Shown piece by piece: positions 1 through 64,000 of a stretch of 64,000 nucleotides of DNA; position 1 is the stretch's first letter, and each line of letters opens with the position of its first letter. Source of the stretch: Polyangiaceae bacterium (lineage in GTDB: Bacteria > Myxococcota_A > Polyangia > Polyangiales > Polyangiaceae); NCBI GenBank assembly GCA_025353725.1, contig JANXOF010000061.1, positions 124,001 through 188,000 on the forward strand. The letters run 5' to 3'. The position numbers were made by a program, and so were the translations under genes. Under the pieces are notes generated by a model. That model searched no databases and was not told where the DNA came from. It saw nothing but the letters and a program-made list of their open reading frames with translations.

Positions 1-1197
1 GTCAAAAGCGGAGCATAAAGGTAAGAGCCTTCCTCCCTGCAGGTAGTTGCCGTCACCACAGTTGACAGTATTGAGAAACCAGGAGCTTGCCAGGTTCGTT
101 GCGTTGGTTTCGTATTCGTTTCCGGCGGCGTCTAAAAATTTGGCATGAGCGACCACAGAAATTGGATTGAAGTACCCTGTCGTACTGAAACGAAGGTGCT
201 TCTCCCTAAAGTAACGAATGGCGTGCATGGTGTTGTAGTGGGCATCAACGGCTGCGCCGCGAGCGGTAGCCGCCACGTCCCACGAGCCGAGCTTCAACGT
301 GGTGATCGGCGCGGCCCCACCACCCCAGATGCTCGTGCTCACTTTCGGGTAACTCTCGGTCACCATGGCGTGCGCGGGCGTGAACGGTATCGGCGTAACG
401 TCGATCCGGCGGATGTTCCCCGCTTCGCCGAGCGCAGTGAAGCGGACGCCCGGATTGTCGTCCCATACGTTCTGCGCCTCGTTCCGGAGCGCCACGAAGG
501 CCCCCGTCGTTGCGTCGATGGTCACTGTGGCGGTCGAACAGCGATCCGTCTCGCGTAGAATTTGTACGCGCCAAACTAGACGCGGCGACCCTTCAGCCAG
601 CGACACTCCGAGGGAATACCGGGGTGCGGCCTCGTTCCGGTGGACGACCATCCCGCAGAGTTCATCGAACTTTCCATTCGCCACTTCCGCGGCTTGCGCG
701 GAAGAAACTGCAGCCGCGCGCGGGACCGTGGCGAGGTCGGCGCGAAAGCCTGATTGAAGCCACATGAGCGCTCCGCCTTTTGTAAAGCGCGCCGTGGAGT
801 TGACGTCGAAAACCGTTATGTCCGTACCCTTGAGGTAGTGTTCGAAGCGCACGTAAGCGCCGTCTTCCTCGTCGGGTGTGGCTTCGTTCTTGGCCATTAG
901 ACGCAACTCGTCGGCGGCGTCACCTCCGTAAAGTGAGGCGCGGTAGCGTTCGAAGAACCCGCGCGCGGCGAGCTCCGGACTGGCTTCGGTGACGGCCACG
1001 GGATCACGTGGAGCAAGGAAGCGCACCGCCCTTTTCGAAGCGTCGATGTGAACGGCCCACGGGACACCCGTGTCTTGCTCGAGTCGGGCGCTGAGGTCCG
1101 CGGGGGCTGGAGCATCGGGACCCTTGCCGCACGCGACGGGGCCCGCACATGTGGTGATTAGCGAGAGGAGGAGAACATACGTAGGGCTCTTGCGCAT
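1..1197 (-). CDS. Secreted M4/thermolysin-like metalloprotease, N-terminal signal plus propeptide region; runs off left edge (partial)
   Basis: Absent from the supplied ORF track. Reading the minus strand from ATG at 1197 gives MRKSPTYVLLLSLITTCAGPVACGKGPDAPAPADLSARLEQDTGVPWAVH...AQNVWDDNPGVRFTALGEAGNIRRIDVTPIPFTPA...AVDAHYNTMHAIRYFREKH..., with no stop found to the edge. Signal/lipobox, FTP/PepSY-like propeptide pattern and a 'DAHYNTMHAIRYF' M4-like segment. Confidence 0.6.
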   Translation of the reverse strand, partial: MRKSPTYVLLLSLITTCAGPVACGKGPDAPAPADLSARLEQDTGVPWAVHIDASKRAVRFLAPRDPVAVTEASPELAARGFFERYRASLYGGDAADELRLMAKNEATPDEEDGAYVRFEHYLKGTDITVFDVNSTARFTKGGALMWLQSGFRADLATVPRAAAVSSAQAAEVANGKFDELCGMVVHRNEAAPRYSLGVSLAEGSPRLVWRVQILRETDRCSTATVTIDATTGAFVALRNEAQNVWDDNPGVRFTALGEAGNIRRIDVTPIPFTPAHAMVTESYPKVSTSIWGGGAAPITTLKLGSWDVAATARGAAVDAHYNTMHAIRYFREKHLRFSTTGYFNPISVVAHAKFLDAAGNEYETNATNLASSWFLNTVNCGDGNYLQGGRLLPLCSAFD

Positions 1198-1579
1198 TTC
1201 CCGCCGGTCGGCCGAAAGCGAGGGCAGTTGCGTAAATCCGACCGCCGCGGGTTCGACAACCCGCTCGCGAGCGGTACCCCGGACGCGACCGCTTTGGCCG
1301 GACCGTCATGGCTCCGAGCTCGACGAATACGTACGATCCATCTCGCCCGTCGCCAGGACCTCGCCCCGCTGGAGCACGACGAGGTCGACACGGCTGCACA
1401 TCGCGACTGACCTTGGTGTCAGCGACTTTCACGCTCGACCTCGCGCGGCTTGGCGAGCACCCCGAAAGTGAAGCTGGCCGTTCCAAGCACGCCCCAGAAC
1501 ATGTTTTCGAGCCGGCCGCCGTTCCGGATGTTTACCGGACCGGGGGGGCGTCCCGGATAGGAAGACCCGGTCGCACTGG

Positions 1580-1650
1580 TTCCGACGGAAGGATTCGAAC
1601 CTTCGTAAGAGGAATCAAAATCCTCTGTCCTGCCATTAGACGACGTCGGA
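1580..1650 (-). tRNA. tRNA-Gln (anticodon TTG)
   Basis: Reverse complement TCCGACGTCGTCTAATGGCAGGACAGAGGATTTTGATTCCTCTTACGAAGGTTCGAATCCTTCCGTCGGA. Acceptor stem TCCGACG/CGTCGGA, anticodon loop with TTG, T-arm GGTTCGAATCC. Confidence 0.95.
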
Positions 1651-2085
1651 ATACGGCCGCCATGCTACCGCAGCCCCGCGCGAACGCCAAGATGAGACGT
1701 CGCGTCGAGATCCTGCACGACCGTTTTTTCGCGGACGGTTGGCGAACCTGTCGCGAGGCTTCGGGTGCGATCGCGGAGCGGCGCTGCGCCTAAAATCTGC
1801 GATTTGAGCGACTTTGAGCCGTTCACGAAGCCTGGACGACCCCCGGGGGGTGGGCAAGCCAGGGCCTATCGGCCCTGCGCGTCTTGTGGCGAGTAGACGC
1901 GCCGCTTCGCGCGGACTTGAAGGTAGCCGGCAAGCTGGTGGTCCACTTTGCCGCTTCGTAGGCTCAGCGCCGCGGCGACGTACTTCAGCGTGCGACGAAG
2001 CGAGCTTTTTCGAGACGGTAAAAAACTACGCAGCCGAGTGCTCGTCGCGCCTTGACAATGCGCTCCGGTGGGCCAGACCGCCGAC

Positions 2086-2487
2086 ATGTCAACCGCTACA
2101 CCAAGCCGCTGCTCTTCTCCTAAATCTGTCGTCGTCGCGGGTCTCTTCACCCTTGCGTCGATGCTGGCGACCGTCTCCGCGTGCACCGCACCGTCGTCGG
2201 TCGAAGAGGCAACGACGGGAGCGAGCGCGAACGATCTCGTCGCTGCTCGCAAAATCCTCGCCGATGGCTCGACGCGGCTGGACGTCGCGTTTGCGGCCTA
2301 CCGCGGCGAACTTCGCTTGCAAGGCGTTGACGGTTTTCAATCGTTTTGCCAGCAACTCAAATGGGGTCAGCTCGCGCCGGAGACCGTGGCCCAAGCGGCA
2401 GTTCGCGCCGGCCTGCTCAGTGCCGATGCAAGCGACAAAGACTGGATGTGGCAATTCAAACTTGCAATGCAGAGCGTCTGCCGCTGA
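2086..2487 (+). CDS. Putative lipoprotein, unknown function
   Basis: ORF 2068..2487. Internal Met gives MSTATPSRCSSPKSVVVAGLFTLASMLATVSACTAPSS with a plausible lipobox. Confidence 0.6.
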   Translation: MSTATPSRCSSPKSVVVAGLFTLASMLATVSACTAPSSVEEATTGASANDLVAARKILADGSTRLDVAFAAYRGELRLQGVDGFQSFCQQLKWGQLAPETVAQAAVRAGLLSADASDKDWMWQFKLAMQSVCR

Positions 2488-3018
2488 CTCACTCGCAGGC
2501 TGGCACTTTGCGGCGATTCATCGCGGTCTGAGGCGCCGACCGGAGACAACGGTTCTTCTTACAGTTTTGTTTCAAGACCTTGACGGTGCACAATGCGCTA
2601 GGCGTGCACCTGTCGATTTCGACCTCGAGACCGTCGGCTCGCTTCCAATGTTCGACGATGCAGCGGCCATGGCTTGCGGAGTCCGCGGGTCGGTAACACG
2701 GACTCGGCTTCGCCCAAGGCGCTGATGCGGTTCGTTGCCATACGGGCCGCCGAGTTTGCCCAAAACGCGCGCGCGTTCAACGAACCGTCGGTAAAGAACC
2801 TCGAGCACGCTGACTCGCTTCGTGAGCCCCGGGATGCGACCGTCGGCAAGGCGTCGTGCGAAAGGAGCGGGGCGATTTGCATCGCGTTGCGGATGTGCGC
2901 CGGCCAAGAAGGATGAACGAGCGCCAGTTCGAGGGGTCGCCTTCGTGGCCTGCAATGTGCAGCGCGCGGTGCGGACCTCGCGGCGATGTACGTTGCGACG
3001 ACACGAGGGCACGAAGAC

Positions 3019-3285
3019 ATGAGCGCACCGAATCGAAACCACGCTGTCTCACTCGATTACTCGATGGCTGAGCTTCGCTTTGAGCGAGATGCCTTGAGGA
3101 CACGAGTGAGGATTCTCGAGTCCGCGCTCGCGTGTATCGGTCGCGAGGCGGAGCTGCCATCGCGCGTGCCGGAAACTTCATTTATTGCGGTCCACCGGAT
3201 CGCCAGCGTCGTGCGCCAGTCGCTGGAAGAGCCGGACGCTACCCCGGTGACGGGCTTGCGACCTGTCGCGTGCGCGAAGTGCTGA
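3019..3285 (+). CDS. Small hypothetical protein
   Basis: In-frame ATG (MSAPNRNHAVSLDYSMAELRFERDALRTRVRILES...) within ORF 2986..3285, just upstream of a GreA/B-like gene on the same strand. Confidence 0.4.
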   Translation: MSAPNRNHAVSLDYSMAELRFERDALRTRVRILESALACIGREAELPSRVPETSFIAVHRIASVVRQSLEEPDATPVTGLRPVACAKC

Positions 3286-3324
3286 TCTCCAACACGAGGT
3301 CTTTCGCGCTAACGTGACTCGACC

Positions 3325-3816
3325 GTGACCCAAGAACGAAAGCGCGTGTTACTCGAGAGCCTCGTCGCGCAGGTCGAGTCGGAGGTCGTCACGATGCGAA
3401 AGGCGGCCTATGACGCTGCCGAGGCCGCGACCCACGCAGAGGCGAAGCCGGAGAATGACAAGGATACGCGTGCGCTCGAGGCCTCGTACCTTGCTGCGGG
3501 TCAGGCCGAAAGAGTACGCGCGCTCGAGATCGCGCTAAGGCACCTCGTTGGTCTCGAGCTGCAGGACGTTAGCGCGTCAAAGCCCATTTGTGCATCTGCG
3601 GTAATCACGCTTGAGGACGCTGCGGGAAACCGGGCCGTTTACTTTATGTCGCCCCACGGCGGAGGGCTAAAACTCAATCTAGAGGAGACGACGATTCAGG
3701 TGGTGACGCCGCAATCGCCGCTTGGAAAAGCGCTTCTCGGGCGCGTGCTGGGGGACACGATTGAGCTCCGCGGCAAAGCTGGATTGAGAGAAATGTCGAT
3801 CGTCGACGTTTGGTAG
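3325..3816 (+). CDS. GreA/GreB-family-like protein (elongation-factor C-terminal domain)
   Basis: N-terminal helical region, then C-terminal 'ISPHGGG..V.TPQSPLGKALLGRVLGDTIEL' resembling the GreA/GreB C-terminal domain. The ORF start appears to be GTG. Confidence 0.65.
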   Translation: MTQERKRVLLESLVAQVESEVVTMRKAAYDAAEAATHAEAKPENDKDTRALEASYLAAGQAERVRALEIALRHLVGLELQDVSASKPICASAVITLEDAAGNRAVYFMSPHGGGLKLNLEETTIQVVTPQSPLGKALLGRVLGDTIELRGKAGLREMSIVDVW

Positions 3817-4026
3817 GCGTCGCGTTGTTCGTGACGCGACGCGGCGACGAAGACTTGACCTTCTTGACGAACGAGAGCACAGCACCGCGCAGATGTTGAC
3901 TCAACTCGTTGCCTCTATCGTCCGGCGCCTGCGTCGCAACCGCAAACGCTACATGCCGGCACTGATTCTCGCCGGGGGATGACTATTGTTTGCCGCTGCG
4001 GCTCGTGGGGGGCCAAGCGAACCGCG

Positions 4027-4356
4027 TCATAGGCGCTTTCGACCGTGGTTCAGGGCGAATGCGTTCCTCAGTCTTTGCGCCGTACGTTCGTCGATGGATT
4101 CGGGGAAAGCCAGACGCGCGTAGTCGTCTTGCCTGACGGCCCGAATCACACCGGTCGGCCGGGGACGTAGCTGCCGCGTTATGTCGCGCACTTCGGAGAG
4201 GAACGCGGGCGGGACCCTTCCGCGCGCCACGCATACCCGGACGGCTTCCCTGTCTGCGTCGCGAAGCCTTAGGCAAAACACTTCGTTTCGACGCCGTGCC
4301 GCCCAAAGCGCGAGGAAGATGAGCCCGATGACGCCGCCTACGTACGCCGCATCCAT
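4027..4356 (-). CDS. Small membrane protein, DUF3634-like
   Basis: One N-terminal TM helix, then 'REAVRVCVARGRVPPAFLSEVRDITRQL', the pattern I associate with DUF3634. Confidence 0.55.
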   Translation of the reverse strand: MDAAYVGGVIGLIFLALWAARRRNEVFCLRLRDADREAVRVCVARGRVPPAFLSEVRDITRQLRPRPTGVIRAVRQDDYARLAFPESIDERTAQRLRNAFALNHGRKRL

Positions 4357-4368
4357 GGTTTATCCAGA

Positions 4369-4737
4369 CTATTTGAGTGAGCCGAAGCCGCCGCTGCGAC
4401 GTGAGCCGTCCGAATTCCGAATGCCTTTCTCGGGCTCCGCACTCGTCGGCACATCCGTCGGGTCGCCACCCTTTTCGCTCGTTAGACGTGTTGGCGCGTC
4501 CGGATCTGCGGCGCGGTGGGCTTTGCGAACCCTCGGCGCGCGAGCCATCTCAGCCGACATAAGACGAGCCGCTCCGGCGATTGAAGCCACGGGAGGTGTG
4601 GGCGCCGCGTCTCGGGTGGCTGAGCGCCGCGACGCGCACCCGCTGGTACTGATGGTAAACGCCAGCGCGGGTACGAGTACGAGCGACACCCTGCTCGACG
4701 CGAGAACTAACCGTCGTGTTGCGACAAACACGTTCAT
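4369..4737 (-). CDS. Putative lipoprotein
   Basis: In-frame MNVFVATRRLVLASSRVSLVLVPALAFTISTSGCASRR inside ORF 4369..5028; lipobox STSGC. Confidence 0.5.
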   Translation of the reverse strand: MNVFVATRRLVLASSRVSLVLVPALAFTISTSGCASRRSATRDAAPTPPVASIAGAARLMSAEMARAPRVRKAHRAADPDAPTRLTSEKGGDPTDVPTSAEPEKGIRNSDGSRRSGGFGSLK

Positions 4738-4795
4738 GCGCGGCGGTCTTAGCACCACCGGCGCGTCGCGCCACCGGTGATACGGTGCCGCCGGC

Positions 4796-5191
4796 ATGAA
4801 CAGCCCACTCCGGACCGCGGCGTTCGCTTCCTTTGGCGTCGTGGGACTCGTCTTCACGCTTCTGGCGCTCACACCGAATTCCGTCGCGCACGCCGAGGCG
4901 CAAGGGTCTCCTGCCTGCCCCGAGCTTCCGTGCTCTGTTCTTCGGAGCTGCTCGAGCACGGGCGTGGCCTGCCGGCCCGACGACCGCTCGTGTACAGAAC
5001 GCGCACGCGGTAACGATCTCGAGGTCAAGTGTGAGCAGGCGTGCGACGATGGCTCGAGACTTATCTATTGCCCCCCGGATACGGGACGCTCTGATTCACG
5101 CGTCGTATGGATATTGCTCGCCGTCGCCTTGCTCCTTACCGTTGTTGGGAGCTCGCTTTTGGTCTTCATTTTCAAGAAAAAACAGGCTTAG
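4796..5191 (+). CDS. Cys-rich exported protein with C-terminal membrane anchor
   Basis: Signal peptide, eight or more Cys, C-terminal TM ending FKKKQA. Confidence 0.6.
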   Translation: MNSPLRTAAFASFGVVGLVFTLLALTPNSVAHAEAQGSPACPELPCSVLRSCSSTGVACRPDDRSCTERARGNDLEVKCEQACDDGSRLIYCPPDTGRSDSRVVWILLAVALLLTVVGSSLLVFIFKKKQA

Positions 5192-8100
5192 TCGACCGCA
5201 GCGCCTGACGGCTTTACGGGAGGCGCAAGGAGGATGTCGTTGCCAAGCGCTTTGGCGACGCGCCGCGCTCGATAGCCCTCTTTCGACGCGACTCGGCGGA
5301 CGTCATCGACCTGCCGCGCAGCCATTGCCGCGCTCACATGACCCAAGATGAATTCGCGTTCGGCGGCGAACTGCGCGAGCTCCTCGAACCGCTCCTTCAC
5401 GAGCCACTCGACTCCATTCGCGTCGTGAACGCCCAAGAACTCACGACCGCTCGGATCGGTCAGGCTTTCGCGCATGATTTCGCGCAGCGGCGCCGACTGG
5501 AGCGTGGCGCCGAGCAAAACGAGCTGCGCCCGCCGCAGCGGTAGTGAAGTGCTTACAACGTCCTGGCTAAGAGCCTCGCTCAATGGGAGGGCCAGCTTCC
5601 AGCGTTCTTCGATAGCTAGGCCACTCGTGTCAACGTCGCCCACCGCGATAAGGCTGACTACGGCGTCGATATGCGCCCAAGCGAGAAGCGTTGGCGTATC
5701 CAGTTTAGCCCGGGCGTGAATGGCTTTCCCACTGTCGGCGCGCGCGTGTTCGCACGCGAGGATTGCGTGTACTCGCTTGCGAAGCGTTGCCTTGACGGGT
5801 TCGACGTCCACGTCGACGGCCCTCATGAAGGCAAGTCCCTTGGCCACGTCTTCGAAGCGCGAGTCGAGCGCCTGCGTCGCCTCTTTCGTCGGGGTGTTGT
5901 CCTGCACGTCCCAACCCGTTGTGAGATAGGAGAGGTGCTCTGAACTGAGCGCCACGCGCAGCGGGTCGTGCAAAGGGCGAAATCTAAGCCTCACCAACGC
6001 CTCCGCGATCGACGGCACGCCGCGTCCGTCGAGTTCGGCGGCGAGCGCTGCGTACGGCGATGCGTCGCTCGCCGTAACGGCTCGAAAATCGGTTAGCACA
6101 TGGTACTTGAACGCGCCGAACGCCCAGAAAAAACCGCTGTCGAGTTCACCTATGGGTCGTAGGTATTCGAGCGTCGCGCTGAGATCGCGGAAGACCACCC
6201 AGTCCAACGGCGCGCGAGTGGCGCTCGCTGCGAAACCCAAGCCGAGTGCGAGCGTCGAAGGGGCAAGTGGGCCGCCGTCGCGGCGTGACGGAACCGCTCG
6301 GAAGATGTGCCCATGCGTCTCCTTGAACTTGTTGTTGTAGAGGACGAGCGCGTGCTCCGCTCCCGCGCCGTTGGAGTAGGCGTAGACGTCATCGTCGACG
6401 TGGCCGTCACTGCCCTCTTTGACAAAGTCGTAAAGCACGAAACGTTCGACGCCGCTAAAAAGGTAGCGCTTTCGCAAAAGAGGGAAAAGTTCACGCTCGT
6501 GTCGCTCGACGAGCGTCTCGTTCACCGACTCGTCCCACTTCGCTCGTCGGTATTCCATACCGTATTTTTCGTGTAAACCTTCGACTTGGCCATGACCGAA
6601 CATCGGTAACCCCGGCATGGTGCACATGAGCGTTGCGACACCAAAGTACTTGTCGTCGCTTCCGAACTGAGCGACGGCCGTCTCTTCATCGGGGTTGTTC
6701 ATGAAATTTACGAAGCGTTTCAGGATCTCGGGCTCGAAATCGAGAACGTTCTTGATCGTTTGGCGATATTTCTCGTTCTCCTCGGACTTCAGCATATTCA
6801 TGAAAGCCGAATTGTAAACACGGTGCATCCCGAGCGTGCGAACGAAGTATCCCTCCATCATCCAAAACGCCTCGGCGAGCAAAAGTGTGTTTGGGGCACG
6901 CTCTCTCACGGCGTCCACCACCTCGCGCCAAAATTCGAGCGGAAAGACGCGATCGAATTCCTCGGCGGTCATTGCGTAGTTCGAGCGCGAAGGGATAGCG
7001 CCGCCGCTCCCCGGGAGCGGAAACCAAAGGCGTGAAAAGTGCCTTTTAGCGAGTGTCATTGCGGCATCGAAACGGATAATCGGGAACATACGCGCTACGT
7101 GAAGAATCGTCTCGATGACGGCGCGGCGCACTTCGGCTCGTGTGTAATCGAGCTGGGCCGTATCGTTCCACGGCATGCTCGTGCCGTCGTTGCCGTGATA
7201 AATAAATCGGTCTTCACCGCTCTGCCGATCGTGGCGCCTGAAAACTACGGCGGCGTCGGTCTCGTCCCAGTATCCCTCTTCAATGAAAATCCCGACGCGC
7301 GCATCTTCCGACAAGTCTGGTCCGCCAAAGCGATAGCCAGGAAACGGAGGCTGCGAGGCTTGGATAAACCAATCCGGGTGGTTCACGACCCACTCTGCGT
7401 CGATACCAACGTGATTCGGAACCATGTCGGCTGCGAGGCGGAGTCCGCGATTCCACGCGCGTTGCTTCAAGTTCTCGTAGGCTTCATAGCCTCCAAGTGA
7501 CGGCGCAATGTCGTACTTCATAAGCGAATACGCAGACGCGACAGCATCCGCATCGCCGCGCATCTGCTTTATTTTTTTCGAGGCGTGACTTCGCTCGAAA
7601 AGGCCGATAAGCCACAGTCCTGTAAATCCGCGACGCGCGAGTGTTTCGAGCTCGGCGTCCGGAATTTGGTCGAGACGCTCGATCGATCGTGCGTATTTTT
7701 TCGATAGTTGATCGAGCCAAACAAAGACCGTCTTTGCCACGAGGACGACGTGCGGCATCCAGTCGAGGTCGGCGCTGAATCGCTTCGGTTCATCGTCGAC
7801 CTTGCCGTGTCCAAAGTGCATAGCGTCGAGCACGGGAGCGCCGGGGCCAGGGCCACCTCGGTGGAAGTACTGCTCTTCCTCGCGGACAAAGTCTTTCGCG
7901 CCGAGCAGGCGGCGCCACAAGGCAAGCTGGTCGAGACCGAGCGCGTGGCCCCAGCGCTCTTCGATGTACGTGAGCTGCGCCAGGATGGACGCGGGAGCCG
8001 CTCGGCTCGGTGCAAGCAGGAGGTCAATGAGGCTCTCGCCGGCGTGCCCGCGCGGACCAAAAGCAGGCGCGTCGTCTCTGAAAAAGCGACGCGCTTCGTC

Positions 8101-8652
8101 GACGAACGCGCCGTATGCAGGGCCGAGGCCATCGTCGCTCACGAGCGTTCGAACGCTGTCATAGGCGGGGTTTTGATTCGTGATCCAGAGCAAGATAAGC
8201 TCTTCGGTCACTCCGTCTTCGACGGCTTCCTTTTCTGGGCTGTACGGCCCAGCAGGATCGTGCCGAATCACCGTTTCCGCAGTCTCCTCGCGCATTTTGT
8301 TGTAGATTGCAGGTTTCGGAAAGGCGGTAAGAAAGGCCACCACCGTTTCGTGCGCGGCCGGTCCGAGACGCTCGGCGAGGCGACTGCGGAGGCTGCCGAA
8401 CACGTCGTGATAGCGTTCTCGGTAAAGCCCGATCACAGCGTGGAAAATTTCGTGGACGAGCACCATCGCCGCAAGCTCGGCAGGCCGAACGCGACGTTTG
8501 GGGTCGGTATCCACGGTTCGTTCGTTGATGCGTTCGGCGAAGCGTCTCGCCTCCCCGGTGTCTGCAAAGGCGAGTTCGCCGCGCGCCGAGAAGTAGGCGT
8601 CGTCGGAGCGGGTAGGGAAGTAAGCGTCGCGAGCCGTCTTCCGAGCATGCAT
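5188..8652 (-). CDS. Large GH13 alpha-amylase-family protein with N-terminal HEXXH-containing region
   Basis: 1154 aa. 'LAADMVPNHVG' (GH13 region I), 'IRFDAAMTL' (II), 'LLLAEAFW' (III), 'FMNNPDE' (IV-like). N-terminal 'MVLVHEIFHAVIGLYRERY'. Confidence 0.85.
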   Translation of the reverse strand: MHARKTARDAYFPTRSDDAYFSARGELAFADTGEARRFAERINERTVDTDPKRRVRPAELAAMVLVHEIFHAVIGLYRERYHDVFGSLRSRLAERLGPAAHETVVAFLTAFPKPAIYNKMREETAETVIRHDPAGPYSPEKEAVEDGVTEELILLWITNQNPAYDSVRTLVSDDGLGPAYGAFVDEARRFFRDDAPAFGPRGHAGESLIDLLLAPSRAAPASILAQLTYIEERWGHALGLDQLALWRRLLGAKDFVREEEQYFHRGGPGPGAPVLDAMHFGHGKVDDEPKRFSADLDWMPHVVLVAKTVFVWLDQLSKKYARSIERLDQIPDAELETLARRGFTGLWLIGLFERSHASKKIKQMRGDADAVASAYSLMKYDIAPSLGGYEAYENLKQRAWNRGLRLAADMVPNHVGIDAEWVVNHPDWFIQASQPPFPGYRFGGPDLSEDARVGIFIEEGYWDETDAAVVFRRHDRQSGEDRFIYHGNDGTSMPWNDTAQLDYTRAEVRRAVIETILHVARMFPIIRFDAAMTLAKRHFSRLWFPLPGSGGAIPSRSNYAMTAEEFDRVFPLEFWREVVDAVRERAPNTLLLAEAFWMMEGYFVRTLGMHRVYNSAFMNMLKSEENEKYRQTIKNVLDFEPEILKRFVNFMNNPDEETAVAQFGSDDKYFGVATLMCTMPGLPMFGHGQVEGLHEKYGMEYRRAKWDESVNETLVERHERELFPLLRKRYLFSGVERFVLYDFVKEGSDGHVDDDVYAYSNGAGAEHALVLYNNKFKETHGHIFRAVPSRRDGGPLAPSTLALGLGFAASATRAPLDWVVFRDLSATLEYLRPIGELDSGFFWAFGAFKYHVLTDFRAVTASDASPYAALAAELDGRGVPSIAEALVRLRFRPLHDPLRVALSSEHLSYLTTGWDVQDNTPTKEATQALDSRFEDVAKGLAFMRAVDVDVEPVKATLRKRVHAILACEHARADSGKAIHARAKLDTPTLLAWAHIDAVVSLIAVGDVDTSGLAIEERWKLALPLSEALSQDVVSTSLPLRRAQLVLLGATLQSAPLREIMRESLTDPSGREFLGVHDANGVEWLVKERFEELAQFAAEREFILGHVSAAMAARQVDDVRRVASKEGYRARRVAKALGNDILLAPPVKPSGAAVD

Positions 8653-8896
8653 GACCAGTACTTAGCGCGGCAGGCGCTCGGCGCCCACGCTGAAACGACG
8701 CGCAAGGCGGCACCCTGACCTACGTTTGCCTGTTTGTCACGCGGTGGAAGGTAGGTCATCGAGAGCGCCTCTCCCACGACGCGGGTGGGGCCTGCAACCT
8801 GTGCGCGAGGGTGTGAGGGTCGACAGGACACGAGCCGATTGGCGATCGAGCCGTGGACGCGACGGGTATACTTTCTCAGGCTTGCCTCCGTACGAG

Positions 8897-10261
8897 ATGC
8901 CCAGAGTCGGCGAAATCATCGCCGGCAAGTACCGCCTCGAAAAGGTCGCGGGTGAGGGCGGCATGGGCGTCGTATACGCCGCCGAGCATCTCGTTCTCTG
9001 CCAGCGTGTTGCCGTGAAGGTGCTCCTTCCAAGTGCGGCGATCTCCGAGCTGGTGGTCGAGCGGTTTGCTCTGGAGGCGCAAGCCGCCGCGCGTATACAG
9101 AGCGAGCACGTGGCGCGGGTGATGGACGCTGGCAGTACGTCTACCGGCGCACCCTTTCTCGTGATGGAATATCTCGAGGGTTGCGATCTCGCTGAATTGC
9201 TCAAGGTCGAAGGACCCCTCCCGCTCGCGGATGTTGCCGATTACCTTCTACAGGCACTCGAAGCGCTCGCCCACGCCCACGCGGTGGGCCTCGTCCATCG
9301 TGATATCAAGCCCGCCAACCTGTTCCTAGCGTGCCGTCCCGACGGTGGCAATATTCTCAAGATGCTTGATTTTGGCATCTCGAAAGCGGTGCGCGCGACG
9401 CCTGCGCAAAAGGCGCTCACCGGGCACGCTGTTTTGGGCTCACCTGCCTATATGTCACCCGAGCAGCTTCGGAACGCGAAGGACATCGATGCTCGCGCTG
9501 ATATCTGGTCCATCGGCGTCGTGGCTTATGAGCTGCTTACGGGCAAAACTCCTTTTGACGGAGACGGTGTTGGTGAGATCTTTGCGGCCATTTTGGAGAG
9601 GGACCCAGCCCCCGTGCACACGATCAGCACACACCCGCCGCGGCCGGTGCGATTGCCGCCAGAAATATCGACCATTGTAGCGACCTGCCTCAAGCGCAAA
9701 CCCGAAGATCGCTGGCCCGACGCGGCCGCCCTTGCGCGCGCCCTCAAGCCGTTTGGGACCGGCGCATTCGCTCCTGCTGTCGAACGCTCCGAACAAGTCT
9801 TGTCGCGCGCCCGGATGCTCACCGCTCCCGAGATCGCGACAGGCAGCCATCTTCTCCCCGCGGCGTTTGTGGCGCCCTCCGAGCGAGGGTCGAGGGACGC
9901 CGTAAAGTCGAAGGTTCGCAGCATCCAAGGTCTTACCGTGACGCGGTGGGCGGCCGCGGCTGCGGCGGCATTGGCCGTCGTCGCGTTGGTTGGAAGCGTC
10001 GCAGCTTTGCGGACCAAAGAATTTGCGACCTCGCATGAGCGCGTGAACGAACCACGGATTCCGCCTCCGCCCGCCCCTCGGGTCGGTCTATCGGAGGCTG
10101 CGAACGAGATATCAAAAGGGGTGACAGAAGACGGTGATCGGCGTGTGTCGTTAGCAAACGACGAACCCGACGCGTCCGCGGTCTCGGAGCCGCCCCGTTT
10201 TCGGAGAAACCTGAAGGCTGGAAGCCCGACACGGCCGAAGTTTCTCAACAGCCGAGAATGA
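8897..10261 (+). CDS. Ser/Thr protein kinase with C-terminal TM segment
   Basis: MPRVGEIIAGKYRLEKVAGEGGMGVVYAAEH...VHRDIKPANLF...DFGISKA...SPAYMSPEQL; hydrophobic AAAAAALAVVALVG near the C-terminus. Start chosen inside ORF 8726..10261. Confidence 0.92.
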   Translation: MPRVGEIIAGKYRLEKVAGEGGMGVVYAAEHLVLCQRVAVKVLLPSAAISELVVERFALEAQAAARIQSEHVARVMDAGSTSTGAPFLVMEYLEGCDLAELLKVEGPLPLADVADYLLQALEALAHAHAVGLVHRDIKPANLFLACRPDGGNILKMLDFGISKAVRATPAQKALTGHAVLGSPAYMSPEQLRNAKDIDARADIWSIGVVAYELLTGKTPFDGDGVGEIFAAILERDPAPVHTISTHPPRPVRLPPEISTIVATCLKRKPEDRWPDAAALARALKPFGTGAFAPAVERSEQVLSRARMLTAPEIATGSHLLPAAFVAPSERGSRDAVKSKVRSIQGLTVTRWAAAAAAALAVVALVGSVAALRTKEFATSHERVNEPRIPPPPAPRVGLSEAANEISKGVTEDGDRRVSLANDEPDASAVSEPPRFRRNLKAGSPTRPKFLNSRE

Positions 10262-11280
10262 GTCGAACTCCACTTCGCAGACTCCGCGTTACAACGCGCC
10301 TCGCGGGTTTAGGGATGCTCGCCGCGACTACATTCGTAAGCGTCGGGCAAACGCAAGCGCAGCTCGCGCAGCCCAGCGCTACGAATGAAGGGCGCGCGGA
10401 AACACTCTTTCGAGCAGGCGAAAGAAACTTCGATTCGGGGCAGTTCAAAGAGGCTTGCGGTGATTTCGCAGAGAGTCTCCGGCTAGGACCGAAGCTGGGC
10501 ACGTTGCTCAATCTGGCGCTTTGTCACGAAACGGTCGGAAGGACCGCTACGGCGTGGAGTGAGTTTCACCACGCGAGTGCGTGGGCCGCTCAAAATGGTC
10601 AGAAAGACCGGCAAGACTTCGCGCGGAGACATGCCCTAGTACTTGAAGCAAAACTCCCGCGCATTTTGCTTCAGTTGCCCACCGATCGAGCGATAGGGTC
10701 GGTCGACATCGACGGTGAGCCTCTTCCTGACTCACGCTGGTATTTGCCCGTCTTTCTGGATCCAGGCGAACATTCCGTCACGCTCAGCGCTCCTGGTAAG
10801 CAACGCGGCATCGTGAAATTCCGCGTCGTCGCTTCGCCCACGGAACAACTCGTCAGTGTGCCTGCCCTCGACGATGAGCGACAGGCCGAACCCTTGCCTT
10901 CCCCGAAGGCCGTGCCTGCATCCGACCCCGACCGCGTCCGTCGAATCGTGAGTTACGCGACCCTCGGAGTCGGAGTTGGGAGCCTTGCCGCGGGAACCAC
11001 GTTCGGAATTTTGGCAATCGGTAAGCGCGACGAAATTGGCTCGCGTTGCGTGGCCGCCCGTTGCACGGAGGCCGGCGCGCAGCTCTACCGCGATGCACAG
11101 GCTAGCGCGGGGTTGGCCACGGTAAGTCTTGCGGTCGGCGTTGTCGCAAGCGCCGTTGGCACGTGGCTCCTAGCGACCAGTCGATCTCGAAGCCCAGGAA
11201 TTCCCGCGCCGTCCCGCATCGGACTCTCCTCCCGCGCAGACGTCAAGGGTGCGGCATTCGGCGTATGGGGCACTTTTTGA
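10258..11280 (+). CDS. TPR/PEGA-like exported protein, partner of upstream kinase
   Basis: ATGA overlap with the kinase. Signal peptide, 'FRAGERNFDSGQFKEACGDFAESLRL' TPR-like, 'SVDIDGEPLPDSRWYLPVFLDPGEHSVTLSAPG' PEGA-like, late TM segments. Confidence 0.75.
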   Translation: MSRTPLRRLRVTTRLAGLGMLAATTFVSVGQTQAQLAQPSATNEGRAETLFRAGERNFDSGQFKEACGDFAESLRLGPKLGTLLNLALCHETVGRTATAWSEFHHASAWAAQNGQKDRQDFARRHALVLEAKLPRILLQLPTDRAIGSVDIDGEPLPDSRWYLPVFLDPGEHSVTLSAPGKQRGIVKFRVVASPTEQLVSVPALDDERQAEPLPSPKAVPASDPDRVRRIVSYATLGVGVGSLAAGTTFGILAIGKRDEIGSRCVAARCTEAGAQLYRDAQASAGLATVSLAVGVVASAVGTWLLATSRSRSPGIPAPSRIGLSSRADVKGAAFGVWGTF

Positions 11281-11450
11281 GGCGTTTCCGCGGCGCAATC
11301 GTGATCGCGTTCGGTGCGTTGAGCCTCGGCGTGGCGGGGTGTTCGTGGGTTCTTGGCGTGGCGGACGACCCCGTTCTGGTCGACGACGGCTCGCCCGACG
11401 CGAACCTGCAGCCTTACCTTGCCTCAGACGCGAAGGCTGAGGCCGAGTAG
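11265..11450 (+). CDS. Short lipoprotein
   Basis: MGHFLRRFRGAIVIAFGALSLGVAGCSWVLGVADDP; lipobox GVAGC. Confidence 0.5.
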   Translation: MGHFLRRFRGAIVIAFGALSLGVAGCSWVLGVADDPVLVDDGSPDANLQPYLASDAKAEAE

Positions 11451-11461
11451 CATGGAGCGAA

Positions 11462-12067
11462 GTGGCGCTTCCTGACGACGTCGAAGCCAAGTTGCTCGAG
11501 CGGCTAACCGCACGCGAGCCGCGCGCGTTCAACGAACTCGTTACGACGTACGGTCGCCGCGTTTCAGCGCTCGTTTTTAGGATGCTTGGCAATCGAGCGG
11601 AGGCCGAGGACATCACGCAAGAAGTCTTCGTGCAGGTCTTCAAAGCGATTGGCACATTCCGGGGCGAATCGAAGCTCTCGACGTGGATTTACCGAATCGC
11701 CGTCAACCTTTGTAAAAACCGTTCAAAGTACCTCCGAGTTCGCCACGCGAATGAGCAAGACGAACTCGAGGCGGTCGTGGAGCGCGTCGACTTGGGCGAG
11801 GCGCGGCGGGCGAATGTGGCGCACATCGAGAGGCCTGATGAGGCCATGGCCGGTCGGCAAGTCGAGAAGATCGTCCAAGACGCTATCTTAAAGATAGAGC
11901 CTGGTTTCCGTGAGTGCTTGATCCTTCGCGATGTTGAGGAGTTGAGCTACGAGGAGATTGGCCAGATTACGGGACTCGCTGCCGGCACGGTAAAAAGTAA
12001 AATATTCAGGGCACGAGCCCAACTCAAGGAGATCGTCGAACGTGAGCTCGGCGAGAAGATTCGATGA
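11462..12067 (+). CDS. ECF-type RNA polymerase sigma factor (RpoE/sigma-24-like)
   Basis: Sigma-70 region 2 'RVSALVFRMLGNRAEAEDITQEVFVQVFKAIGTFRGESKLSTWIYRIAVNLCKNR' and region 4 'REC LILRDVEELSYEEIGQITGLAAGTVKSKIFRARAQLKE'. Confidence 0.95.
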   Translation: MALPDDVEAKLLERLTAREPRAFNELVTTYGRRVSALVFRMLGNRAEAEDITQEVFVQVFKAIGTFRGESKLSTWIYRIAVNLCKNRSKYLRVRHANEQDELEAVVERVDLGEARRANVAHIERPDEAMAGRQVEKIVQDAILKIEPGFRECLILRDVEELSYEEIGQITGLAAGTVKSKIFRARAQLKEIVERELGEKIR

Positions 12068-12384
12068 CCGACGCGCCTGAAGGCCGCAGACCGGAGGAGC
12101 CTTCGCGAGAGGGAATCGACGACCTCGAATTGCCTGAGTTGCCTGAGGTGAGTGCGCTGCTGAAGCGCTCACTCGGTTCGGTGCGCCACGACGACGACAG
12201 AGACCGCTTTTTACTCGCTTCCGTTCAGCGGAAGCTCCGCCAGCGCTCCAAAGGAAAGTTCTATGCGGACGGTTGGAGTACGGGCGCGTCGCGCGTGAAT
12301 TATGCGCTCGTCGCGGCGGTCATGCTCGTCGTGATCGTGGCCGTTTATCTCACCCTCGGTCCGACCGGCGTTTCCTTTCACTAA
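12064..12384 (+). CDS. Single-pass membrane protein, candidate anti-sigma or sigma-associated protein
   Basis: ATGA overlap with the ECF sigma gene; acidic N-terminus and one C-terminal TM (VNYALVAAVMLVVIVAVYLTLG). Confidence 0.55.
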   Translation: MTDAPEGRRPEEPSREGIDDLELPELPEVSALLKRSLGSVRHDDDRDRFLLASVQRKLRQRSKGKFYADGWSTGASRVNYALVAAVMLVVIVAVYLTLGPTGVSFH

Positions 12385-12488
12385 AGGCGCGATACACGCT
12401 CTGTCGGTACTTCGCGACCCGTCGTCGCACTACACGAGGCCTATAGGTACTCGAGTCCTTATTTTAGGGCCCGCGGTACACTGGCCCG

Positions 12489-13236
<748 letters not shown>

Positions 13237-13258
13237 GTTAAGGTAGTAGAGTCTTCTC

Positions 13259-14014
13259 ATGAGGCGCCCTGGCGCGGTTGCAGTCGCGTGGGAAATCTTC
13301 AAGAAGGACGTTCTTATCGAGCGTCGTACCGGCGAAATTGTCGCGACCGCGGGGGTGTTTTCGATTGTCGTCGGGTTCCTCGCGAGCATGGCGTTTCATG
13401 TCAGTGAGAAGACGAACGCCGCGACGGCTGCCGGGACCATCTGGATCACGATCTTCTTCGCCGCGACGCTCTCGTTTGGACGTATTTGGCAGCGGGAGCG
13501 CGAGGAGTCGGCGCTCACCGGACTCTTGGTCGCACCCATCCCGCGTGGGTCGATCTTCGTCGGCAAAGCGCTCGCGACGTTCGGGATGATTCTCGTGATC
13601 GAGATTCCGCTCGTCTTGCTTTGTCTTTTGCTGTTTCAAATCGATTTTTCGAACGGATTCGGCCTCCTTAATGCCACGCAGGATCCGCTCGCGCAGGCAA
13701 CCTCCGGTGCCGAGCTCCATGTTCATGTGGAGGCGTTTGTCGCCCTTCTCATCATGGGGACAGCGTCGCTCTCTTTCGTCGGGACGCTTTTCGGCGCGAT
13801 GACCGTTCGAACTCGCGCCCGCGACCTCGTGCTCGCGATCGTGCTCTTTCCTTTGCTTTCACCGGTCCTCATCTGCGGCGTTGTTGGCACGCGCAAAGCC
13901 TTCGAACTCCAGCCGTTCGACAGTTATTCAGGATTTCTCGGTTTGATGGCGATGTCGATGGCCATTACCCTTACGCTCGGTATTGGCCTCTTCGGTGCGC
14001 TCGTTGACGATTGA
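13259..14014 (+). CDS. ccmB: Heme exporter protein CcmB (ABC permease, cytochrome c maturation)
   Basis: Six-TM pattern; 'WITIFFAATLSFGRIWQREREESALTGLLVAPIPRGSIFVGKALATF' typical of CcmB. Confidence 0.85.
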   Translation: MRRPGAVAVAWEIFKKDVLIERRTGEIVATAGVFSIVVGFLASMAFHVSEKTNAATAAGTIWITIFFAATLSFGRIWQREREESALTGLLVAPIPRGSIFVGKALATFGMILVIEIPLVLLCLLLFQIDFSNGFGLLNATQDPLAQATSGAELHVHVEAFVALLIMGTASLSFVGTLFGAMTVRTRARDLVLAIVLFPLLSPVLICGVVGTRKAFELQPFDSYSGFLGLMAMSMAITLTLGIGLFGALVDD

Positions 14015-14031
14015 CGATTGACTACAACGCG

Positions 14032-15315
14032 CTAATCGCTCTGAATGACGGAGGCGAGCTCGGAGGCTTGCGCGTCAATCTGGGTCGCATCGAGCGCCAA
14101 CCCTGTCATCTCGCCAAGGGCATACACACCGGGCGCGATGCGACCATGCTCGGTTTGCACGACGTAGCCGCTTGGTCCAAGGCTCACGCGTGCGCCCGCT
14201 TGCGCGGCGAGCTCGTACGCGGGGGCGCGAGGAGCATCCACCAGTAAGGCATCGGCGTCGTATCTCTTCTCGTCGCCCGCGGCATTACGCACGACTACGC
14301 CGCGGACGCGACTCGAGCCGCGAACGCGCACGGGTTCTCCCTCGACAACAAGCGCTTTTTGGTCGCTCACGGCCGCGAGAGCGCTCGCATAGGAGGCTCC
14401 GAAGGGACCACCACCGGGCGACGTTACGACCACGATTCGGGAGCCGACCACAACGCCTCGTGCGAGCAGCCAACCCGCGGCGCGAGCGCTCATGACACCG
14501 GGCACGTCGTTTCCCTCAAACGCGAGCGCGCCGTCGTGCGCGCCGCACGCGAACACGAGCGTCCGCGCCTCGATTACCTCCGCGCCGAGAGGGCCGACGA
14601 CGAGCAAATCGCGCCCGTACATTCCGCCCGCAACCGTCTGGTGGCGCATCGTAATCGCGCCAACGGATACTTTTTGCATGAAGAATGCACGTGTCGGCTC
14701 GAAGCGATGCGCGTCGTGAGGGTCGAGCGCGGTCGTGCCTCCTCCGGGAGTCAGGTTTTCATCGATCACCTCGACGGCGCGACCGGCGTGCGCGAGGCGA
14801 GAGGCTATGGCCATGCCCGACGGGCCCGCCCCAATCACGACGACGTCGGGTTGGCGGCGGACGGCAGTGCGCTGGGGTTGCGGTGCGACTGGCAACTTGC
14901 CCAGTCCGGCAACCCTTCGCGCAAAGGCCTGCATGACAGTTTGAACGCCAGGCACCCCCGCAAAGAGCTCATGGTGATTCATGCCTCCCGGGAAAAACCA
15001 GTCGGTGACACGAAGGAGGTCGACGTCGCGTGAGCCGAGCCTATTTTGCGAGACCACGACGGTTCCGTCAGCCACGGGAACCTGGCAGGTCATTACGTTC
15101 GGTACGTTGTCGACACGGGCGAGGCAGCCGTCACACGCGGCGCGCATACACGACGGGCCGCGCGGGCGATGAAACTTAGGGCTGCGCGCGAGCGTCATGT
15201 GACCCGCGGCGAGCAGTGCGGCGGCGATAGGCTCGCCTCGCTCCGCGCGGATTGCCTTTCCGTCGAGCGTGAGGGTTACGGGATCCCGGAGCGGAGACAG
15301 GCGGCCTGACGACAC
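14032..15315 (-). CDS. FAD-dependent oxidoreductase with N-terminal 2Fe-2S-type domain (sarcosine oxidase alpha-like)
   Basis: 'PSCMRAACDGCLARVDNVPNVMTCQVPV' Cys pattern, then 'DVVVIGAGPSGMAIASRLAHAGRAVEVID' FAD-binding. Confidence 0.85.
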   Translation of the reverse strand: MSSGRLSPLRDPVTLTLDGKAIRAERGEPIAAALLAAGHMTLARSPKFHRPRGPSCMRAACDGCLARVDNVPNVMTCQVPVADGTVVVSQNRLGSRDVDLLRVTDWFFPGGMNHHELFAGVPGVQTVMQAFARRVAGLGKLPVAPQPQRTAVRRQPDVVVIGAGPSGMAIASRLAHAGRAVEVIDENLTPGGGTTALDPHDAHRFEPTRAFFMQKVSVGAITMRHQTVAGGMYGRDLLVVGPLGAEVIEARTLVFACGAHDGALAFEGNDVPGVMSARAAGWLLARGVVVGSRIVVVTSPGGGPFGASYASALAAVSDQKALVVEGEPVRVRGSSRVRGVVVRNAAGDEKRYDADALLVDAPRAPAYELAAQAGARVSLGPSGYVVQTEHGRIAPGVYALGEMTGLALDATQIDAQASELASVIQSD

Positions 15316-15450
15316 GACGCGCGAAGCCTAGCAGCTCGAGGTCACGCTGAGGGGGTCGACACGCAGAAGGGCCCAACCGGCGCCTCAGCTCTTTACTTTC
15401 GACGCACGACTAAAGACAGTGCAGGACTTCTAAATGGCGACGCAGAACCT

Positions 15451-16032
15451 ATGAAGGAAAACCTTGGCGTGTTTGGAGGGAGTTTCAATCCTCCGCACAT
15501 GGCTCATCTTCTTGCGGTGACGGTCGCTCTCGCACGGTTCGAGCTCGAGCGGATTCTCGTCGTGCCGACGTTTCGACACCCGTTCGCGAAAGAACTTGCG
15601 CCTTACAAGGATCGCGTCGTGATGTGCGAACTCGCGATGGGGTGGCTACCGGGGGTCGAGGTCTCACGCGTCGAGGAGGAACTTGGTGGCGAGAGTCGCA
15701 CGCTGCGCACGCTCGAACATCTTCGCGCGCAGCATCCTGAAGCCTCTTTGCGTTTTATTATGGGCGCCGACCTTGTCGTCGAGGCGCCGAAGTGGTTCGG
15801 CTTCGAGCGCATCGTGCAGCTCGCACCGCCTATCGTTCTTGGCCGCGTCGGCGTGACGTATCCGGGAGCTCCACCCGCGGTGCTTCCAGCGATCTCGAGC
15901 ACGGAGGTCCGCGCGATGATCGCCGAAAGTCGGTGGGAGGACGCGGCTCCCTGGGTTCCGCGAAAGGTGCTCGACCACGCGCGCTTGCGACGGCTCTACG
16001 AACCTTTACGCGGCGACGACCCTTCGTCATGA
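15451..16032 (+). CDS. nadD: Nicotinate-nucleotide adenylyltransferase
   Basis: MKENLGVFGGSFNPPHMAHLL nucleotidyltransferase signature; 'ISSTEVRAMI' near the C-terminus. Confidence 0.88.
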   Translation: MKENLGVFGGSFNPPHMAHLLAVTVALARFELERILVVPTFRHPFAKELAPYKDRVVMCELAMGWLPGVEVSRVEEELGGESRTLRTLEHLRAQHPEASLRFIMGADLVVEAPKWFGFERIVQLAPPIVLGRVGVTYPGAPPAVLPAISSTEVRAMIAESRWEDAAPWVPRKVLDHARLRRLYEPLRGDDPSS

Positions 16033-16039
16033 GATCGAC

Positions 16040-16870
16040 ATGAAGGTTTTTATTCTCGGTGCTGGAAAAGTCGGGTCGGCGCTCGCGCGCGCGCTCAAGA
16101 GCTATGGCGACAGCGTGACGCTCCGCGCAGCGCGAAAGGGCGTGCCATCGACACGCATTGACGCCGATGTTCTTGTCCTTGCGGTGCGCGAGCGTGAGCT
16201 TGGGCGCCTCGCCGCCGACCTCGCCGCGTCGGGTGTCCTCAAGCGCAATGCCATCGTCGTTCACAATGCGGGTTCGCTTTCGGCTGAAGCTCTCGCGCCT
16301 CTTCGATGTGCGTGCGCGGGCGTTGCGCAAATGCATCCCATGATCTCGTTCGCTTCGACGGCATTCGTCCCGACACTCACGCGCGGCCACTGCCACGTGA
16401 AGGGTGACGCGCTTGCGGAAAAGCGTGCGCGCACGCTCGCGAAGCACCTGGGAATGACCCCGCGTAGTTTCGCGCAGCTCGACGTCGTGGGCTATCACGC
16501 CGCGGCCGGGCTCGTCGCCAACGGCGCGGCTGCACTCGCCGCACTTGGCGCAGAGTTGCTTGTGCTTTCCGGAGTTCCCAGAAGCGATACCGCAAAGATG
16601 CTTGGGCCCTTGTTGCGGTCGGTGGCGGAAAACGTCGAGAAGCTTGGTTTTCCTCACGCCTTGACGGGCCCAGTCCGCCGTGGCGACGCCGCGGGGATGG
16701 AGCGTCAGATTCACCTGCTCGCCGCGCGCCTACCGACGGCCGTTCCGCTTTTTGTCGCGAGTGCGCTTGCCCAGCTTCCGCTCGCACGGGTCATCGGTGA
16801 CGCCACGCCGGAAGCGTTCGATGAGCTCGAGGCCCTCCTCGCCTCGAAAAGCAACGTTCAAATCGTGTAG
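16040..16870 (+). CDS. Rossmann-like and DUF2520 domain protein
   Basis: MKVFILGAGKVGSALARALKSYGDSVTL (Rossmann), then 'HPMISFAS' and a DUF2520-like C-terminus. Confidence 0.8.
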   Translation: MKVFILGAGKVGSALARALKSYGDSVTLRAARKGVPSTRIDADVLVLAVRERELGRLAADLAASGVLKRNAIVVHNAGSLSAEALAPLRCACAGVAQMHPMISFASTAFVPTLTRGHCHVKGDALAEKRARTLAKHLGMTPRSFAQLDVVGYHAAAGLVANGAAALAALGAELLVLSGVPRSDTAKMLGPLLRSVAENVEKLGFPHALTGPVRRGDAAGMERQIHLLAARLPTAVPLFVASALAQLPLARVIGDATPEAFDELEALLASKSNVQIV

Positions 16871-17005
16871 CAGGTGCGCGTCGAGACGCCCGAAATTTCC
16901 TACGTTGTGTGCACTTTCGTAGCTCGAGCCGCTCTCGTTGGGAGACGTGACGGAGGCGGGCGCCCTCCTTGAACAGGCCGAGCTTTCGACTACCGTGTCC
17001 CGCGC

Positions 17006-20000
17006 TTGGCCCTCCCCGCAAGACCCCCACTTTTTTCGGTCGCTATCTCAGACGTGGGCTCGGGCGTAGCCGCCGGGCTGCCCGTATCGCCCGTATCGCC
17101 GCCCTTGCCTTCGCGAGCGTCGGCCACGGCGACAGCGCGAGACTCACTGCACGTTTCAGGAGCCTCTGCCGACGAGCGACCGGAGGCGTGCGACCGAGGC
17201 TTTTCGGCGTTTGACGAATGGCTCACGTCGAGCGCGGGCATGGGAGTCGTCGTTTTACGCGTTCCGGCGTCCATCCAGCTCGCCGTGGTCGCGCACACGC
17301 GGCGTCGCTTGCGCGCGCGCGCGGTGGCTACGCTTGATGTTTTTAGCGATGCTCGCACGCGCGTCTACGTGCCTCTTTTTCGCGAATTAGCGACGCATTT
17401 GGGGCTCGGGCTCGTGCCGGGCGACCCTCAGGCGTGCGCGGAGGTGGTGGCTCAGGCTGCCTCGGCAAAGCGAACCGCCGTTCTCGCGCCGCTGCCGATC
17501 GCAGGGTCGTGGGATTTCGCGGTCGCGACCGAATTCGCTCTCGCTTCGTCCGATCAAGCCCGCGTTTTCGTGACGCCGAACGATGCGCCAAGGTGGGACT
17601 CGGCGCGCGTCTTCGAGATCGACGCCGTCCTCACCGCTTCGGACAAGGTCCGCTGGCTGCGCGCGATAGCGGAAGAGGCGCAAGACGAACTGCCGACGAA
17701 CGATGTTGCAGCCCTTGAGGCTTGGTGGGCACGGGCTCGTCGCGCCGTTCCGGTCGAACGCGCGCTGTCGAGCGTTCTAAGCATTCCCAGTTCGCTGAGC
17801 ACATCCGCCCGTGAACTCGTCACCTGCCTTGCGCTCGCGGGGCGCTCACTTTCCCCCGGTTCGCTTTCAAGACTCGACTCGAAAAGCGACGGGCTCGAGG
17901 GCGACGTTCAGGAGTTGGTCGCCTTAGGGCTTGTCTTTCGTCACGGAGATCTCCTCTCCTTGACGGCAGCGTCGGACTTCGGCGCGCTCGAGGCGCAAGC
18001 CCTTGAGTCCGATCGATCCGCAGCGGCGAATGTACTCGTCGACGGGGGAGGCTTCGAGCCTGATCCGTGGGCGTACGCCCGCGCTGCCGAGCTGCGTATT
18101 CCGGTCGATGCGTCCAGTGGACCGCAAGGCGTTGAGGCCGCCGACGCTACATTCGAACAAGCGCTTCGTGGGTGTGGCGACGAGACGGCCGCCGCGGAGA
18201 TTGCGTCGCGCTGGTTCGATGTCGTCGCGCGCATCGGGGGGGAACGCGGCTTGTTCCTGCGCATGAAGGGGGCTCGGCGCGCACTTACCATGGGGGACGC
18301 CTTCGAGGCTCAGCGGTGGTGCGAGAGCGCGATGGCGGTCGAGCCCGAGAGTCCAGCCGTGGCGCTGCTCATGGGTCGAACGCTCATGCAACGTGGTGAT
18401 TTTGTATCCGCGCGCGTCTCGCTGAAAAAGGCAGAAGGCGCCGCCGACAGCGACGAACTCCGAGCGAGCGTGGCCTCGGAGCTTGCTGAACTAAGTTATG
18501 TCGGTGGCGACCTTATCGCGGCTGCCTCGTACGCCCACCGCGTTCTAGAACTGGCGGTAACCGCTGCGACGCGCCTTGCAGGTCGCAATACGCTTGGCAA
18601 GATTCACCTCACCGCGGCTCGCTGGGACTGCGCCGACCAACACTTCGCCGAAGACGCGCTCACCGCTTCGGCTGCGGGAGAGCCCGTGGCCGAGCTCCGA
18701 GCGCGCCTTAACCGCGGCATTGCGCTCATGTCGAAGGGCTTGCTCGATGACGCTCGCGCGACGCTCGAACGTGTCCTCGAAGACGGCGCTCGATGGGGCC
18801 AAGATCGGGCGCGTGCCTACGCCTTCGCTAACCTCGGCGTCATCGCGTATCGCCAGCGCGACTATGGCGCTGCGCTTTCGCGTTGGGACGAAGCCATTCG
18901 CTTTCGTCAGACGCTTCGGGGACGTGTCGCGACCGCTCACACGATAGCGAACTTGGCGGAGCTCCGCTTGCGCCTCGGTCTTGTCGCCCACGCGGAGCAC
19001 GCCGTCGCGTTCGGTCGTCGCCTCCTGCTCGGGGCGTCCGTTCCTGCACGTGCCGCGCACTATCGGCGTGTGAGCGCTCAGATCGCGCTTGCCAGGCACA
19101 ATACGGACCTCGCTCGGAGAGAAATCGAAGCCGCGCAAGCGGACGCCGAGTTGTCCGGCGACAAGGGTGTTTTGAGCGCGGTCCTCTTCGTCGCGGCTCG
19201 CGTCGCCCTTGAAGACGGCGATCTGACGCGCGCGTCCGGGGCGATCGCCGAGGCGGAAAACCTGGCGACGGGCGCGCATGCCGACGCCGAAGTCGCGGTT
19301 CTTCGCGCGCATGAGCTGCGCGCACGAGGAGCACTGCCCGGTCCCGTGCTGGCGGCCGCCGTGGCAGCACTCGCGTCCGTTCGCGATTGCGGTGAAGAGG
19401 ACCTGCTCGCGGAGACTCACCTGCTGCTCGCCACGCTCTATCGTGAGGCGGGCGACGTGCGGAACGCGCAGGCTCACGGTGCGCGTGCGTGGGCTGCGTG
19501 CGACCAAGTGGCCGCGGGCCTTCCCGCAGACCTCCGTGCCGCGTTCCTCGCGAAGCCCGAGGTGATGGCCGTTTCTCGGCTTCACGCAGCGCTCGCTCAG
19601 CAACCGGTTGAACTCGAGCGCGAGCCCGAGGAAGAAGCGCCGCGTACTCAGCGACTCTTGCCGCGCGTCGAGGTGGGCCTCGGCCGCGAGATTATTGGAA
19701 CGGATCCCGAGATCCGAAACCTGCTTGTTGCGATTGGTAAAGTCGCGCGCTCGAACAGTACGGTGCTTATCCGGGGCGAGAGTGGCACGGGCAAAGAGCT
19801 GGTCGCCGAGGCTCTCCATCGCGCGAGCGAGCGAGCGACTGGACCGCTCGTAAGTGTGAATTGCGCCGCGCTCGTCGAGACTCTCCTCCTTTCCGAGCTC
19901 TTCGGACACGAGAAGGGGGCCTTCACTGGGGCGGCGGCGCGGCGGCGCGGTCGCTTCGAGATGGCCGAAGGCGGAACGCTGTTTCTCGATGAAATCGGTG

Positions 20001-20794
20001 ACATCTCGTCGCGGACGCAAATGGCGCTCCTTCGGGTTCTCCAAGAGAAAACGTTCGAACGGGTCGGGGGCGCGCATTCGATCCGCGCGAACGTCAGGGT
20101 GATCTGCGCCACGCACAGAGACCTAAAAGCGATGGTCGAGCGTGGCGAGTTCCGCGAAGACCTTTACTACCGACTCCGCGGTATCACGCTCGACGTTCCG
20201 CCGCTCAGGGCACGTCTCGGTGACTTGCCACGTATTGCGAGTCACTTGCTTGCTCGCGTGGCGACCGAGCGTTCGGAAAGGCCAAAGACACTTTCCGACG
20301 AAACCATCGAGCTGCTTCAACGGCACAGATGGCCAGGAAACATTCGCGAACTCGAGAATGTCCTTCGCGCCGTTTCGCTCTTCGCTGACGCTCAAGTCAT
20401 TACGGCGCGTGATGTCATCGACAATGTAGATGACTTTCGCAAAGGGACTCTCGCGGAGTCGCAGCCTCCGCCGTCGAGGCGGAGTGGGTTTATCGACTTA
20501 GCCTCGCCAAGCCTCCCCGCACTCTCCTTTCTCGACGGAGAGGATGACGATAAGACCTCGATCCTTCCGGAGTCCGAATCCGGTGCGACTTCGATCGCGT
20601 ACGCGCAAGTTCGACAAGGCGCGGTATCTTTGTCGGATATGAAACGGCAGATCGAACGCGATTGCATCTCGCGCGCGCTGTCGGAGACGAAGGGAAACAT
20701 TACGCGTGCGGCCGCCTTGCTCGGCATGAAACGGCCTCGCCTCTCGCAACTCGTGAAGCAGTACGGTCTCGCCGCATCCTCGGAGGGTCTATGA
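17006..20794 (+). CDS. TPR-containing sigma54-dependent transcriptional activator with degenerate NTPase-like N-terminus
   Basis: 1262 aa. C-terminal '[81 protein letters not shown]' and Fis-like HTH '[32 protein letters not shown]'; long TPR middle. Exact start uncertain (track uses TTG). Confidence 0.92.
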
Positions 20795-21168
20795 AACGCA
20801 CCTCAATCATCGCGCATTTCGTTGCCGTTTTGGCTGTCGCCCTAGCCGGCTGTTCTTCACCCTCGTCGCGTCAAGACGAGGTTGAACAGAGCGAACCGTT
20901 TGCGTTGGAGTCCGCCGTCGTGGCTCGGGCGAGCCACGAGGCTGCGAGTGCCGGGGCAACCGCCGGAGCCAGTTCAGATGCGGGTTCCGCGCGCGCCGCC
21001 GAGCCTCCCGCGCAGCCGCAAGGCTACACTGGACCGCACCCGGAGCCGTGGGTTGACCAGTTCGGACCCCACCCTGAACCGTGGAACGGCAACGGAACCG
21101 TCACTCCGCGACCCGCGCCGAGTGGGCCCAAAGAGCCGAGCGGTGGTGGGTCGCCTTCGCCGAAGTAG
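20791..21168 (+). CDS. Lipoprotein with duplicated GPHPEPW motif
   Basis: [26 protein letters not shown] (lipobox); '[23 protein letters not shown]'; ATGA overlap with upstream gene. Confidence 0.7.
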
Positions 21169-21212
21169 CCCTCGCCTACTTCGTATCGCAACGCGCTAGG
21201 CTACGCCTCCGG

Positions 21213-23426
21213 ATGGAGGACCTGCGCGCCCGAACGACACTCTTTTGCGGGATCATCGCGTTTGCGATTGCCCTTTCAATGCTCCTTCGAGGGCGGCGGA
21301 GACAGCATTGGCTCTTCGCCGCGTTCTCGACGTGCGTAGCTTTTTGGTACGTCAGCCAGTCGCTTACCGACCTCATGAAAGATGTTGGTTTCGAGCGCGT
21401 TACGGCCGTCCTCACGGTCCTCTTGCCGCAGTTTGCGGTGCATGTCTTCAATTCCATCGCGCCTTCGATCTCGCACGTGCCGCTCGAAGCAGGCGAAGCG
21501 CATGGCGCGACGGTGCCGTCGAGGCTCCCGAAAATCGCGACCGCCCTTGCGTTGCCGATGCTTGCGGTCGCTGTTTCACCCTACCAACAGGCTGCGCCGT
21601 GGGTCCGGGCGCTCGTCCTTGGTGCGGTTTATTCGTACGTTTTTGGCTTGCTCGCTGCCGCACTTATCGCGCTGTGGCTCCGGGGGCAAAAGAGCGCCTC
21701 ACGCGCCGTTCGCGATCGCGTTCGCTTCCTCGCCTCCGTCGGAGCGCTCGCGATGACGTTCACGCTCGGCGACTTCGTTTCGTTCCTCGGCGTGTATCTA
21801 CCGCCGATTGGCGCCGTTCTCGCTGTCGTGTTTCTCTTCGTCCTCGCAGAGTCGCTGACACGGCGGCGTCTGGCGGATCTCTACGAACTGTCGGGACGCC
21901 TGCTCGTTTCGACGGCGCTCGCGTTCTCGCTCGCGGGTATTTTCTACGTGTTTATCACGTACATCGGCCGTTTCGGCGCGATGTACCTAAACGCCGTGCT
22001 GGCGGCAATCGTCTTCTTGGTTCTCTTCAAGCCGCTCGAACACGAGGTCGAGACTCGCATTCACCGGTTCTTTTTCCGCGAGCGTTATGACCTTGAAACG
22101 AGCGTGGTGGAGCTCCGTCGGCGCCTTGCTCACACGCTCGAAAACGACGACATGATTCAAGTCGTACTCGCGGGACTCGAGCGCTCTCGGCGCGTGACTT
22201 CGTGCGTTATCTACTTGCGCGATCTCGACGATAGTGGGTTCGATATCGCAGGATCCATCGGGGCCGACCCTCCTGCGAGGGTTGATTCACTCGCGATGCG
22301 TCCGCTTCTGGAGCGACTAGGTATGTCTCTCTCTCTCGAGGAGCTCGCGCGTGATGGCGCGCGTGAAACGGGTCCTTCTGCGCGTGAGGGGCTTGCGCCG
22401 ACGATGACGGCCATCGAGGCCCTAGGCCCCTTTCGCCGATCGGTTATCCTTGCGATCCGCGGTGATTCGGAGGAGCTCGTGGGTTTGATGTGCGTCGCAG
22501 ACGATAGAGTTCGCGACGCGTTCACCATCGAAGAGATAGCGCTCCTCGAGACCGTCGCAGCACAGATGGGCGTCGCCCTGGCGAACAGTCGCATTTACGC
22601 AAGAATGAAAGAGCGTGATCGCTTGGCGGCGCTCGGCTCGATGGCGGCCGGTCTGGCGCACGAAGTCAAAAATCCGCTTGGGGCCATCAAAGGCGCGGCG
22701 CAACTTCTCGAGGAGCTTGGCGTCGGCGCGACGGACGGTGACCCTCAAATCGAGGAGTTTCTCGGTATTATCTTGGAAGAAACGGATCGCCTAAATCGCG
22801 TTGTCGCTAGCTTTCTCGATTACGCGCGTCCGCACGCAGGGAATCCAGTCCCCGTCGATGTAAACGGCGCCGTTCGTCGAACAGTGCAAATCCTTGCGAG
22901 TCAGCAGGCGGAGGGCGTCGAGGTCAACCTCGAGCTCTCGAACACGCTCCCTCGCGCATGCATTGATCCTGAAAAACTGCGTCAGGTTCTCCTCAACCTC
23001 GTGCACAACGCGATTCACGCGATGGATGGTCGCGGCTGTGTCACCGTCGCGACGACGCAGCGCCGCACCACGCGTGGCACGTGGGCTCCTCAACCAAGCG
23101 AGCGTTCGAGCTCTGTCTTTACCGACGACGCTGGCGCCGAAGTGGTCGAGATTTCCGTGCACGATACCGGACCCGGAATTAGCCAAAAAGTACTCAAAAA
23201 TCTATTCGTTCCGTTCTTCACGACGAAGGAAAAAGGAACAGGTCTTGGACTCGCGATAAGTCAGAGTATCGTCCAAAATGCTGGCGGCAGCATCTACGTC
23301 CAGAGCCAAACGGGAGCCGGCACGAAGTTCGTCATTTCGCTGCCTGCGGCAGCGGAGCCGCCGCAAGCGACCTCGCCCACGCCTATTCTCGAAGGCGCTC
23401 ATGTGGAGCAGCCCGCTGCCGTTTAG
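21213..23426 (+). CDS. Membrane sensor histidine kinase (multi-TM, GAF-like, HisKA, HATPase)
   Basis: MEDLRARTTLFCGI... multi-TM N-terminus; 'AALGSMAAGLAHEVKNPLGAIKGAAQLLEE' H-box; 'DPEKLRQVLLNLVHNAIHAM' N-box; 'GTGLGLAISQSIVQNAGGSI' G-box. Confidence 0.93.
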   Translation: MEDLRARTTLFCGIIAFAIALSMLLRGRRRQHWLFAAFSTCVAFWYVSQSLTDLMKDVGFERVTAVLTVLLPQFAVHVFNSIAPSISHVPLEAGEAHGATVPSRLPKIATALALPMLAVAVSPYQQAAPWVRALVLGAVYSYVFGLLAAALIALWLRGQKSASRAVRDRVRFLASVGALAMTFTLGDFVSFLGVYLPPIGAVLAVVFLFVLAESLTRRRLADLYELSGRLLVSTALAFSLAGIFYVFITYIGRFGAMYLNAVLAAIVFLVLFKPLEHEVETRIHRFFFRERYDLETSVVELRRRLAHTLENDDMIQVVLAGLERSRRVTSCVIYLRDLDDSGFDIAGSIGADPPARVDSLAMRPLLERLGMSLSLEELARDGARETGPSAREGLAPTMTAIEALGPFRRSVILAIRGDSEELVGLMCVADDRVRDAFTIEEIALLETVAAQMGVALANSRIYARMKERDRLAALGSMAAGLAHEVKNPLGAIKGAAQLLEELGVGATDGDPQIEEFLGIILEETDRLNRVVASFLDYARPHAGNPVPVDVNGAVRRTVQILASQQAEGVEVNLELSNTLPRACIDPEKLRQVLLNLVHNAIHAMDGRGCVTVATTQRRTTRGTWAPQPSERSSSVFTDDAGAEVVEISVHDTGPGISQKVLKNLFVPFFTTKEKGTGLGLAISQSIVQNAGGSIYVQSQTGAGTKFVISLPAAAEPPQATSPTPILEGAHVEQPAAV

Positions 23427-23607
23427 TAAGAACGAGGCGAGGCGCCCGAGCGTCGCGTACTAACCGAGCGCGGGAGATCGAATCTGTAAGGGGAACGGCG
23501 TCAGTCTGCCCGTTTGGCCTGAGCACGGACGTGCTCCTTGCGCACGTAGCGAGTCCGACCTGCCTCTGAATGCGCTGGACGGCTGCCCTTGCACTCGGTG
23601 GTAGGCT

Positions 23608-24543
23608 TTGCGCATGGCAATGGACCGCCTGAGGCATGTTGCGAACCTTTGGAATTGGCTACCGGCGTTTCGAGTGGTTGCGGAATACGAAAGTATTCAA
23701 AAAGCGGCGGGGGTGCTGAATGTCAGTGCGTCGGCTCTTTCTCGAACGGTGCGGTTGCTCGAGGAAGCCGCAGGCGAGCTACTTTTTGTACGGAGTGCGC
23801 CAGGGCTTACGCTGACGAGGTTTGGCGTTGAGTTGCTCGAAGCGACGCGCGATGCGATGCGTCGTATCGATGACGTTGTCGCGAGAGACGACCCGAAGCG
23901 CGAAGATATGCGTGCGTTTGTCGCCGCATCCAACAGCCCGACGCTGACGCGTCTCCTTGAACGGGGCCTTTGCACCATCGTTGGCGGCTTTGAACGAACG
24001 GCTTATCGGACGACCTCCGTGGACGGCGACGATGCTGTGGCGGAGTTGCTGAGAGGAAACCTCGACTTCGCGCTTGTCGAGAGGGTTCCCGACTCCGAAT
24101 GGCTTGCTACGATTTCGCACGAATATGTCGGCGAATTGACTTTTGCGGTCTTCGCCCCGGAATCGCACGCGATGGCAAACGAGTCGGGGTACGGAAGTTC
24201 GGCTTCTGCCGCCGAAGTCGCCGCGGCGCCGCTCGTGACCGTAGCGTCGGATTCCGCGAGCGATAGGACACTCAATGTGCTTGCGAGCGTCGCATCGCTG
24301 GAGGGCGTGGAGACGCTTGCCCAGCGAGGCCCGTTTCTCGCTCTGCTTCCGACGGCGCTTGCCTCGCGCGGGTTTCGGCAGGTCGCGCCATCCACGCGTC
24401 AACTCGGGATCGTAGCCCTCTATCGAAAGCCTTTAGAGGGCGGCTCGTTCGCGATTGTGGGCGCCTTGCTCCAGGCGATCCGAGCGGTGCTCGTCTCCTC
24501 TTCACCGTTTGGCGTGCCACCCGACGGCCTCGAAGGGGGCTAG
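23608..24543 (+). CDS. LysR-family transcriptional regulator
   Basis: N-terminal HTH 'AFRVVAEYESIQKAAGVLNVSASALSRTVRLLEEAAGELLFVRSAPGLTLTRFG'. Confidence 0.85.
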   Translation: MRMAMDRLRHVANLWNWLPAFRVVAEYESIQKAAGVLNVSASALSRTVRLLEEAAGELLFVRSAPGLTLTRFGVELLEATRDAMRRIDDVVARDDPKREDMRAFVAASNSPTLTRLLERGLCTIVGGFERTAYRTTSVDGDDAVAELLRGNLDFALVERVPDSEWLATISHEYVGELTFAVFAPESHAMANESGYGSSASAAEVAAAPLVTVASDSASDRTLNVLASVASLEGVETLAQRGPFLALLPTALASRGFRQVAPSTRQLGIVALYRKPLEGGSFAIVGALLQAIRAVLVSSSPFGVPPDGLEGG

Positions 24544-24597
24544 CGAGTTTTTGCGCTCGACCTTTGCCCACGGCCAGTCGAGAGAAAACGTAGGCTT

Positions 24598-25365
24598 ATG
24601 AGCGCAACGTTGCCGCACGAGTTGAGCGAGATCTCGCCCACAAACGTACCTAAAGTCGTTTCCGGTCACTTGGAGACGGGCTCTGCTCCCGAACGACACC
24701 CACGTGTTCCGCTGGCGTTTCACCGATTGGCCCCGGCCGAAATGGTAGCTCGTGCCTCCGCGTACGCCGATGCGATCGTGAACCGACGAAGCGTTCGCGA
24801 TTTTTCGACCGAATCTTTCCCTCTTGAGATCCTCGACCACGCGATTCGCGCGGCCTCCAGCGCTCCTTCGGGCGCACACCAACAGCCGTGGACGTTCGTC
24901 GTCGTTAGCGAGCAACGCGTTAAAAGACGCATTCGCGACGCCGCGGAGGTGGAGGAGCGAAAAAGCTGGGAGGGACGTATGCCTCCTGACTGGGTAGATG
25001 CGATTAAGCCGCTTGGGCTTAGTTGGCAAAAGCCGCACCTCACAGACGCGCCCGCGCTTATCGTCGTGTTCGCCCAGCCCTGGCGTATGGTCGACAGCGC
25101 CGACGGGTCGCCACGAAGGCAGAAACACTACTACGTTGACGAATCCGTTGGAATTGCAGTTGGCCTGATGCTTTCTGCGCTTCATCTCGCCGGTCTCGCG
25201 ACGTTGACACACACTCCGAGTCCGATGGCTTTTCTACGCGACATCCTCGGGAGGCCAGCGCATGAGCGAGCGTTCGTCGTTGTCCCGGTGGGATACCCTG
25301 CATTCGGGGCCAACGTCCCCGACCTTCAGAGAAAATCGCTCAATCAGGTCCGCATTCTCCGGTAG
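24598..25365 (+). CDS. Nitroreductase-family protein
   Basis: 'IVNRRSVRDFSTESFPLEILDHAIRAASSAPSGAHQQPWTFVVV' FMN-binding pattern. Confidence 0.88.
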   Translation: MSATLPHELSEISPTNVPKVVSGHLETGSAPERHPRVPLAFHRLAPAEMVARASAYADAIVNRRSVRDFSTESFPLEILDHAIRAASSAPSGAHQQPWTFVVVSEQRVKRRIRDAAEVEERKSWEGRMPPDWVDAIKPLGLSWQKPHLTDAPALIVVFAQPWRMVDSADGSPRRQKHYYVDESVGIAVGLMLSALHLAGLATLTHTPSPMAFLRDILGRPAHERAFVVVPVGYPAFGANVPDLQRKSLNQVRILR

Positions 25366-25608
25366 CAAGTTGCAAGCGAGCTGCCGGGGGCGATGCACGC
25401 TGATTCAATTGGTTTTTCCGTAACGGGAAAGCGAATACCGCCACGTCAGGGAGCGGACTGCCTTGCGCCTGAATCGACCGAGAAAGCGCAGACGCTCGTG
25501 GAGCACGCCCCGCCGGCAGGCGTTACCGCGAGATGGGTTACCTCGCCGTAGGCCTAGCGCTCGGTTAGGGGTATGAGTTAGTGACCGCTCTTGCGGGTCT
25601 GAGGGGCC

Positions 25609-28600
25609 TTGGCGTACGAACTTGACGAAACCAGGGGGTTGGAGAACAACACGGCGGCGCCGCGTGGGCGAGTCGGGGGTTTGTTTGCCGCTGGCGGCAG
25701 ATTCCGGTGCGTGTCTTCTCTCGGTCGCGGGGGGATGGGGACCGTCTGGGAAGTCGAGGACCGAGAGCGGCCTGGCTTGCGTCTGGCGTTGAAGGAGCTC
25801 ACTCACGTGACCCCCGCGGGGGTCCTTCTTTTCAAAGAAGAGTTCCGCGCGCTCCGTGACCTACGCCACCCAAATGTTGTCGAGCTCGACGAGCTCATCG
25901 AATGTGCGGGGGAATGGTATCTCACCATGGAGCTTATTGAAGGTACATCGTTCGACCGCTACGTCGCGACGGCGGCTTTTCCAGGCATTCCGAGGGACGA
26001 ACCCGAAGCGTTGCTGTCGCGCGTCGAGCGTTCGGATCCGAAAGGACTCCTTCACACGGGGGCAAGGCCGGCGTCGCCGCCATCGGGGGTTGTGGATGCG
26101 TCGTCCACTGTGCGCCGACGCTCGGTACCGCGCGAACGCTCGAAGGGCGAGCGGCGCTTCGACGAGTCGAGGCTTCGCGCGGCGCTGGCCCAGCTCGGGC
26201 AGGGGGTCGCGGCGATGCACCGCGCCGGAATCGTTCATCGGGACCTCAAGCCTTCAAACGTGATGGTCGACAAATCTGGGCGCGTCGTCATTCTCGACTT
26301 CGGCGTCGTGGCGGACCTTGGGCGCGGTACGCAGCTCGCGGGCTACACCGTCGGCACCGTACCGTACATGTCTCCAGAGCAGGAGGACGGGAACTCGGTC
26401 ACCGGCGCGTCAGACTGGTATTCCTTCGGGGTTATCTTATTTCGTTCGCTCACGGGAGCCGCCGCGCCGTTCCCGCCCGGCTTGCATCGACTTGCGAGCC
26501 AGTCGCCGTGGTGTACCTCGTCGACGGAGGGTCTACCGCTCGACCTCGTTCAGCTCACGACATCACTCTTGCGCCTCGAGTCGCATCGGCGCCCGAGCCC
26601 GGAGGCCATTCTGTCCGTGCTCGGCGTGCGGGATACAAGCGCGACATGCGAATACCTGAGCGATGAAATCCCCTTTATCGGGCGCGTCCAGCCGCTTGCC
26701 CGCCTCCGGCGCGCAGCCGTCGACGTGAGGGTCGAGGGCATTCGAGCCTTGCTCGTTTCGGGACCTTCGGGAGTCGGAAAGAGTGCGCTAGTTCGAGCCT
26801 TTTGCCGCCAGCTCCAGGAAGCCGACGACCGTGTGCTCGTGCTCGTCGGGCGCTGCCACGAGCGTGAATCGCTGCCGTACAAAGCGTTCGACGGCGTGGT
26901 CGACGATATGGCTCGAACGCTCATTCGGGAGCGACTCACGGTGGCGGATTTGATAGGTCACGCCGGTGCAACGTCGCTCCTCCGCCTGTTTCCGTCGCTT
27001 GGAGCCGCGCAAAACGACGAAGTTGGGTCAGGCGCTAAACCGACGGAGGAAGAAGGCGTAGACGTACGTAACCGCTCTTTCGAGGCTTTGGTGTGCCTCC
27101 TTGCCGTCCTGGCGAAGACCTGGCGGGTGATCGTTACGGTCGACGACGTTCAGTGGGCGGATGCCGACAGCGTCGCGCTGCTGCGCGCGCTCACCGGTCG
27201 CCGGCCTCAGTGTGTCCTCGTGATGACGGCGCGAGAAACGCTCCAAGCGGAGTTGGTGTTAGGCGCAGTGCAGTGTGCTGTCGAACGGGTACCTTTGACC
27301 GGACTATCTCCTGCCGAGGCTCGCGAACTCGTTTCTGCCCTCGATTCGAGTGCGGCCTCGCTCGACGCGCGAGCACTCGAGGCGATCGTCAAAGAGAGCG
27401 CGGGACATCCCATGTTCATCGACGAGCTCGTGCGCCAGCGAGGAGGGCCCTCCGGCGTGGGAGGGCCTACCGAGCGGCGCCTGGACGAGGCAATTCTCGC
27501 ACGCATCGACGCGTTTCAGCCGGACACGCAAGCACTTCTTCGTCTCGTAACGATTGCCGGCCTACCGATCGCGCAAGGCGTCTTGGGCCATGCGGCCGGA
27601 TTCGATGCGGCGGCGTGCCGAAGGGCGCTAGGGGAGCTTGCCAGAGCACGACTCGTGCGGATGGCTGGAGCGCGCCACGCAGACACCGTCGAGCCGTACC
27701 ACGACCGAATCCGAGAGGCTTTGTACTCTGCACTGACGCCCGACGAGCGGAGGCAATCGCACGGGGCGCTGGCTAGGGCGCTCGAAGCGAACGGAGCCAG
27801 CGCGTCGGAACGTCTCGCGCATCACTATGAGCTTGCCGGTGAGCCCGCGCCGGCCGCCTCTCATGCTCTCACCGCCGCGCGGGCCGCCGAAAAAGTTTTT
27901 GCGTTTGAGCAGGCCGCTTCGTTGTACGAAGTCGCGGTGCGTCTCGGCGACTACGGCGCCGCATTGCGAGCCGAGATCTTCGAAGCTCGAGGGCGCGCGT
28001 TGCAGTCTGCCGGTCGCGGTCGCGGGGCCGCCGAAGCCTATGCCAGCGCGGCGGATCTCCAGGAAGGCGTGACAGCGATCGACCTCCGTCGGCAAAGCGC
28101 AGAGCAATTGCTCATGAGCGGATATGTCCGCCTCGGGAAGCGTGAAGCCGAGCATGTCCTCGTCGCGTTGGGGGATTCTCTGCCCCGCAGCGACGTTGGC
28201 GCCCTCTTTAGATTGGGATTGAGCCTTCTTCGAGTCTACTTTTCCAGTCTTCGGTTCATTCCGCGTGCGACGCCGGAGCCTTGCCCAGAGGCGATTTTTC
28301 GGATCGATACGTCGTGGTCCGTAGGGGCTGGCCTAAGCATGATCGACACAGTGGTCGGTATGCATTTTGGAATTCTCGGACTCACGCAAAGCCTGCCGCT
28401 CGGCGAGCCCTTCCGCATCGCGCGATCCGCCGCCACGACGTCGGTCGCTTGTGCGGCGATGGAACTCGGAAAGCTTGCCTTCCGGGCCAAAAACCTCGCA
28501 TCGGAGGCGGCGGGTATCCATGGTTCCGAGCGCGCTCGTTGCTATCAAGAGATTGCGACGATGACGTACTCGTTTTTTTGCGAACAGAGGTGGACGCTTT

Positions 28601-29475
28601 CGGAGCAATCCGCCCGATCAGCTATTGAAACCTGGCGGCAAGCCGGCATGGGGCAAGGGTTCGAGTTCGACTTTACGACTCAGTTTGCGACGTGGTGCCT
28701 CGCCATGCGCGGTGACGTAGGAGCGCTCCGCCACGAGGTTGGCGGTCTGGTTCGAGACGCCGAGCAAGCGGGCAATCGCTTTTTGGAAGTCAGTCTGCGT
28801 GCCTTTCATTACCAAACCTACCTCGTGGACGACGACCCTCAGGAGGCGCGCCGCAATGCGACCGAGGCGATTGCGCGGTGGCAGCAGGAGGACGACCCTA
28901 ATTCGTTCGAGCTCCCGCACTGCTGGACGACGTTGAGCCTGAAGTCCGCCTCGCTTTATGAAGGCCGTGCCGATGAGGGAGAGCGCGGCGTCGAGAGTCC
29001 GCTTGAAACGGCGCTCTGGCGCAAAATCGGGCGTTCGGTCTTATGGGTCGTCGGGTACGTCCGCGACCAAGTACGGTCGCTCCGCGGGCGGTGGGAGCTC
29101 ACCGCAGCGCTCGCGGCCCGGCGTGCCGGCCACCATACGGACGCGCGAGCGCGGCTACGGGTAAGTCGTCGCGTCGGAAGCGCCATCGCGCTCAATGCCA
29201 AGCCCGTGACCGCCGCGTGGGGCGAGATCGTACTCGCCGGAGTGGACGCCGCGGAGGGGAACGAGGAGCTCGCCGTCACCCGCCTGCGACGCGCGCGGAT
29301 CGCCTTCGTCGCCACGGAGTCGCGCCTCCATGCCGCGGCCACCAGCGCGAGGCTTGCGCGGATCGTGGGCGGCGACGAGGGGGCGACGTTCGCGGCCGAG
29401 GCCGCGGCCTATTTTACAAAAGAGAACGTTCGATCTCCAGAACGGATGACGGCGTTTTTGTTGCCGTGGCCCTAG
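25609..29475 (+). CDS. Ser/Thr protein kinase fused to AAA ATPase and TPR-like region
   Basis: Kinase 'LGRGGMGTVWEVED...HRDLKPSNVMVD...DFGVVADLG...VPYMSPEQ'; ATPase 'LLVSGPSGVGKSALVRAFCRQL...IVTVDDVQWADADSVALLRAL'. Start uncertain. Confidence 0.92.
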   Translation: MAYELDETRGLENNTAAPRGRVGGLFAAGGRFRCVSSLGRGGMGTVWEVEDRERPGLRLALKELTHVTPAGVLLFKEEFRALRDLRHPNVVELDELIECAGEWYLTMELIEGTSFDRYVATAAFPGIPRDEPEALLSRVERSDPKGLLHTGARPASPPSGVVDASSTVRRRSVPRERSKGERRFDESRLRAALAQLGQGVAAMHRAGIVHRDLKPSNVMVDKSGRVVILDFGVVADLGRGTQLAGYTVGTVPYMSPEQEDGNSVTGASDWYSFGVILFRSLTGAAAPFPPGLHRLASQSPWCTSSTEGLPLDLVQLTTSLLRLESHRRPSPEAILSVLGVRDTSATCEYLSDEIPFIGRVQPLARLRRAAVDVRVEGIRALLVSGPSGVGKSALVRAFCRQLQEADDRVLVLVGRCHERESLPYKAFDGVVDDMARTLIRERLTVADLIGHAGATSLLRLFPSLGAAQNDEVGSGAKPTEEEGVDVRNRSFEALVCLLAVLAKTWRVIVTVDDVQWADADSVALLRALTGRRPQCVLVMTARETLQAELVLGAVQCAVERVPLTGLSPAEARELVSALDSSAASLDARALEAIVKESAGHPMFIDELVRQRGGPSGVGGPTERRLDEAILARIDAFQPDTQALLRLVTIAGLPIAQGVLGHAAGFDAAACRRALGELARARLVRMAGARHADTVEPYHDRIREALYSALTPDERRQSHGALARALEANGASASERLAHHYELAGEPAPAASHALTAARAAEKVFAFEQAASLYEVAVRLGDYGAALRAEIFEARGRALQSAGRGRGAAEAYASAADLQEGVTAIDLRRQSAEQLLMSGYVRLGKREAEHVLVALGDSLPRSDVGALFRLGLSLLRVYFSSLRFIPRATPEPCPEAIFRIDTSWSVGAGLSMIDTVVGMHFGILGLTQSLPLGEPFRIARSAATTSVACAAMELGKLAFRAKNLASEAAGIHGSERARCYQEIATMTYSFFCEQRWTLSEQSARSAIETWRQAGMGQGFEFDFTTQFATWCLAMRGDVGALRHEVGGLVRDAEQAGNRFLEVSLRAFHYQTYLVDDDPQEARRNATEAIARWQQEDDPNSFELPHCWTTLSLKSASLYEGRADEGERGVESPLETALWRKIGRSVLWVVGYVRDQVRSLRGRWELTAALAARRAGHHTDARARLRVSRRVGSAIALNAKPVTAAWGEIVLAGVDAAEGNEELAVTRLRRARIAFVATESRLHAAATSARLARIVGGDEGATFAAEAAAYFTKENVRSPERMTAFLLPWP

Positions 29476-29513
29476 CCGGCACGGCCTGTGCGGCGAGTTC
29501 ATCGCTATCCTCG

Positions 29514-30113
29514 TTACTTGCATACCCACTTTCCGCGAGGCGTATTTCCTCGCGCCTCGCAGACGCACCACTTTCCTGTCGTCGTGCTCGGACAAGCCGC
29601 GCCAGGATTGTCGCAAGAGATATTGTTTACCGCGCCGGAGCACGCACCCGAGCTTGCCTGAAGAATCCCTAATTGATTTGCGAGCTTGCTCTTCGCCTCG
29701 CCAATGGTGATCGACGTCTCGGGTATCGTAGACTCGTCGTCGGAGTTAGAAAACCCTGCGTAACTACGCAGTCGCTGTTTCGCGGAACCGTCGAAAAACG
29801 AAACGCCGATATCGTAAAGCAGGTTCCCGTCGGTTACTTTTTGGTAGTCGTCGCTGACGAACGTCACGACGCTGGCACCGCCCAACGCGACGACCAGCCA
29901 AAGAAAAATTCCGCCACCTGCAACGGGTGCGACAGCCACGCCGGGCCCAATCTGAGAAGCGGCGGTATCGCTCGGCTCGGGCGAGGCCTTTTCCGTAGCG
30001 ACGTCCGAAGCACAGCCCCCGAGACTCAGCGATCCAACGCTCGTCGAGAGTGCCAGAAGGCCTAGAATCGCGTGGCGGGCGAGGCGTTTTGTCGGACGAA
30101 GTGGAGTGTTCAT
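29514..30113 (-). CDS. Putative lipoprotein with C-terminal Cys cluster
   Basis: MNTPLRPTKRLARHAILGLLALSTSVGSLSLGGCASD; C-terminal CSGAVNNISCDNPGAACPSTTTGKWCVCEARG. Confidence 0.7.
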   Translation of the reverse strand: MNTPLRPTKRLARHAILGLLALSTSVGSLSLGGCASDVATEKASPEPSDTAASQIGPGVAVAPVAGGGIFLWLVVALGGASVVTFVSDDYQKVTDGNLLYDIGVSFFDGSAKQRLRSYAGFSNSDDESTIPETSITIGEAKSKLANQLGILQASSGACSGAVNNISCDNPGAACPSTTTGKWCVCEARGNTPRGKWVCK

Positions 30114-30308
30114 GCAAGCCATCACAGCAACAAGCATACCGTGTGCGAGATTATGCTTTTTGCCCGCTTTGAGCGCCTACCTGCCGGCGCTCTGGTGTCA
30201 CCTCGCCCCAGTCCTCCACACTTCTGATCCACGCTCAGGAGTCTGACCACCGGAGATGACCTCTAGGCTGGCGCAAGCGCCGCTGTTCGCCGCATGGCGA
30301 GGAGGCGC

Positions 30309-30886
30309 TCACGCGACGTGTGCCACTGCCATTTTGCCGTAGCGTACGGCGACGCCCGCGGTCCTTAGAACTCCCCGCCAAGTGCGAGACCCAGCCCTTG
30401 CGGGGCGACATGCCATTTCACCATCGCTGAGTTCGGCGAGTGGGGCTCCCGGTGGCGTTGGTAATGGCACCCGAGGAACTCCGAGGCCGATCCTAACGTC
30501 GCTCACTGATTGAGCGAAAAGCTGAGTCTTCCGGTGAGGAGCACGAAGTGCGGTGCGAATGCCCTCGTCAAACAGTACTCCGCCCGAGTGACGATTCCCG
30601 TCGATCGATGCGACGAACACCATCATGAGCGTCGTCGCGGGGCAAGGCCGGTGACAGCGCCGGCTCCTGCTCCGAACCTTCGGTACGAAGAGCGACAAAG
30701 GAGAGGCTTTCGCTCGTTGGGTGCTTGGTGAGTTCGCGCTTGCTGGGCGGATACGACGGTCTTCGGGTCTCCGCCCTGCGGCTCGCTTGCCTCGCTGGCA
30801 CTTGCCGTTCGAGGCACCGCGAGAAACACGAACGCGAGGGCGCTCACCGACGCGGTCCGACGCTGAATCCGGCAGACCGTATTCAT
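30309..30886 (-). pseudogene. Probable decayed exported-protein gene
   Basis: Signal peptide MNTVCRIQRRTASVSALAFVFLAVPRTASASEASEP in one frame. Plausible continuation 'RFGAGAGAVTGLAP | ATTLMMVFVASIDGNRHSGGVLFDEG' requires a frame change. Confidence 0.4.
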
Positions 30887-30971
30887 CGCAGCTCACAACG
30901 TAACAGACCGAGCGCGAGGTATTCGTGGATTGGCGAGACGCAGGTCGCGCGCTCTCGCCAGCCCTATCTGC

Positions 30972-31757
30972 TCAAGGATATTCGACGAGAAAGCGCTCAA
31001 TAAAGACGCGATAGGCGTCGACGCGAGTGCTGTTCGCTGGCCCGATGCAGAATGCGATGCCGAACGAGTTGACGCCGATAAGGGTCTCCACTCCGTTGAC
31101 CTGCGCGAGGACCGGGCCGCCCGAGTCGCCGCTACAAATCGTCTTACCGAAGAAATTACCCGTTTGAAGCAGTGTCGGGTCAAAGCTGTTCAGCTTCACC
31201 ATCGCCTCACGTTTCACGCCCGCGCCTTTTTGCCCGAAGCCGTCGTTCAGGCCGTAGCCTACGAGGTGTATATCGGCTCCTGTGAGGCTATCGGCGAGGG
31301 GCTCGAGGTTGATAGGCATCGGTGTGATGTCCGTGATCGCCTCTTCGAGAATCGCTATTCCGATATCGTGTCCTTCTTGGGGCGCCTTCTCGTTGAACGC
31401 CTCGTCCCATCGAACGGCCGTTACGTTGACCACGCGAGGCCGATTGTTGGCGTCGTTCAGGTCGCTACCGATGAGTGCTTTGAACTCCGCGCCCTCGCCA
31501 ACGGTGGCCGTAGCTACGCAGTGTGCCGCCGTGACAAGGACGCGTGGCGCGATAAGCGTCGTTGTGCACAGCGCACCACTGTCAGCACCCGGCTTTCGCG
31601 CGTAAAGCGCCATCACCGAGGGCGTTCCCGCCGTTGCGGTGCCGCCGATAATCGGCGAGCGGCTCACGCCGACGGTCTCCTCGGCTACCGGTGACGCACA
31701 TGCTGCAACTCCTGAGAGCATCGCGACGAATCCGCAGAGCAATGCGCTATTTTGCAT
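30972..31757 (-). CDS. Trypsin-like (S1) serine protease, lipoprotein-type
   Basis: MQNSALLCGFVAMLSGVAACASP; IIGGT; 'LVTAAHC' (His), 'GHDIGIAIL' (Asp), 'CSGDSGGPVL' (Ser). Confidence 0.93.
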   Translation of the reverse strand: MQNSALLCGFVAMLSGVAACASPVAEETVGVSRSPIIGGTATAGTPSVMALYARKPGADSGALCTTTLIAPRVLVTAAHCVATATVGEGAEFKALIGSDLNDANNRPRVVNVTAVRWDEAFNEKAPQEGHDIGIAILEEAITDITPMPINLEPLADSLTGADIHLVGYGLNDGFGQKGAGVKREAMVKLNSFDPTLLQTGNFFGKTICSGDSGGPVLAQVNGVETLIGVNSFGIAFCIGPANSTRVDAYRVFIERFLVEYP

Positions 31758-32874
31758 TCTAAACCTCCAATATCAATTTAGTAAATCACGCCAGTGGCGA
31801 CAACAGGCGACAAACCTGCAGGAGCGCGCATGAAGTCGTCAAAGGACTTTCACGTCTCACTCCCGTTTCGTAGGAGTCTCACGCACGATGTGCGCGAATG
31901 TCGCCCGCGCCGTTTACGCATGCTTTGCCGAAGTTTTCGCTAAGCGCGGCGGAAGGAACGACCCGAATTTGGCTTGTTCGCAGTGGCGGGAGCGGCTCCA
32001 CGTTCGGTCCTGCTCATCCGCCGTGGGGCAACCATCCCACGATCGCGAGGTCACCCGACCACGGTAGGCGCTGTGCGAAGGAGCGTCGAAAAGTGTGATT
32101 ACCCCTACGGAGTATTCTCGGCATTCCCATCACGGCTACGATGTGGGAATGGTATGAGAAGGTAGGGCCTGCGAGACCACCAAGAGATGACGGGGCACTT
32201 GGAGCTTCCGGAGCTGCGTGCTCAACGTGAGTCAAGCCTCGCCGCCGACACCGCAAAAGCTGTAAAGACAATTTTTGTGCTGGCGGATTAAAGAATACCG
32301 CCGTCAAGTTTGCGTACGATAATCAGTTATTCTAGAATAGCAATGTGTTCGCCTATGCTGAAGTTAGAGGCTCGCTCATTGGCGCTTCTTGCGCAACGAA
32401 CTATTCGCCGAAGCAGGTCGGGGCAGCTGACGCGGGCGTTACTGCATCATTCGACGAAACTGGTAGCGCAAACTTCGGCCATTAGAATCTGTCGCTCGGT
32501 TGCAAGGCCCTTGTATAAAATTGTCTATAACGACTTTGATCTTCCCGGACCCAATCATACTCAAGTGCGGATGACGCCTTCGTCTGCGTGTGTCATCAAC
32601 GATGACTAGCCTTTTTGCCAGTGGTAGGAGTCGAGCCGAGCAACGACAGGCGGCGATCGGTCTCTCTCTCGGTCGAGATGGTCTCGTTGAAGGTCGTCCT
32701 GCGCCATCAAACGCATTTGCGTCGTAGGCGTGCGACTGAACCCGGACTGTCAACGGCGCGCGCTTAAGCTTGTGGCGCGCGGCTTTCCTACTACCTCAGC
32801 TTGAGGAACTTTACAGTGGCCGGGGCGACGATATTGCGTCAACGGCTCCGGCTGCTTTCATTTCAACCAGCGCA

Positions 32875-33248
32875 CTAGAAAATGCACTTATTTTCGTAGG
32901 GGCGAAACGAGGCATTGGCGTTCACGATTGGCACACCTAAGACCAACGGCTGGACGATCAGAAGCCGGTCGAAAGGGTCGCCAGGATGAGTCTCGAGCGT
33001 CTCAAGTGCAGCCACATGCCGTACCTCAATCGAAACGGCCACGAAGTCGTTTCTAGCGACGTGTTCGACGACGGAGGTTGTAGCCCTCGAGGTTAGCTTT
33101 AACTTGCCGAGGCGAACTTTAATTGCCATCTCACTACGCAGTGACCAAACTCACGCCGCATTCGTGGCTTGCAATCGCGGCGCGCGCTCGTGACTAAGGT
33201 CGCTTGTCGACTTCGACCCACCAGAGAAAAGCGTGCGTATCGAGCATA
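32875..33248 (-). pseudogene. Decayed VapC-like PIN-domain toxin
   Basis: ATG at 33248 reads MLDTHAFLWWVEVDKRP* then SRARAAIASHECGVSLVTA**; frame-shifted continuation MAIKVRLGKLKLTS...HPGDPFDRLLIVQPLVLGVPIVNANASFRPYENKCIF* is a typical PIN C-terminus. Confidence 0.75.
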
Positions 33249-33253
33249 AGATT

Positions 33254-33505
33254 CAGGGAAGGTAGGCTTTGAAATCCGACGGCGTCACGTCAAAGTCCTC
33301 CGCCATCTAGAGAATTTGCCCTTTGCCCGAGCCTGGCTTTCGAATTTTCTCTGTTTTGCTTGATCGGTACGAGGCGAAGGACAGGCGTGTTGTGGTTGGG
33401 GATGACAATGTCTTCGCCAACCATTGCCTCTTTGACCAATTCGGAAAAACGCGCTTTTGTCTTGCCGACGTTAGATTCAGCCTACTGATTGTCGTAGCTG
33501 ACCAA
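33254..33505 (-). pseudogene. Decayed Phd/YefM-like antitoxin
   Basis: Minus-strand: LVSYDNQ*AESNVGKTKARFSELVKEAMVGEDIVIPNHNTPVLRLVPIKQ..., then in another frame RKPGSGKGQIL*MAEDFDVTPSDFKAYLP*. Ends immediately before the vapC-like start. Confidence 0.7.
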
Positions 33506-33614
33506 ATGGGGGCGTCAATCCGCGCGGTCGAGCCCCAATCGTGCTGAATCGCAGAGTGAAAGGACTTCGACCGAGTCGTGATCCGCTTCTCAACGGCCGA
33601 GTCACGCCGCGCTT

Positions 33615-34736
33615 TCAGCCGTAGCGTGTTTCGAAGAGCGCTCGGACCGCGGGCATCGCGCGCATCATGGCGAGCGAGTAGTCCGCGTGGCCGTGAGCAA
33701 AGCCGTTTCCAATCACGAGGTCGACGTCTTTTGAAACGCCTTCGGCTCCGAGTGCGGCTTTGGTGAAGCTCGTCGACATGGCGAAGAAGTAGGCGACGCC
33801 GCGATCACGCGTGACCATGATGGCGCTCATCTCAGCATCGCTTACATTCACGCACGAAAGCGCGAGATCGACTTCTCTACCCCCGTTCGCGGAAAGTACC
33901 GCCGATCGTGCGCCGACGGGATCGCGCGCGTCGAGTTCGAGAACGACGTCACACAAGCCGAGTGCGCGGAGATCGCTCGCGTACGGCGCGTGACTCTCGA
34001 CGCCAACGATTCGTGCCGTCGGTCCTCCCGTTCGCCGCGCCTCGGCCGCGCACAGGATGCCGCTTTTGCCGCCGGCCCCGAAAATACACACGCTCGACCC
34101 CGGGATGACGAGCCGCGCTACCTGCGGTGCCGCACCCGCCACATCAAGCACGGCGAGCGCGAGCCGCTCGGGCATATCGACGGGCATCCGGGCGTAAGCG
34201 CCGCTCGCGAAGAGCAACGCTTCGCCCTCGACGTCGACCTGGGCGCTGGCGGCGCGCACCGCGAGCACGCGGTCCACGCGGAGCGGTGTTAGGGAAAGTG
34301 ACACAAGGCTCGCGACCCGATCTCCGGGCTTTAGCGACGTGCGATCCGGATGCCCCGGCGCGACTTGGAGGACTCGGCCAAGCAGCATTCCGCCGGAGCC
34401 CGTGACGAAATTGTGCTGCTTTCCTCGCGCCGACACGGTTTCTCGCACGCGGCGTGAAACGGCGACATCGACGGACTCCCCAAGCGCCGCCCCCTCTTCT
34501 TCCATCTGACGAAAGCTCGCCGCGTCGACGTTGAGCGTTGTGACCTCGAGGAGCAATTCACCCTCGTAAAGAAGGGAGAAATCGTTGTCGACCCTCCGCG
34601 CCGGCTGCGGCAGTGTGCCCTTTGGCTCGAGCGTTCGGTGTGTCCCAAAGCGGTCGCCCCCGCCCGCAAGGCCGCGCGCTCCTTTCCCGTGCACGTCACC
34701 GTCTCGGTCGCCCATATTTGCCGTTGTATCCGCCAT
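33615..34736 (-). CDS. kdd: L-erythro-3,5-diaminohexanoate dehydrogenase-like
   Basis: 'DRFGTHRTLEPKGTLPQPARRVDN' N-terminus, 'VCIFGAGGKSGILCAAEARR' NAD-binding, 'AYFFAMSTSFTKAALGAEGVSKDVDLVIGNGFAHGHADYSL'. ATG at 34736 (MADTTANMG). Confidence 0.75.
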   Translation of the reverse strand: MADTTANMGDRDGDVHGKGARGLAGGGDRFGTHRTLEPKGTLPQPARRVDNDFSLLYEGELLLEVTTLNVDAASFRQMEEEGAALGESVDVAVSRRVRETVSARGKQHNFVTGSGGMLLGRVLQVAPGHPDRTSLKPGDRVASLVSLSLTPLRVDRVLAVRAASAQVDVEGEALLFASGAYARMPVDMPERLALAVLDVAGAAPQVARLVIPGSSVCIFGAGGKSGILCAAEARRTGGPTARIVGVESHAPYASDLRALGLCDVVLELDARDPVGARSAVLSANGGREVDLALSCVNVSDAEMSAIMVTRDRGVAYFFAMSTSFTKAALGAEGVSKDVDLVIGNGFAHGHADYSLAMMRAMPAVRALFETRYG

Positions 34737-34830
34737 GCGTCGCTCGTTCCATACCGCGACTTGACCTTGTTTGCTCGATCTCGATACTCTCAGTGTCCGA
34801 GCCGATAAGCCCGCTCTGGGCCTCACGCTG

Positions 34831-35937
34831 ATGCAAGACCCCGCTCACAAGGCATCACACATGCCCTCGACCCCGCCCGGTACGCCCGGACCACCCGGCC
34901 CCACGGGCCCCATCGCCCCCATTTCGTCCAGCTCATCCAGCACGTCAGGTTCGTCCGGCGGTGCGGGCGCGTCTAACGCGTCTAGCGCCTCGGGCAGCCG
35001 GCCGGGCACGCCGGGGGCGGCGAGAGCCTATGTTTTGCGCTTCATTAGCGGCAAGTACCAAGGCGGGGAGTTTCCTATCGTCAACGACAAGCCCATCATC
35101 GTAGGTCGCTCGAGCGATCTGGATATGGTGCTGGTCGAGGACATGGTTAGCCGCAAGCACGCCCGCATCTCGATGCAGCAAGACCAGATTTGGATCGAGG
35201 ACCTCGGCTCGACGAACGGCTCTTTCGTGAATGGCGAAAAGATCAAGCGCGCGCGACTCAAGGAGGGGGATCGCGTTTTGATCGGTACGAGCATCCTCAA
35301 AGTTATCGCGGGCGAGGGCGCTCGCGTCGACACCACCGACGCAAAGCGCGACCTTGAAAACGTAGCTGCCGCGCGGCGCAGCTCTCAGCCGCGCACCATG
35401 AGTGGAAGTATCGAGGAGGTTCCTCTTCCCGACCTTTTGCAGCTCTTCGGCACCTCGAAGAAGAGCGGTGTTCTCGTGATTCGGACCGAGTCGGATGACG
35501 TCGGTAAGATCTTTATGCGGAAGGGACTTATCTACTTCGCGTCGATCAACGACCTCGAAGAGATTCCGCCGATGAAGAGCATCTTCCGGATGCTCACATG
35601 GCAAAAAGGACTTTTCGACCTCGACCCTCCGGATGAGCGGGAATTCCCCAACGAGATTACCGTCAGCGTGCAAGAGGTCCTGATGGAGGGCCTTCGCCAA
35701 CTCGACGAGTTCAACGAAATACGAAGTGCGCTGCCTGACCTCAACACGCGCCTCGTACTCTCGCAGCCGCTACTTCCGCCCCTTCGCGATTTGAAACCCG
35801 AGGAGCTGGATATACTTCAGCTCGCGCACAGCTTCGGTCACCTCGAGACGCTACTGAATAAGAGTCAGGCCACGGACCTCGACACGGTCCAATTCATTCT
35901 GAAGCTCATCAAAAACGCGTACCTTCGGCCCGAGTAA
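34831..35937 (+). CDS. FHA-domain protein with C-terminal DUF4388/PATAN-like region
   Basis: FHA 'IIVGRSSDLDMVLVEDMVSRKHARISMQQDQIWIEDLGSTNGSFVNGEKI'; 'GSIEEVPLPDLLQLFGTSKKSGVLVIRTESDDVGKIFMRKGLIYFA'; low-complexity PG/S-rich N-terminus. Confidence 0.9.
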   Translation: MQDPAHKASHMPSTPPGTPGPPGPTGPIAPISSSSSSTSGSSGGAGASNASSASGSRPGTPGAARAYVLRFISGKYQGGEFPIVNDKPIIVGRSSDLDMVLVEDMVSRKHARISMQQDQIWIEDLGSTNGSFVNGEKIKRARLKEGDRVLIGTSILKVIAGEGARVDTTDAKRDLENVAAARRSSQPRTMSGSIEEVPLPDLLQLFGTSKKSGVLVIRTESDDVGKIFMRKGLIYFASINDLEEIPPMKSIFRMLTWQKGLFDLDPPDEREFPNEITVSVQEVLMEGLRQLDEFNEIRSALPDLNTRLVLSQPLLPPLRDLKPEELDILQLAHSFGHLETLLNKSQATDLDTVQFILKLIKNAYLRPE

Positions 35938-36270
35938 GTCCGCGCGAAGATGCGACGAGTGCCTACTCGTTCTCCTTAGAGCGGCGCGGGCCACCCTTCT
36001 CTCGGGCTGCGTATGCGTCGTGTCGCCCGGTGCGCTTGGACTTAGGTTTGGTATTCTTGCAACGCGTTTGAATGCCGACGCGCGTACTCTGTCGCCCAAT
36101 GGGCGAGACGGTCGCCCGGTCGGACATTCGATGCGTACCCGTTCCATCTGTGAACGTTGACAGAACGCGCGACGAACAATAAGGCAAAACCCTAGCTCGT
36201 GATGGCCAGGGCCTTTGACGGAAATGCGCTTTCGAGCTTCGAAAAGTGCGAAAGCGCGTTCAAGGATGAC

Positions 36271-39200
36271 TCAGTCGCCGCCGCTACCACCGCCTAGCGG
36301 GCCGCCGCCGAAGAGGTTGCCCGCTTGGCGCATGCCGTCGAGCAGGCCGATGTAACGACGCAGTGCCTTTTCCGCGGCGGGACCACCGTTCGCGTTTGCG
36401 ACCGGTGCGCCGTTCGCAAGTACGAGCGAAGGCTCGCCGTACGCGTTTCTCTTCGGAGCACCGTCGAGGCCAGAACCCGGAGACGGCTCTCGTTCGATGG
36501 CATACGCATCGCCGAGCAGCTCATTCGCCTTTTGAAGCATGCGAGACGCAATGCCTGTTTCGACGGCGCGGCCGCCGATGCTCTCCGTGCCAAAGCGCGT
36601 GGCTACGTAGCGGTATCCGGAGACCGGATCGGTAAAGGCGAGTTTGCGTGCGTCGGGGATAGCAGGTCCTGGATCACCCTCGAGGCGTACACGCAACTTG
36701 GTTGCGAGCGTCATGTCGGTACTGAACCGCGAAAACAGCAGCGCGTAGATACCGCCGCCGATTTCATTGGCGTACCCGACGTTCGGGAACAGAACGCGGG
36801 CCCCGACGGGGCGAACGAGCTTCGATGCGTCTCGGTTGAGAAGGCTGAAACCGACCAATGGATTGTCGTCCGCGACAGCCGACGGAGCAACGGTCTCCCA
36901 ATCCTCAGAGAGGATGCCCCCGAGCAAACGGTCGAGCGCGTGCGGCGTGTCCGTGCGGAAGCTAATGTACGGCTCTCGTCCGTCGAGCGCATTGTCGCGA
37001 GAAACGGTCGAGAGCGTCGGTCGCGCGTCCACGAGCTCTCGGAGGGCTAGCACCTTCTCCTCGTCAAACCCCGAATACTTAGGGAATTTCTGGTAGTCCC
37101 AGCTTCCGCCTAAGCCATTGTCGAACTCGAGTTGCACGAACCGACCGTCGATGATCCCGATAGAGCTCGTGACCCCCGTCGGCGCCGCAGTCACATCGAA
37201 AATCGGAAGAGCGCCCGTGCGTTTCGGCGTGCGACTGGTCGTCTCCGCCCCAAGTCCGTATTCCCCTGGCTCGGGCGTGAGGATCACGCGCTGCAGGAAG
37301 TTGAACATCTCCGCCGCGGCCATCACGGCGGTGCGCGCCTGGTCGTCGTCATCAAGTTGCGCGGGCGTCGCGCGCGCGATGTCGACCGTCGAGTTCCAGT
37401 GGTACCCGCGGATCCGCGCAAACGTGCTGTTCGCGACCGAGCTCGGCAGGGACCACCACGCAAATTCTTTGTTCTGGCGGCGAAAGTACTGCCACGGGTA
37501 GGTGAGGTCGAAGCGTTTGGCGACATTGACGGTGATTTCGTAGAGGTCAGCGCCGCTATCGAACAGCTTTGCGTGAAGGTAGCCACCGCTGCTGTAGTCC
37601 TCGCCGTAGCGGTACTGCCAGCGCACGAGCGGCTTTCCCCCCTCGTCTTTGCCTTGCCAGCGAATCCCGTTCACCCCTGTCGGTGAGCCGCTGATTTCGA
37701 TTTTGTCCGTCGGCATATCTTCGTAGGCAAGGTGATTTTTCGGAGAAGGCCCGCACACCTTGCCGTGGACGATTCGCCACTTTGCGCGGTCCTTCTCGTC
37801 TTGAGTCGCTGGGCGACAGTCGCGCACGGGGTCGAAGACTTTCGCTTCGCTTGCAGCCCGCGTGTAGTGCATACCAAAGCCCTTTCCTGGGGAAAAGACG
37901 AGGTCGTCAGGTATTCCCTGGGAAAGCGTGAGGACCGCGAAGCGAGACTGATCGCTGCGCGGAACTTGTCGCTCATCGAACGTTTCGAGCGAACGCCCGT
38001 AGAGCGTCTTCATGAAGTGAAGGTCGTAGGTCCCTGCGCCGACCGTCTCGCCAAACCGCTCGATTTGGTATTCCATCGTCGACGTGTTGGCAAAGTACTC
38101 GATGCCCGGTCGCGCTTCGCCGGCCAGCCCTTGCTCGTCATCCGTCGCGGGATCGAGGTAGCGGGGACCCATGCATGTATCCGTGCCGCCCGTGCGAGGC
38201 GCCGTGCATATCTCCTTCGCTTTGCCCTCGTTCGTGCGTAGTTGCCAATACTGCGGTGAATAGTTCATGGCGTCCCACGAACTCGCGAAGTTGTGGCGCA
38301 TACCGAGCGAATGGCCGATCTCGTGGAACGCAATGCCTTTGACCGATTCGCGGAGCAAATCGGCATAAATTTTCGCGCCGCGCTCCTTGGCGTCGAGCGT
38401 GCCGTAAAGCTGTTTGAAGTACGGCGCGAGCGAGGGTTGGTAGAGGCTGCCGGCCGCAGCCGCCGACGTCGGATCTTGAAAGCAAACGCCCTTGTTGCCG
38501 AGGTAGGCGTTATAGCGGTCTGCGAGCTCTTGAACGCGCGCCGGATCTTCGCTCGCGAATGCGCGAATCGAGTTGAATACGTCGCTCGACGTGTCTTTTG
38601 ATTCGGCGACGACGCGGCGTAGTCCTCGATTCGCGATGTTTGCACGAAGCGGACTTGCATCGAGGCGCTTGAGAAGGGCTTTGACCTGGTCGTCAGCCGC
38701 GGTCATGTTTCCGCCGCTTGGCGCGCTCAGTTGCTTGAGTTTAGCCGCGCGAAGTTGGCGCGCGTCTCGAGTCAACTGCGCCGTGGCTGCCGTACCCTCG
38801 CCCGTGGCGGCCTGAACGTTGGCTTGATTCGCTTTTGCGTCTTGAACGAGTGCCGCGATCGCGTCCGGCGTTTTTGCGGTTTCGACAACGGCGCCGACTT
38901 TGCCGTTTTTTACGAGATCCGCGTAACGCGAGGCGGGAACGCCTTTGATGAGTTCATCGAGGGTGAGGTCGCCGAGCGCGATTTGCAGGACGTCACGCTG
39001 CTGAGCCGCCGCAGCTGTCGCGGAGCGCATCATGGTCGTCGCGGACACGCCAAGCATCTCACCGGTGAGCGGGTCTGCGCCGATCGTGGCCACGCCGCCG
39101 TAGGGCGCGCGGGAGGCGAAAGGCCAGTAGATAGCGTAGTTTTTTCGCACGTCGCCGAGGCGAATCGCATCCCCCGGCTTGCCACAAATCGGTGGGTCGT

Positions 39201-40728
39201 AAGCCCGCACGGGGGCGTGGCACGTGGTGATGACCGGCTTGCCCTTGTCGACTTCGAGTTCCTTGGTTTTATCGATGCCCCAGCCTCCGAACGCGACCAT
39301 TTCTTTGGACGCGGCGCCGGTGCCCTCGAAATAAAGATCGTGGCAGTCGGTTCGGTTGCCATCGCGCGTGCGCCGGCATTCGACTTCGCGGCGCGTAGCC
39401 ACGGCGACCTTCATCAGCTGGTTCCACGTGACGGTCGACTCTTCGAGTGCGCCCGCTCGCGTTATCGTCTTACCGTCCGCGTCGACGTCGTCTGTGAGCT
39501 CCGCTGGCGCTTCCGTGTTGAGCCAGTAGCCCACGGTCATAATCTCGCGGTCGCGAATAGGAAGCGTGCACTTGCCGACGTAGACGTCACATTGCGATCC
39601 CGTATTGCCTGCGTAACCCGTAGTCTCGTTGGCACACGCGTCGGCCGTACCATCCTTGTCGTCGTCGTCGTTCGACTTGCATGCGAACGCTTGGTGACTT
39701 TTTTCCCAGATGTTGTGCATCGAGTAAAAAGTTTTCGTGTTTTGATCCGTATACCCGTACTGGGGGTCCCACGAAGTCGTCGGCGGCGCACCGTACTCGC
39801 GGTTGAACGTGTTGCCCGCATTCCCCCAGTTGCCAATGATATCGCGCGGGGCGACGGATTCCTGGAACGGCTCGAAGTCCTCCTGGCCCGTCAGCTTGAC
39901 GAACGAATGCCGAACCTTCACCTCCGTCGGCGTGCAGTCAAAGGTCGTTCCGCCGTTAAAAAAACCAAGCAACACGCATTCGGAAACTCCGAACTGCGGC
40001 AAGACTTCCGATTTTAGTTGGTATTTGTTGGTGATATCAAAATAGCTCTCTTCGAAGTGCGGGCGGTCCTCCTCCGTCTCGTTCTCGTTGGTCGCGGAGT
40101 ACTGGACGGCAGTGGCGCTGCTGCCGACGCCGAATACCCAGGAGGTTTCGCCCGACGTGCTCTCCGCCTGATTTTGCGACCAGTCGATACGCATGTACTT
40201 GCGCTGCTGCCACGGGCGGTCGTTGTCGTTTTCGACAACGACATTGTTTTCTTCGCCGGTTTGCGAGTTGTAATCTCGGCGAATATCGAAGTGTTTTGCA
40301 ATCTTGTACGCCGCGATAATCGTTCCCGTCGCCTTCGACGGAAACTCGAACTTTCCGGGCGATACCTCTTTCTTCGGGAGTCCTCGGCCATCGGCGCCGG
40401 GCGATTCCTGATAAGATCGACGCGCAAAAAGCCAGTTCTCAGTGACCTCCCAGCGTACGCGGTCCACCGCTGACGAGCCACCGATCGTCCCGGCGAAACT
40501 GTTCGTGTTGACGGCGCTATCGATGTTGTAGCTCTTGGTACGAAACTCGGGATCGTCGCGAAAGTCTTCGAACGACTCGCCGAGAAAGAACGTCTTGTCG
40601 ACGATGCCAGGCTGGGTCCGATTGATGGCGTCCCGCTCAGAGGCGCAGCCAGACACCGTGCCCGAGCCCAGGACAACCCCTGTGACTAAGGCCGTTAAGC
40701 CCATTTTGCGCAACCACTTCGCCTGCAT
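36271..40728 (-). CDS. Very large zinc-dependent metalloprotease, lipoprotein-type
   Basis: MQAKWLRKMGLTALVTGVVLGSGTVSGCASERD (lipobox); 'GIAFHEIGHSLGMRHNFASSWDAMNY' HEXXHXXGXXH. Confidence 0.88.
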   Translation of the reverse strand: MQAKWLRKMGLTALVTGVVLGSGTVSGCASERDAINRTQPGIVDKTFFLGESFEDFRDDPEFRTKSYNIDSAVNTNSFAGTIGGSSAVDRVRWEVTENWLFARRSYQESPGADGRGLPKKEVSPGKFEFPSKATGTIIAAYKIAKHFDIRRDYNSQTGEENNVVVENDNDRPWQQRKYMRIDWSQNQAESTSGETSWVFGVGSSATAVQYSATNENETEEDRPHFEESYFDITNKYQLKSEVLPQFGVSECVLLGFFNGGTTFDCTPTEVKVRHSFVKLTGQEDFEPFQESVAPRDIIGNWGNAGNTFNREYGAPPTTSWDPQYGYTDQNTKTFYSMHNIWEKSHQAFACKSNDDDDKDGTADACANETTGYAGNTGSQCDVYVGKCTLPIRDREIMTVGYWLNTEAPAELTDDVDADGKTITRAGALEESTVTWNQLMKVAVATRREVECRRTRDGNRTDCHDLYFEGTGAASKEMVAFGGWGIDKTKELEVDKGKPVITTCHAPVRAYDPPICGKPGDAIRLGDVRKNYAIYWPFASRAPYGGVATIGADPLTGEMLGVSATTMMRSATAAAAQQRDVLQIALGDLTLDELIKGVPASRYADLVKNGKVGAVVETAKTPDAIAALVQDAKANQANVQAATGEGTAATAQLTRDARQLRAAKLKQLSAPSGGNMTAADDQVKALLKRLDASPLRANIANRGLRRVVAESKDTSSDVFNSIRAFASEDPARVQELADRYNAYLGNKGVCFQDPTSAAAAGSLYQPSLAPYFKQLYGTLDAKERGAKIYADLLRESVKGIAFHEIGHSLGMRHNFASSWDAMNYSPQYWQLRTNEGKAKEICTAPRTGGTDTCMGPRYLDPATDDEQGLAGEARPGIEYFANTSTMEYQIERFGETVGAGTYDLHFMKTLYGRSLETFDERQVPRSDQSRFAVLTLSQGIPDDLVFSPGKGFGMHYTRAASEAKVFDPVRDCRPATQDEKDRAKWRIVHGKVCGPSPKNHLAYEDMPTDKIEISGSPTGVNGIRWQGKDEGGKPLVRWQYRYGEDYSSGGYLHAKLFDSGADLYEITVNVAKRFDLTYPWQYFRRQNKEFAWWSLPSSVANSTFARIRGYHWNSTVDIARATPAQLDDDDQARTAVMAAAEMFNFLQRVILTPEPGEYGLGAETTSRTPKRTGALPIFDVTAAPTGVTSSIGIIDGRFVQLEFDNGLGGSWDYQKFPKYSGFDEEKVLALRELVDARPTLSTVSRDNALDGREPYISFRTDTPHALDRLLGGILSEDWETVAPSAVADDNPLVGFSLLNRDASKLVRPVGARVLFPNVGYANEIGGGIYALLFSRFSTDMTLATKLRVRLEGDPGPAIPDARKLAFTDPVSGYRYVATRFGTESIGGRAVETGIASRMLQKANELLGDAYAIEREPSPGSGLDGAPKRNAYGEPSLVLANGAPVANANGGPAAEKALRRYIGLLDGMRQAGNLFGGGPLGGGSGGD

Positions 40729-40884
40729 CCCGACCTCCTCAAACTCTTGCGTCAACTCGAGCATCGACATGCGGATCCGTACGGATCGCGCCGTCTCCCG
40801 CCATTTATGCAAATGTTGGGCCTACATGCAAGAGTGCGAAACTAAGGGAAATTTGGCTCTTTCTGGCGAACGACGCCAGCGGTG

Positions 40885-42201
40885 TTAGGTCCGTGACGTT
40901 CCCGTGCGGATTGTCACAGCTCTCGCGTGGGCCTCCAGGCCCTCCAAGCGCGCGAGAGCGCAAATCGCCGTCTCGTCGCGCCGCAGCGCATCCAACGAAT
41001 ACTGAATGACCGACGTGCGCGAGATGAAGTCGTGAACGCCGAGCGGGGAACCGAAGCGTACGGCCCCGCCCGTCGGAAGGACGTGAGAAGGCCCCGCGAC
41101 GTAGTCACCTGCAGCTTCGGGCGTCGCGGAACCGACGAAAATCGCTCCCGCATGTCGGATATCGCGGACGAAAATCTCGGGCGCTTCGACCTGCAAGCTG
41201 AGATGTTCGGCAGCGATGGTGTTCGCGATCGACGCGAGCGCGGCGCGGTCTGCCACGACGAAGGCGTGACCATGTCGGCGTATCGATTCTCGAGCTATGG
41301 CGTGACGAGGCAGCGACGCGACTTGTCTCCCGAGCTCGACCTGCACAGCTTCGACGAGTTTCAGCGAATCGGAGGCGAGGAGGGCATAGGCGTCCTCGTC
41401 ATGCTCGGCCTGGGAAAGCAGATCTGCGGCCACGACGCGCGGGTCCGCTTTCGCGTCAGCAAGGACCAAAATTTCACTCGGACCGGCGATCGAGTCGATG
41501 GCCACAGAGCCGTAAACCAGTCGTTTTGCACACGCGACGTAAGCGTTTCCGGGACCCACGATTTTGTCGACTCGCGGGACGCTTGCGGTTCCGAAAGCGA
41601 GCGCCCCGATGGCCTGAGCGCCACCGGCATCGACGATGGCCGTCACGCCTGCGAGATGCGCCGCCGCGAGGATCATAGCGTCGGAGGCGTCGCCCGCAAG
41701 AGGCGTCGCGAGAACGATTTCGCTCACGCCGGCGACGCGCGCGGGGATAGCGCTCATCAGGACGCTCGACGGATAGCGAGCCTTCCCACCGGGGGCGTAG
41801 ACACCGACGCGCTCGAGCGCGCGGATGCGCATGCCGACGGACATTCCGCCTTCGTCGAGGGTAAAGCCACCCTCGCCGAACATCGACGCTCGCTCTTGTT
41901 CGTGGAAGCGCGCGATGCGGTCCGCGGCGTGTTCAAGGGCTTTGCGGACGTCGCTCGCAAGTCCCTCGAGAGCCGAGCGGCCGTCGTAGTCGTTCGCCGC
42001 CCTTAGAAAAAGCGTGTCTACTGCACGGTGTTCGAACTGTGCCACGTAGCGAAGGACGGCCGGATCGCCGTTCGCGCGCACGTCCTCGAGGATCGCGCGA
42101 ACGGACGCCTCGACTTTGGCAAAGTCTGCGTCGCCTCGGCCATGGAGTCGCGCGAGTGCGGTGACGAAGGCCTGCGTTCCGTGGGCAAAGACATCGAGCA
42201 T
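40885..42201 (-). CDS. hisD: Histidinol dehydrogenase
   Basis: 'ERVGVYAPGGKARYPSSVLMSAIPARVAGVSEIVLATP', 'DAGGAQAIGALAFGTASVPRVDKIVGPGNAYV', 'AGPSEILVLAD', 'HVLPTGGAVRFGSPLGVHDFI'. Confidence 0.95.
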   Translation of the reverse strand: MLDVFAHGTQAFVTALARLHGRGDADFAKVEASVRAILEDVRANGDPAVLRYVAQFEHRAVDTLFLRAANDYDGRSALEGLASDVRKALEHAADRIARFHEQERASMFGEGGFTLDEGGMSVGMRIRALERVGVYAPGGKARYPSSVLMSAIPARVAGVSEIVLATPLAGDASDAMILAAAHLAGVTAIVDAGGAQAIGALAFGTASVPRVDKIVGPGNAYVACAKRLVYGSVAIDSIAGPSEILVLADAKADPRVVAADLLSQAEHDEDAYALLASDSLKLVEAVQVELGRQVASLPRHAIARESIRRHGHAFVVADRAALASIANTIAAEHLSLQVEAPEIFVRDIRHAGAIFVGSATPEAAGDYVAGPSHVLPTGGAVRFGSPLGVHDFISRTSVIQYSLDALRRDETAICALARLEGLEAHARAVTIRTGTSRT

Positions 42202-42377
42202 GACGGTCCTCTACGTAGCGTAGGACGAAGGAATTGTGCGAGCGGTTGTGGGCTTGGGCTGGTGGCTGTCAACCGCGCGAGGCTAAGGCTCAGGTGCAGA
42301 GCGCCACGGCTGAGGAGCGGGCGTGCACGTAGCACCGGCGCCAAGGCTCGAAAACGATCACGTCATGCGGCCAAGCG

Positions 42378-43037
42378 GTGCTAGGTTCGTGGCTCTCGGT
42401 TCCTAAACATCATCGCTCGTGGTTCGTACGAGGGCTCGCCGTGGACAGTGATCTCGCAGAGTCGGTCGAGGGTCTGAAAGAAGTCTTCCAGAAGAGGAAG
42501 CTCGAATGCGCCTTCGGCAAGGCCGATAAAGCGGCCGTTGAGGAACTCCGGAAGCAGTTGCGGATCCCCGCGCGGTATCGGGCGTTTCTCACGGCGGCCG
42601 ATCCCACCAACGTGGAGACGGTCACGCCTGTGGAGCGCGTTCGACTGTTTCCGGCGTCGGAGCTGGTGAAGGCGCAAAGCGTCGTTACCGCACCGCCCGA
42701 TGGCGCTACCCCTTCTCTGGACTGGAAGGCTGGGTGGGTTATTATCGGCGAAAGTTCGCTCCTTGGAGACCTCTACTTTCTCGATACTTCGAAGCTCGAT
42801 CCCGAAGGAGACTGCCCAGTCTACACGGCCGTAAGCGGTCAAACGCGGTGGGTTCCGACTCTTGCGGCGTCGAGTTTCGCTCAGTTCCTGCGAATCTTAT
42901 CGACCGCGATGGAGATTGCTGCGGGCTTCGGCGACGGCATCATGGATGACGAAGACGAAGACAGTTTTCGTGAATCGCTCGGTCCGAAGGTGAAAGTCAT
43001 CGACTCGCCGGCTCTTCGCGCCGGTCACTGGACGTAA
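42378..43037 (+). CDS. SMI1/KNR4-family-like protein
   Basis: 'VEELRKQLRIPARYRAFLTAADPTNVETVTPVERVRLFPASELVKAQ...GWVIIGESSLLGDLYFLDTS...YTAVSG' typical SMI1/KNR4 order. Confidence 0.7.
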   Translation: MLGSWLSVPKHHRSWFVRGLAVDSDLAESVEGLKEVFQKRKLECAFGKADKAAVEELRKQLRIPARYRAFLTAADPTNVETVTPVERVRLFPASELVKAQSVVTAPPDGATPSLDWKAGWVIIGESSLLGDLYFLDTSKLDPEGDCPVYTAVSGQTRWVPTLAASSFAQFLRILSTAMEIAAGFGDGIMDDEDEDSFRESLGPKVKVIDSPALRAGHWT

Positions 43038-43110
43038 GGCCGCTAGGCCTTCGTTGGCTTCAAAAGCCAATCTCTAGACACGCCTTGCGGCCGGCGTGTA
43101 AACCCTCCCT

Positions 43111-43926
43111 ATGGTGGAGATTGCCTACGCAACGAGTCACTTTAAGGCCTCCGAAATCGCTCACGCCTACGGCGATACCGTTCACCTGCTTGACGATCCG
43201 CTTGCGTGGACTCAGCTCGCGCGACTCTGCGCGCGTGAGACCGTGCAGCCTGAGGTCGGAAATCTCGTTCGTTTTCTCTACGAAAAACTCGCGCAGGTTG
43301 TCCTCGCCGCCGAATTTCCGCGGACGCGCGTAGCGGTTCCGACGCGCATGGTCATCAAGTCGCCTGAAGCCGTTTATAGGGGCCAGGCGCTCGAGCCGCA
43401 TACAAAGTGCGTGACGGTTGGGATTGCCCGCGCGGGAACGATGCCGTCGCAGATCGTATACGACCTTCTCAATCTGGTGATCGACCCCTCAGGGGTGCGC
43501 CAAGACCATCTCTTCATGTCGCGCGCGACGGACGCAGACGGCAAAGTGATAGGCGCGACCTGGCACGACGCCAAAATCGGTCGCGACGTTGAGGACCGAA
43601 TCTTGCTCGTGCCCGACCCGATGGGGGCGACGGGATCGTCAATCAACAGTGCGCTTACGCACTACAAGACGCGGTTAGAGGGGACGCCTCGTAAGTGCAT
43701 TACGATGCATCTCATTGTTACCCCGGAGTACATCCGCAATGTGCTTCGAGAACACCCGGATACTGTCATCTACGCCCTAAGGCTCGACCGCGGGCTCTCG
43801 AAGGCACATGTACTCTCCACAATTCCAGGCACGCACTGGGATGAGGAGCGCGGGCTTGACGAGCACCACTACATCGTTCCCGGCGCGGGCGGTGTGGGCG
43901 AGATTTTGAACAATGCCTGGGTCTGA
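43111..43926 (+). CDS. Uracil phosphoribosyltransferase-like protein
   Basis: 'KCVTVGIARAGTMPSQIVYDLL...VLLVPDPMGATGSSINSAL...HLIVTPEYIRNVLREHPDTVIYALRLDRGLS' UPRTase-like PRTase features. Confidence 0.75.
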   Translation: MVEIAYATSHFKASEIAHAYGDTVHLLDDPLAWTQLARLCARETVQPEVGNLVRFLYEKLAQVVLAAEFPRTRVAVPTRMVIKSPEAVYRGQALEPHTKCVTVGIARAGTMPSQIVYDLLNLVIDPSGVRQDHLFMSRATDADGKVIGATWHDAKIGRDVEDRILLVPDPMGATGSSINSALTHYKTRLEGTPRKCITMHLIVTPEYIRNVLREHPDTVIYALRLDRGLSKAHVLSTIPGTHWDEERGLDEHHYIVPGAGGVGEILNNAWV

Positions 43927-43927
43927 C

Positions 43928-44941
43928 TTAGTGCTTTTTCTTGCGGCGTGAGTTGTGTTGGCTGACGAGCGAGAGGTAGTCCGGCAGGGGTGAGTCACTG
44001 ACCGGGGCGTAGCGTTCCGATGCCATTTTTGCGTACTTCGGGAGGCGTTCGAGCATCTTGTGCAGCTCGACACCCGCGGTTGTAGGCCCGTCTTTTTCCC
44101 AGAGCGTAAGCGCTTTTCCAAGTTCGTGGAGCTTCGTGCCGCGCAGGTGCCCTCGCTTGCCGAGATCGTGATAACTGCGTGCAAGCGCGTCTGCGTCGAA
44201 ACGGTGCTGGGTGACAAGCTCGGCGGCGACACGAAGGACGCCTTGCGCGGGTAGTCTACCATCCTCGAAGACGACAAATGCAGACTGCAAATAATTGTAG
44301 AAGGGCACTACGCGGGGGCCGTACACGTTGAAGTCGCTCGGTGGCGTTTGTCGCTCGAGATGGATTAAAATCCGCTCGACGACCGGCGCGCCCGTAACAC
44401 GCTTTACGCAGCTATCGATGTCTTCGAGGACGTCTCCATAGACGCGGCCTCGCGTTCCGACGGCGTTGACGAGTTCTTCGCTCGCTCGACCGGCCATGAC
44501 GTCAGCGTAGAGAGAATAGACGAACGCGTCGGCTTCGGCGTCGTCACCGAAAAGGGTCTCGCGTTCGTTCGTGTCGGCGAGCGCACGTGCGTGAAGTAAC
44601 GCCGGAAGCTTGTATCCAAGCTGGTCTTTTACGGCGCGGAAGCGAAGGCGGAGAAGGTTCCTCAGGTTTGGCTTGAGGGTAAACGAATCCCATACAATCC
44701 CGTCGAGTCGGAGTTTGTCTTCAAGACGTCGCCGCATCTGCTCCGGCGATCCAGAAAGGATGTGAATCGAAACTCCGGCTCGAGCCATCTCTCGGAGCAA
44801 CGTCGCGGCGCCTGGATTCGTCCGCTTCTCGTCCGCTCGCTCGAACGCCGTGCGAAGGAGGTCCGAAAACGTATCGAACTCGGTTCGAAGATACGTCTTG
44901 TCGAGATCCCAAACCGAGATGTGGCGAGAGGCTGCCGCCAT
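43928..44941 (-). CDS. HAD-like phosphatase-domain protein (App1/DUF2183-like)
   Basis: 'ISVWDLDKTYLRTEFDTF', 'IHILSGSPEQMRRRLEDKLRLDGIVWDSFTLKPN', 'YKLPALLHA'. Confidence 0.7.
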   Translation of the reverse strand: MAAASRHISVWDLDKTYLRTEFDTFSDLLRTAFERADEKRTNPGAATLLREMARAGVSIHILSGSPEQMRRRLEDKLRLDGIVWDSFTLKPNLRNLLRLRFRAVKDQLGYKLPALLHARALADTNERETLFGDDAEADAFVYSLYADVMAGRASEELVNAVGTRGRVYGDVLEDIDSCVKRVTGAPVVERILIHLERQTPPSDFNVYGPRVVPFYNYLQSAFVVFEDGRLPAQGVLRVAAELVTQHRFDADALARSYHDLGKRGHLRGTKLHELGKALTLWEKDGPTTAGVELHKMLERLPKYAKMASERYAPVSDSPLPDYLSLVSQHNSRRKKKH

Positions 44942-44959
44942 AGTTCGGCCGAGTCTACT

Positions 44960-45997
44960 TCAATTCCCCGTGGCGGGCCCACACGAGGCATCGGCACCGT
45001 GCGGCGCCTGGCGGCACATGGCAAACCCGACGTCCGTGCACACCACCGTCGTCACGCGGCCGGCTGCACAGAACACGAGTGATTTGCCGCTGGCGTCGCA
45101 GGTGGGCCGCATGTTGCGGTCGCATTCGACGCTCTCTGGGACGGAACACCCAGCGCGCGGGCCTGCGCCGGTACAGCGAAGCCCGAAGTCGGCGCAATCG
45201 CTCACAAGCCATGGGGCCGCCGTCCCGGGCTCGGCACACTCCATGAGGCGATTGCCTTCGCAGTGGCGCGTACCCTCGGCTTGACACGCGCGCATGCTCG
45301 GCAGCTCGCATGATGCCGTGGCTTCACCACGTCCCACGTTTCGGTCCTGGCATCGGGTGCCCGATCGGCACTGGACTCGATCGACCTCTCCATCGCGGCA
45401 AAACACGACGGCGCTCTCGCCATCGCACTGCGACTCGGGGGCGCCAGGAGGACACTTCGCGGAAGCCATGCACGCTTGCATCGCGAGGCCCCCAGGCGCT
45501 TTAATCTCGCGGCACGTTGCGCCGAGGCTCGCGCAGTCTTTTACGGTGCGGCCTTGTTTTCCCTCGTCGACGCAAGTGATCAGGCGATCGCCGTCACAAC
45601 CTGAAAACACGCCCGGTCGCCGCGCGCAGAACGCGTCGGCGTTGGCATCACCGGTGCTTTGCATGCATTCGGCAACCTGTGAGCAGGACGTAGCCTGCGT
45701 GAAGCACGCCTGAAGCGGCTGAGGCGAGGAGGGGTCGGAATGCGCTATCCACCACTCGACGCAGGCGCTCGGACGACGGAGTCGCGGAGCTTCGGAGGAA
45801 TCCATGCAAGATGCAATTTTAGCGCATGTCTCCGACAGGCGCTGGAGTGACGAAGGAGCTTTCGATGGAACGGGCGCCGGTGGAAGCGTCGCGGGGCGAG
45901 CGATAGCGCCGCACGCGGCGAGCGACGCGACGAGAGCCGAGGTGACAACCTTTCGGGATCGCGCGAAGGCGCGCACGAGCGCAAAGTCCGCGCTCAT
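44960..45997 (-). CDS. Cys-rich exported protein
   Basis: Signal/lipobox 'TSALVASLAACGAIARP' and >20 Cys in short repeat-like modules (CDGESAVVFCRDGEV, CEGNRLMECAEPG). Confidence 0.75.
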   Translation of the reverse strand: MSADFALVRAFARSRKVVTSALVASLAACGAIARPATLPPAPVPSKAPSSLQRLSETCAKIASCMDSSEAPRLRRPSACVEWWIAHSDPSSPQPLQACFTQATSCSQVAECMQSTGDANADAFCARRPGVFSGCDGDRLITCVDEGKQGRTVKDCASLGATCREIKAPGGLAMQACMASAKCPPGAPESQCDGESAVVFCRDGEVDRVQCRSGTRCQDRNVGRGEATASCELPSMRACQAEGTRHCEGNRLMECAEPGTAAPWLVSDCADFGLRCTGAGPRAGCSVPESVECDRNMRPTCDASGKSLVFCAAGRVTTVVCTDVGFAMCRQAPHGADASCGPATGN

Positions 45998-48729
45998 ACC
46001 GCGATGGACTTCTTGATGCCTTCGAGAGAGTGCAGCAACTCGTGGGCGCCCGAGGTGAACGCGAGCTCCAACGCCTCGAGGAGGTAGCGATGCGCCTCGT
46101 CATTGCGCTCGCGGACGGCGGACACCTGGGCGAGCGCGCCGAGCACGCGCGCGCGATCGGTCCCACTCGGACCGGCCATATCTAAGGCCTCGCGCAGAAC
46201 GCCCTCGGCGTCCGTGAACTGGCCCGCCAACGTGAGGGCCTCGCCGAGCTTGCGCGCGAAAATGAGCACGGCGCGCATGGGGTCCTCGAGCTCTCCGCGA
46301 AAAAGCTCCCGACGCGCGAGATCGAGACCGCGGCGAAGCGCCGAAATGGACCCGCCGAGGTCGCCGCGTGCGGTCGTGCGCACGGAGACTTGTTCGAGAA
46401 GAATAAGCGCCTGAAAGGTGTTTTGCGCGCTGTATTCGTGAAGCGCGCGCGCCTCGAGAGGCATCTCACTTTGCTCCTCTTCGCCGATCTCTGCGCACCG
46501 CGCGTGAAGGGTGCGCCGTACGGCGGCTGGAATCGTCGCGAGTACGACGTCGCGCAGAAGCGGGTGGGCGCTGCAAAACCCATCACCCTCCGCCGCCACG
46601 TCGATCATGCCAGCGCCGAGCAGCGCCGCGGTGGCGTCATCGAGGTTGGTTCCCTGGGCCACGAGCTTCTCGACCACGCTCGGTTCTGCGTTATCGCCGT
46701 AGACGGCGATCGCTTGGAGCACGCGCCTCGCGTCCGGTGGGAGACGCTCGACGCGCAGCGCGATGAGATCGGCGAGGCGCGTCGGTGAGCGCCCCCCTTG
46801 CTCTCCGGAGAATCGGAGTAGCTGGTCGACGTAGAGAGGAGCGATGCCGCGGCCCCCGAGCGACGAACTCGGACGATTCGCTCCGGCGAGCAGGTGTGAC
46901 ACGAAGCCCGGCGCGAGCCCCATCAGCACGCGCGCTGAGGCAATGCTTGCAGGCCACCCCGGGTCGTGGCCAGGTGGATAGGTCACGACCAGGACCGCGG
47001 ACACAAGGGGAGGCTCTCCAACGGCGTCCGCAAACGCCGTGCGGCTCGCGCCATCGATCGCGTGGAGATCGTCAACCGCGACGACCACCGTGCGGTTGAA
47101 GCTCCTCTCGCTAGCGACGCCGAGCGCCCATCTGAGTGCCTCGGCAACGGCAAAACGAAGTTCGTCGGTCGGAAGGTCGGCCCGGTTTGGGTGTTCGAAA
47201 ATGTCGGCCAATCCGCGGCGCGCCTCGGCTCCGGCGCCTACCCACTCGCGTACGGCTCCACCGTTTTTCGGCAAACCCGCGAGCTGGACGATGGCGCGGC
47301 GCACGGCGAAGTAACCGACTTCGGCCCAACCCGGATCGGGGGTGACCACGACGACCTTGTTTCCGGAGGCACGAACTTTTTCAAGGAATTCGTTGAGAAG
47401 GCGCGTCTTCCCCATTCCTATGTCGCCGACGATCCGCGCCCCCACGAGTGAGGTCTTCGCGTCAATGATGCGATCGTCGAGCCACAAAAGGTCGTCCTCC
47501 CGACCGACAAAATCGAGTGGGAAACGAGCGCGATCACGGTCGACGATGATCGGGCGCTGCCCTGTGCCTGGCTCGATCGGAATCAAGTTCAAGCCTGGTT
47601 GGCTCGGGCTTAGAGGTGGCAGTAACGTGGGCGACGTCGTACCGAGCGCGCGCGCGACTTCGGCGCTTAGCGTGGCTCCGCACTCGCCACAGAACTTTTG
47701 CGATGCCGTGTTTGCGGCCCTGCATTTCGGGCAGCGGACGGTCGTGCCCTGCGGGAGTGCGCGCGGCACCGTCGACTCGATTTGCGTGAGCGCGTCCGCG
47801 AGCGCTTCGGCGAATTCGTCGGCATTGCCGAAGCGGTGCGACGGTTCCTTCGCGAGCGCCATCAGGCACACATCGGACAAAAGCGAGGGGATAACGCGCT
47901 CCGGCGCGACGGCGCGCGGGTCCGTAGGCGCGACCGTGATGTGCATCAACACGACTTGCGTGGCGCTCTCGGCCTCGAAGGGCAGGCGACCCGTGAGAAG
48001 CTGGTAGAAGATAACGCCCACCGCGTACAGGTCGGAGCGTGCGTCGAGGGGATCGCCGCGACCCTGCTCGGGGCTCATGTACTCAGGCGTTCCGCATACG
48101 ATTCCCGGACTCGTGATGCTTGGGCCTGCGCCCTCGCGCATTTTAGCGAGTCCGAAATCGACGACTTTTACGAAGTCGCCGCCGGTGCGTATCTGCTCCA
48201 GAATGACGTTTTCGGGTTTGAGATCGCGATGGATGATTCCAAGGTGGTGAGCTTCGGAAAGCGCGGCGAGGACTTGGCGCAAAATGCTCACGATGCGTCG
48301 AAAAGAGAGAGGTCCTTCCTCGTAGGGGACGCGAGCAAGGTCCTTCCCACGTAGAAACTCCATCACGAGGTAAAGCTGGCCGTCCTCGGTTTTTCCAAAG
48401 TCGATGACGGCGACCGAGTTCGGGTGGTTGAGACGGCTTGCCGCGCGCGCCTCCGTGATAAACCTTGCGGCTGCGTTTTCTTCACCGACGAGGTGCGGGT
48501 GAATGATTTTTACGGCGACGGTACGACCAAGGTTGGTCTGTTCTGCCCGATAGACACGGCCCATTCCGCCGACGCCAACAAGGTCGAGGATGACATACCC
48601 GCCCGGGAGTGTCCGACCGATCAGCGGATCATCGGTGCGCTGAGCGACTTTGGAGACGGGGAAGCCGCAAGCGGGACAGAACTTGTGCGCTTCCTCGCAC
48701 GGAGTCTGGCACTGGGGACATGTCCGCAT
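45994..48729 (-). CDS. Ser/Thr protein kinase with two zinc ribbons and AAA ATPase/TPR C-terminus
   Basis: N-terminal CPQCQTPCEEAHKFCPACG; kinase 'HRDLKPENVIL...DFGLAKM...PEYMSPEQGRGD'; second ribbon CPKCRAANTASQKFCGECG; 'VGARIVGDIGMGKTRLLNEFLEK' P-loop. Confidence 0.93.
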   Translation of the reverse strand: MRTCPQCQTPCEEAHKFCPACGFPVSKVAQRTDDPLIGRTLPGGYVILDLVGVGGMGRVYRAEQTNLGRTVAVKIIHPHLVGEENAAARFITEARAASRLNHPNSVAVIDFGKTEDGQLYLVMEFLRGKDLARVPYEEGPLSFRRIVSILRQVLAALSEAHHLGIIHRDLKPENVILEQIRTGGDFVKVVDFGLAKMREGAGPSITSPGIVCGTPEYMSPEQGRGDPLDARSDLYAVGVIFYQLLTGRLPFEAESATQVVLMHITVAPTDPRAVAPERVIPSLLSDVCLMALAKEPSHRFGNADEFAEALADALTQIESTVPRALPQGTTVRCPKCRAANTASQKFCGECGATLSAEVARALGTTSPTLLPPLSPSQPGLNLIPIEPGTGQRPIIVDRDRARFPLDFVGREDDLLWLDDRIIDAKTSLVGARIVGDIGMGKTRLLNEFLEKVRASGNKVVVVTPDPGWAEVGYFAVRRAIVQLAGLPKNGGAVREWVGAGAEARRGLADIFEHPNRADLPTDELRFAVAEALRWALGVASERSFNRTVVVAVDDLHAIDGASRTAFADAVGEPPLVSAVLVVTYPPGHDPGWPASIASARVLMGLAPGFVSHLLAGANRPSSSLGGRGIAPLYVDQLLRFSGEQGGRSPTRLADLIALRVERLPPDARRVLQAIAVYGDNAEPSVVEKLVAQGTNLDDATAALLGAGMIDVAAEGDGFCSAHPLLRDVVLATIPAAVRRTLHARCAEIGEEEQSEMPLEARALHEYSAQNTFQALILLEQVSVRTTARGDLGGSISALRRGLDLARRELFRGELEDPMRAVLIFARKLGEALTLAGQFTDAEGVLREALDMAGPSGTDRARVLGALAQVSAVRERNDEAHRYLLEALELAFTSGAHELLHSLEGIKKSIAV

Positions 48730-48901
48730 ACCGGGACACGCACGCTACCACGAGGAAATCGCAGAAAGAACAACACACGACGCGCCTTTTGCGGCTGCAG
48801 GTGACCTTCACTGTCAGAGGTGTACGACGGGCACGCATCTTCATGCGCGAAGTTCGCCTTATGGTTGGCCCGCTACGCTTGGCTCCCGCTACCATCGTGC
48901 T

Positions 48902-49921
48902 GTGGTTTTTGATGCGAGTGAGCCTTCGCCGGGCACGTTGGGCGAACCCGTACGCGAGCTACTCGGCGAGCTACTCGTTCAGGCTAAAGTCATCACCGTT
49001 GCCCAGCTCGCACTCGCATTGTCGGCGCAGTCGGAGCTTCTCAGCGAGAAGAAGATAGGGCAGTTACTGATCGACCGAGGGTGGCTTACTGAGGCGCAGC
49101 TGACGCAAACGTTGAGCCTTCAGCTAAGCGTGCCGTGGGTTTCGCTCTCCCACATCGATTTTTCGCGTCAGCTCCTGAATCGAGTTCCGCGAGAGCTCGC
49201 CGACCGTGGCTGCCTCATCCCGATTTTCGTCCGCCACGTGAAGGGCCAGGGCGAGACGCTCTACGTGGCGATGGATGACCCGACGAATGAGAGCGCTCTC
49301 CAGGAGGTGGCTCAGCATGCGTCGTTGCCCGCGCGCCCGATGATCGCTTCGGCGACAGATATCCGAAGTGCCATCCGCGTTTATTACGGAGAGCCTCCTC
49401 CGCCCGAGGTGCGTCTGTCGTCGGCTCCGGTTCGCATGCCTTCGTATCTGCCATCAGGCACGCCGCCGAGGGCGGTGCACGCGTCCGTGAGTCCTTCGGG
49501 GCGTCCCTTGCCGCCCGTGGCGGAACTCGACCCGATGGTCGACGTGGGCCGTTCAGAGACCGAAAGCGCAAGTCGTCAGAGTGTCGCTCCGCGCGCTGAC
49601 AGCGCCGAGCCTCGGCGGGTACGCGCGAAGGCGCTGAGCCTCACGCTGCTTGACGGCACCACCATCTCGCTGCCCCCGAAAAACTCGTTCCCGCCGAAGA
49701 AGAAAAGCATAGCGCCCCATGAAGGAATTTCCACACGCCAACTGGTGGATGCCCTTCGTGCGACGGCCCGAGGCAACGGTTCGGCAGACCCGATCGAGTC
49801 GGCGGGTGGCGCAAGTCCGGTGCCGCAATGGGAGCCTGTCGTGGCAGCCCTGCTTTCGATCCTGATGAGGAAGGGACTGATCGCCGACTGGGAGTTCGTC
49901 GAGGAGCTACGCAAAGGTTAG
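48902..49921 (+). CDS. GspE/PilB N-terminal (MshEN-like) domain protein
   Basis: GTG 48902: VVFDASEPSPGTLGEPVRELLGELLVQAKVITVAQLALALSAQSELLSEKKIGQLLIDRGWLTEAQLTQTLSLQLSVPWVSL...; no ATPase domain follows. Confidence 0.75.
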   Translation: MVFDASEPSPGTLGEPVRELLGELLVQAKVITVAQLALALSAQSELLSEKKIGQLLIDRGWLTEAQLTQTLSLQLSVPWVSLSHIDFSRQLLNRVPRELADRGCLIPIFVRHVKGQGETLYVAMDDPTNESALQEVAQHASLPARPMIASATDIRSAIRVYYGEPPPPEVRLSSAPVRMPSYLPSGTPPRAVHASVSPSGRPLPPVAELDPMVDVGRSETESASRQSVAPRADSAEPRRVRAKALSLTLLDGTTISLPPKNSFPPKKKSIAPHEGISTRQLVDALRATARGNGSADPIESAGGASPVPQWEPVVAALLSILMRKGLIADWEFVEELRKG

Positions 49922-50023
49922 AAAACGCAACGAAACGGGTCGTGAGAACGATCGGAACTCGCTGACCCGAGCCGACCCGGGAGGAGCTGAAGCTCGACTC
50001 CCAGGTGAAGAGACCCGCGTGGC

Positions 50024-50356
50024 TCAGGCCTTGTAACTGAAGAGTTTTTGCATCTTCATCGCGAGCATTTGGTTGCCGGCGACCTTCAGCTTACCCGCAA
50101 AAAATAGCTGCATTCCGTTTGCCTGAGGGTTCTCGAGAAGCTTTTGGAAGTCCTCCGCGGCGATGGTGATCGTGCAGTCGGCCTCGCTTGTGCCTGGCTT
50201 AATCGAGGGGCCAGTCGACGTGACGTCGATCGTCCATTCCCCTTCGCCCGTCACGTTCATCTGAAATTTGGCGCCGATGGTCTTGGCGTCCTCCGCGTTC
50301 TTGGTGAGCGCGGCGGGGAGCTCTTCGTTGAACAGCTTCTTGATGTCGACGGCCAT
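50024..50356 (-). CDS. SCP2 sterol-binding-domain protein
   Basis: 'MNVTGEGEWTIDVTSTGPSIKPGTSEADCTITIAAEDFQKLLENPQANGMQLFFAGKLKVAGNQMLAMKMQKLF'. Confidence 0.88.
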   Translation of the reverse strand: MAVDIKKLFNEELPAALTKNAEDAKTIGAKFQMNVTGEGEWTIDVTSTGPSIKPGTSEADCTITIAAEDFQKLLENPQANGMQLFFAGKLKVAGNQMLAMKMQKLFSYKA

Positions 50357-50442
50357 CGGATTCTCCTCGGGTGGGCGTAACGAGCGTTACGGAAGGCTGA
50401 GTCGAGTATCAAGTGCGAGTTCGTCCGTCAATGCCTCCTGAT

Positions 50443-51615
50443 TCAGGCCGACTCACCACCCTCGGCTACGACGCGGTTCTTGCCCTCGGCTTTGGCCTTG
50501 TACAAGCGCGCGTCCGCGAGTGCGAGGAGCTCGTTTGGCCCGCCTTCGGGAGCGACATCGGGAAGCGCGGCAACCCCGATGCTGAGCGTGACTCGGAGCG
50601 ATCGGTGCGCCGCTACTGTGATGTCGAGCCCGGCAATGGACTCACGGATTCGCTCGGCGAGTCGGACGGCTTCGGTTTTGCCGGTTGAGCGGGCAAGAAC
50701 GACGAACTCTTCACCGCCGTAGCGCGCGACGAGGTCTTCCACCCGGAGAAGGCGCTGCATCTGCGCGCTGACGAGGCGAAGAACCATATCGCCCGCGGAA
50801 TGCCCGTGGGTGTCGTTGATTTGCTTGAAGTCGTCGAGGTCCAGCAGAAGCGCAGAGAGCTTCACCTTGTGACGGCGCGAGTAGGCGACCTCCGCGGTGA
50901 GCCGCTCACTGAAGTATTTGCGGTTATAAAGCCGGGTTAGGCCGTCGCGGGTCGATGACTCGTAGAGGCGGCGCTGGAGCTCCTCTTCGGCATCGTCGGT
51001 AATGGCGAAACGAAGCGTCACGTGGGGGCCGAGCTGGATGCGGTCGTTTGGCCGAACCTCGCGAGTCTCAATACGCTCGCTCCCGATGAATGTGCCGTTC
51101 GTCGAGCCGAGGTCATCGACGACGTAGCGACCGTCGGTGCGACACGTGATGCGCGCATGGCGACGACTCACGCCGCCGTCCTCCAGCCACAAGTCGGCTT
51201 CGGTGCCGCGACCGATGATGTGCTCGGTTCCGTCGAGGGCGAAGACCTGCCCTGCGTTGATTCCGCTCAAGATCGTGAGCGTTGCGCGGTCTTTGGCGCC
51301 GCTGCACGGCGCGACGCTCATCATTGGATCCGTGGTGCGGTCGGAGGTGGTCTCCCCGGTCGTCCACGTACTGTCGGAGGAGGGAGGCGCGAGAGGAATT
51401 ACCGAGGGACGAATCCGACCCGACGGAGGAATCGCGGGAAGGCTCGCAAGTGCCTCGGGCACGACGGCCGCGCGCCCGCTCTCAAGCTTGCCGCCGGCCT
51501 TGCCCGGGTCGGCCGACGCTGGGGTCGCCTGCGGCCTCGGCTCGGGATGGGGCGGCTCGGGATGCGCAGCGAGCGGCACGGTGTGCATTTTCCGTGTTTT
51601 GAACGGGTCTTTCAT
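50443..51615 (-). CDS. FHA-GGDEF diguanylate cyclase
   Basis: FHA 'IIGRGTEADLWLEDGGVSRRHARITC...DLGSTNGTFIGSERI'; 'SALLLDLDDFKQINDTHGHSAGDMVLR...VARYGGEEFVVLA' GGEEF. Confidence 0.95.
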   Translation of the reverse strand: MKDPFKTRKMHTVPLAAHPEPPHPEPRPQATPASADPGKAGGKLESGRAAVVPEALASLPAIPPSGRIRPSVIPLAPPSSDSTWTTGETTSDRTTDPMMSVAPCSGAKDRATLTILSGINAGQVFALDGTEHIIGRGTEADLWLEDGGVSRRHARITCRTDGRYVVDDLGSTNGTFIGSERIETREVRPNDRIQLGPHVTLRFAITDDAEEELQRRLYESSTRDGLTRLYNRKYFSERLTAEVAYSRRHKVKLSALLLDLDDFKQINDTHGHSAGDMVLRLVSAQMQRLLRVEDLVARYGGEEFVVLARSTGKTEAVRLAERIRESIAGLDITVAAHRSLRVTLSIGVAALPDVAPEGGPNELLALADARLYKAKAEGKNRVVAEGGESA

Positions 51616-51678
51616 CGCGCGTCGCGAGTTTAGCGCAGGGCGCTTGCCGACGTCCTCCGAATTGCCTACCGAAGAGGG

Positions 51679-52524
51679 ATGGCACTCCTCGACGGCAAGG
51701 TCGCGATCATCACGGGCGCGGGTAACGGTATCGGCCGCGCGCACGCGTTGCTTTTTGCAAAAGAAGGAGCCGCGGTCGTCGTCAATGACCTTGGCGGAAC
51801 GCGTGATGGGACAGGCAGCGAGAAGAGCGCCGCCGACGCCGTCGTTCGCGAAATCGAGGGCGCGGGCGGCAAAGCCGTGGCCAACTACGATTCCGTCGCC
51901 ACGGCCGCGGGGGCGGCGGCTATCGTCAAAACCGGCGTCGCCGCGTTTGGGAAAGTCGATATTCTCGTCAATAACGCGGGTATTCTGCGCGACAAGTCGT
52001 TTTTAAAGATGGAAGAAGCGATGTGGGACGCCGTGCTTCAGGTGCACCTGAAGGGAACGTTTCTCTGTTCGCAGGCATTTGTGAAACAGGCGACCGCGCA
52101 GGGGCACGGCGCGCGTATCGTCAACACCACGAGCGTGAGCGGCATGATTGGCAATTTTGGCCAATCGAACTACGCGGCCGCAAAGGCTGGGATTTACGGT
52201 CTTACGCGTACGATGTCGATCGAGTTACAGAAGCATCGAATCACGGTTAACGCTCTCGCCCCGATCGCGAAGACGCGACTCACCGAAGACCTTCCGATGT
52301 TCCAGGGCGTCGACACGATGACCGCCGAACACATCTCTCCCGCGGCGCTCTTTCTTGCGAGCGATTTGTGCGGCGATCGCACGGGCCATGTGCTCGCCGT
52401 GGCGGGCGCGCGCCTCTACGCGTTCAAAGTCGTCGAGACCCACGGGAAGTTCAAAGATGACGCTCAGGGCGTATGGAACGCCCAGGAGATCGCCGACCAC
52501 TGGGATGCGATCGTCAAGGCGTGA
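51679..52524 (+). CDS. SDR-family oxidoreductase
   Basis: 'AIITGAGNGIGRAHALLFAKEGAAVVVNDLGGTRDG', 'ILVNNAGILRDKSFLKM', 'YAAAKAGI'. Confidence 0.93.
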   Translation: MALLDGKVAIITGAGNGIGRAHALLFAKEGAAVVVNDLGGTRDGTGSEKSAADAVVREIEGAGGKAVANYDSVATAAGAAAIVKTGVAAFGKVDILVNNAGILRDKSFLKMEEAMWDAVLQVHLKGTFLCSQAFVKQATAQGHGARIVNTTSVSGMIGNFGQSNYAAAKAGIYGLTRTMSIELQKHRITVNALAPIAKTRLTEDLPMFQGVDTMTAEHISPAALFLASDLCGDRTGHVLAVAGARLYAFKVVETHGKFKDDAQGVWNAQEIADHWDAIVKA

Positions 52525-52924
52525 GCCAGCCAGCCGCCTCTAGAATGCCCCGCGCCGCGCCGATAAACGTGCGAGCGTCCTGAAGACCCTGCTGAGCCAT
52601 CGAGCCGGTGAACACGTACTCGGCCGTGTAGTCTGCATCTTGTCGGAAAGTCATCAGCCGTGACAAGAGCGCGGCAACTTCCGGGGTCATCCGCTTGGTT
52701 TGCGCAAAATCGCGCTGCAAAAGACGGCTCAGACCCCCGTGCGTTCGAGGCTCCTCGCCCGCGGAGATCAGTAGAGCGCGCGCGTAGTGAAACGCCGCGT
52801 AGTAGGCTCGACTCATCGCTCCTGCGAACTTGCCGGCGCCGAAAAGCAGCTCCGCCTCTTCGAACGCGTCGTTTCCTCGCGTCAGCTCGGCGGCAAGTGC
52901 GGCTCTCTTTTGGTCGTCTGTCAC
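52514..52924 (-). CDS. HEPN-domain protein (toxin partner of MNT pair)
   Basis: 'DAFEEAELLFGAGKFAGAMSRAYYAAFHYARALLISAGEEPRTHGGLSRLL'; 4-bp overlap with upstream MNT gene. Confidence 0.85.
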   Translation of the reverse strand: MTDDQKRAALAAELTRGNDAFEEAELLFGAGKFAGAMSRAYYAAFHYARALLISAGEEPRTHGGLSRLLQRDFAQTKRMTPEVAALLSRLMTFRQDADYTAEYVFTGSMAQQGLQDARTFIGAARGILEAAGWLTP

Positions 52925-53271
52925 AAGCGTATCCCTTGGCTATCGATGTCCCGAAAGAGGCGGCGACCTCCGCTCCGCATGCTCGCGGCTTGCGCTGAAG
53001 AATAAACAAGAGGCGACAGGCCCATCCACTGCGGCGCGGCGGCGTCGGTCGCGTAGGCAAGATCGAGTATGGCCAGTCGTTCGAATTCCGAAAGTTCGTC
53101 GATGACCACCAGGATATCGACGTCGCTATCCTCGTGAGCCTCGCCGCGCGCGCGCGAACCGAAAAGCAGAATCTCAAAAACCCGTTCCCCGAAGCGCTCG
53201 CGGAGCGCCTCCGCGAAACGCTTGACGGAGTGAGCGAGCATGCCTGTCGGAGCCAGCGCGGCGTCTCGCAT
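52921..53271 (-). CDS. MNT-type nucleotidyltransferase-domain protein (antitoxin partner)
   Basis: 'RVFEILLFGSRARGEAHEDSDVDILVVIDE' GSRARG...SDVD motif. Confidence 0.88.
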   Translation of the reverse strand: MRDAALAPTGMLAHSVKRFAEALRERFGERVFEILLFGSRARGEAHEDSDVDILVVIDELSEFERLAILDLAYATDAAAPQWMGLSPLVYSSAQAASMRSGGRRLFRDIDSQGIRL

Positions 53272-53337
53272 GGCTGGTCACTATAGCCTTGCAAAGGCTT
53301 GCGTGCACGCCCTCGCTGTAGGACAACAGGCGTCCCT

Positions 53338-54246
53338 ATGAGCTTTCGATGTGAAGGTACCTACACGGCTCTCGTAACTCCTTTTTTCTCAGCGACGAAC
53401 GAAGCGGAGAAGCTTATCGACTGGGAGGCTTATGACCGTCTCGTTCATGCGCAGCTCGACGCCGGCGTGACAGGGCTTGTTCCTTGTGGGACGACGGGCG
53501 AAAGTCCGACGCTCGACGCGGAAGAGCAGCTCGCGTTGATAGCGCGCACGGTGAAGCTCGCGAAGGGGAGAGCCTCGGTCCTTGCGGGGACTGGTTCAAA
53601 CTCGACGCGCGTGAGCATCGCCCTCTCGCGGGCCGCGCAGAGTGCGGGAGCGGACGCCGTCATGGTCGTTGTGCCCTACTACAATAAGCCTACGCAAGAG
53701 GGCCTTCGCGAGCACTTCGTCGCCATTGCGGCCGCGGTGACTTGTCCGGTTGTAGTTTACAATATCCCCGCGCGTACGGGCATTGATTTGGCGGTTGAGA
53801 CGCTTGCGAGCATCAACGCCGCTGCGCCGAATGTCGTGGCTACCAAAGAGGCGACTGGTAACGTGCTCCGCGCGCAGGAGATCCTTCGCCTGATGGGCGA
53901 CCGGATGACCGTGTTTTGCGGCGACGACGCTCTCACGCTTCCAATGATAGCGTCAGGAGCGCGCGGCGTGATCAGCGTGACGTCGAACGTGTATCCCGCG
54001 TCGGTCGCGCAGGTAACTCGGCTCGCGCTCGAAGGAAAGTTCGACGAGGCGCGAAAGGCACACCTTGCGCTTCTCGGCGTCCACGAGGTGATGTTCTGCG
54101 AGGCCAACCCTAGCCCAGCCAAAGCGGCGCTCGCGCACAAGTTCGGTATCTCGGACGCGGTGCGTGGCCCGCTCGTCCGCGTGAGCGACGCCGCCCGCGC
54201 GAAGGTACTCGCCGCGATGTCGGCGTACGAGGCCACGTGTCGCTGA
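53338..54246 (+). CDS. dapA: 4-hydroxy-tetrahydrodipicolinate synthase
   Basis: 'GTYTALVTPFF', 'LVPCGTTGESPTLDAEEQ', 'VVVPYYNKPTQEGLREHF', 'VVYNIPARTGIDL'. Confidence 0.95.
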   Translation: MSFRCEGTYTALVTPFFSATNEAEKLIDWEAYDRLVHAQLDAGVTGLVPCGTTGESPTLDAEEQLALIARTVKLAKGRASVLAGTGSNSTRVSIALSRAAQSAGADAVMVVVPYYNKPTQEGLREHFVAIAAAVTCPVVVYNIPARTGIDLAVETLASINAAAPNVVATKEATGNVLRAQEILRLMGDRMTVFCGDDALTLPMIASGARGVISVTSNVYPASVAQVTRLALEGKFDEARKAHLALLGVHEVMFCEANPSPAKAALAHKFGISDAVRGPLVRVSDAARAKVLAAMSAYEATCR

Positions 54247-55070
54247 CGTCGCCGCTTCGCGTGGCCGTCCTTGGCGCAAACGGCCGCATGGGCCGCGCCG
54301 TGGTGCGCCTCGCTCACGCTGCGGGCATGCACGTCGTGTGCGCTATCGCAACCGATGGGGAGGGCCGCGACGCGGGCGAACTCGCGGGAATTGGCACGCT
54401 AGGCACAATCGTTGGGATGGACCCGCGCGCGATCGAGAGCTCGGGCGCGCATGTCCTGATCGATTTTTCTGCACCCGCGGCGTTGGCGCAGGCCGCACCG
54501 ATTTGCGCAGGCGCGGGCATCGCTCTCGTGAGTGGCACGACCGGACTCGGAGAAAGCGCGAAACGCGCGCTGGAGAACGCGTCCGCGACGTGCGCTGTTC
54601 TTTGGGAGCCGAACATGAGTGTCGGGGTGCACGTGCTCGCCTCGCTCGTTGGCCAAGCCATGACGGCGCTCGGGTCGTCGTTCGATGTCGAGGTCGTCGA
54701 GGTGCATCATCGCGCGAAAGTCGACGCCCCGAGTGGTACCGCAATCCGCCTCGGCGACGTCGTGAAAAGCGCTCGAAACGCGCATTACGTCTATGGTCGA
54801 GAGGGGAGACCGGGAGCTCGCCAAACCGACGAAGTGGGCATGCACGCGGTGCGCGGCGGCGACGTGGTCGGCGACCACACCGTGTTCTTCCTCGGTGACG
54901 GCGAGCGACTCGAACTCACGCACCGCGCGTCGAACCGCGACGTCTTCGCACATGGCGCCGTTCGAGCGGCCACGTGGCTCGCGCGCCGACCCGCTGGTCG
55001 CTACGAGCTTGCCGACATGCTTTCGGGAGAACGCGGCGAGATTCGACCGCTACGTAGGTCGCGGAATTAG
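54237..55070 (+). CDS. dapB: 4-hydroxy-tetrahydrodipicolinate reductase
   Basis: 'VAVLGANGRMGRAVVRLA', 'ALVSGTTGLGE', 'VEVVEVHHRAKVDAPSGTAIRLGDVV', 'RGGDVVGDHTVFFLGDGERLELTHRASNRDVFAHGA'. Confidence 0.96.
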   Translation: MSLTSPLRVAVLGANGRMGRAVVRLAHAAGMHVVCAIATDGEGRDAGELAGIGTLGTIVGMDPRAIESSGAHVLIDFSAPAALAQAAPICAGAGIALVSGTTGLGESAKRALENASATCAVLWEPNMSVGVHVLASLVGQAMTALGSSFDVEVVEVHHRAKVDAPSGTAIRLGDVVKSARNAHYVYGREGRPGARQTDEVGMHAVRGGDVVGDHTVFFLGDGERLELTHRASNRDVFAHGAVRAATWLARRPAGRYELADMLSGERGEIRPLRRSRN

Positions 55071-55072
55071 GG

Positions 55073-55260
55073 TTGGCCGATAACATCCAAAGAACTGTGC
55101 GCAGAATCGAACAGGTCGGCGCGGCTAACCTTCAACCCTAATCGATGAAGTACCGTGCACGCCGCCGATCCCTGCGCAGCTACCAGTCTGGAAGCAGAGG
55201 CGGTCTGGAAAGCAAGAAAACGCGCTGGCCGTACGTTTTCAGGCCTATCCCCATCTCCGA
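55073..55260 (+). repeat. Degenerate direct-repeat copy A: truncated 3' end and downstream DNA of a paralogue of the 58395..59159 gene
   Basis: Frame ending at 55141 reads NIQRTVRRIEQVGAANLQP*; intact gene ends KTQRTARRLAEIAAANLQP*. Downstream agtctggaagcagaggcggtctgga / ctggccgtacgttttcaggcctat matches copy B. Confidence 0.8.
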
Positions 55261-55361
55261 TAGGCCTCAATCCTCAATCCTCGACCGTCCGTCGAGCCTT
55301 GCGCCTCACGGGAAGTGTTCATGATACATTGAGTTACGTGTCACCAAAAAGAGAAAACTCG

Positions 55362-56267
55362 ATGGCCTTTACGTTCGCTAGCTTAACGGTTGCGAACGTC
55401 ATGGCGCGCGGGTTGTCTTTGGGTGCGACCGTCGCGTTAGCGGTGCTCCTCGTGCCGGCTTGCGCGACGCCGACCGCACTCACGCTCTCGGTCTACAGCG
55501 AGCTGGAGTGCGATAAGGGGTCGGTTATCGCCGTGGTCGGCGGCAGTGCTCTGGACACCCTGCCTTCAAAAGCGCCGTCGTCGGTCTCGACAACATGCGA
55601 CGCGACGGGCCGTCGTGGAAGCGTGGTTGTCCTCCCTACGGCCTCCAAGGACGAATGGCTTGGACTCGCCGTGATGCAACGCGCCGACGGACAGCCCGCA
55701 GACGGGTGCCTCGACGCACGCCAATCCGCCCGATGCATCGTAGCCAAGCGCCAGTTTCGCTTCACGAAGCACAACACGACCGACATGCGCGTCGACCTTC
55801 GCCTGTCGTGCCTCGGCATCTCCTGCAAACCTGACGAAACATGTTTCAGAGGCGCATGCGTTGAGGCGCTGACCGCATGCGTCGGAGCGTGTGACGAAAC
55901 GTCGTTGGGAAGCGCCTTCTCGGGCCCGGAGGCTCCAATCTCGAGTACTCCCGACGCCAGCGCTTCGGCTGGGTCACCGGCAGGGACAGGCGATAATAAG
56001 TCCGGGGGAGTGAGTGACTCTGGCGTCGTCGAGCCATCGTTCGACTTCGTATGTCCCCAGGGCGGGTGCACGCAGACGTGCATCGCCGGGCCAATCTGTC
56101 GCGCCTCTTGCGGCGGAGGCGGATGCACGCAGACGTGCACAACCGGGATTTCCTGTGACTTTAGCTGCGACGGCGGGTCTTGCACTCAAGTCTGCCCACG
56201 CAAGGCTGCGTGCACGCTAACTTGTGGTCCCCGTCGCATACCCGGGGGCAGCTGCTTTCAGGGCTAA
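55362..56267 (+). CDS. Cys-rich lipoprotein with C-terminal 'GGCTQTC' repeats
   Basis: MAFTFASLTVANVMARGLSLGATVALAVLLVPACATP; C-terminal CPQGGCTQTCIAGPICRASCGGGGCTQTCTTGISCDFSCDGGSCTQVC. Confidence 0.8.
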   Translation: MAFTFASLTVANVMARGLSLGATVALAVLLVPACATPTALTLSVYSELECDKGSVIAVVGGSALDTLPSKAPSSVSTTCDATGRRGSVVVLPTASKDEWLGLAVMQRADGQPADGCLDARQSARCIVAKRQFRFTKHNTTDMRVDLRLSCLGISCKPDETCFRGACVEALTACVGACDETSLGSAFSGPEAPISSTPDASASAGSPAGTGDNKSGGVSDSGVVEPSFDFVCPQGGCTQTCIAGPICRASCGGGGCTQTCTTGISCDFSCDGGSCTQVCPRKAACTLTCGPRRIPGGSCFQG

Positions 56268-56692
56268 GGCTCCGCAACATGTACAGGTCACTTGCACTTA
56301 ACGGACACGAATGATCACGTGCGGCTCATCTAGGCGAGGACCTTGTTCGTGATTTCTGCGAGACGAAGCGCACAACCGGCGACGTACGAAATGTACCGAC
56401 GTCGTCTGGCGCAACTGCGGATTCCGCTAACACTTGGTTCGAATCATGGCGTCCGCTTCACTTCGCCGGCGTCGCGCGTACTCGTATTGATTTTCTTGAA
56501 GTCGCGCGTCGTTCACGCGGTGCGTCAAGCGCAAGACTCCGTTCATTAGTGAACGACCGCTGCACAGATATAAAGAAGGTGAGTCTCGTGGCACGCGCGC
56601 CGGCATCCACCTCACCAGGACGAGATTCATGGGCACCTGCTGGGCGAAGGTGCAGGACACCATCCTGGATGGCCGACCCTAAGGACCGTGAT

Positions 56693-57205
56693 TCACACGC
56701 AAAGGGACCCCCAGCCGACTTCCGCCTCACGGTCGTGATTCCTGATTCGACTATCCCCGATTCCTTCGCGCGAATCGATTGCATCGAAGATCGCCTGCGC
56801 AGCGGCTAAACCTTGCTGCGCAAATCGATCTCCTCCGACAAAACCGCCGACGATATCCGATACCGTGCCTCCTGGATTCTGATCGATACGCGCGCGACCG
56901 TCGACCGGACTCCTAACGGGACATTGACAAAACATCGCCGTCGCTGTCGTACGCGCCAAGCCCGCCCGGAATGCGAACGAAGTAACCATCCGCATAAAAA
57001 TTTAGGTCGATGGTTTGACGGAGTTTCTCCGCGACACTTGACCTGAGTAGTAATTCCACACCTAGCACGGCAGCCATCTGAAAACCACGGCATTGAGCGT
57101 TGATGTTACTGTATCAAGCGGGTCTTCGAGCGACGCATCGGTGACCTAGGCGTTTACGCTACATGCTGCCAACACAAACCCGAGAGGCAGAGCGATTTGT
57201 AATCT
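56693..57205 (-). pseudogene. Decayed lipoprotein gene spread over several frames
   Basis: Joined minus-strand segments: RRLQIALPLGFVLAACSVNA*VTDASLEDPLDTVTSTLNAVVFR / MAAVLGVELLLRSSVAEKLRQTIDLNFYADGYFVRIPGGLGAYDSDGDV / FVNVPLGVRSTV / GRARIDQNPGGTVSDIVGGFVGGDRFAQQGLAAAQAIFDAID. Confidence 0.55.
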
Positions 57206-57329
57206 ACGCGCCTCGGTGCATTACTCAGTGCAAAATTGGTTTATCGACATGTTGTCTGAGTTCTGCCGCCTTCGTGCGGCAGAAGCCAACGCGAGTCTCG
57301 GTGTTGAGTCGTGTATAGTTTTGTTGATT

Positions 57330-58180
<851 letters not shown>

Positions 58181-58394
58181 TGATGTGTGGCGAGCGCACA
58201 CCGATGACCGTGGCGAAATCCGCGCGAAGTCGGCGTTGACGTAGCCGCGACCGAGGGCTCGACCGATTGACGTTCTGTCATGAAGGGCGGCCAGCGTTCG
58301 CCAACGCGTCGCGAATTCGCTCCGCGCCGAAGGTAGCGCCGTCGACAACTGCGTCGTTTACCGTGGACGCGCTTGCGGCACGCGATTTGCCATC

Positions 58395-59159
58395 ATGAAA
58401 GTCATGCCGCTCTTTCTAAAACCTATTCTATTTGCTCTCCTCATCACTTGGGCCGCTGCGTTCGTGGAGAATCGCTTCTCGGAAGCACGTGGGCGCGCAC
58501 GTCGCGATTGCCGCTCATTTCGTACGCTGCCCGAGAACCACGAGGCTCTCGCATGCGCCGACGATGAGTTTGCAGACTACAGAGCGTCGCTACGAGGAAC
58601 GAGTACATCGCTCCCAAAAGCCGCGCAAGCCGCGTTCGATCGCGGAGACGAGGCCGCAGCCTTAGCTGCACTGAACACGGCTATCGCGTTTGCGGATCGG
58701 TCGGTTGGACAGCGGACATTTTTTGCGACTTCTTTCGCCGCGAACCTAGCAAAGGCTACACTCGATGTTGCGGAGAAGAATCACGTCGCGATTGAAGCGG
58801 AGTCGTATCGAGGCCTTCTTCGGAAGCTCGCTGGCGTGTCGTCGCGGATCGACGCACACCCCTTTGAGACGATGCGAATTCATGACACTTATAGGATGCT
58901 CCGACTCCCGCACCAGAACGCATTGTTCGCAAACCTAATAGGTGAGGCCTACGTCCTTCGTGGCGCGGCAAAGCTCAATCGCCAATACCGAGCGATGGAT
59001 GACGCTATCGCGCGAGGTGATGTGTCGCAGTGCCAGACAGAAGCAGGTGACCGGGTACTCGGGATGGGGGCTCCCGCATACTTTTGCGAAGTGGCCGATA
59101 AGACTCAAAGAACCGCGCGACGATTAGCGGAGATCGCCGCCGCTAACCTCCAACCCTAA
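58395..59159 (+). CDS. Hypothetical signal-anchored protein; intact member of the pair with repeat copy A
   Basis: MKVMPLFLKPILFALLITWAAAFVENRFSEAR N-terminal TM; 254 aa; 3' end homologous to 55073..55141. Confidence 0.7.
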   Translation: MKVMPLFLKPILFALLITWAAAFVENRFSEARGRARRDCRSFRTLPENHEALACADDEFADYRASLRGTSTSLPKAAQAAFDRGDEAAALAALNTAIAFADRSVGQRTFFATSFAANLAKATLDVAEKNHVAIEAESYRGLLRKLAGVSSRIDAHPFETMRIHDTYRMLRLPHQNALFANLIGEAYVLRGAAKLNRQYRAMDDAIARGDVSQCQTEAGDRVLGMGAPAYFCEVADKTQRTARRLAEIAAANLQP

Positions 59160-59275
59160 ACGACGGAGAGCCCGTTCAATCCGTCGAGTAACGCGAAGAT
59201 ACAGTCGGGAAGCAGTGCGGTCTGGAGGTTACGAAATCGCACTGGCCGGACGCTTTCTGGCCTATGGGCAGAGGT
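59091..59275 (+). repeat. Direct-repeat copy B (3' end and downstream of 58395..59159)
   Basis: Aligns with copy A: tggccgataa..caaagaac, gctaacctccaaccctaa, agtcgggaagcagtgcggtctgga, actggccggacgctttctggcctat. Confidence 0.8.
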
Positions 59276-59315
59276 CGTTTTTTGCTGAGCGCGCCCAATT
59301 CATTAGGCGCCCTCA

Positions 59316-61385
59316 ATGAAACCACTTCGAAGCTTGAAGATGAAAATAAGAGTGCAAGTCGTTCGCAACCACACCTTCCTAAAAGCCATCACTTTCGTAG
59401 TGTTCGCGAGCTCAGCTTGGGCGTGCCAGCGCCATCCAGCGCGAGTGGCGGTTGTCAGCATTCGACCGCCGCCTAACCCTACCGGACCCGTCGCAAGGGC
59501 CGAGCACGCGCCACGCGCGGGCGATTGTACGCGAGACAATCCCGTTGACGTGCTCAGCCATTCCATCGACCTCGACGTTCGCTTAGGACCCACCGCTTCG
59601 ATCACAGGTTCAGGCGTTCTTGCGGTCCGTGCGCGCCATGACACGTCGTGGCTCGCGTTCGATGCCGTCGACCTTTTCGTTACCTCGGTCGTTGTAGGTG
59701 CTGAGTCACTTTACTTCGAGTTGCATGACGGTCGCCTTTGTATCGAGCTTTCGTCCGTGCTTGCAGAGGGAGAATCGATCGCCGTGAAGATGGCGTGGAG
59801 CGTTTCTGCCTCCAAACCGATACCAGCGTTTCGAGCCAATCAAGTATGGGCGGACTATTCGACGGCCGCGTGGATGCCAACGCTTCAAGACCCTGCTCAA
59901 CGCGCGACACTCGCGCTGCGGATCAACGCGCCGTCGGACCTGCACGTCGCCGCAAGCGGTCGTGTCGTCGGGCGGACAACCTTGCGCGCGGGTCTTACGC
60001 TTCACTCGTTTGTGCTCGATCGCCCGTCACCGCCTTTTCTTTATGCGTTTGCCGCGGGCCGTTTCGAAGAGGCCGAACAGCTCGTCGACGGCGTCGTTCT
60101 CCGCGCCTTGGGCCCACGAAAAAAAGACCTCGAAACCGCACTCTTGACCACCGCGTCGATGCTGCGCTTTCTGAGAACGCACACCGGAGCCGAATTTCCG
60201 ACTGAGGAGTATATTCAAGTCTTTGTCGAGGGTGAAGCGGCGCAGGAAGGTGCGGGTATCTCAGTCATTGGCGAGAAGGCTCTCGACGACCTCGCGAAGA
60301 ACCCGACCGAAGACTGGATATTCGCACACGAGCTCGCGCATCAATGGTTCGCTTGGCTCGTGCCGTGTGCTGACTTTGCAGACTTCTGGCTCAACGAAGG
60401 CTTTGCCACGTTCATGGTGGCTTTGCTCAAGGAGCATCGCTGGGGACGCGAAGCCTACGATCGTGAGGTCTTGCTGTGGCGTAAGCGCTCCGCGAAGGTG
60501 CAAGAGCAAACGAAGGACGCGCCGCTTTCGCTCTCCTCCCCAGACGCCGCTCCACGCACGTCACGCACGTCACGCACGCCACGCACGTCACGCACGCCAC
60601 CGCGCGAATCTGATCTTCCGCCGCGCGGTGTTACGTACTCTCGAGGTGCGCTTGTCCTTCACAAGCTTCGGGCCGAGCTGGGCGACGCTACGTTTTGGAA
60701 GGGCCTTCGTTACTACGTGAGCCAAGCCAAAGAATCCGCTTTCCCGATTGGACCGGGAGCGCGGACGGAAGACCTTCGCGCGGCGATGGAATACGTTTCA
60801 GTCAAGAACCTTTGGCCGTTCTTTAAGCGGTGGGTCTACACCTCCGCTCCCGACCTAGGAGAAAGACAGCTCCTGATTCTACCGCTCCTTCCCCATGTTG
60901 ACCTTTCCGTCGCGTCATGTGAAACGATGGCCTCGCAGGCTTGCGTGCTCACGTCGTGCTACGCTACCTCCTTGACTCCGTTGACTTTTCGAGCCGTGGA
61001 AGCACTTGTTCGCGCGCCTGCTGTAATGCGGCGTACTGTGGCGGGCGTGTGGCTGTTTGGCTCGTTTGCTCGTGGGGAGGAGACGCCTTCTTCGGATATC
61101 GATTTGGCCATTCTCTGCGACCCCGCACTGGGGGTCGATCGCGCGACGGTGATGGACCAAGTGGGTCTCGCCCTAGGTCGTGATGTCGACGTCATTGATC
61201 TCCGGACAGCGCCACCCAGTTTGGCGTGGGAGATTCTCACGCGCGGGCGTATCGTTGACGAGCGAGACGAGCTTGAGGTTGAGCGGTTCGTTCGTGCCGC
61301 GCGTTTTGAAGCGGAAGACGACGAGCAGCGCTCGCGCATGGCTTTGCTTGGTCAGATGTCTCGGGTTCGTGAGGTCGGGCGATGA
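59316..61385 (+). CDS. M1-family metallopeptidase with in-frame C-terminal MNT nucleotidyltransferase domain
   Basis: M1: 'GAGISVIGEKALDDLAKNPTEDWIFAHELAHQWFAWLVPCADFADFWLNEGFATF' (HEXXH-X18-E). C-terminus: 'VAGVWLFGSFARGEETPSSDIDLAILCDP' (GSFARG...SDID). N-terminal signal-like segment. Confidence 0.85.
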   Translation: MKPLRSLKMKIRVQVVRNHTFLKAITFVVFASSAWACQRHPARVAVVSIRPPPNPTGPVARAEHAPRAGDCTRDNPVDVLSHSIDLDVRLGPTASITGSGVLAVRARHDTSWLAFDAVDLFVTSVVVGAESLYFELHDGRLCIELSSVLAEGESIAVKMAWSVSASKPIPAFRANQVWADYSTAAWMPTLQDPAQRATLALRINAPSDLHVAASGRVVGRTTLRAGLTLHSFVLDRPSPPFLYAFAAGRFEEAEQLVDGVVLRALGPRKKDLETALLTTASMLRFLRTHTGAEFPTEEYIQVFVEGEAAQEGAGISVIGEKALDDLAKNPTEDWIFAHELAHQWFAWLVPCADFADFWLNEGFATFMVALLKEHRWGREAYDREVLLWRKRSAKVQEQTKDAPLSLSSPDAAPRTSRTSRTPRTSRTPPRESDLPPRGVTYSRGALVLHKLRAELGDATFWKGLRYYVSQAKESAFPIGPGARTEDLRAAMEYVSVKNLWPFFKRWVYTSAPDLGERQLLILPLLPHVDLSVASCETMASQACVLTSCYATSLTPLTFRAVEALVRAPAVMRRTVAGVWLFGSFARGEETPSSDIDLAILCDPALGVDRATVMDQVGLALGRDVDVIDLRTAPPSLAWEILTRGRIVDERDELEVERFVRAARFEAEDDEQRSRMALLGQMSRVREVGR
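60553..60597 (+). repeat. 9-bp tandem repeat, 5 units (cacgcacgt/cacgcacgc), coding RTS/RTP
   Basis: Units: cacgcacgt, cacgcacgt, cacgcacgc, cacgcacgt, cacgcacgc, giving PRTSRTSRTPRTSRTPPR inside the M1 region. Confidence 0.9.
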
Positions 61386-61819
61386 CCGTTCGTCCGGCCG
61401 TCGTTCTCGCCCGCCTGACGCACCTCGGGCAAGTCTTGGTGCAGCTCAATCGTCTGCGGGCCCTATCACCGTCGGAGCGCGCCGACGCGCTTATCGAGCT
61501 TGCGGCTGAACGAGCGCTGCACGTCGCCATTGAGGCCGTTCTCGACGTCGGACATCACGTCCTAGCGGGACGGGGCTTTCCGATTCCACCGACCTATCGA
61601 GAGGTTGTGCCCGCCCTCGTCGCGGCGCAGATTCTCGCGCCGGAGCTTGGAGGGCGACTCGAAGGTATGGCTGGCATGCGCAATCTTCTTTTTCACGACT
61701 ACCTGCGTGTTGACAGCAAACAAGTGTGGGCCGTCGTCGATCAGAAGCTCGATGACCTGCAGGATGTCCACGCGGCCCTCGCGGCCCTTCCGGAACTCGG
61801 TCGCAGCGCAGGCGCCTAG
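61382..61819 (+). CDS. HepT/DUF86-like protein (toxin partner)
   Basis: ATGA overlap with the M1-MNT ORF; 'MAGMRNLLFHDYLRVDSKQVWAVV' contains the HepT R-X4-H-X-Y motif. Confidence 0.85.
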   Translation: MTVRPAVVLARLTHLGQVLVQLNRLRALSPSERADALIELAAERALHVAIEAVLDVGHHVLAGRGFPIPPTYREVVPALVAAQILAPELGGRLEGMAGMRNLLFHDYLRVDSKQVWAVVDQKLDDLQDVHAALAALPELGRSAGA

Positions 61820-61959
61820 TTGTTCGATACGCGTAGTTGGACCCTGGGCCGCGTTTTGAAAATGCAATCGCGTCTCATCTCCTGAAAGCTGTCCACTTCT
61901 GGCGCCATGCGGGGGAGAGTCGACAAAGTTGCTGCCGCTATCTAGTGTAACTCAACCCG

Positions 61960-63711
61960 CTACGCAGGCTGCAAATCGAGCGTTAAAAGGGGGAAGGCCG
62001 GGTCGATCAGATAGCCGTCGTCGCGCGTCAGGAGCGCGTCGGCTAGCCCCAAAGCTCGGAGACGGCGAATGGTGGTATATACACGCAACGTTCCGGCGGT
62101 GTGTCTCATCTTTTCGCCTGGCCAGCCGATAGCGACGAGTTCGAGGGTGCTCATGGCGACCCCAGCGCGCTCGTGCATCGCGCGTGCGAGTGCCCAAAGG
62201 AGACGCCGAAGCGAACCATGGCGCGACAAATCGTGCGACGCTCCTGAGGGGAAGGTGAGTGAGCGGCCCTCGAATCCGACGAGAATGTTCGCACTTTTGA
62301 CGTCGAACGCGTCGATGCGGGTTTCCACCAGCTTCGTCGCCGCGACGTTCGCGAGAGTCGCAGTGGCGCGCGCCTCTGCGAGATGCGCGCGCTCAGTTTG
62401 CACGTCCCCCTGCGCTCGTGCGGCGAGCGCCAATCGCGCCAGAACGAGCGCCTCGCGCCACCGTTGACCGGTCGCGCGTAGCGCCTCGACTTGCCCCCGG
62501 AGCCGCGCATCACTGGCCGGTGTTTCGAGATGTTCGGGCAGGAGATCCATCATCTCTCGAACCGCGTTTTCACGCGGAGTGTCACGCATAACGACATGTG
62601 TAGCTCTCGCGACTTCGAGGTGCTCGCGGGCTGTGGCTGGCTCGCCGCGAAGCAGCGCGACGATTCCAAGCCCAGCGCTCGCGTCCGACTGTCCACGGGG
62701 ATCACGCACAGCGTCACAGACGTGTCGCGCCCTCTCGAATGACAGTTCCGCTTCGTCGAGCTTGGCGGACGCAAGGTGCGCCCAACCTGCTCCGCGAAGG
62801 GCTTCGGAATGGAGTTCGTTCTCGACGTTGGCGAGCGCAAGGGCCTCGGCGAAGAGGGACGCGGCGAGCGCGGCGTCGCCTCGTTCCAGGGCTGCACGGC
62901 CTGCGACCACCCGCGCTTTGCGTTGAGGGTCGCACGCGACCGCCGCGTCCGCGATCGCCACCGCGCGAGCGAACGCGTGCGACCGGAAATCGACGGCGCC
63001 CGTGAAGAAAATGGCGTCCGCCGCCGCGAGCCAAAGTGCAAGTCCGAGTCGCTGGAGCGCTGGGTCCGTCGCCACCATGGCGCTCGGTGCGAGAGTGACG
63101 GCATAGGCGAGTTCGGCGAGCGTTGCGTTAGCGCTCACGCCGTAACTTATTCGGCGAAGCTCCTCCGCGCGGCACACCCAAGCCTCGAGCCAGCGGAACG
63201 CGTGCGCCGCGGAGTCGTCCGGATGGGCAAGCCGCGTGACTGCGCGCACGCAATAAGGAACGATAAACGCGACCACGCCCGCGCGCGTTTTGCGCACGAG
63301 AAAACCTGCGTCTTCGAGACTGCACAGGCTTTCGATGGAAGCGGTCGGATCGACCAACGCGAGTACGTCCCAGGTGAAGGGCGCGTCGCAAGCTGCGAGC
63401 TTCGCGAGTCGTTCGCGCTGCGACGCGGAAAGCGTACTTCGCACGCGTTCAACGTCGGCGCGCCACGGCACCCCTGAGCCGACGAGAGTTCCCACCTGCG
63501 TCCAGTTCGCGAGCCGCTCGCGAAGGGGGCGCCACCCTATTGTCGAGGCGATTCGACTCGCCCAGCGAAGAGCTGGCGGTTCACGCTCGACGAGGTGCGC
63601 TATTTCCGTCACGACCTCGACGTCGGCGTCGATTCCCGAAGCGGCCACGAGCATCGGAACGGCCTCCGCGAGGTCAATCGCTCTATATCCCTCGAGACGC
63701 GCGGAGCTCAT
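61960..63711 (-). CDS. TPR-containing regulator with C-terminal DNA-binding-like domain (STAND-like, NTPase domain absent)
   Basis: 'LSASQRERLAKLAACDAPFTWDVLALVDPTASIESLCSLEDAGFLVRKT' resembles the wHTH arm after STAND NTPases; TPR repeats; C-terminal 'TLELVAIGWPGEKMRHTAGTLRVYTTIRRLRALGLADALLTRDDGYLIDP'. Confidence 0.65.
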   Translation of the reverse strand: MSSARLEGYRAIDLAEAVPMLVAASGIDADVEVVTEIAHLVEREPPALRWASRIASTIGWRPLRERLANWTQVGTLVGSGVPWRADVERVRSTLSASQRERLAKLAACDAPFTWDVLALVDPTASIESLCSLEDAGFLVRKTRAGVVAFIVPYCVRAVTRLAHPDDSAAHAFRWLEAWVCRAEELRRISYGVSANATLAELAYAVTLAPSAMVATDPALQRLGLALWLAAADAIFFTGAVDFRSHAFARAVAIADAAVACDPQRKARVVAGRAALERGDAALAASLFAEALALANVENELHSEALRGAGWAHLASAKLDEAELSFERARHVCDAVRDPRGQSDASAGLGIVALLRGEPATAREHLEVARATHVVMRDTPRENAVREMMDLLPEHLETPASDARLRGQVEALRATGQRWREALVLARLALAARAQGDVQTERAHLAEARATATLANVAATKLVETRIDAFDVKSANILVGFEGRSLTFPSGASHDLSRHGSLRRLLWALARAMHERAGVAMSTLELVAIGWPGEKMRHTAGTLRVYTTIRRLRALGLADALLTRDDGYLIDPAFPLLTLDLQPA

Positions 63712-63773
63712 GACCGTCTGCGATGTTACCCGCCAACGCCCTCTTCGGAGCCGAGAGTTCGGAGCAACGCGCG

Positions 63774-64000
63774 TTAGAGCTGAATGACGTACTGGGCTTT
63801 CGATTCTCCTACGACGGCAGGCAAGACTTTTGCTCCCATCGGACCGGCGACTACGCGCCGCAGCTCGGGTTGGCCCGCGCCTGCAGCGCCAGGAACGAGC
63901 TCGACATCGGTCATCGTTGGCTGAGTGGAGTAAGCAAGCGCTATCGACGGACCGGGCGCGCCGTGTCCGCTAGCCCCGCCCGTACCGCCCGCCCCGCCAT
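63774..64000 (-). CDS. C-terminus of a glycine-rich exported/surface protein (partial, runs off right edge)
   Basis: Minus-strand read into the window: GGAGGTGGASGHGAPGPSIALAYSTQPTMTDVELVPGAAGAGQPELRRVVAGPMGAKVLPAVVGESKAQYVIQL*. Not in the ORF track. Confidence 0.6.
   Translation of the reverse strand, partial: GGAGGTGGASGHGAPGPSIALAYSTQPTMTDVELVPGAAGAGQPELRRVVAGPMGAKVLPAVVGESKAQYVIQL

What the first reader, a model, noticed from the sequence alone, without database searches (positions are those of the whole stretch)
59316..61819. M1 metallopeptidase fused in frame to an MNT antitoxin-type domain, overlapping a HepT toxin gene
Seen: one uninterrupted 689-codon ORF carries a complete-looking M1 zinc site (HELAHQ...NEGFATF) and then an MNT nucleotidyltransferase motif (GSFARGEETPSSDID); its stop overlaps (ATGA) the start of a HepT-like gene with RNLLFHDY. 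Established: in HepT-MntA modules a small MNT protein AMPylates and neutralises the HEPN RNase HepT; I know of no standard version tethered to a peptidase. Inference: either a peptidase-coupled TA module, in which cleavage could separate or regulate the antitoxin, or stop-codon loss that merged two neighbouring genes. The M1 N-terminus looks exported, which conflicts with a cytosolic antitoxin. In-frame internal starts (ATG 60927, GTG 60945) could yield a free ~150-aa MNT protein from the same message.
Basis: partly seen in the sequence, partly recalled or inferred. Interest (0 to 1): 0.75.

Follow-up and report, generated by a model that had tools for sequence, protein, structure and literature searches.

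The report
Peptidase gene run into toxin-antitoxin operon
In this one bacterial genome a secreted-type peptidase gene has lost its stop codon and reads in frame into an otherwise ordinary toxin-antitoxin gene pair, which still appears to carry its own promoter and start site, so the fusion is most likely an accident and not a new machine.

Summary
The reading is correct: 59316-61385 is one 689-codon frame with an M1 peptidase part and an MNT nucleotidyltransferase part, and its stop overlaps a HepT gene. Comparative evidence shows two unrelated genes run together. All five distinct M1 orthologues found stop at exactly the same place, directly after the last shared residues (WVY..APDL); there the window has GGA (60858-60860) instead of a stop. 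None of 12 MNT relatives found elsewhere is fused to a peptidase; nine sit beside a detectable HepT. Before that start lies a conserved extended -10 box (TGC TACGCT, 60957-60965), 6-7 nt before the start codon, seen at 11 of 13 aligned start codons against 1 of 133 control ones: the layout of a leaderless promoter. Best reading: a standard MntA-HepT (type VII) module with its own leaderless promoter behind a lipoprotein-like M1 gene that lost its stop. The 38-codon linker is former intergenic DNA (chance of being stop-free about 0.35). No second genome has the fusion. A sequencing error at the lost stop cannot be excluded. A peptidase-regulated antitoxin is unlikely. Interest is low.

The parts
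59316..60857 (+). M1 metallopeptidase part (514 codons): export-type N-terminus with a cysteine at residue 37, catalytic HELAH (60327-60341) and NE (E at 60396)
   Evidence: Pfam PF01433 70.9 bits; orthologues 43-54% identical end at the codon after 60857
60553..60600 (+). 9-bp tandem repeat (5.3 copies, CACGCACGT) inside the M1 part, giving an (RTS/RTP)n insertion absent from orthologues
   Evidence: TRF; alignments
60858..60860 (+). GGA codon at the place where all M1 orthologues have their stop codon (TGA, TAG or TAA)
60858..60971 (+). 38-codon linker, inferred to be former intergenic DNA; no counterpart in M1 orthologues or in free MNT proteins
   Evidence: chance of no stop in 38 codons of this composition 0.35
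60957..60965 (+). extended -10 promoter element TGC TACGCT, 6 nt before TTG 60972; predicted leaderless promoter of mntA-hepT
   Evidence: same element 6-7 nt before aligned starts of orthologues: 11 of 13 against 1 of 133 control start codons
60972..61385 (+). MNT (MntA-type antitoxin), predicted free protein of 137 aa from TTG 60972; GSX10DXD at 61059-61103
   Evidence: Pfam PF18765/PF01909; alignment with free orthologues 50-60% identical
61382..61819 (+). HepT-like HEPN RNase toxin (145 aa), RX4HXY intact, ATGA overlap with mntA
   Evidence: Pfam PF01934 82.3 bits; alignment with orthologues 58-65% identical

Best explanation
Two independent genes have been merged into one frame in this genome. 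The upstream gene is an exported, lipoprotein-like M1 peptidase of a small, patchily distributed family whose proteins end right after the catalytic domain. It stands next to a complete mntA-hepT (type VII) toxin-antitoxin operon and has lost its stop codon, so its frame runs through about 114 bp of former intergenic DNA into mntA. The module itself should work in the standard way. mntA-hepT is transcribed from its own extended -10 promoter (60957-60965), now lying inside the merged ORF, as a leaderless or nearly leaderless mRNA. MntA starts at TTG 60972 and HepT is translationally coupled through ATGA. MntA is expected to AMPylate the Tyr of RX4HXY in HepT and silence its RNase. Messages from the M1 promoter would also give an exported M1-MNT fusion, in which the MNT domain is probably an idle tail. 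Shown by sequence: open frame, domain identities, the orthologue stop at the junction, unfused MNT relatives, the conserved -10/start spacing. Inferred: transcription start, TTG initiation, AMPylation, export.
For: M1 orthologues in five distinct sequences all stop at the codon after ...APDL/APDA or ...ASDL, exactly where the window has GGA. Twelve MNT relatives are not fused to M1, nine with a detectable HepT neighbour. Their starts align with TTG 60972. A -10 box 6-7 nt before the start occurs at 11 of 13 aligned start codons against 1 of 133 control start codons; in the window, TGNTANNNT-N6/7-DTG is expected 1.8 times per 64 kb on both strands, about 7e-5 for the five in-frame codons of the aligned zone (my arithmetic). 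GSX10DXD and RX4HXY are the defining motifs of HepT/MntA (PMC7641770) and both are intact. TANNNT about 12 bp upstream of the start marks leaderless genes in bacteria (PMC3160421), and TA modules in M. tuberculosis are predominantly leaderless (PMC3898074). A stop-free linker of this length has probability 0.35, so one stop-loss is enough. The window M1 branch is about as long as that of its nearest orthologue, 0.46 against 0.42.
Against: Relatives start with ATG or GTG, the window with TTG, which may initiate poorly on a leaderless message. No transcript or protein data exist. No same-genus genome searched holds a close orthologue of either gene, so the pre-merger locus was not seen and the time of the stop-loss is unknown. 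The linker has codon-position GC similar to the M1 part, although 38 codons are too few to decide.
Confidence: 0.8

Rival explanations
1. The fusion is a sequencing or assembly error: the living cell has a stop codon or a different frame at about 60858, and M1 and mntA are separate genes.
For: A single base difference suffices, since orthologues have a stop at precisely this codon. The +1 frame has TAG at this very point. The genome is a 98-contig assembly with 3.4% estimated contamination.
Against: No frame disturbance elsewhere in the three genes. Nothing in the data points positively to an error; no reads are available.
Confidence: 0.15
2. A functional peptidase-coupled toxin-antitoxin module: the M1 part regulates, cleaves off or localises the antitoxin.
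For: The frame is uninterrupted and both domains keep their catalytic motifs.
Against: No second example among the 184 genomes of the order searched with MNT and with the M1 profile, or in the class and phylum samples searched with MNT. M1 and MNT are not even neighbours elsewhere. The M1 N-terminus looks exported while HepT is cytosolic. MNT keeps its own promoter element. The two families have separate, patchy distributions.
Confidence: 0.04
3. The merged ORF is real and the leaderless start is inactive, so MNT is made only as part of the fusion or from other internal starts (60927, 60945, 60996), and HepT is tolerated because it is poorly expressed or inactive.
For: TTG is a weak start codon. 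The same genome holds a decayed second mntA-hepT copy, showing that such modules do decay here.
Against: The -10 element is conserved in the window at the right distance. HepT keeps all catalytic and invariant residues. Starts 60927 and 60945 lie upstream of the -10 box and would not be on its transcript.
Confidence: 0.12

Closest known systems
HepT/MntA (HEPN/MNT) toxin-antitoxin module, type VII, class I PF01934/PF01909
   Same: MNT gene upstream, HEPN gene downstream, overlapping genes, GSX10DXD and RX4HXY intact
   Different: In this genome the MNT frame is joined to an upstream M1 peptidase gene; predicted start is TTG
Free-standing M1 metallopeptidase family of Polyangiaceae-type myxobacteria (L009, L010, L064, L065, L066)
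   Same: 43-54% identity over the aligned M1 part, HELAH-X18-E (checked where aligned), lipoprotein-like N-terminus, same last residues
   Different: Window gene lacks the stop after APDL and has a 9-bp tandem-repeat insertion
Leaderless promoters (TANNNT 6-7 nt before the start codon), as in Actinobacteria and Deinococcus-Thermus (PMC3160421, PMC3898074)
   Same: Extended -10 box at fixed short distance from the start codon, in a TA operon
   Different: Here inferred from comparison only, in myxobacteria, with a TTG start in the window

Membership tests
HepT/MntA type VII toxin-antitoxin | MNT with GSX10DXD | tested here: met
   GSFARGEETPSSDID, 61059-61103; invariant G, S, D and D in the alignment
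HepT/MntA type VII toxin-antitoxin | HEPN toxin of PF01934 with RX4HXY | tested here: met
   RNLLFHDY; PF01934 82.3 bits
HepT/MntA type VII toxin-antitoxin | MNT gene directly upstream of HEPN gene | tested here: met
   ATGA overlap at 61382
HepT/MntA type VII toxin-antitoxin | Small separate MNT protein (<150 aa) | tested here: inconclusive
   Orthologues are free proteins starting at the aligned position; in the window the frame is open further upstream, and the free product from TTG 60972 is predicted only
HepT/MntA type VII toxin-antitoxin | AMPylation of HepT Tyr by MntA; RNase toxicity of HepT | not testable with these tools
   needs experiment
M1 metallopeptidase | HEXXH-X18-E zinc site | tested here: met
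   HELAH(338-342)-X18-E361, invariant in the aligned orthologues
M1 metallopeptidase | GXMEN exopeptidase motif | tested here: not met
   The position reads EAAQEGAG in the window and (D/N)xAQEA.. in orthologues, a family-wide variant, so aminopeptidase activity is less certain; read by eye
Leaderless gene | -10 box about 12 bp upstream of the start codon | tested here: met
   TACGCT begins 12 bp before TTG 60972; the same layout in orthologues
Leaderless gene | Mapped transcription start at the start codon | not testable with these tools
   no RNA data

The most novel reading that the evidence does not exclude
A lineage-specific, functional fusion in which an exported M1 peptidase carries the MNT domain out of the cytosol while a second, free MNT from an internal leaderless promoter controls HepT, so that the balance of the two promoters sets the antitoxin supply.
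Probability: 0.03. Interest if true: 0.6.

Novelty: new member of a known kind. Interest (0 to 1): 0.2.

Why it matters
It is a caution for annotators: the ORF would be called a peptidase-antitoxin fusion although the parts are independent genes. The modest positive result is that this myxobacterial MntA-HepT subfamily has a conserved extended -10 box 6-7 nt before its start codon, which suggests leaderless expression of a type VII TA system and can be tested directly.

Tried and rejected
A genome-contig scan with the whole ORF found M1 relatives only. PADLOC matches were weak PDC-S09/PDC-M05A NTase profiles and none for HepT; not followed, because the Pfam domains and gene pair are clear. Long frames around MNT in L017 (489 aa) and L032 (351 aa) were checked as possible second fusions; upstream they hold arginine-rich sequence without any M1 similarity, and the -10/start layout lies inside them. 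AlphaFold of the fusion with only three sequences gave a poor model (mean pLDDT 57; residues 509-607 below 50); it says nothing reliable about the MNT part, so no fold search was run. The generic sigma-70 scan found no promoter at 60960, because it demands a -35 box. A plasmid search found no close MNT relative. A first version of the M1 tree script failed and was redone.

Full report
The frame 59316-61385 is open for 689 codons, with Peptidase_M1 at residues 277-506 and a Polbeta/NTP_transf_2 domain at 574-652; the overlapping ORF 61382-61819 is HepT-like PF01934. The zinc site HELAH-X18-E, the MNT motif GSX10DXD, the HepT motif RX4HXY and the ATGA overlap are all present.

The M1 part. A search of the own genome finds only more distant M1 paralogues. 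Searches of public genomes and of the order find a small family, 43-54% identical to the window M1 part in alignment, in 5 distinct sequences; one is a named Polyangiaceae genome, which suggests that the window belongs to that family of myxobacteria (inference). Every one of these proteins stops at the codon directly after WVY..APDL/APDA or WVYAPASDL, with TGA, TAG or TAA. The window has the same ending, WVYTSAPDL, followed by GGA at 60858-60860. So the M1 protein is complete at 60857 and what follows is extra. The window M1 branch is not unusually long, so the peptidase does not look decayed, although it has a 9-bp tandem-repeat insertion. The N-terminus looks exported; orthologues have lipoprotein-type signals, for example LTALAITVAC and LNAAC (read by eye).

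The MNT part. Twelve other loci encode close relatives, nine with a detectable HepT beside them. None is fused to a peptidase and none has an M1 match in the sequence held around it. Two have long upstream open frames, but these hold no M1 sequence.

The promoter. Reading upstream of the aligned starts, the relatives have TAnnnT, mostly as TGnTAnnnT, 6 or 7 nt before their ATG or GTG. The window has TGC TACGCT ACCTCC TTG. Counted over 13 loci, the element precedes 11 of 13 start codons in the aligned zone and 1 of 133 start codons elsewhere in the same loci. Of the two loci that do not count, L056 has the -10 box but no start codon at the spot, and L057 has box and ATG but a broken frame after it. 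In the window, the combined pattern is expected 0.92 and 0.91 times for spacers 6 and 7 over both strands, which gives about 7e-5 for the five in-frame positions of the zone. TANNNT about 12 bp before the start is the known mark of leaderless bacterial genes (PMC3160421), and M. tuberculosis TA modules are mostly leaderless (PMC3898074). I take this as good evidence that mntA-hepT keeps its own promoter and start inside the merged frame. The weak point is the TTG start.

The linker. Codons 515-552 have no counterpart in either family. A stop-free run of 38 codons at this composition has probability 0.35, so a single stop-loss is enough to make the fusion; no selection is needed.

Mechanism. 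As in S. oneidensis (PMC7641770), MntA is expected to AMPylate the RX4HXY tyrosine of HepT; MNT is nearly always the upstream gene (PMC3710099). The exported fusion from the M1 promoter is unlikely to reach HepT. A sequencing error at the lost stop remains possible and would make the case still more ordinary. The same genome also has a decayed mntA-hepT copy on contig C70.

Noticed in passing
L006 (G000:C70:105741-106126): A decayed second copy of the same mntA-hepT subfamily in the window's own genome: C-terminal piece of MNT after a stop, HepT broken into two frames.
   Followed up: partly
L012, L017, L031-L034, L054, L058-L060: Conserved extended -10 box 6-7 nt before the mntA start in this myxobacterial subfamily, suggesting a leaderless type VII TA operon.
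   Followed up: yes
60553-60600: 9-bp tandem repeat in the M1 part, encoding an RTS/RTP-repeat insertion absent from orthologues.
   Followed up: partly
57739-57766: (CT)14 dinucleotide run.
   Followed up: no
window 60231-60260 (residues 306-315) and M1 orthologues: GXMEN motif replaced by xAAQEAAG/GAG throughout this M1 family, with HEXXH-X18-E intact; substrate specificity may differ from M1 aminopeptidases.
   Followed up: no
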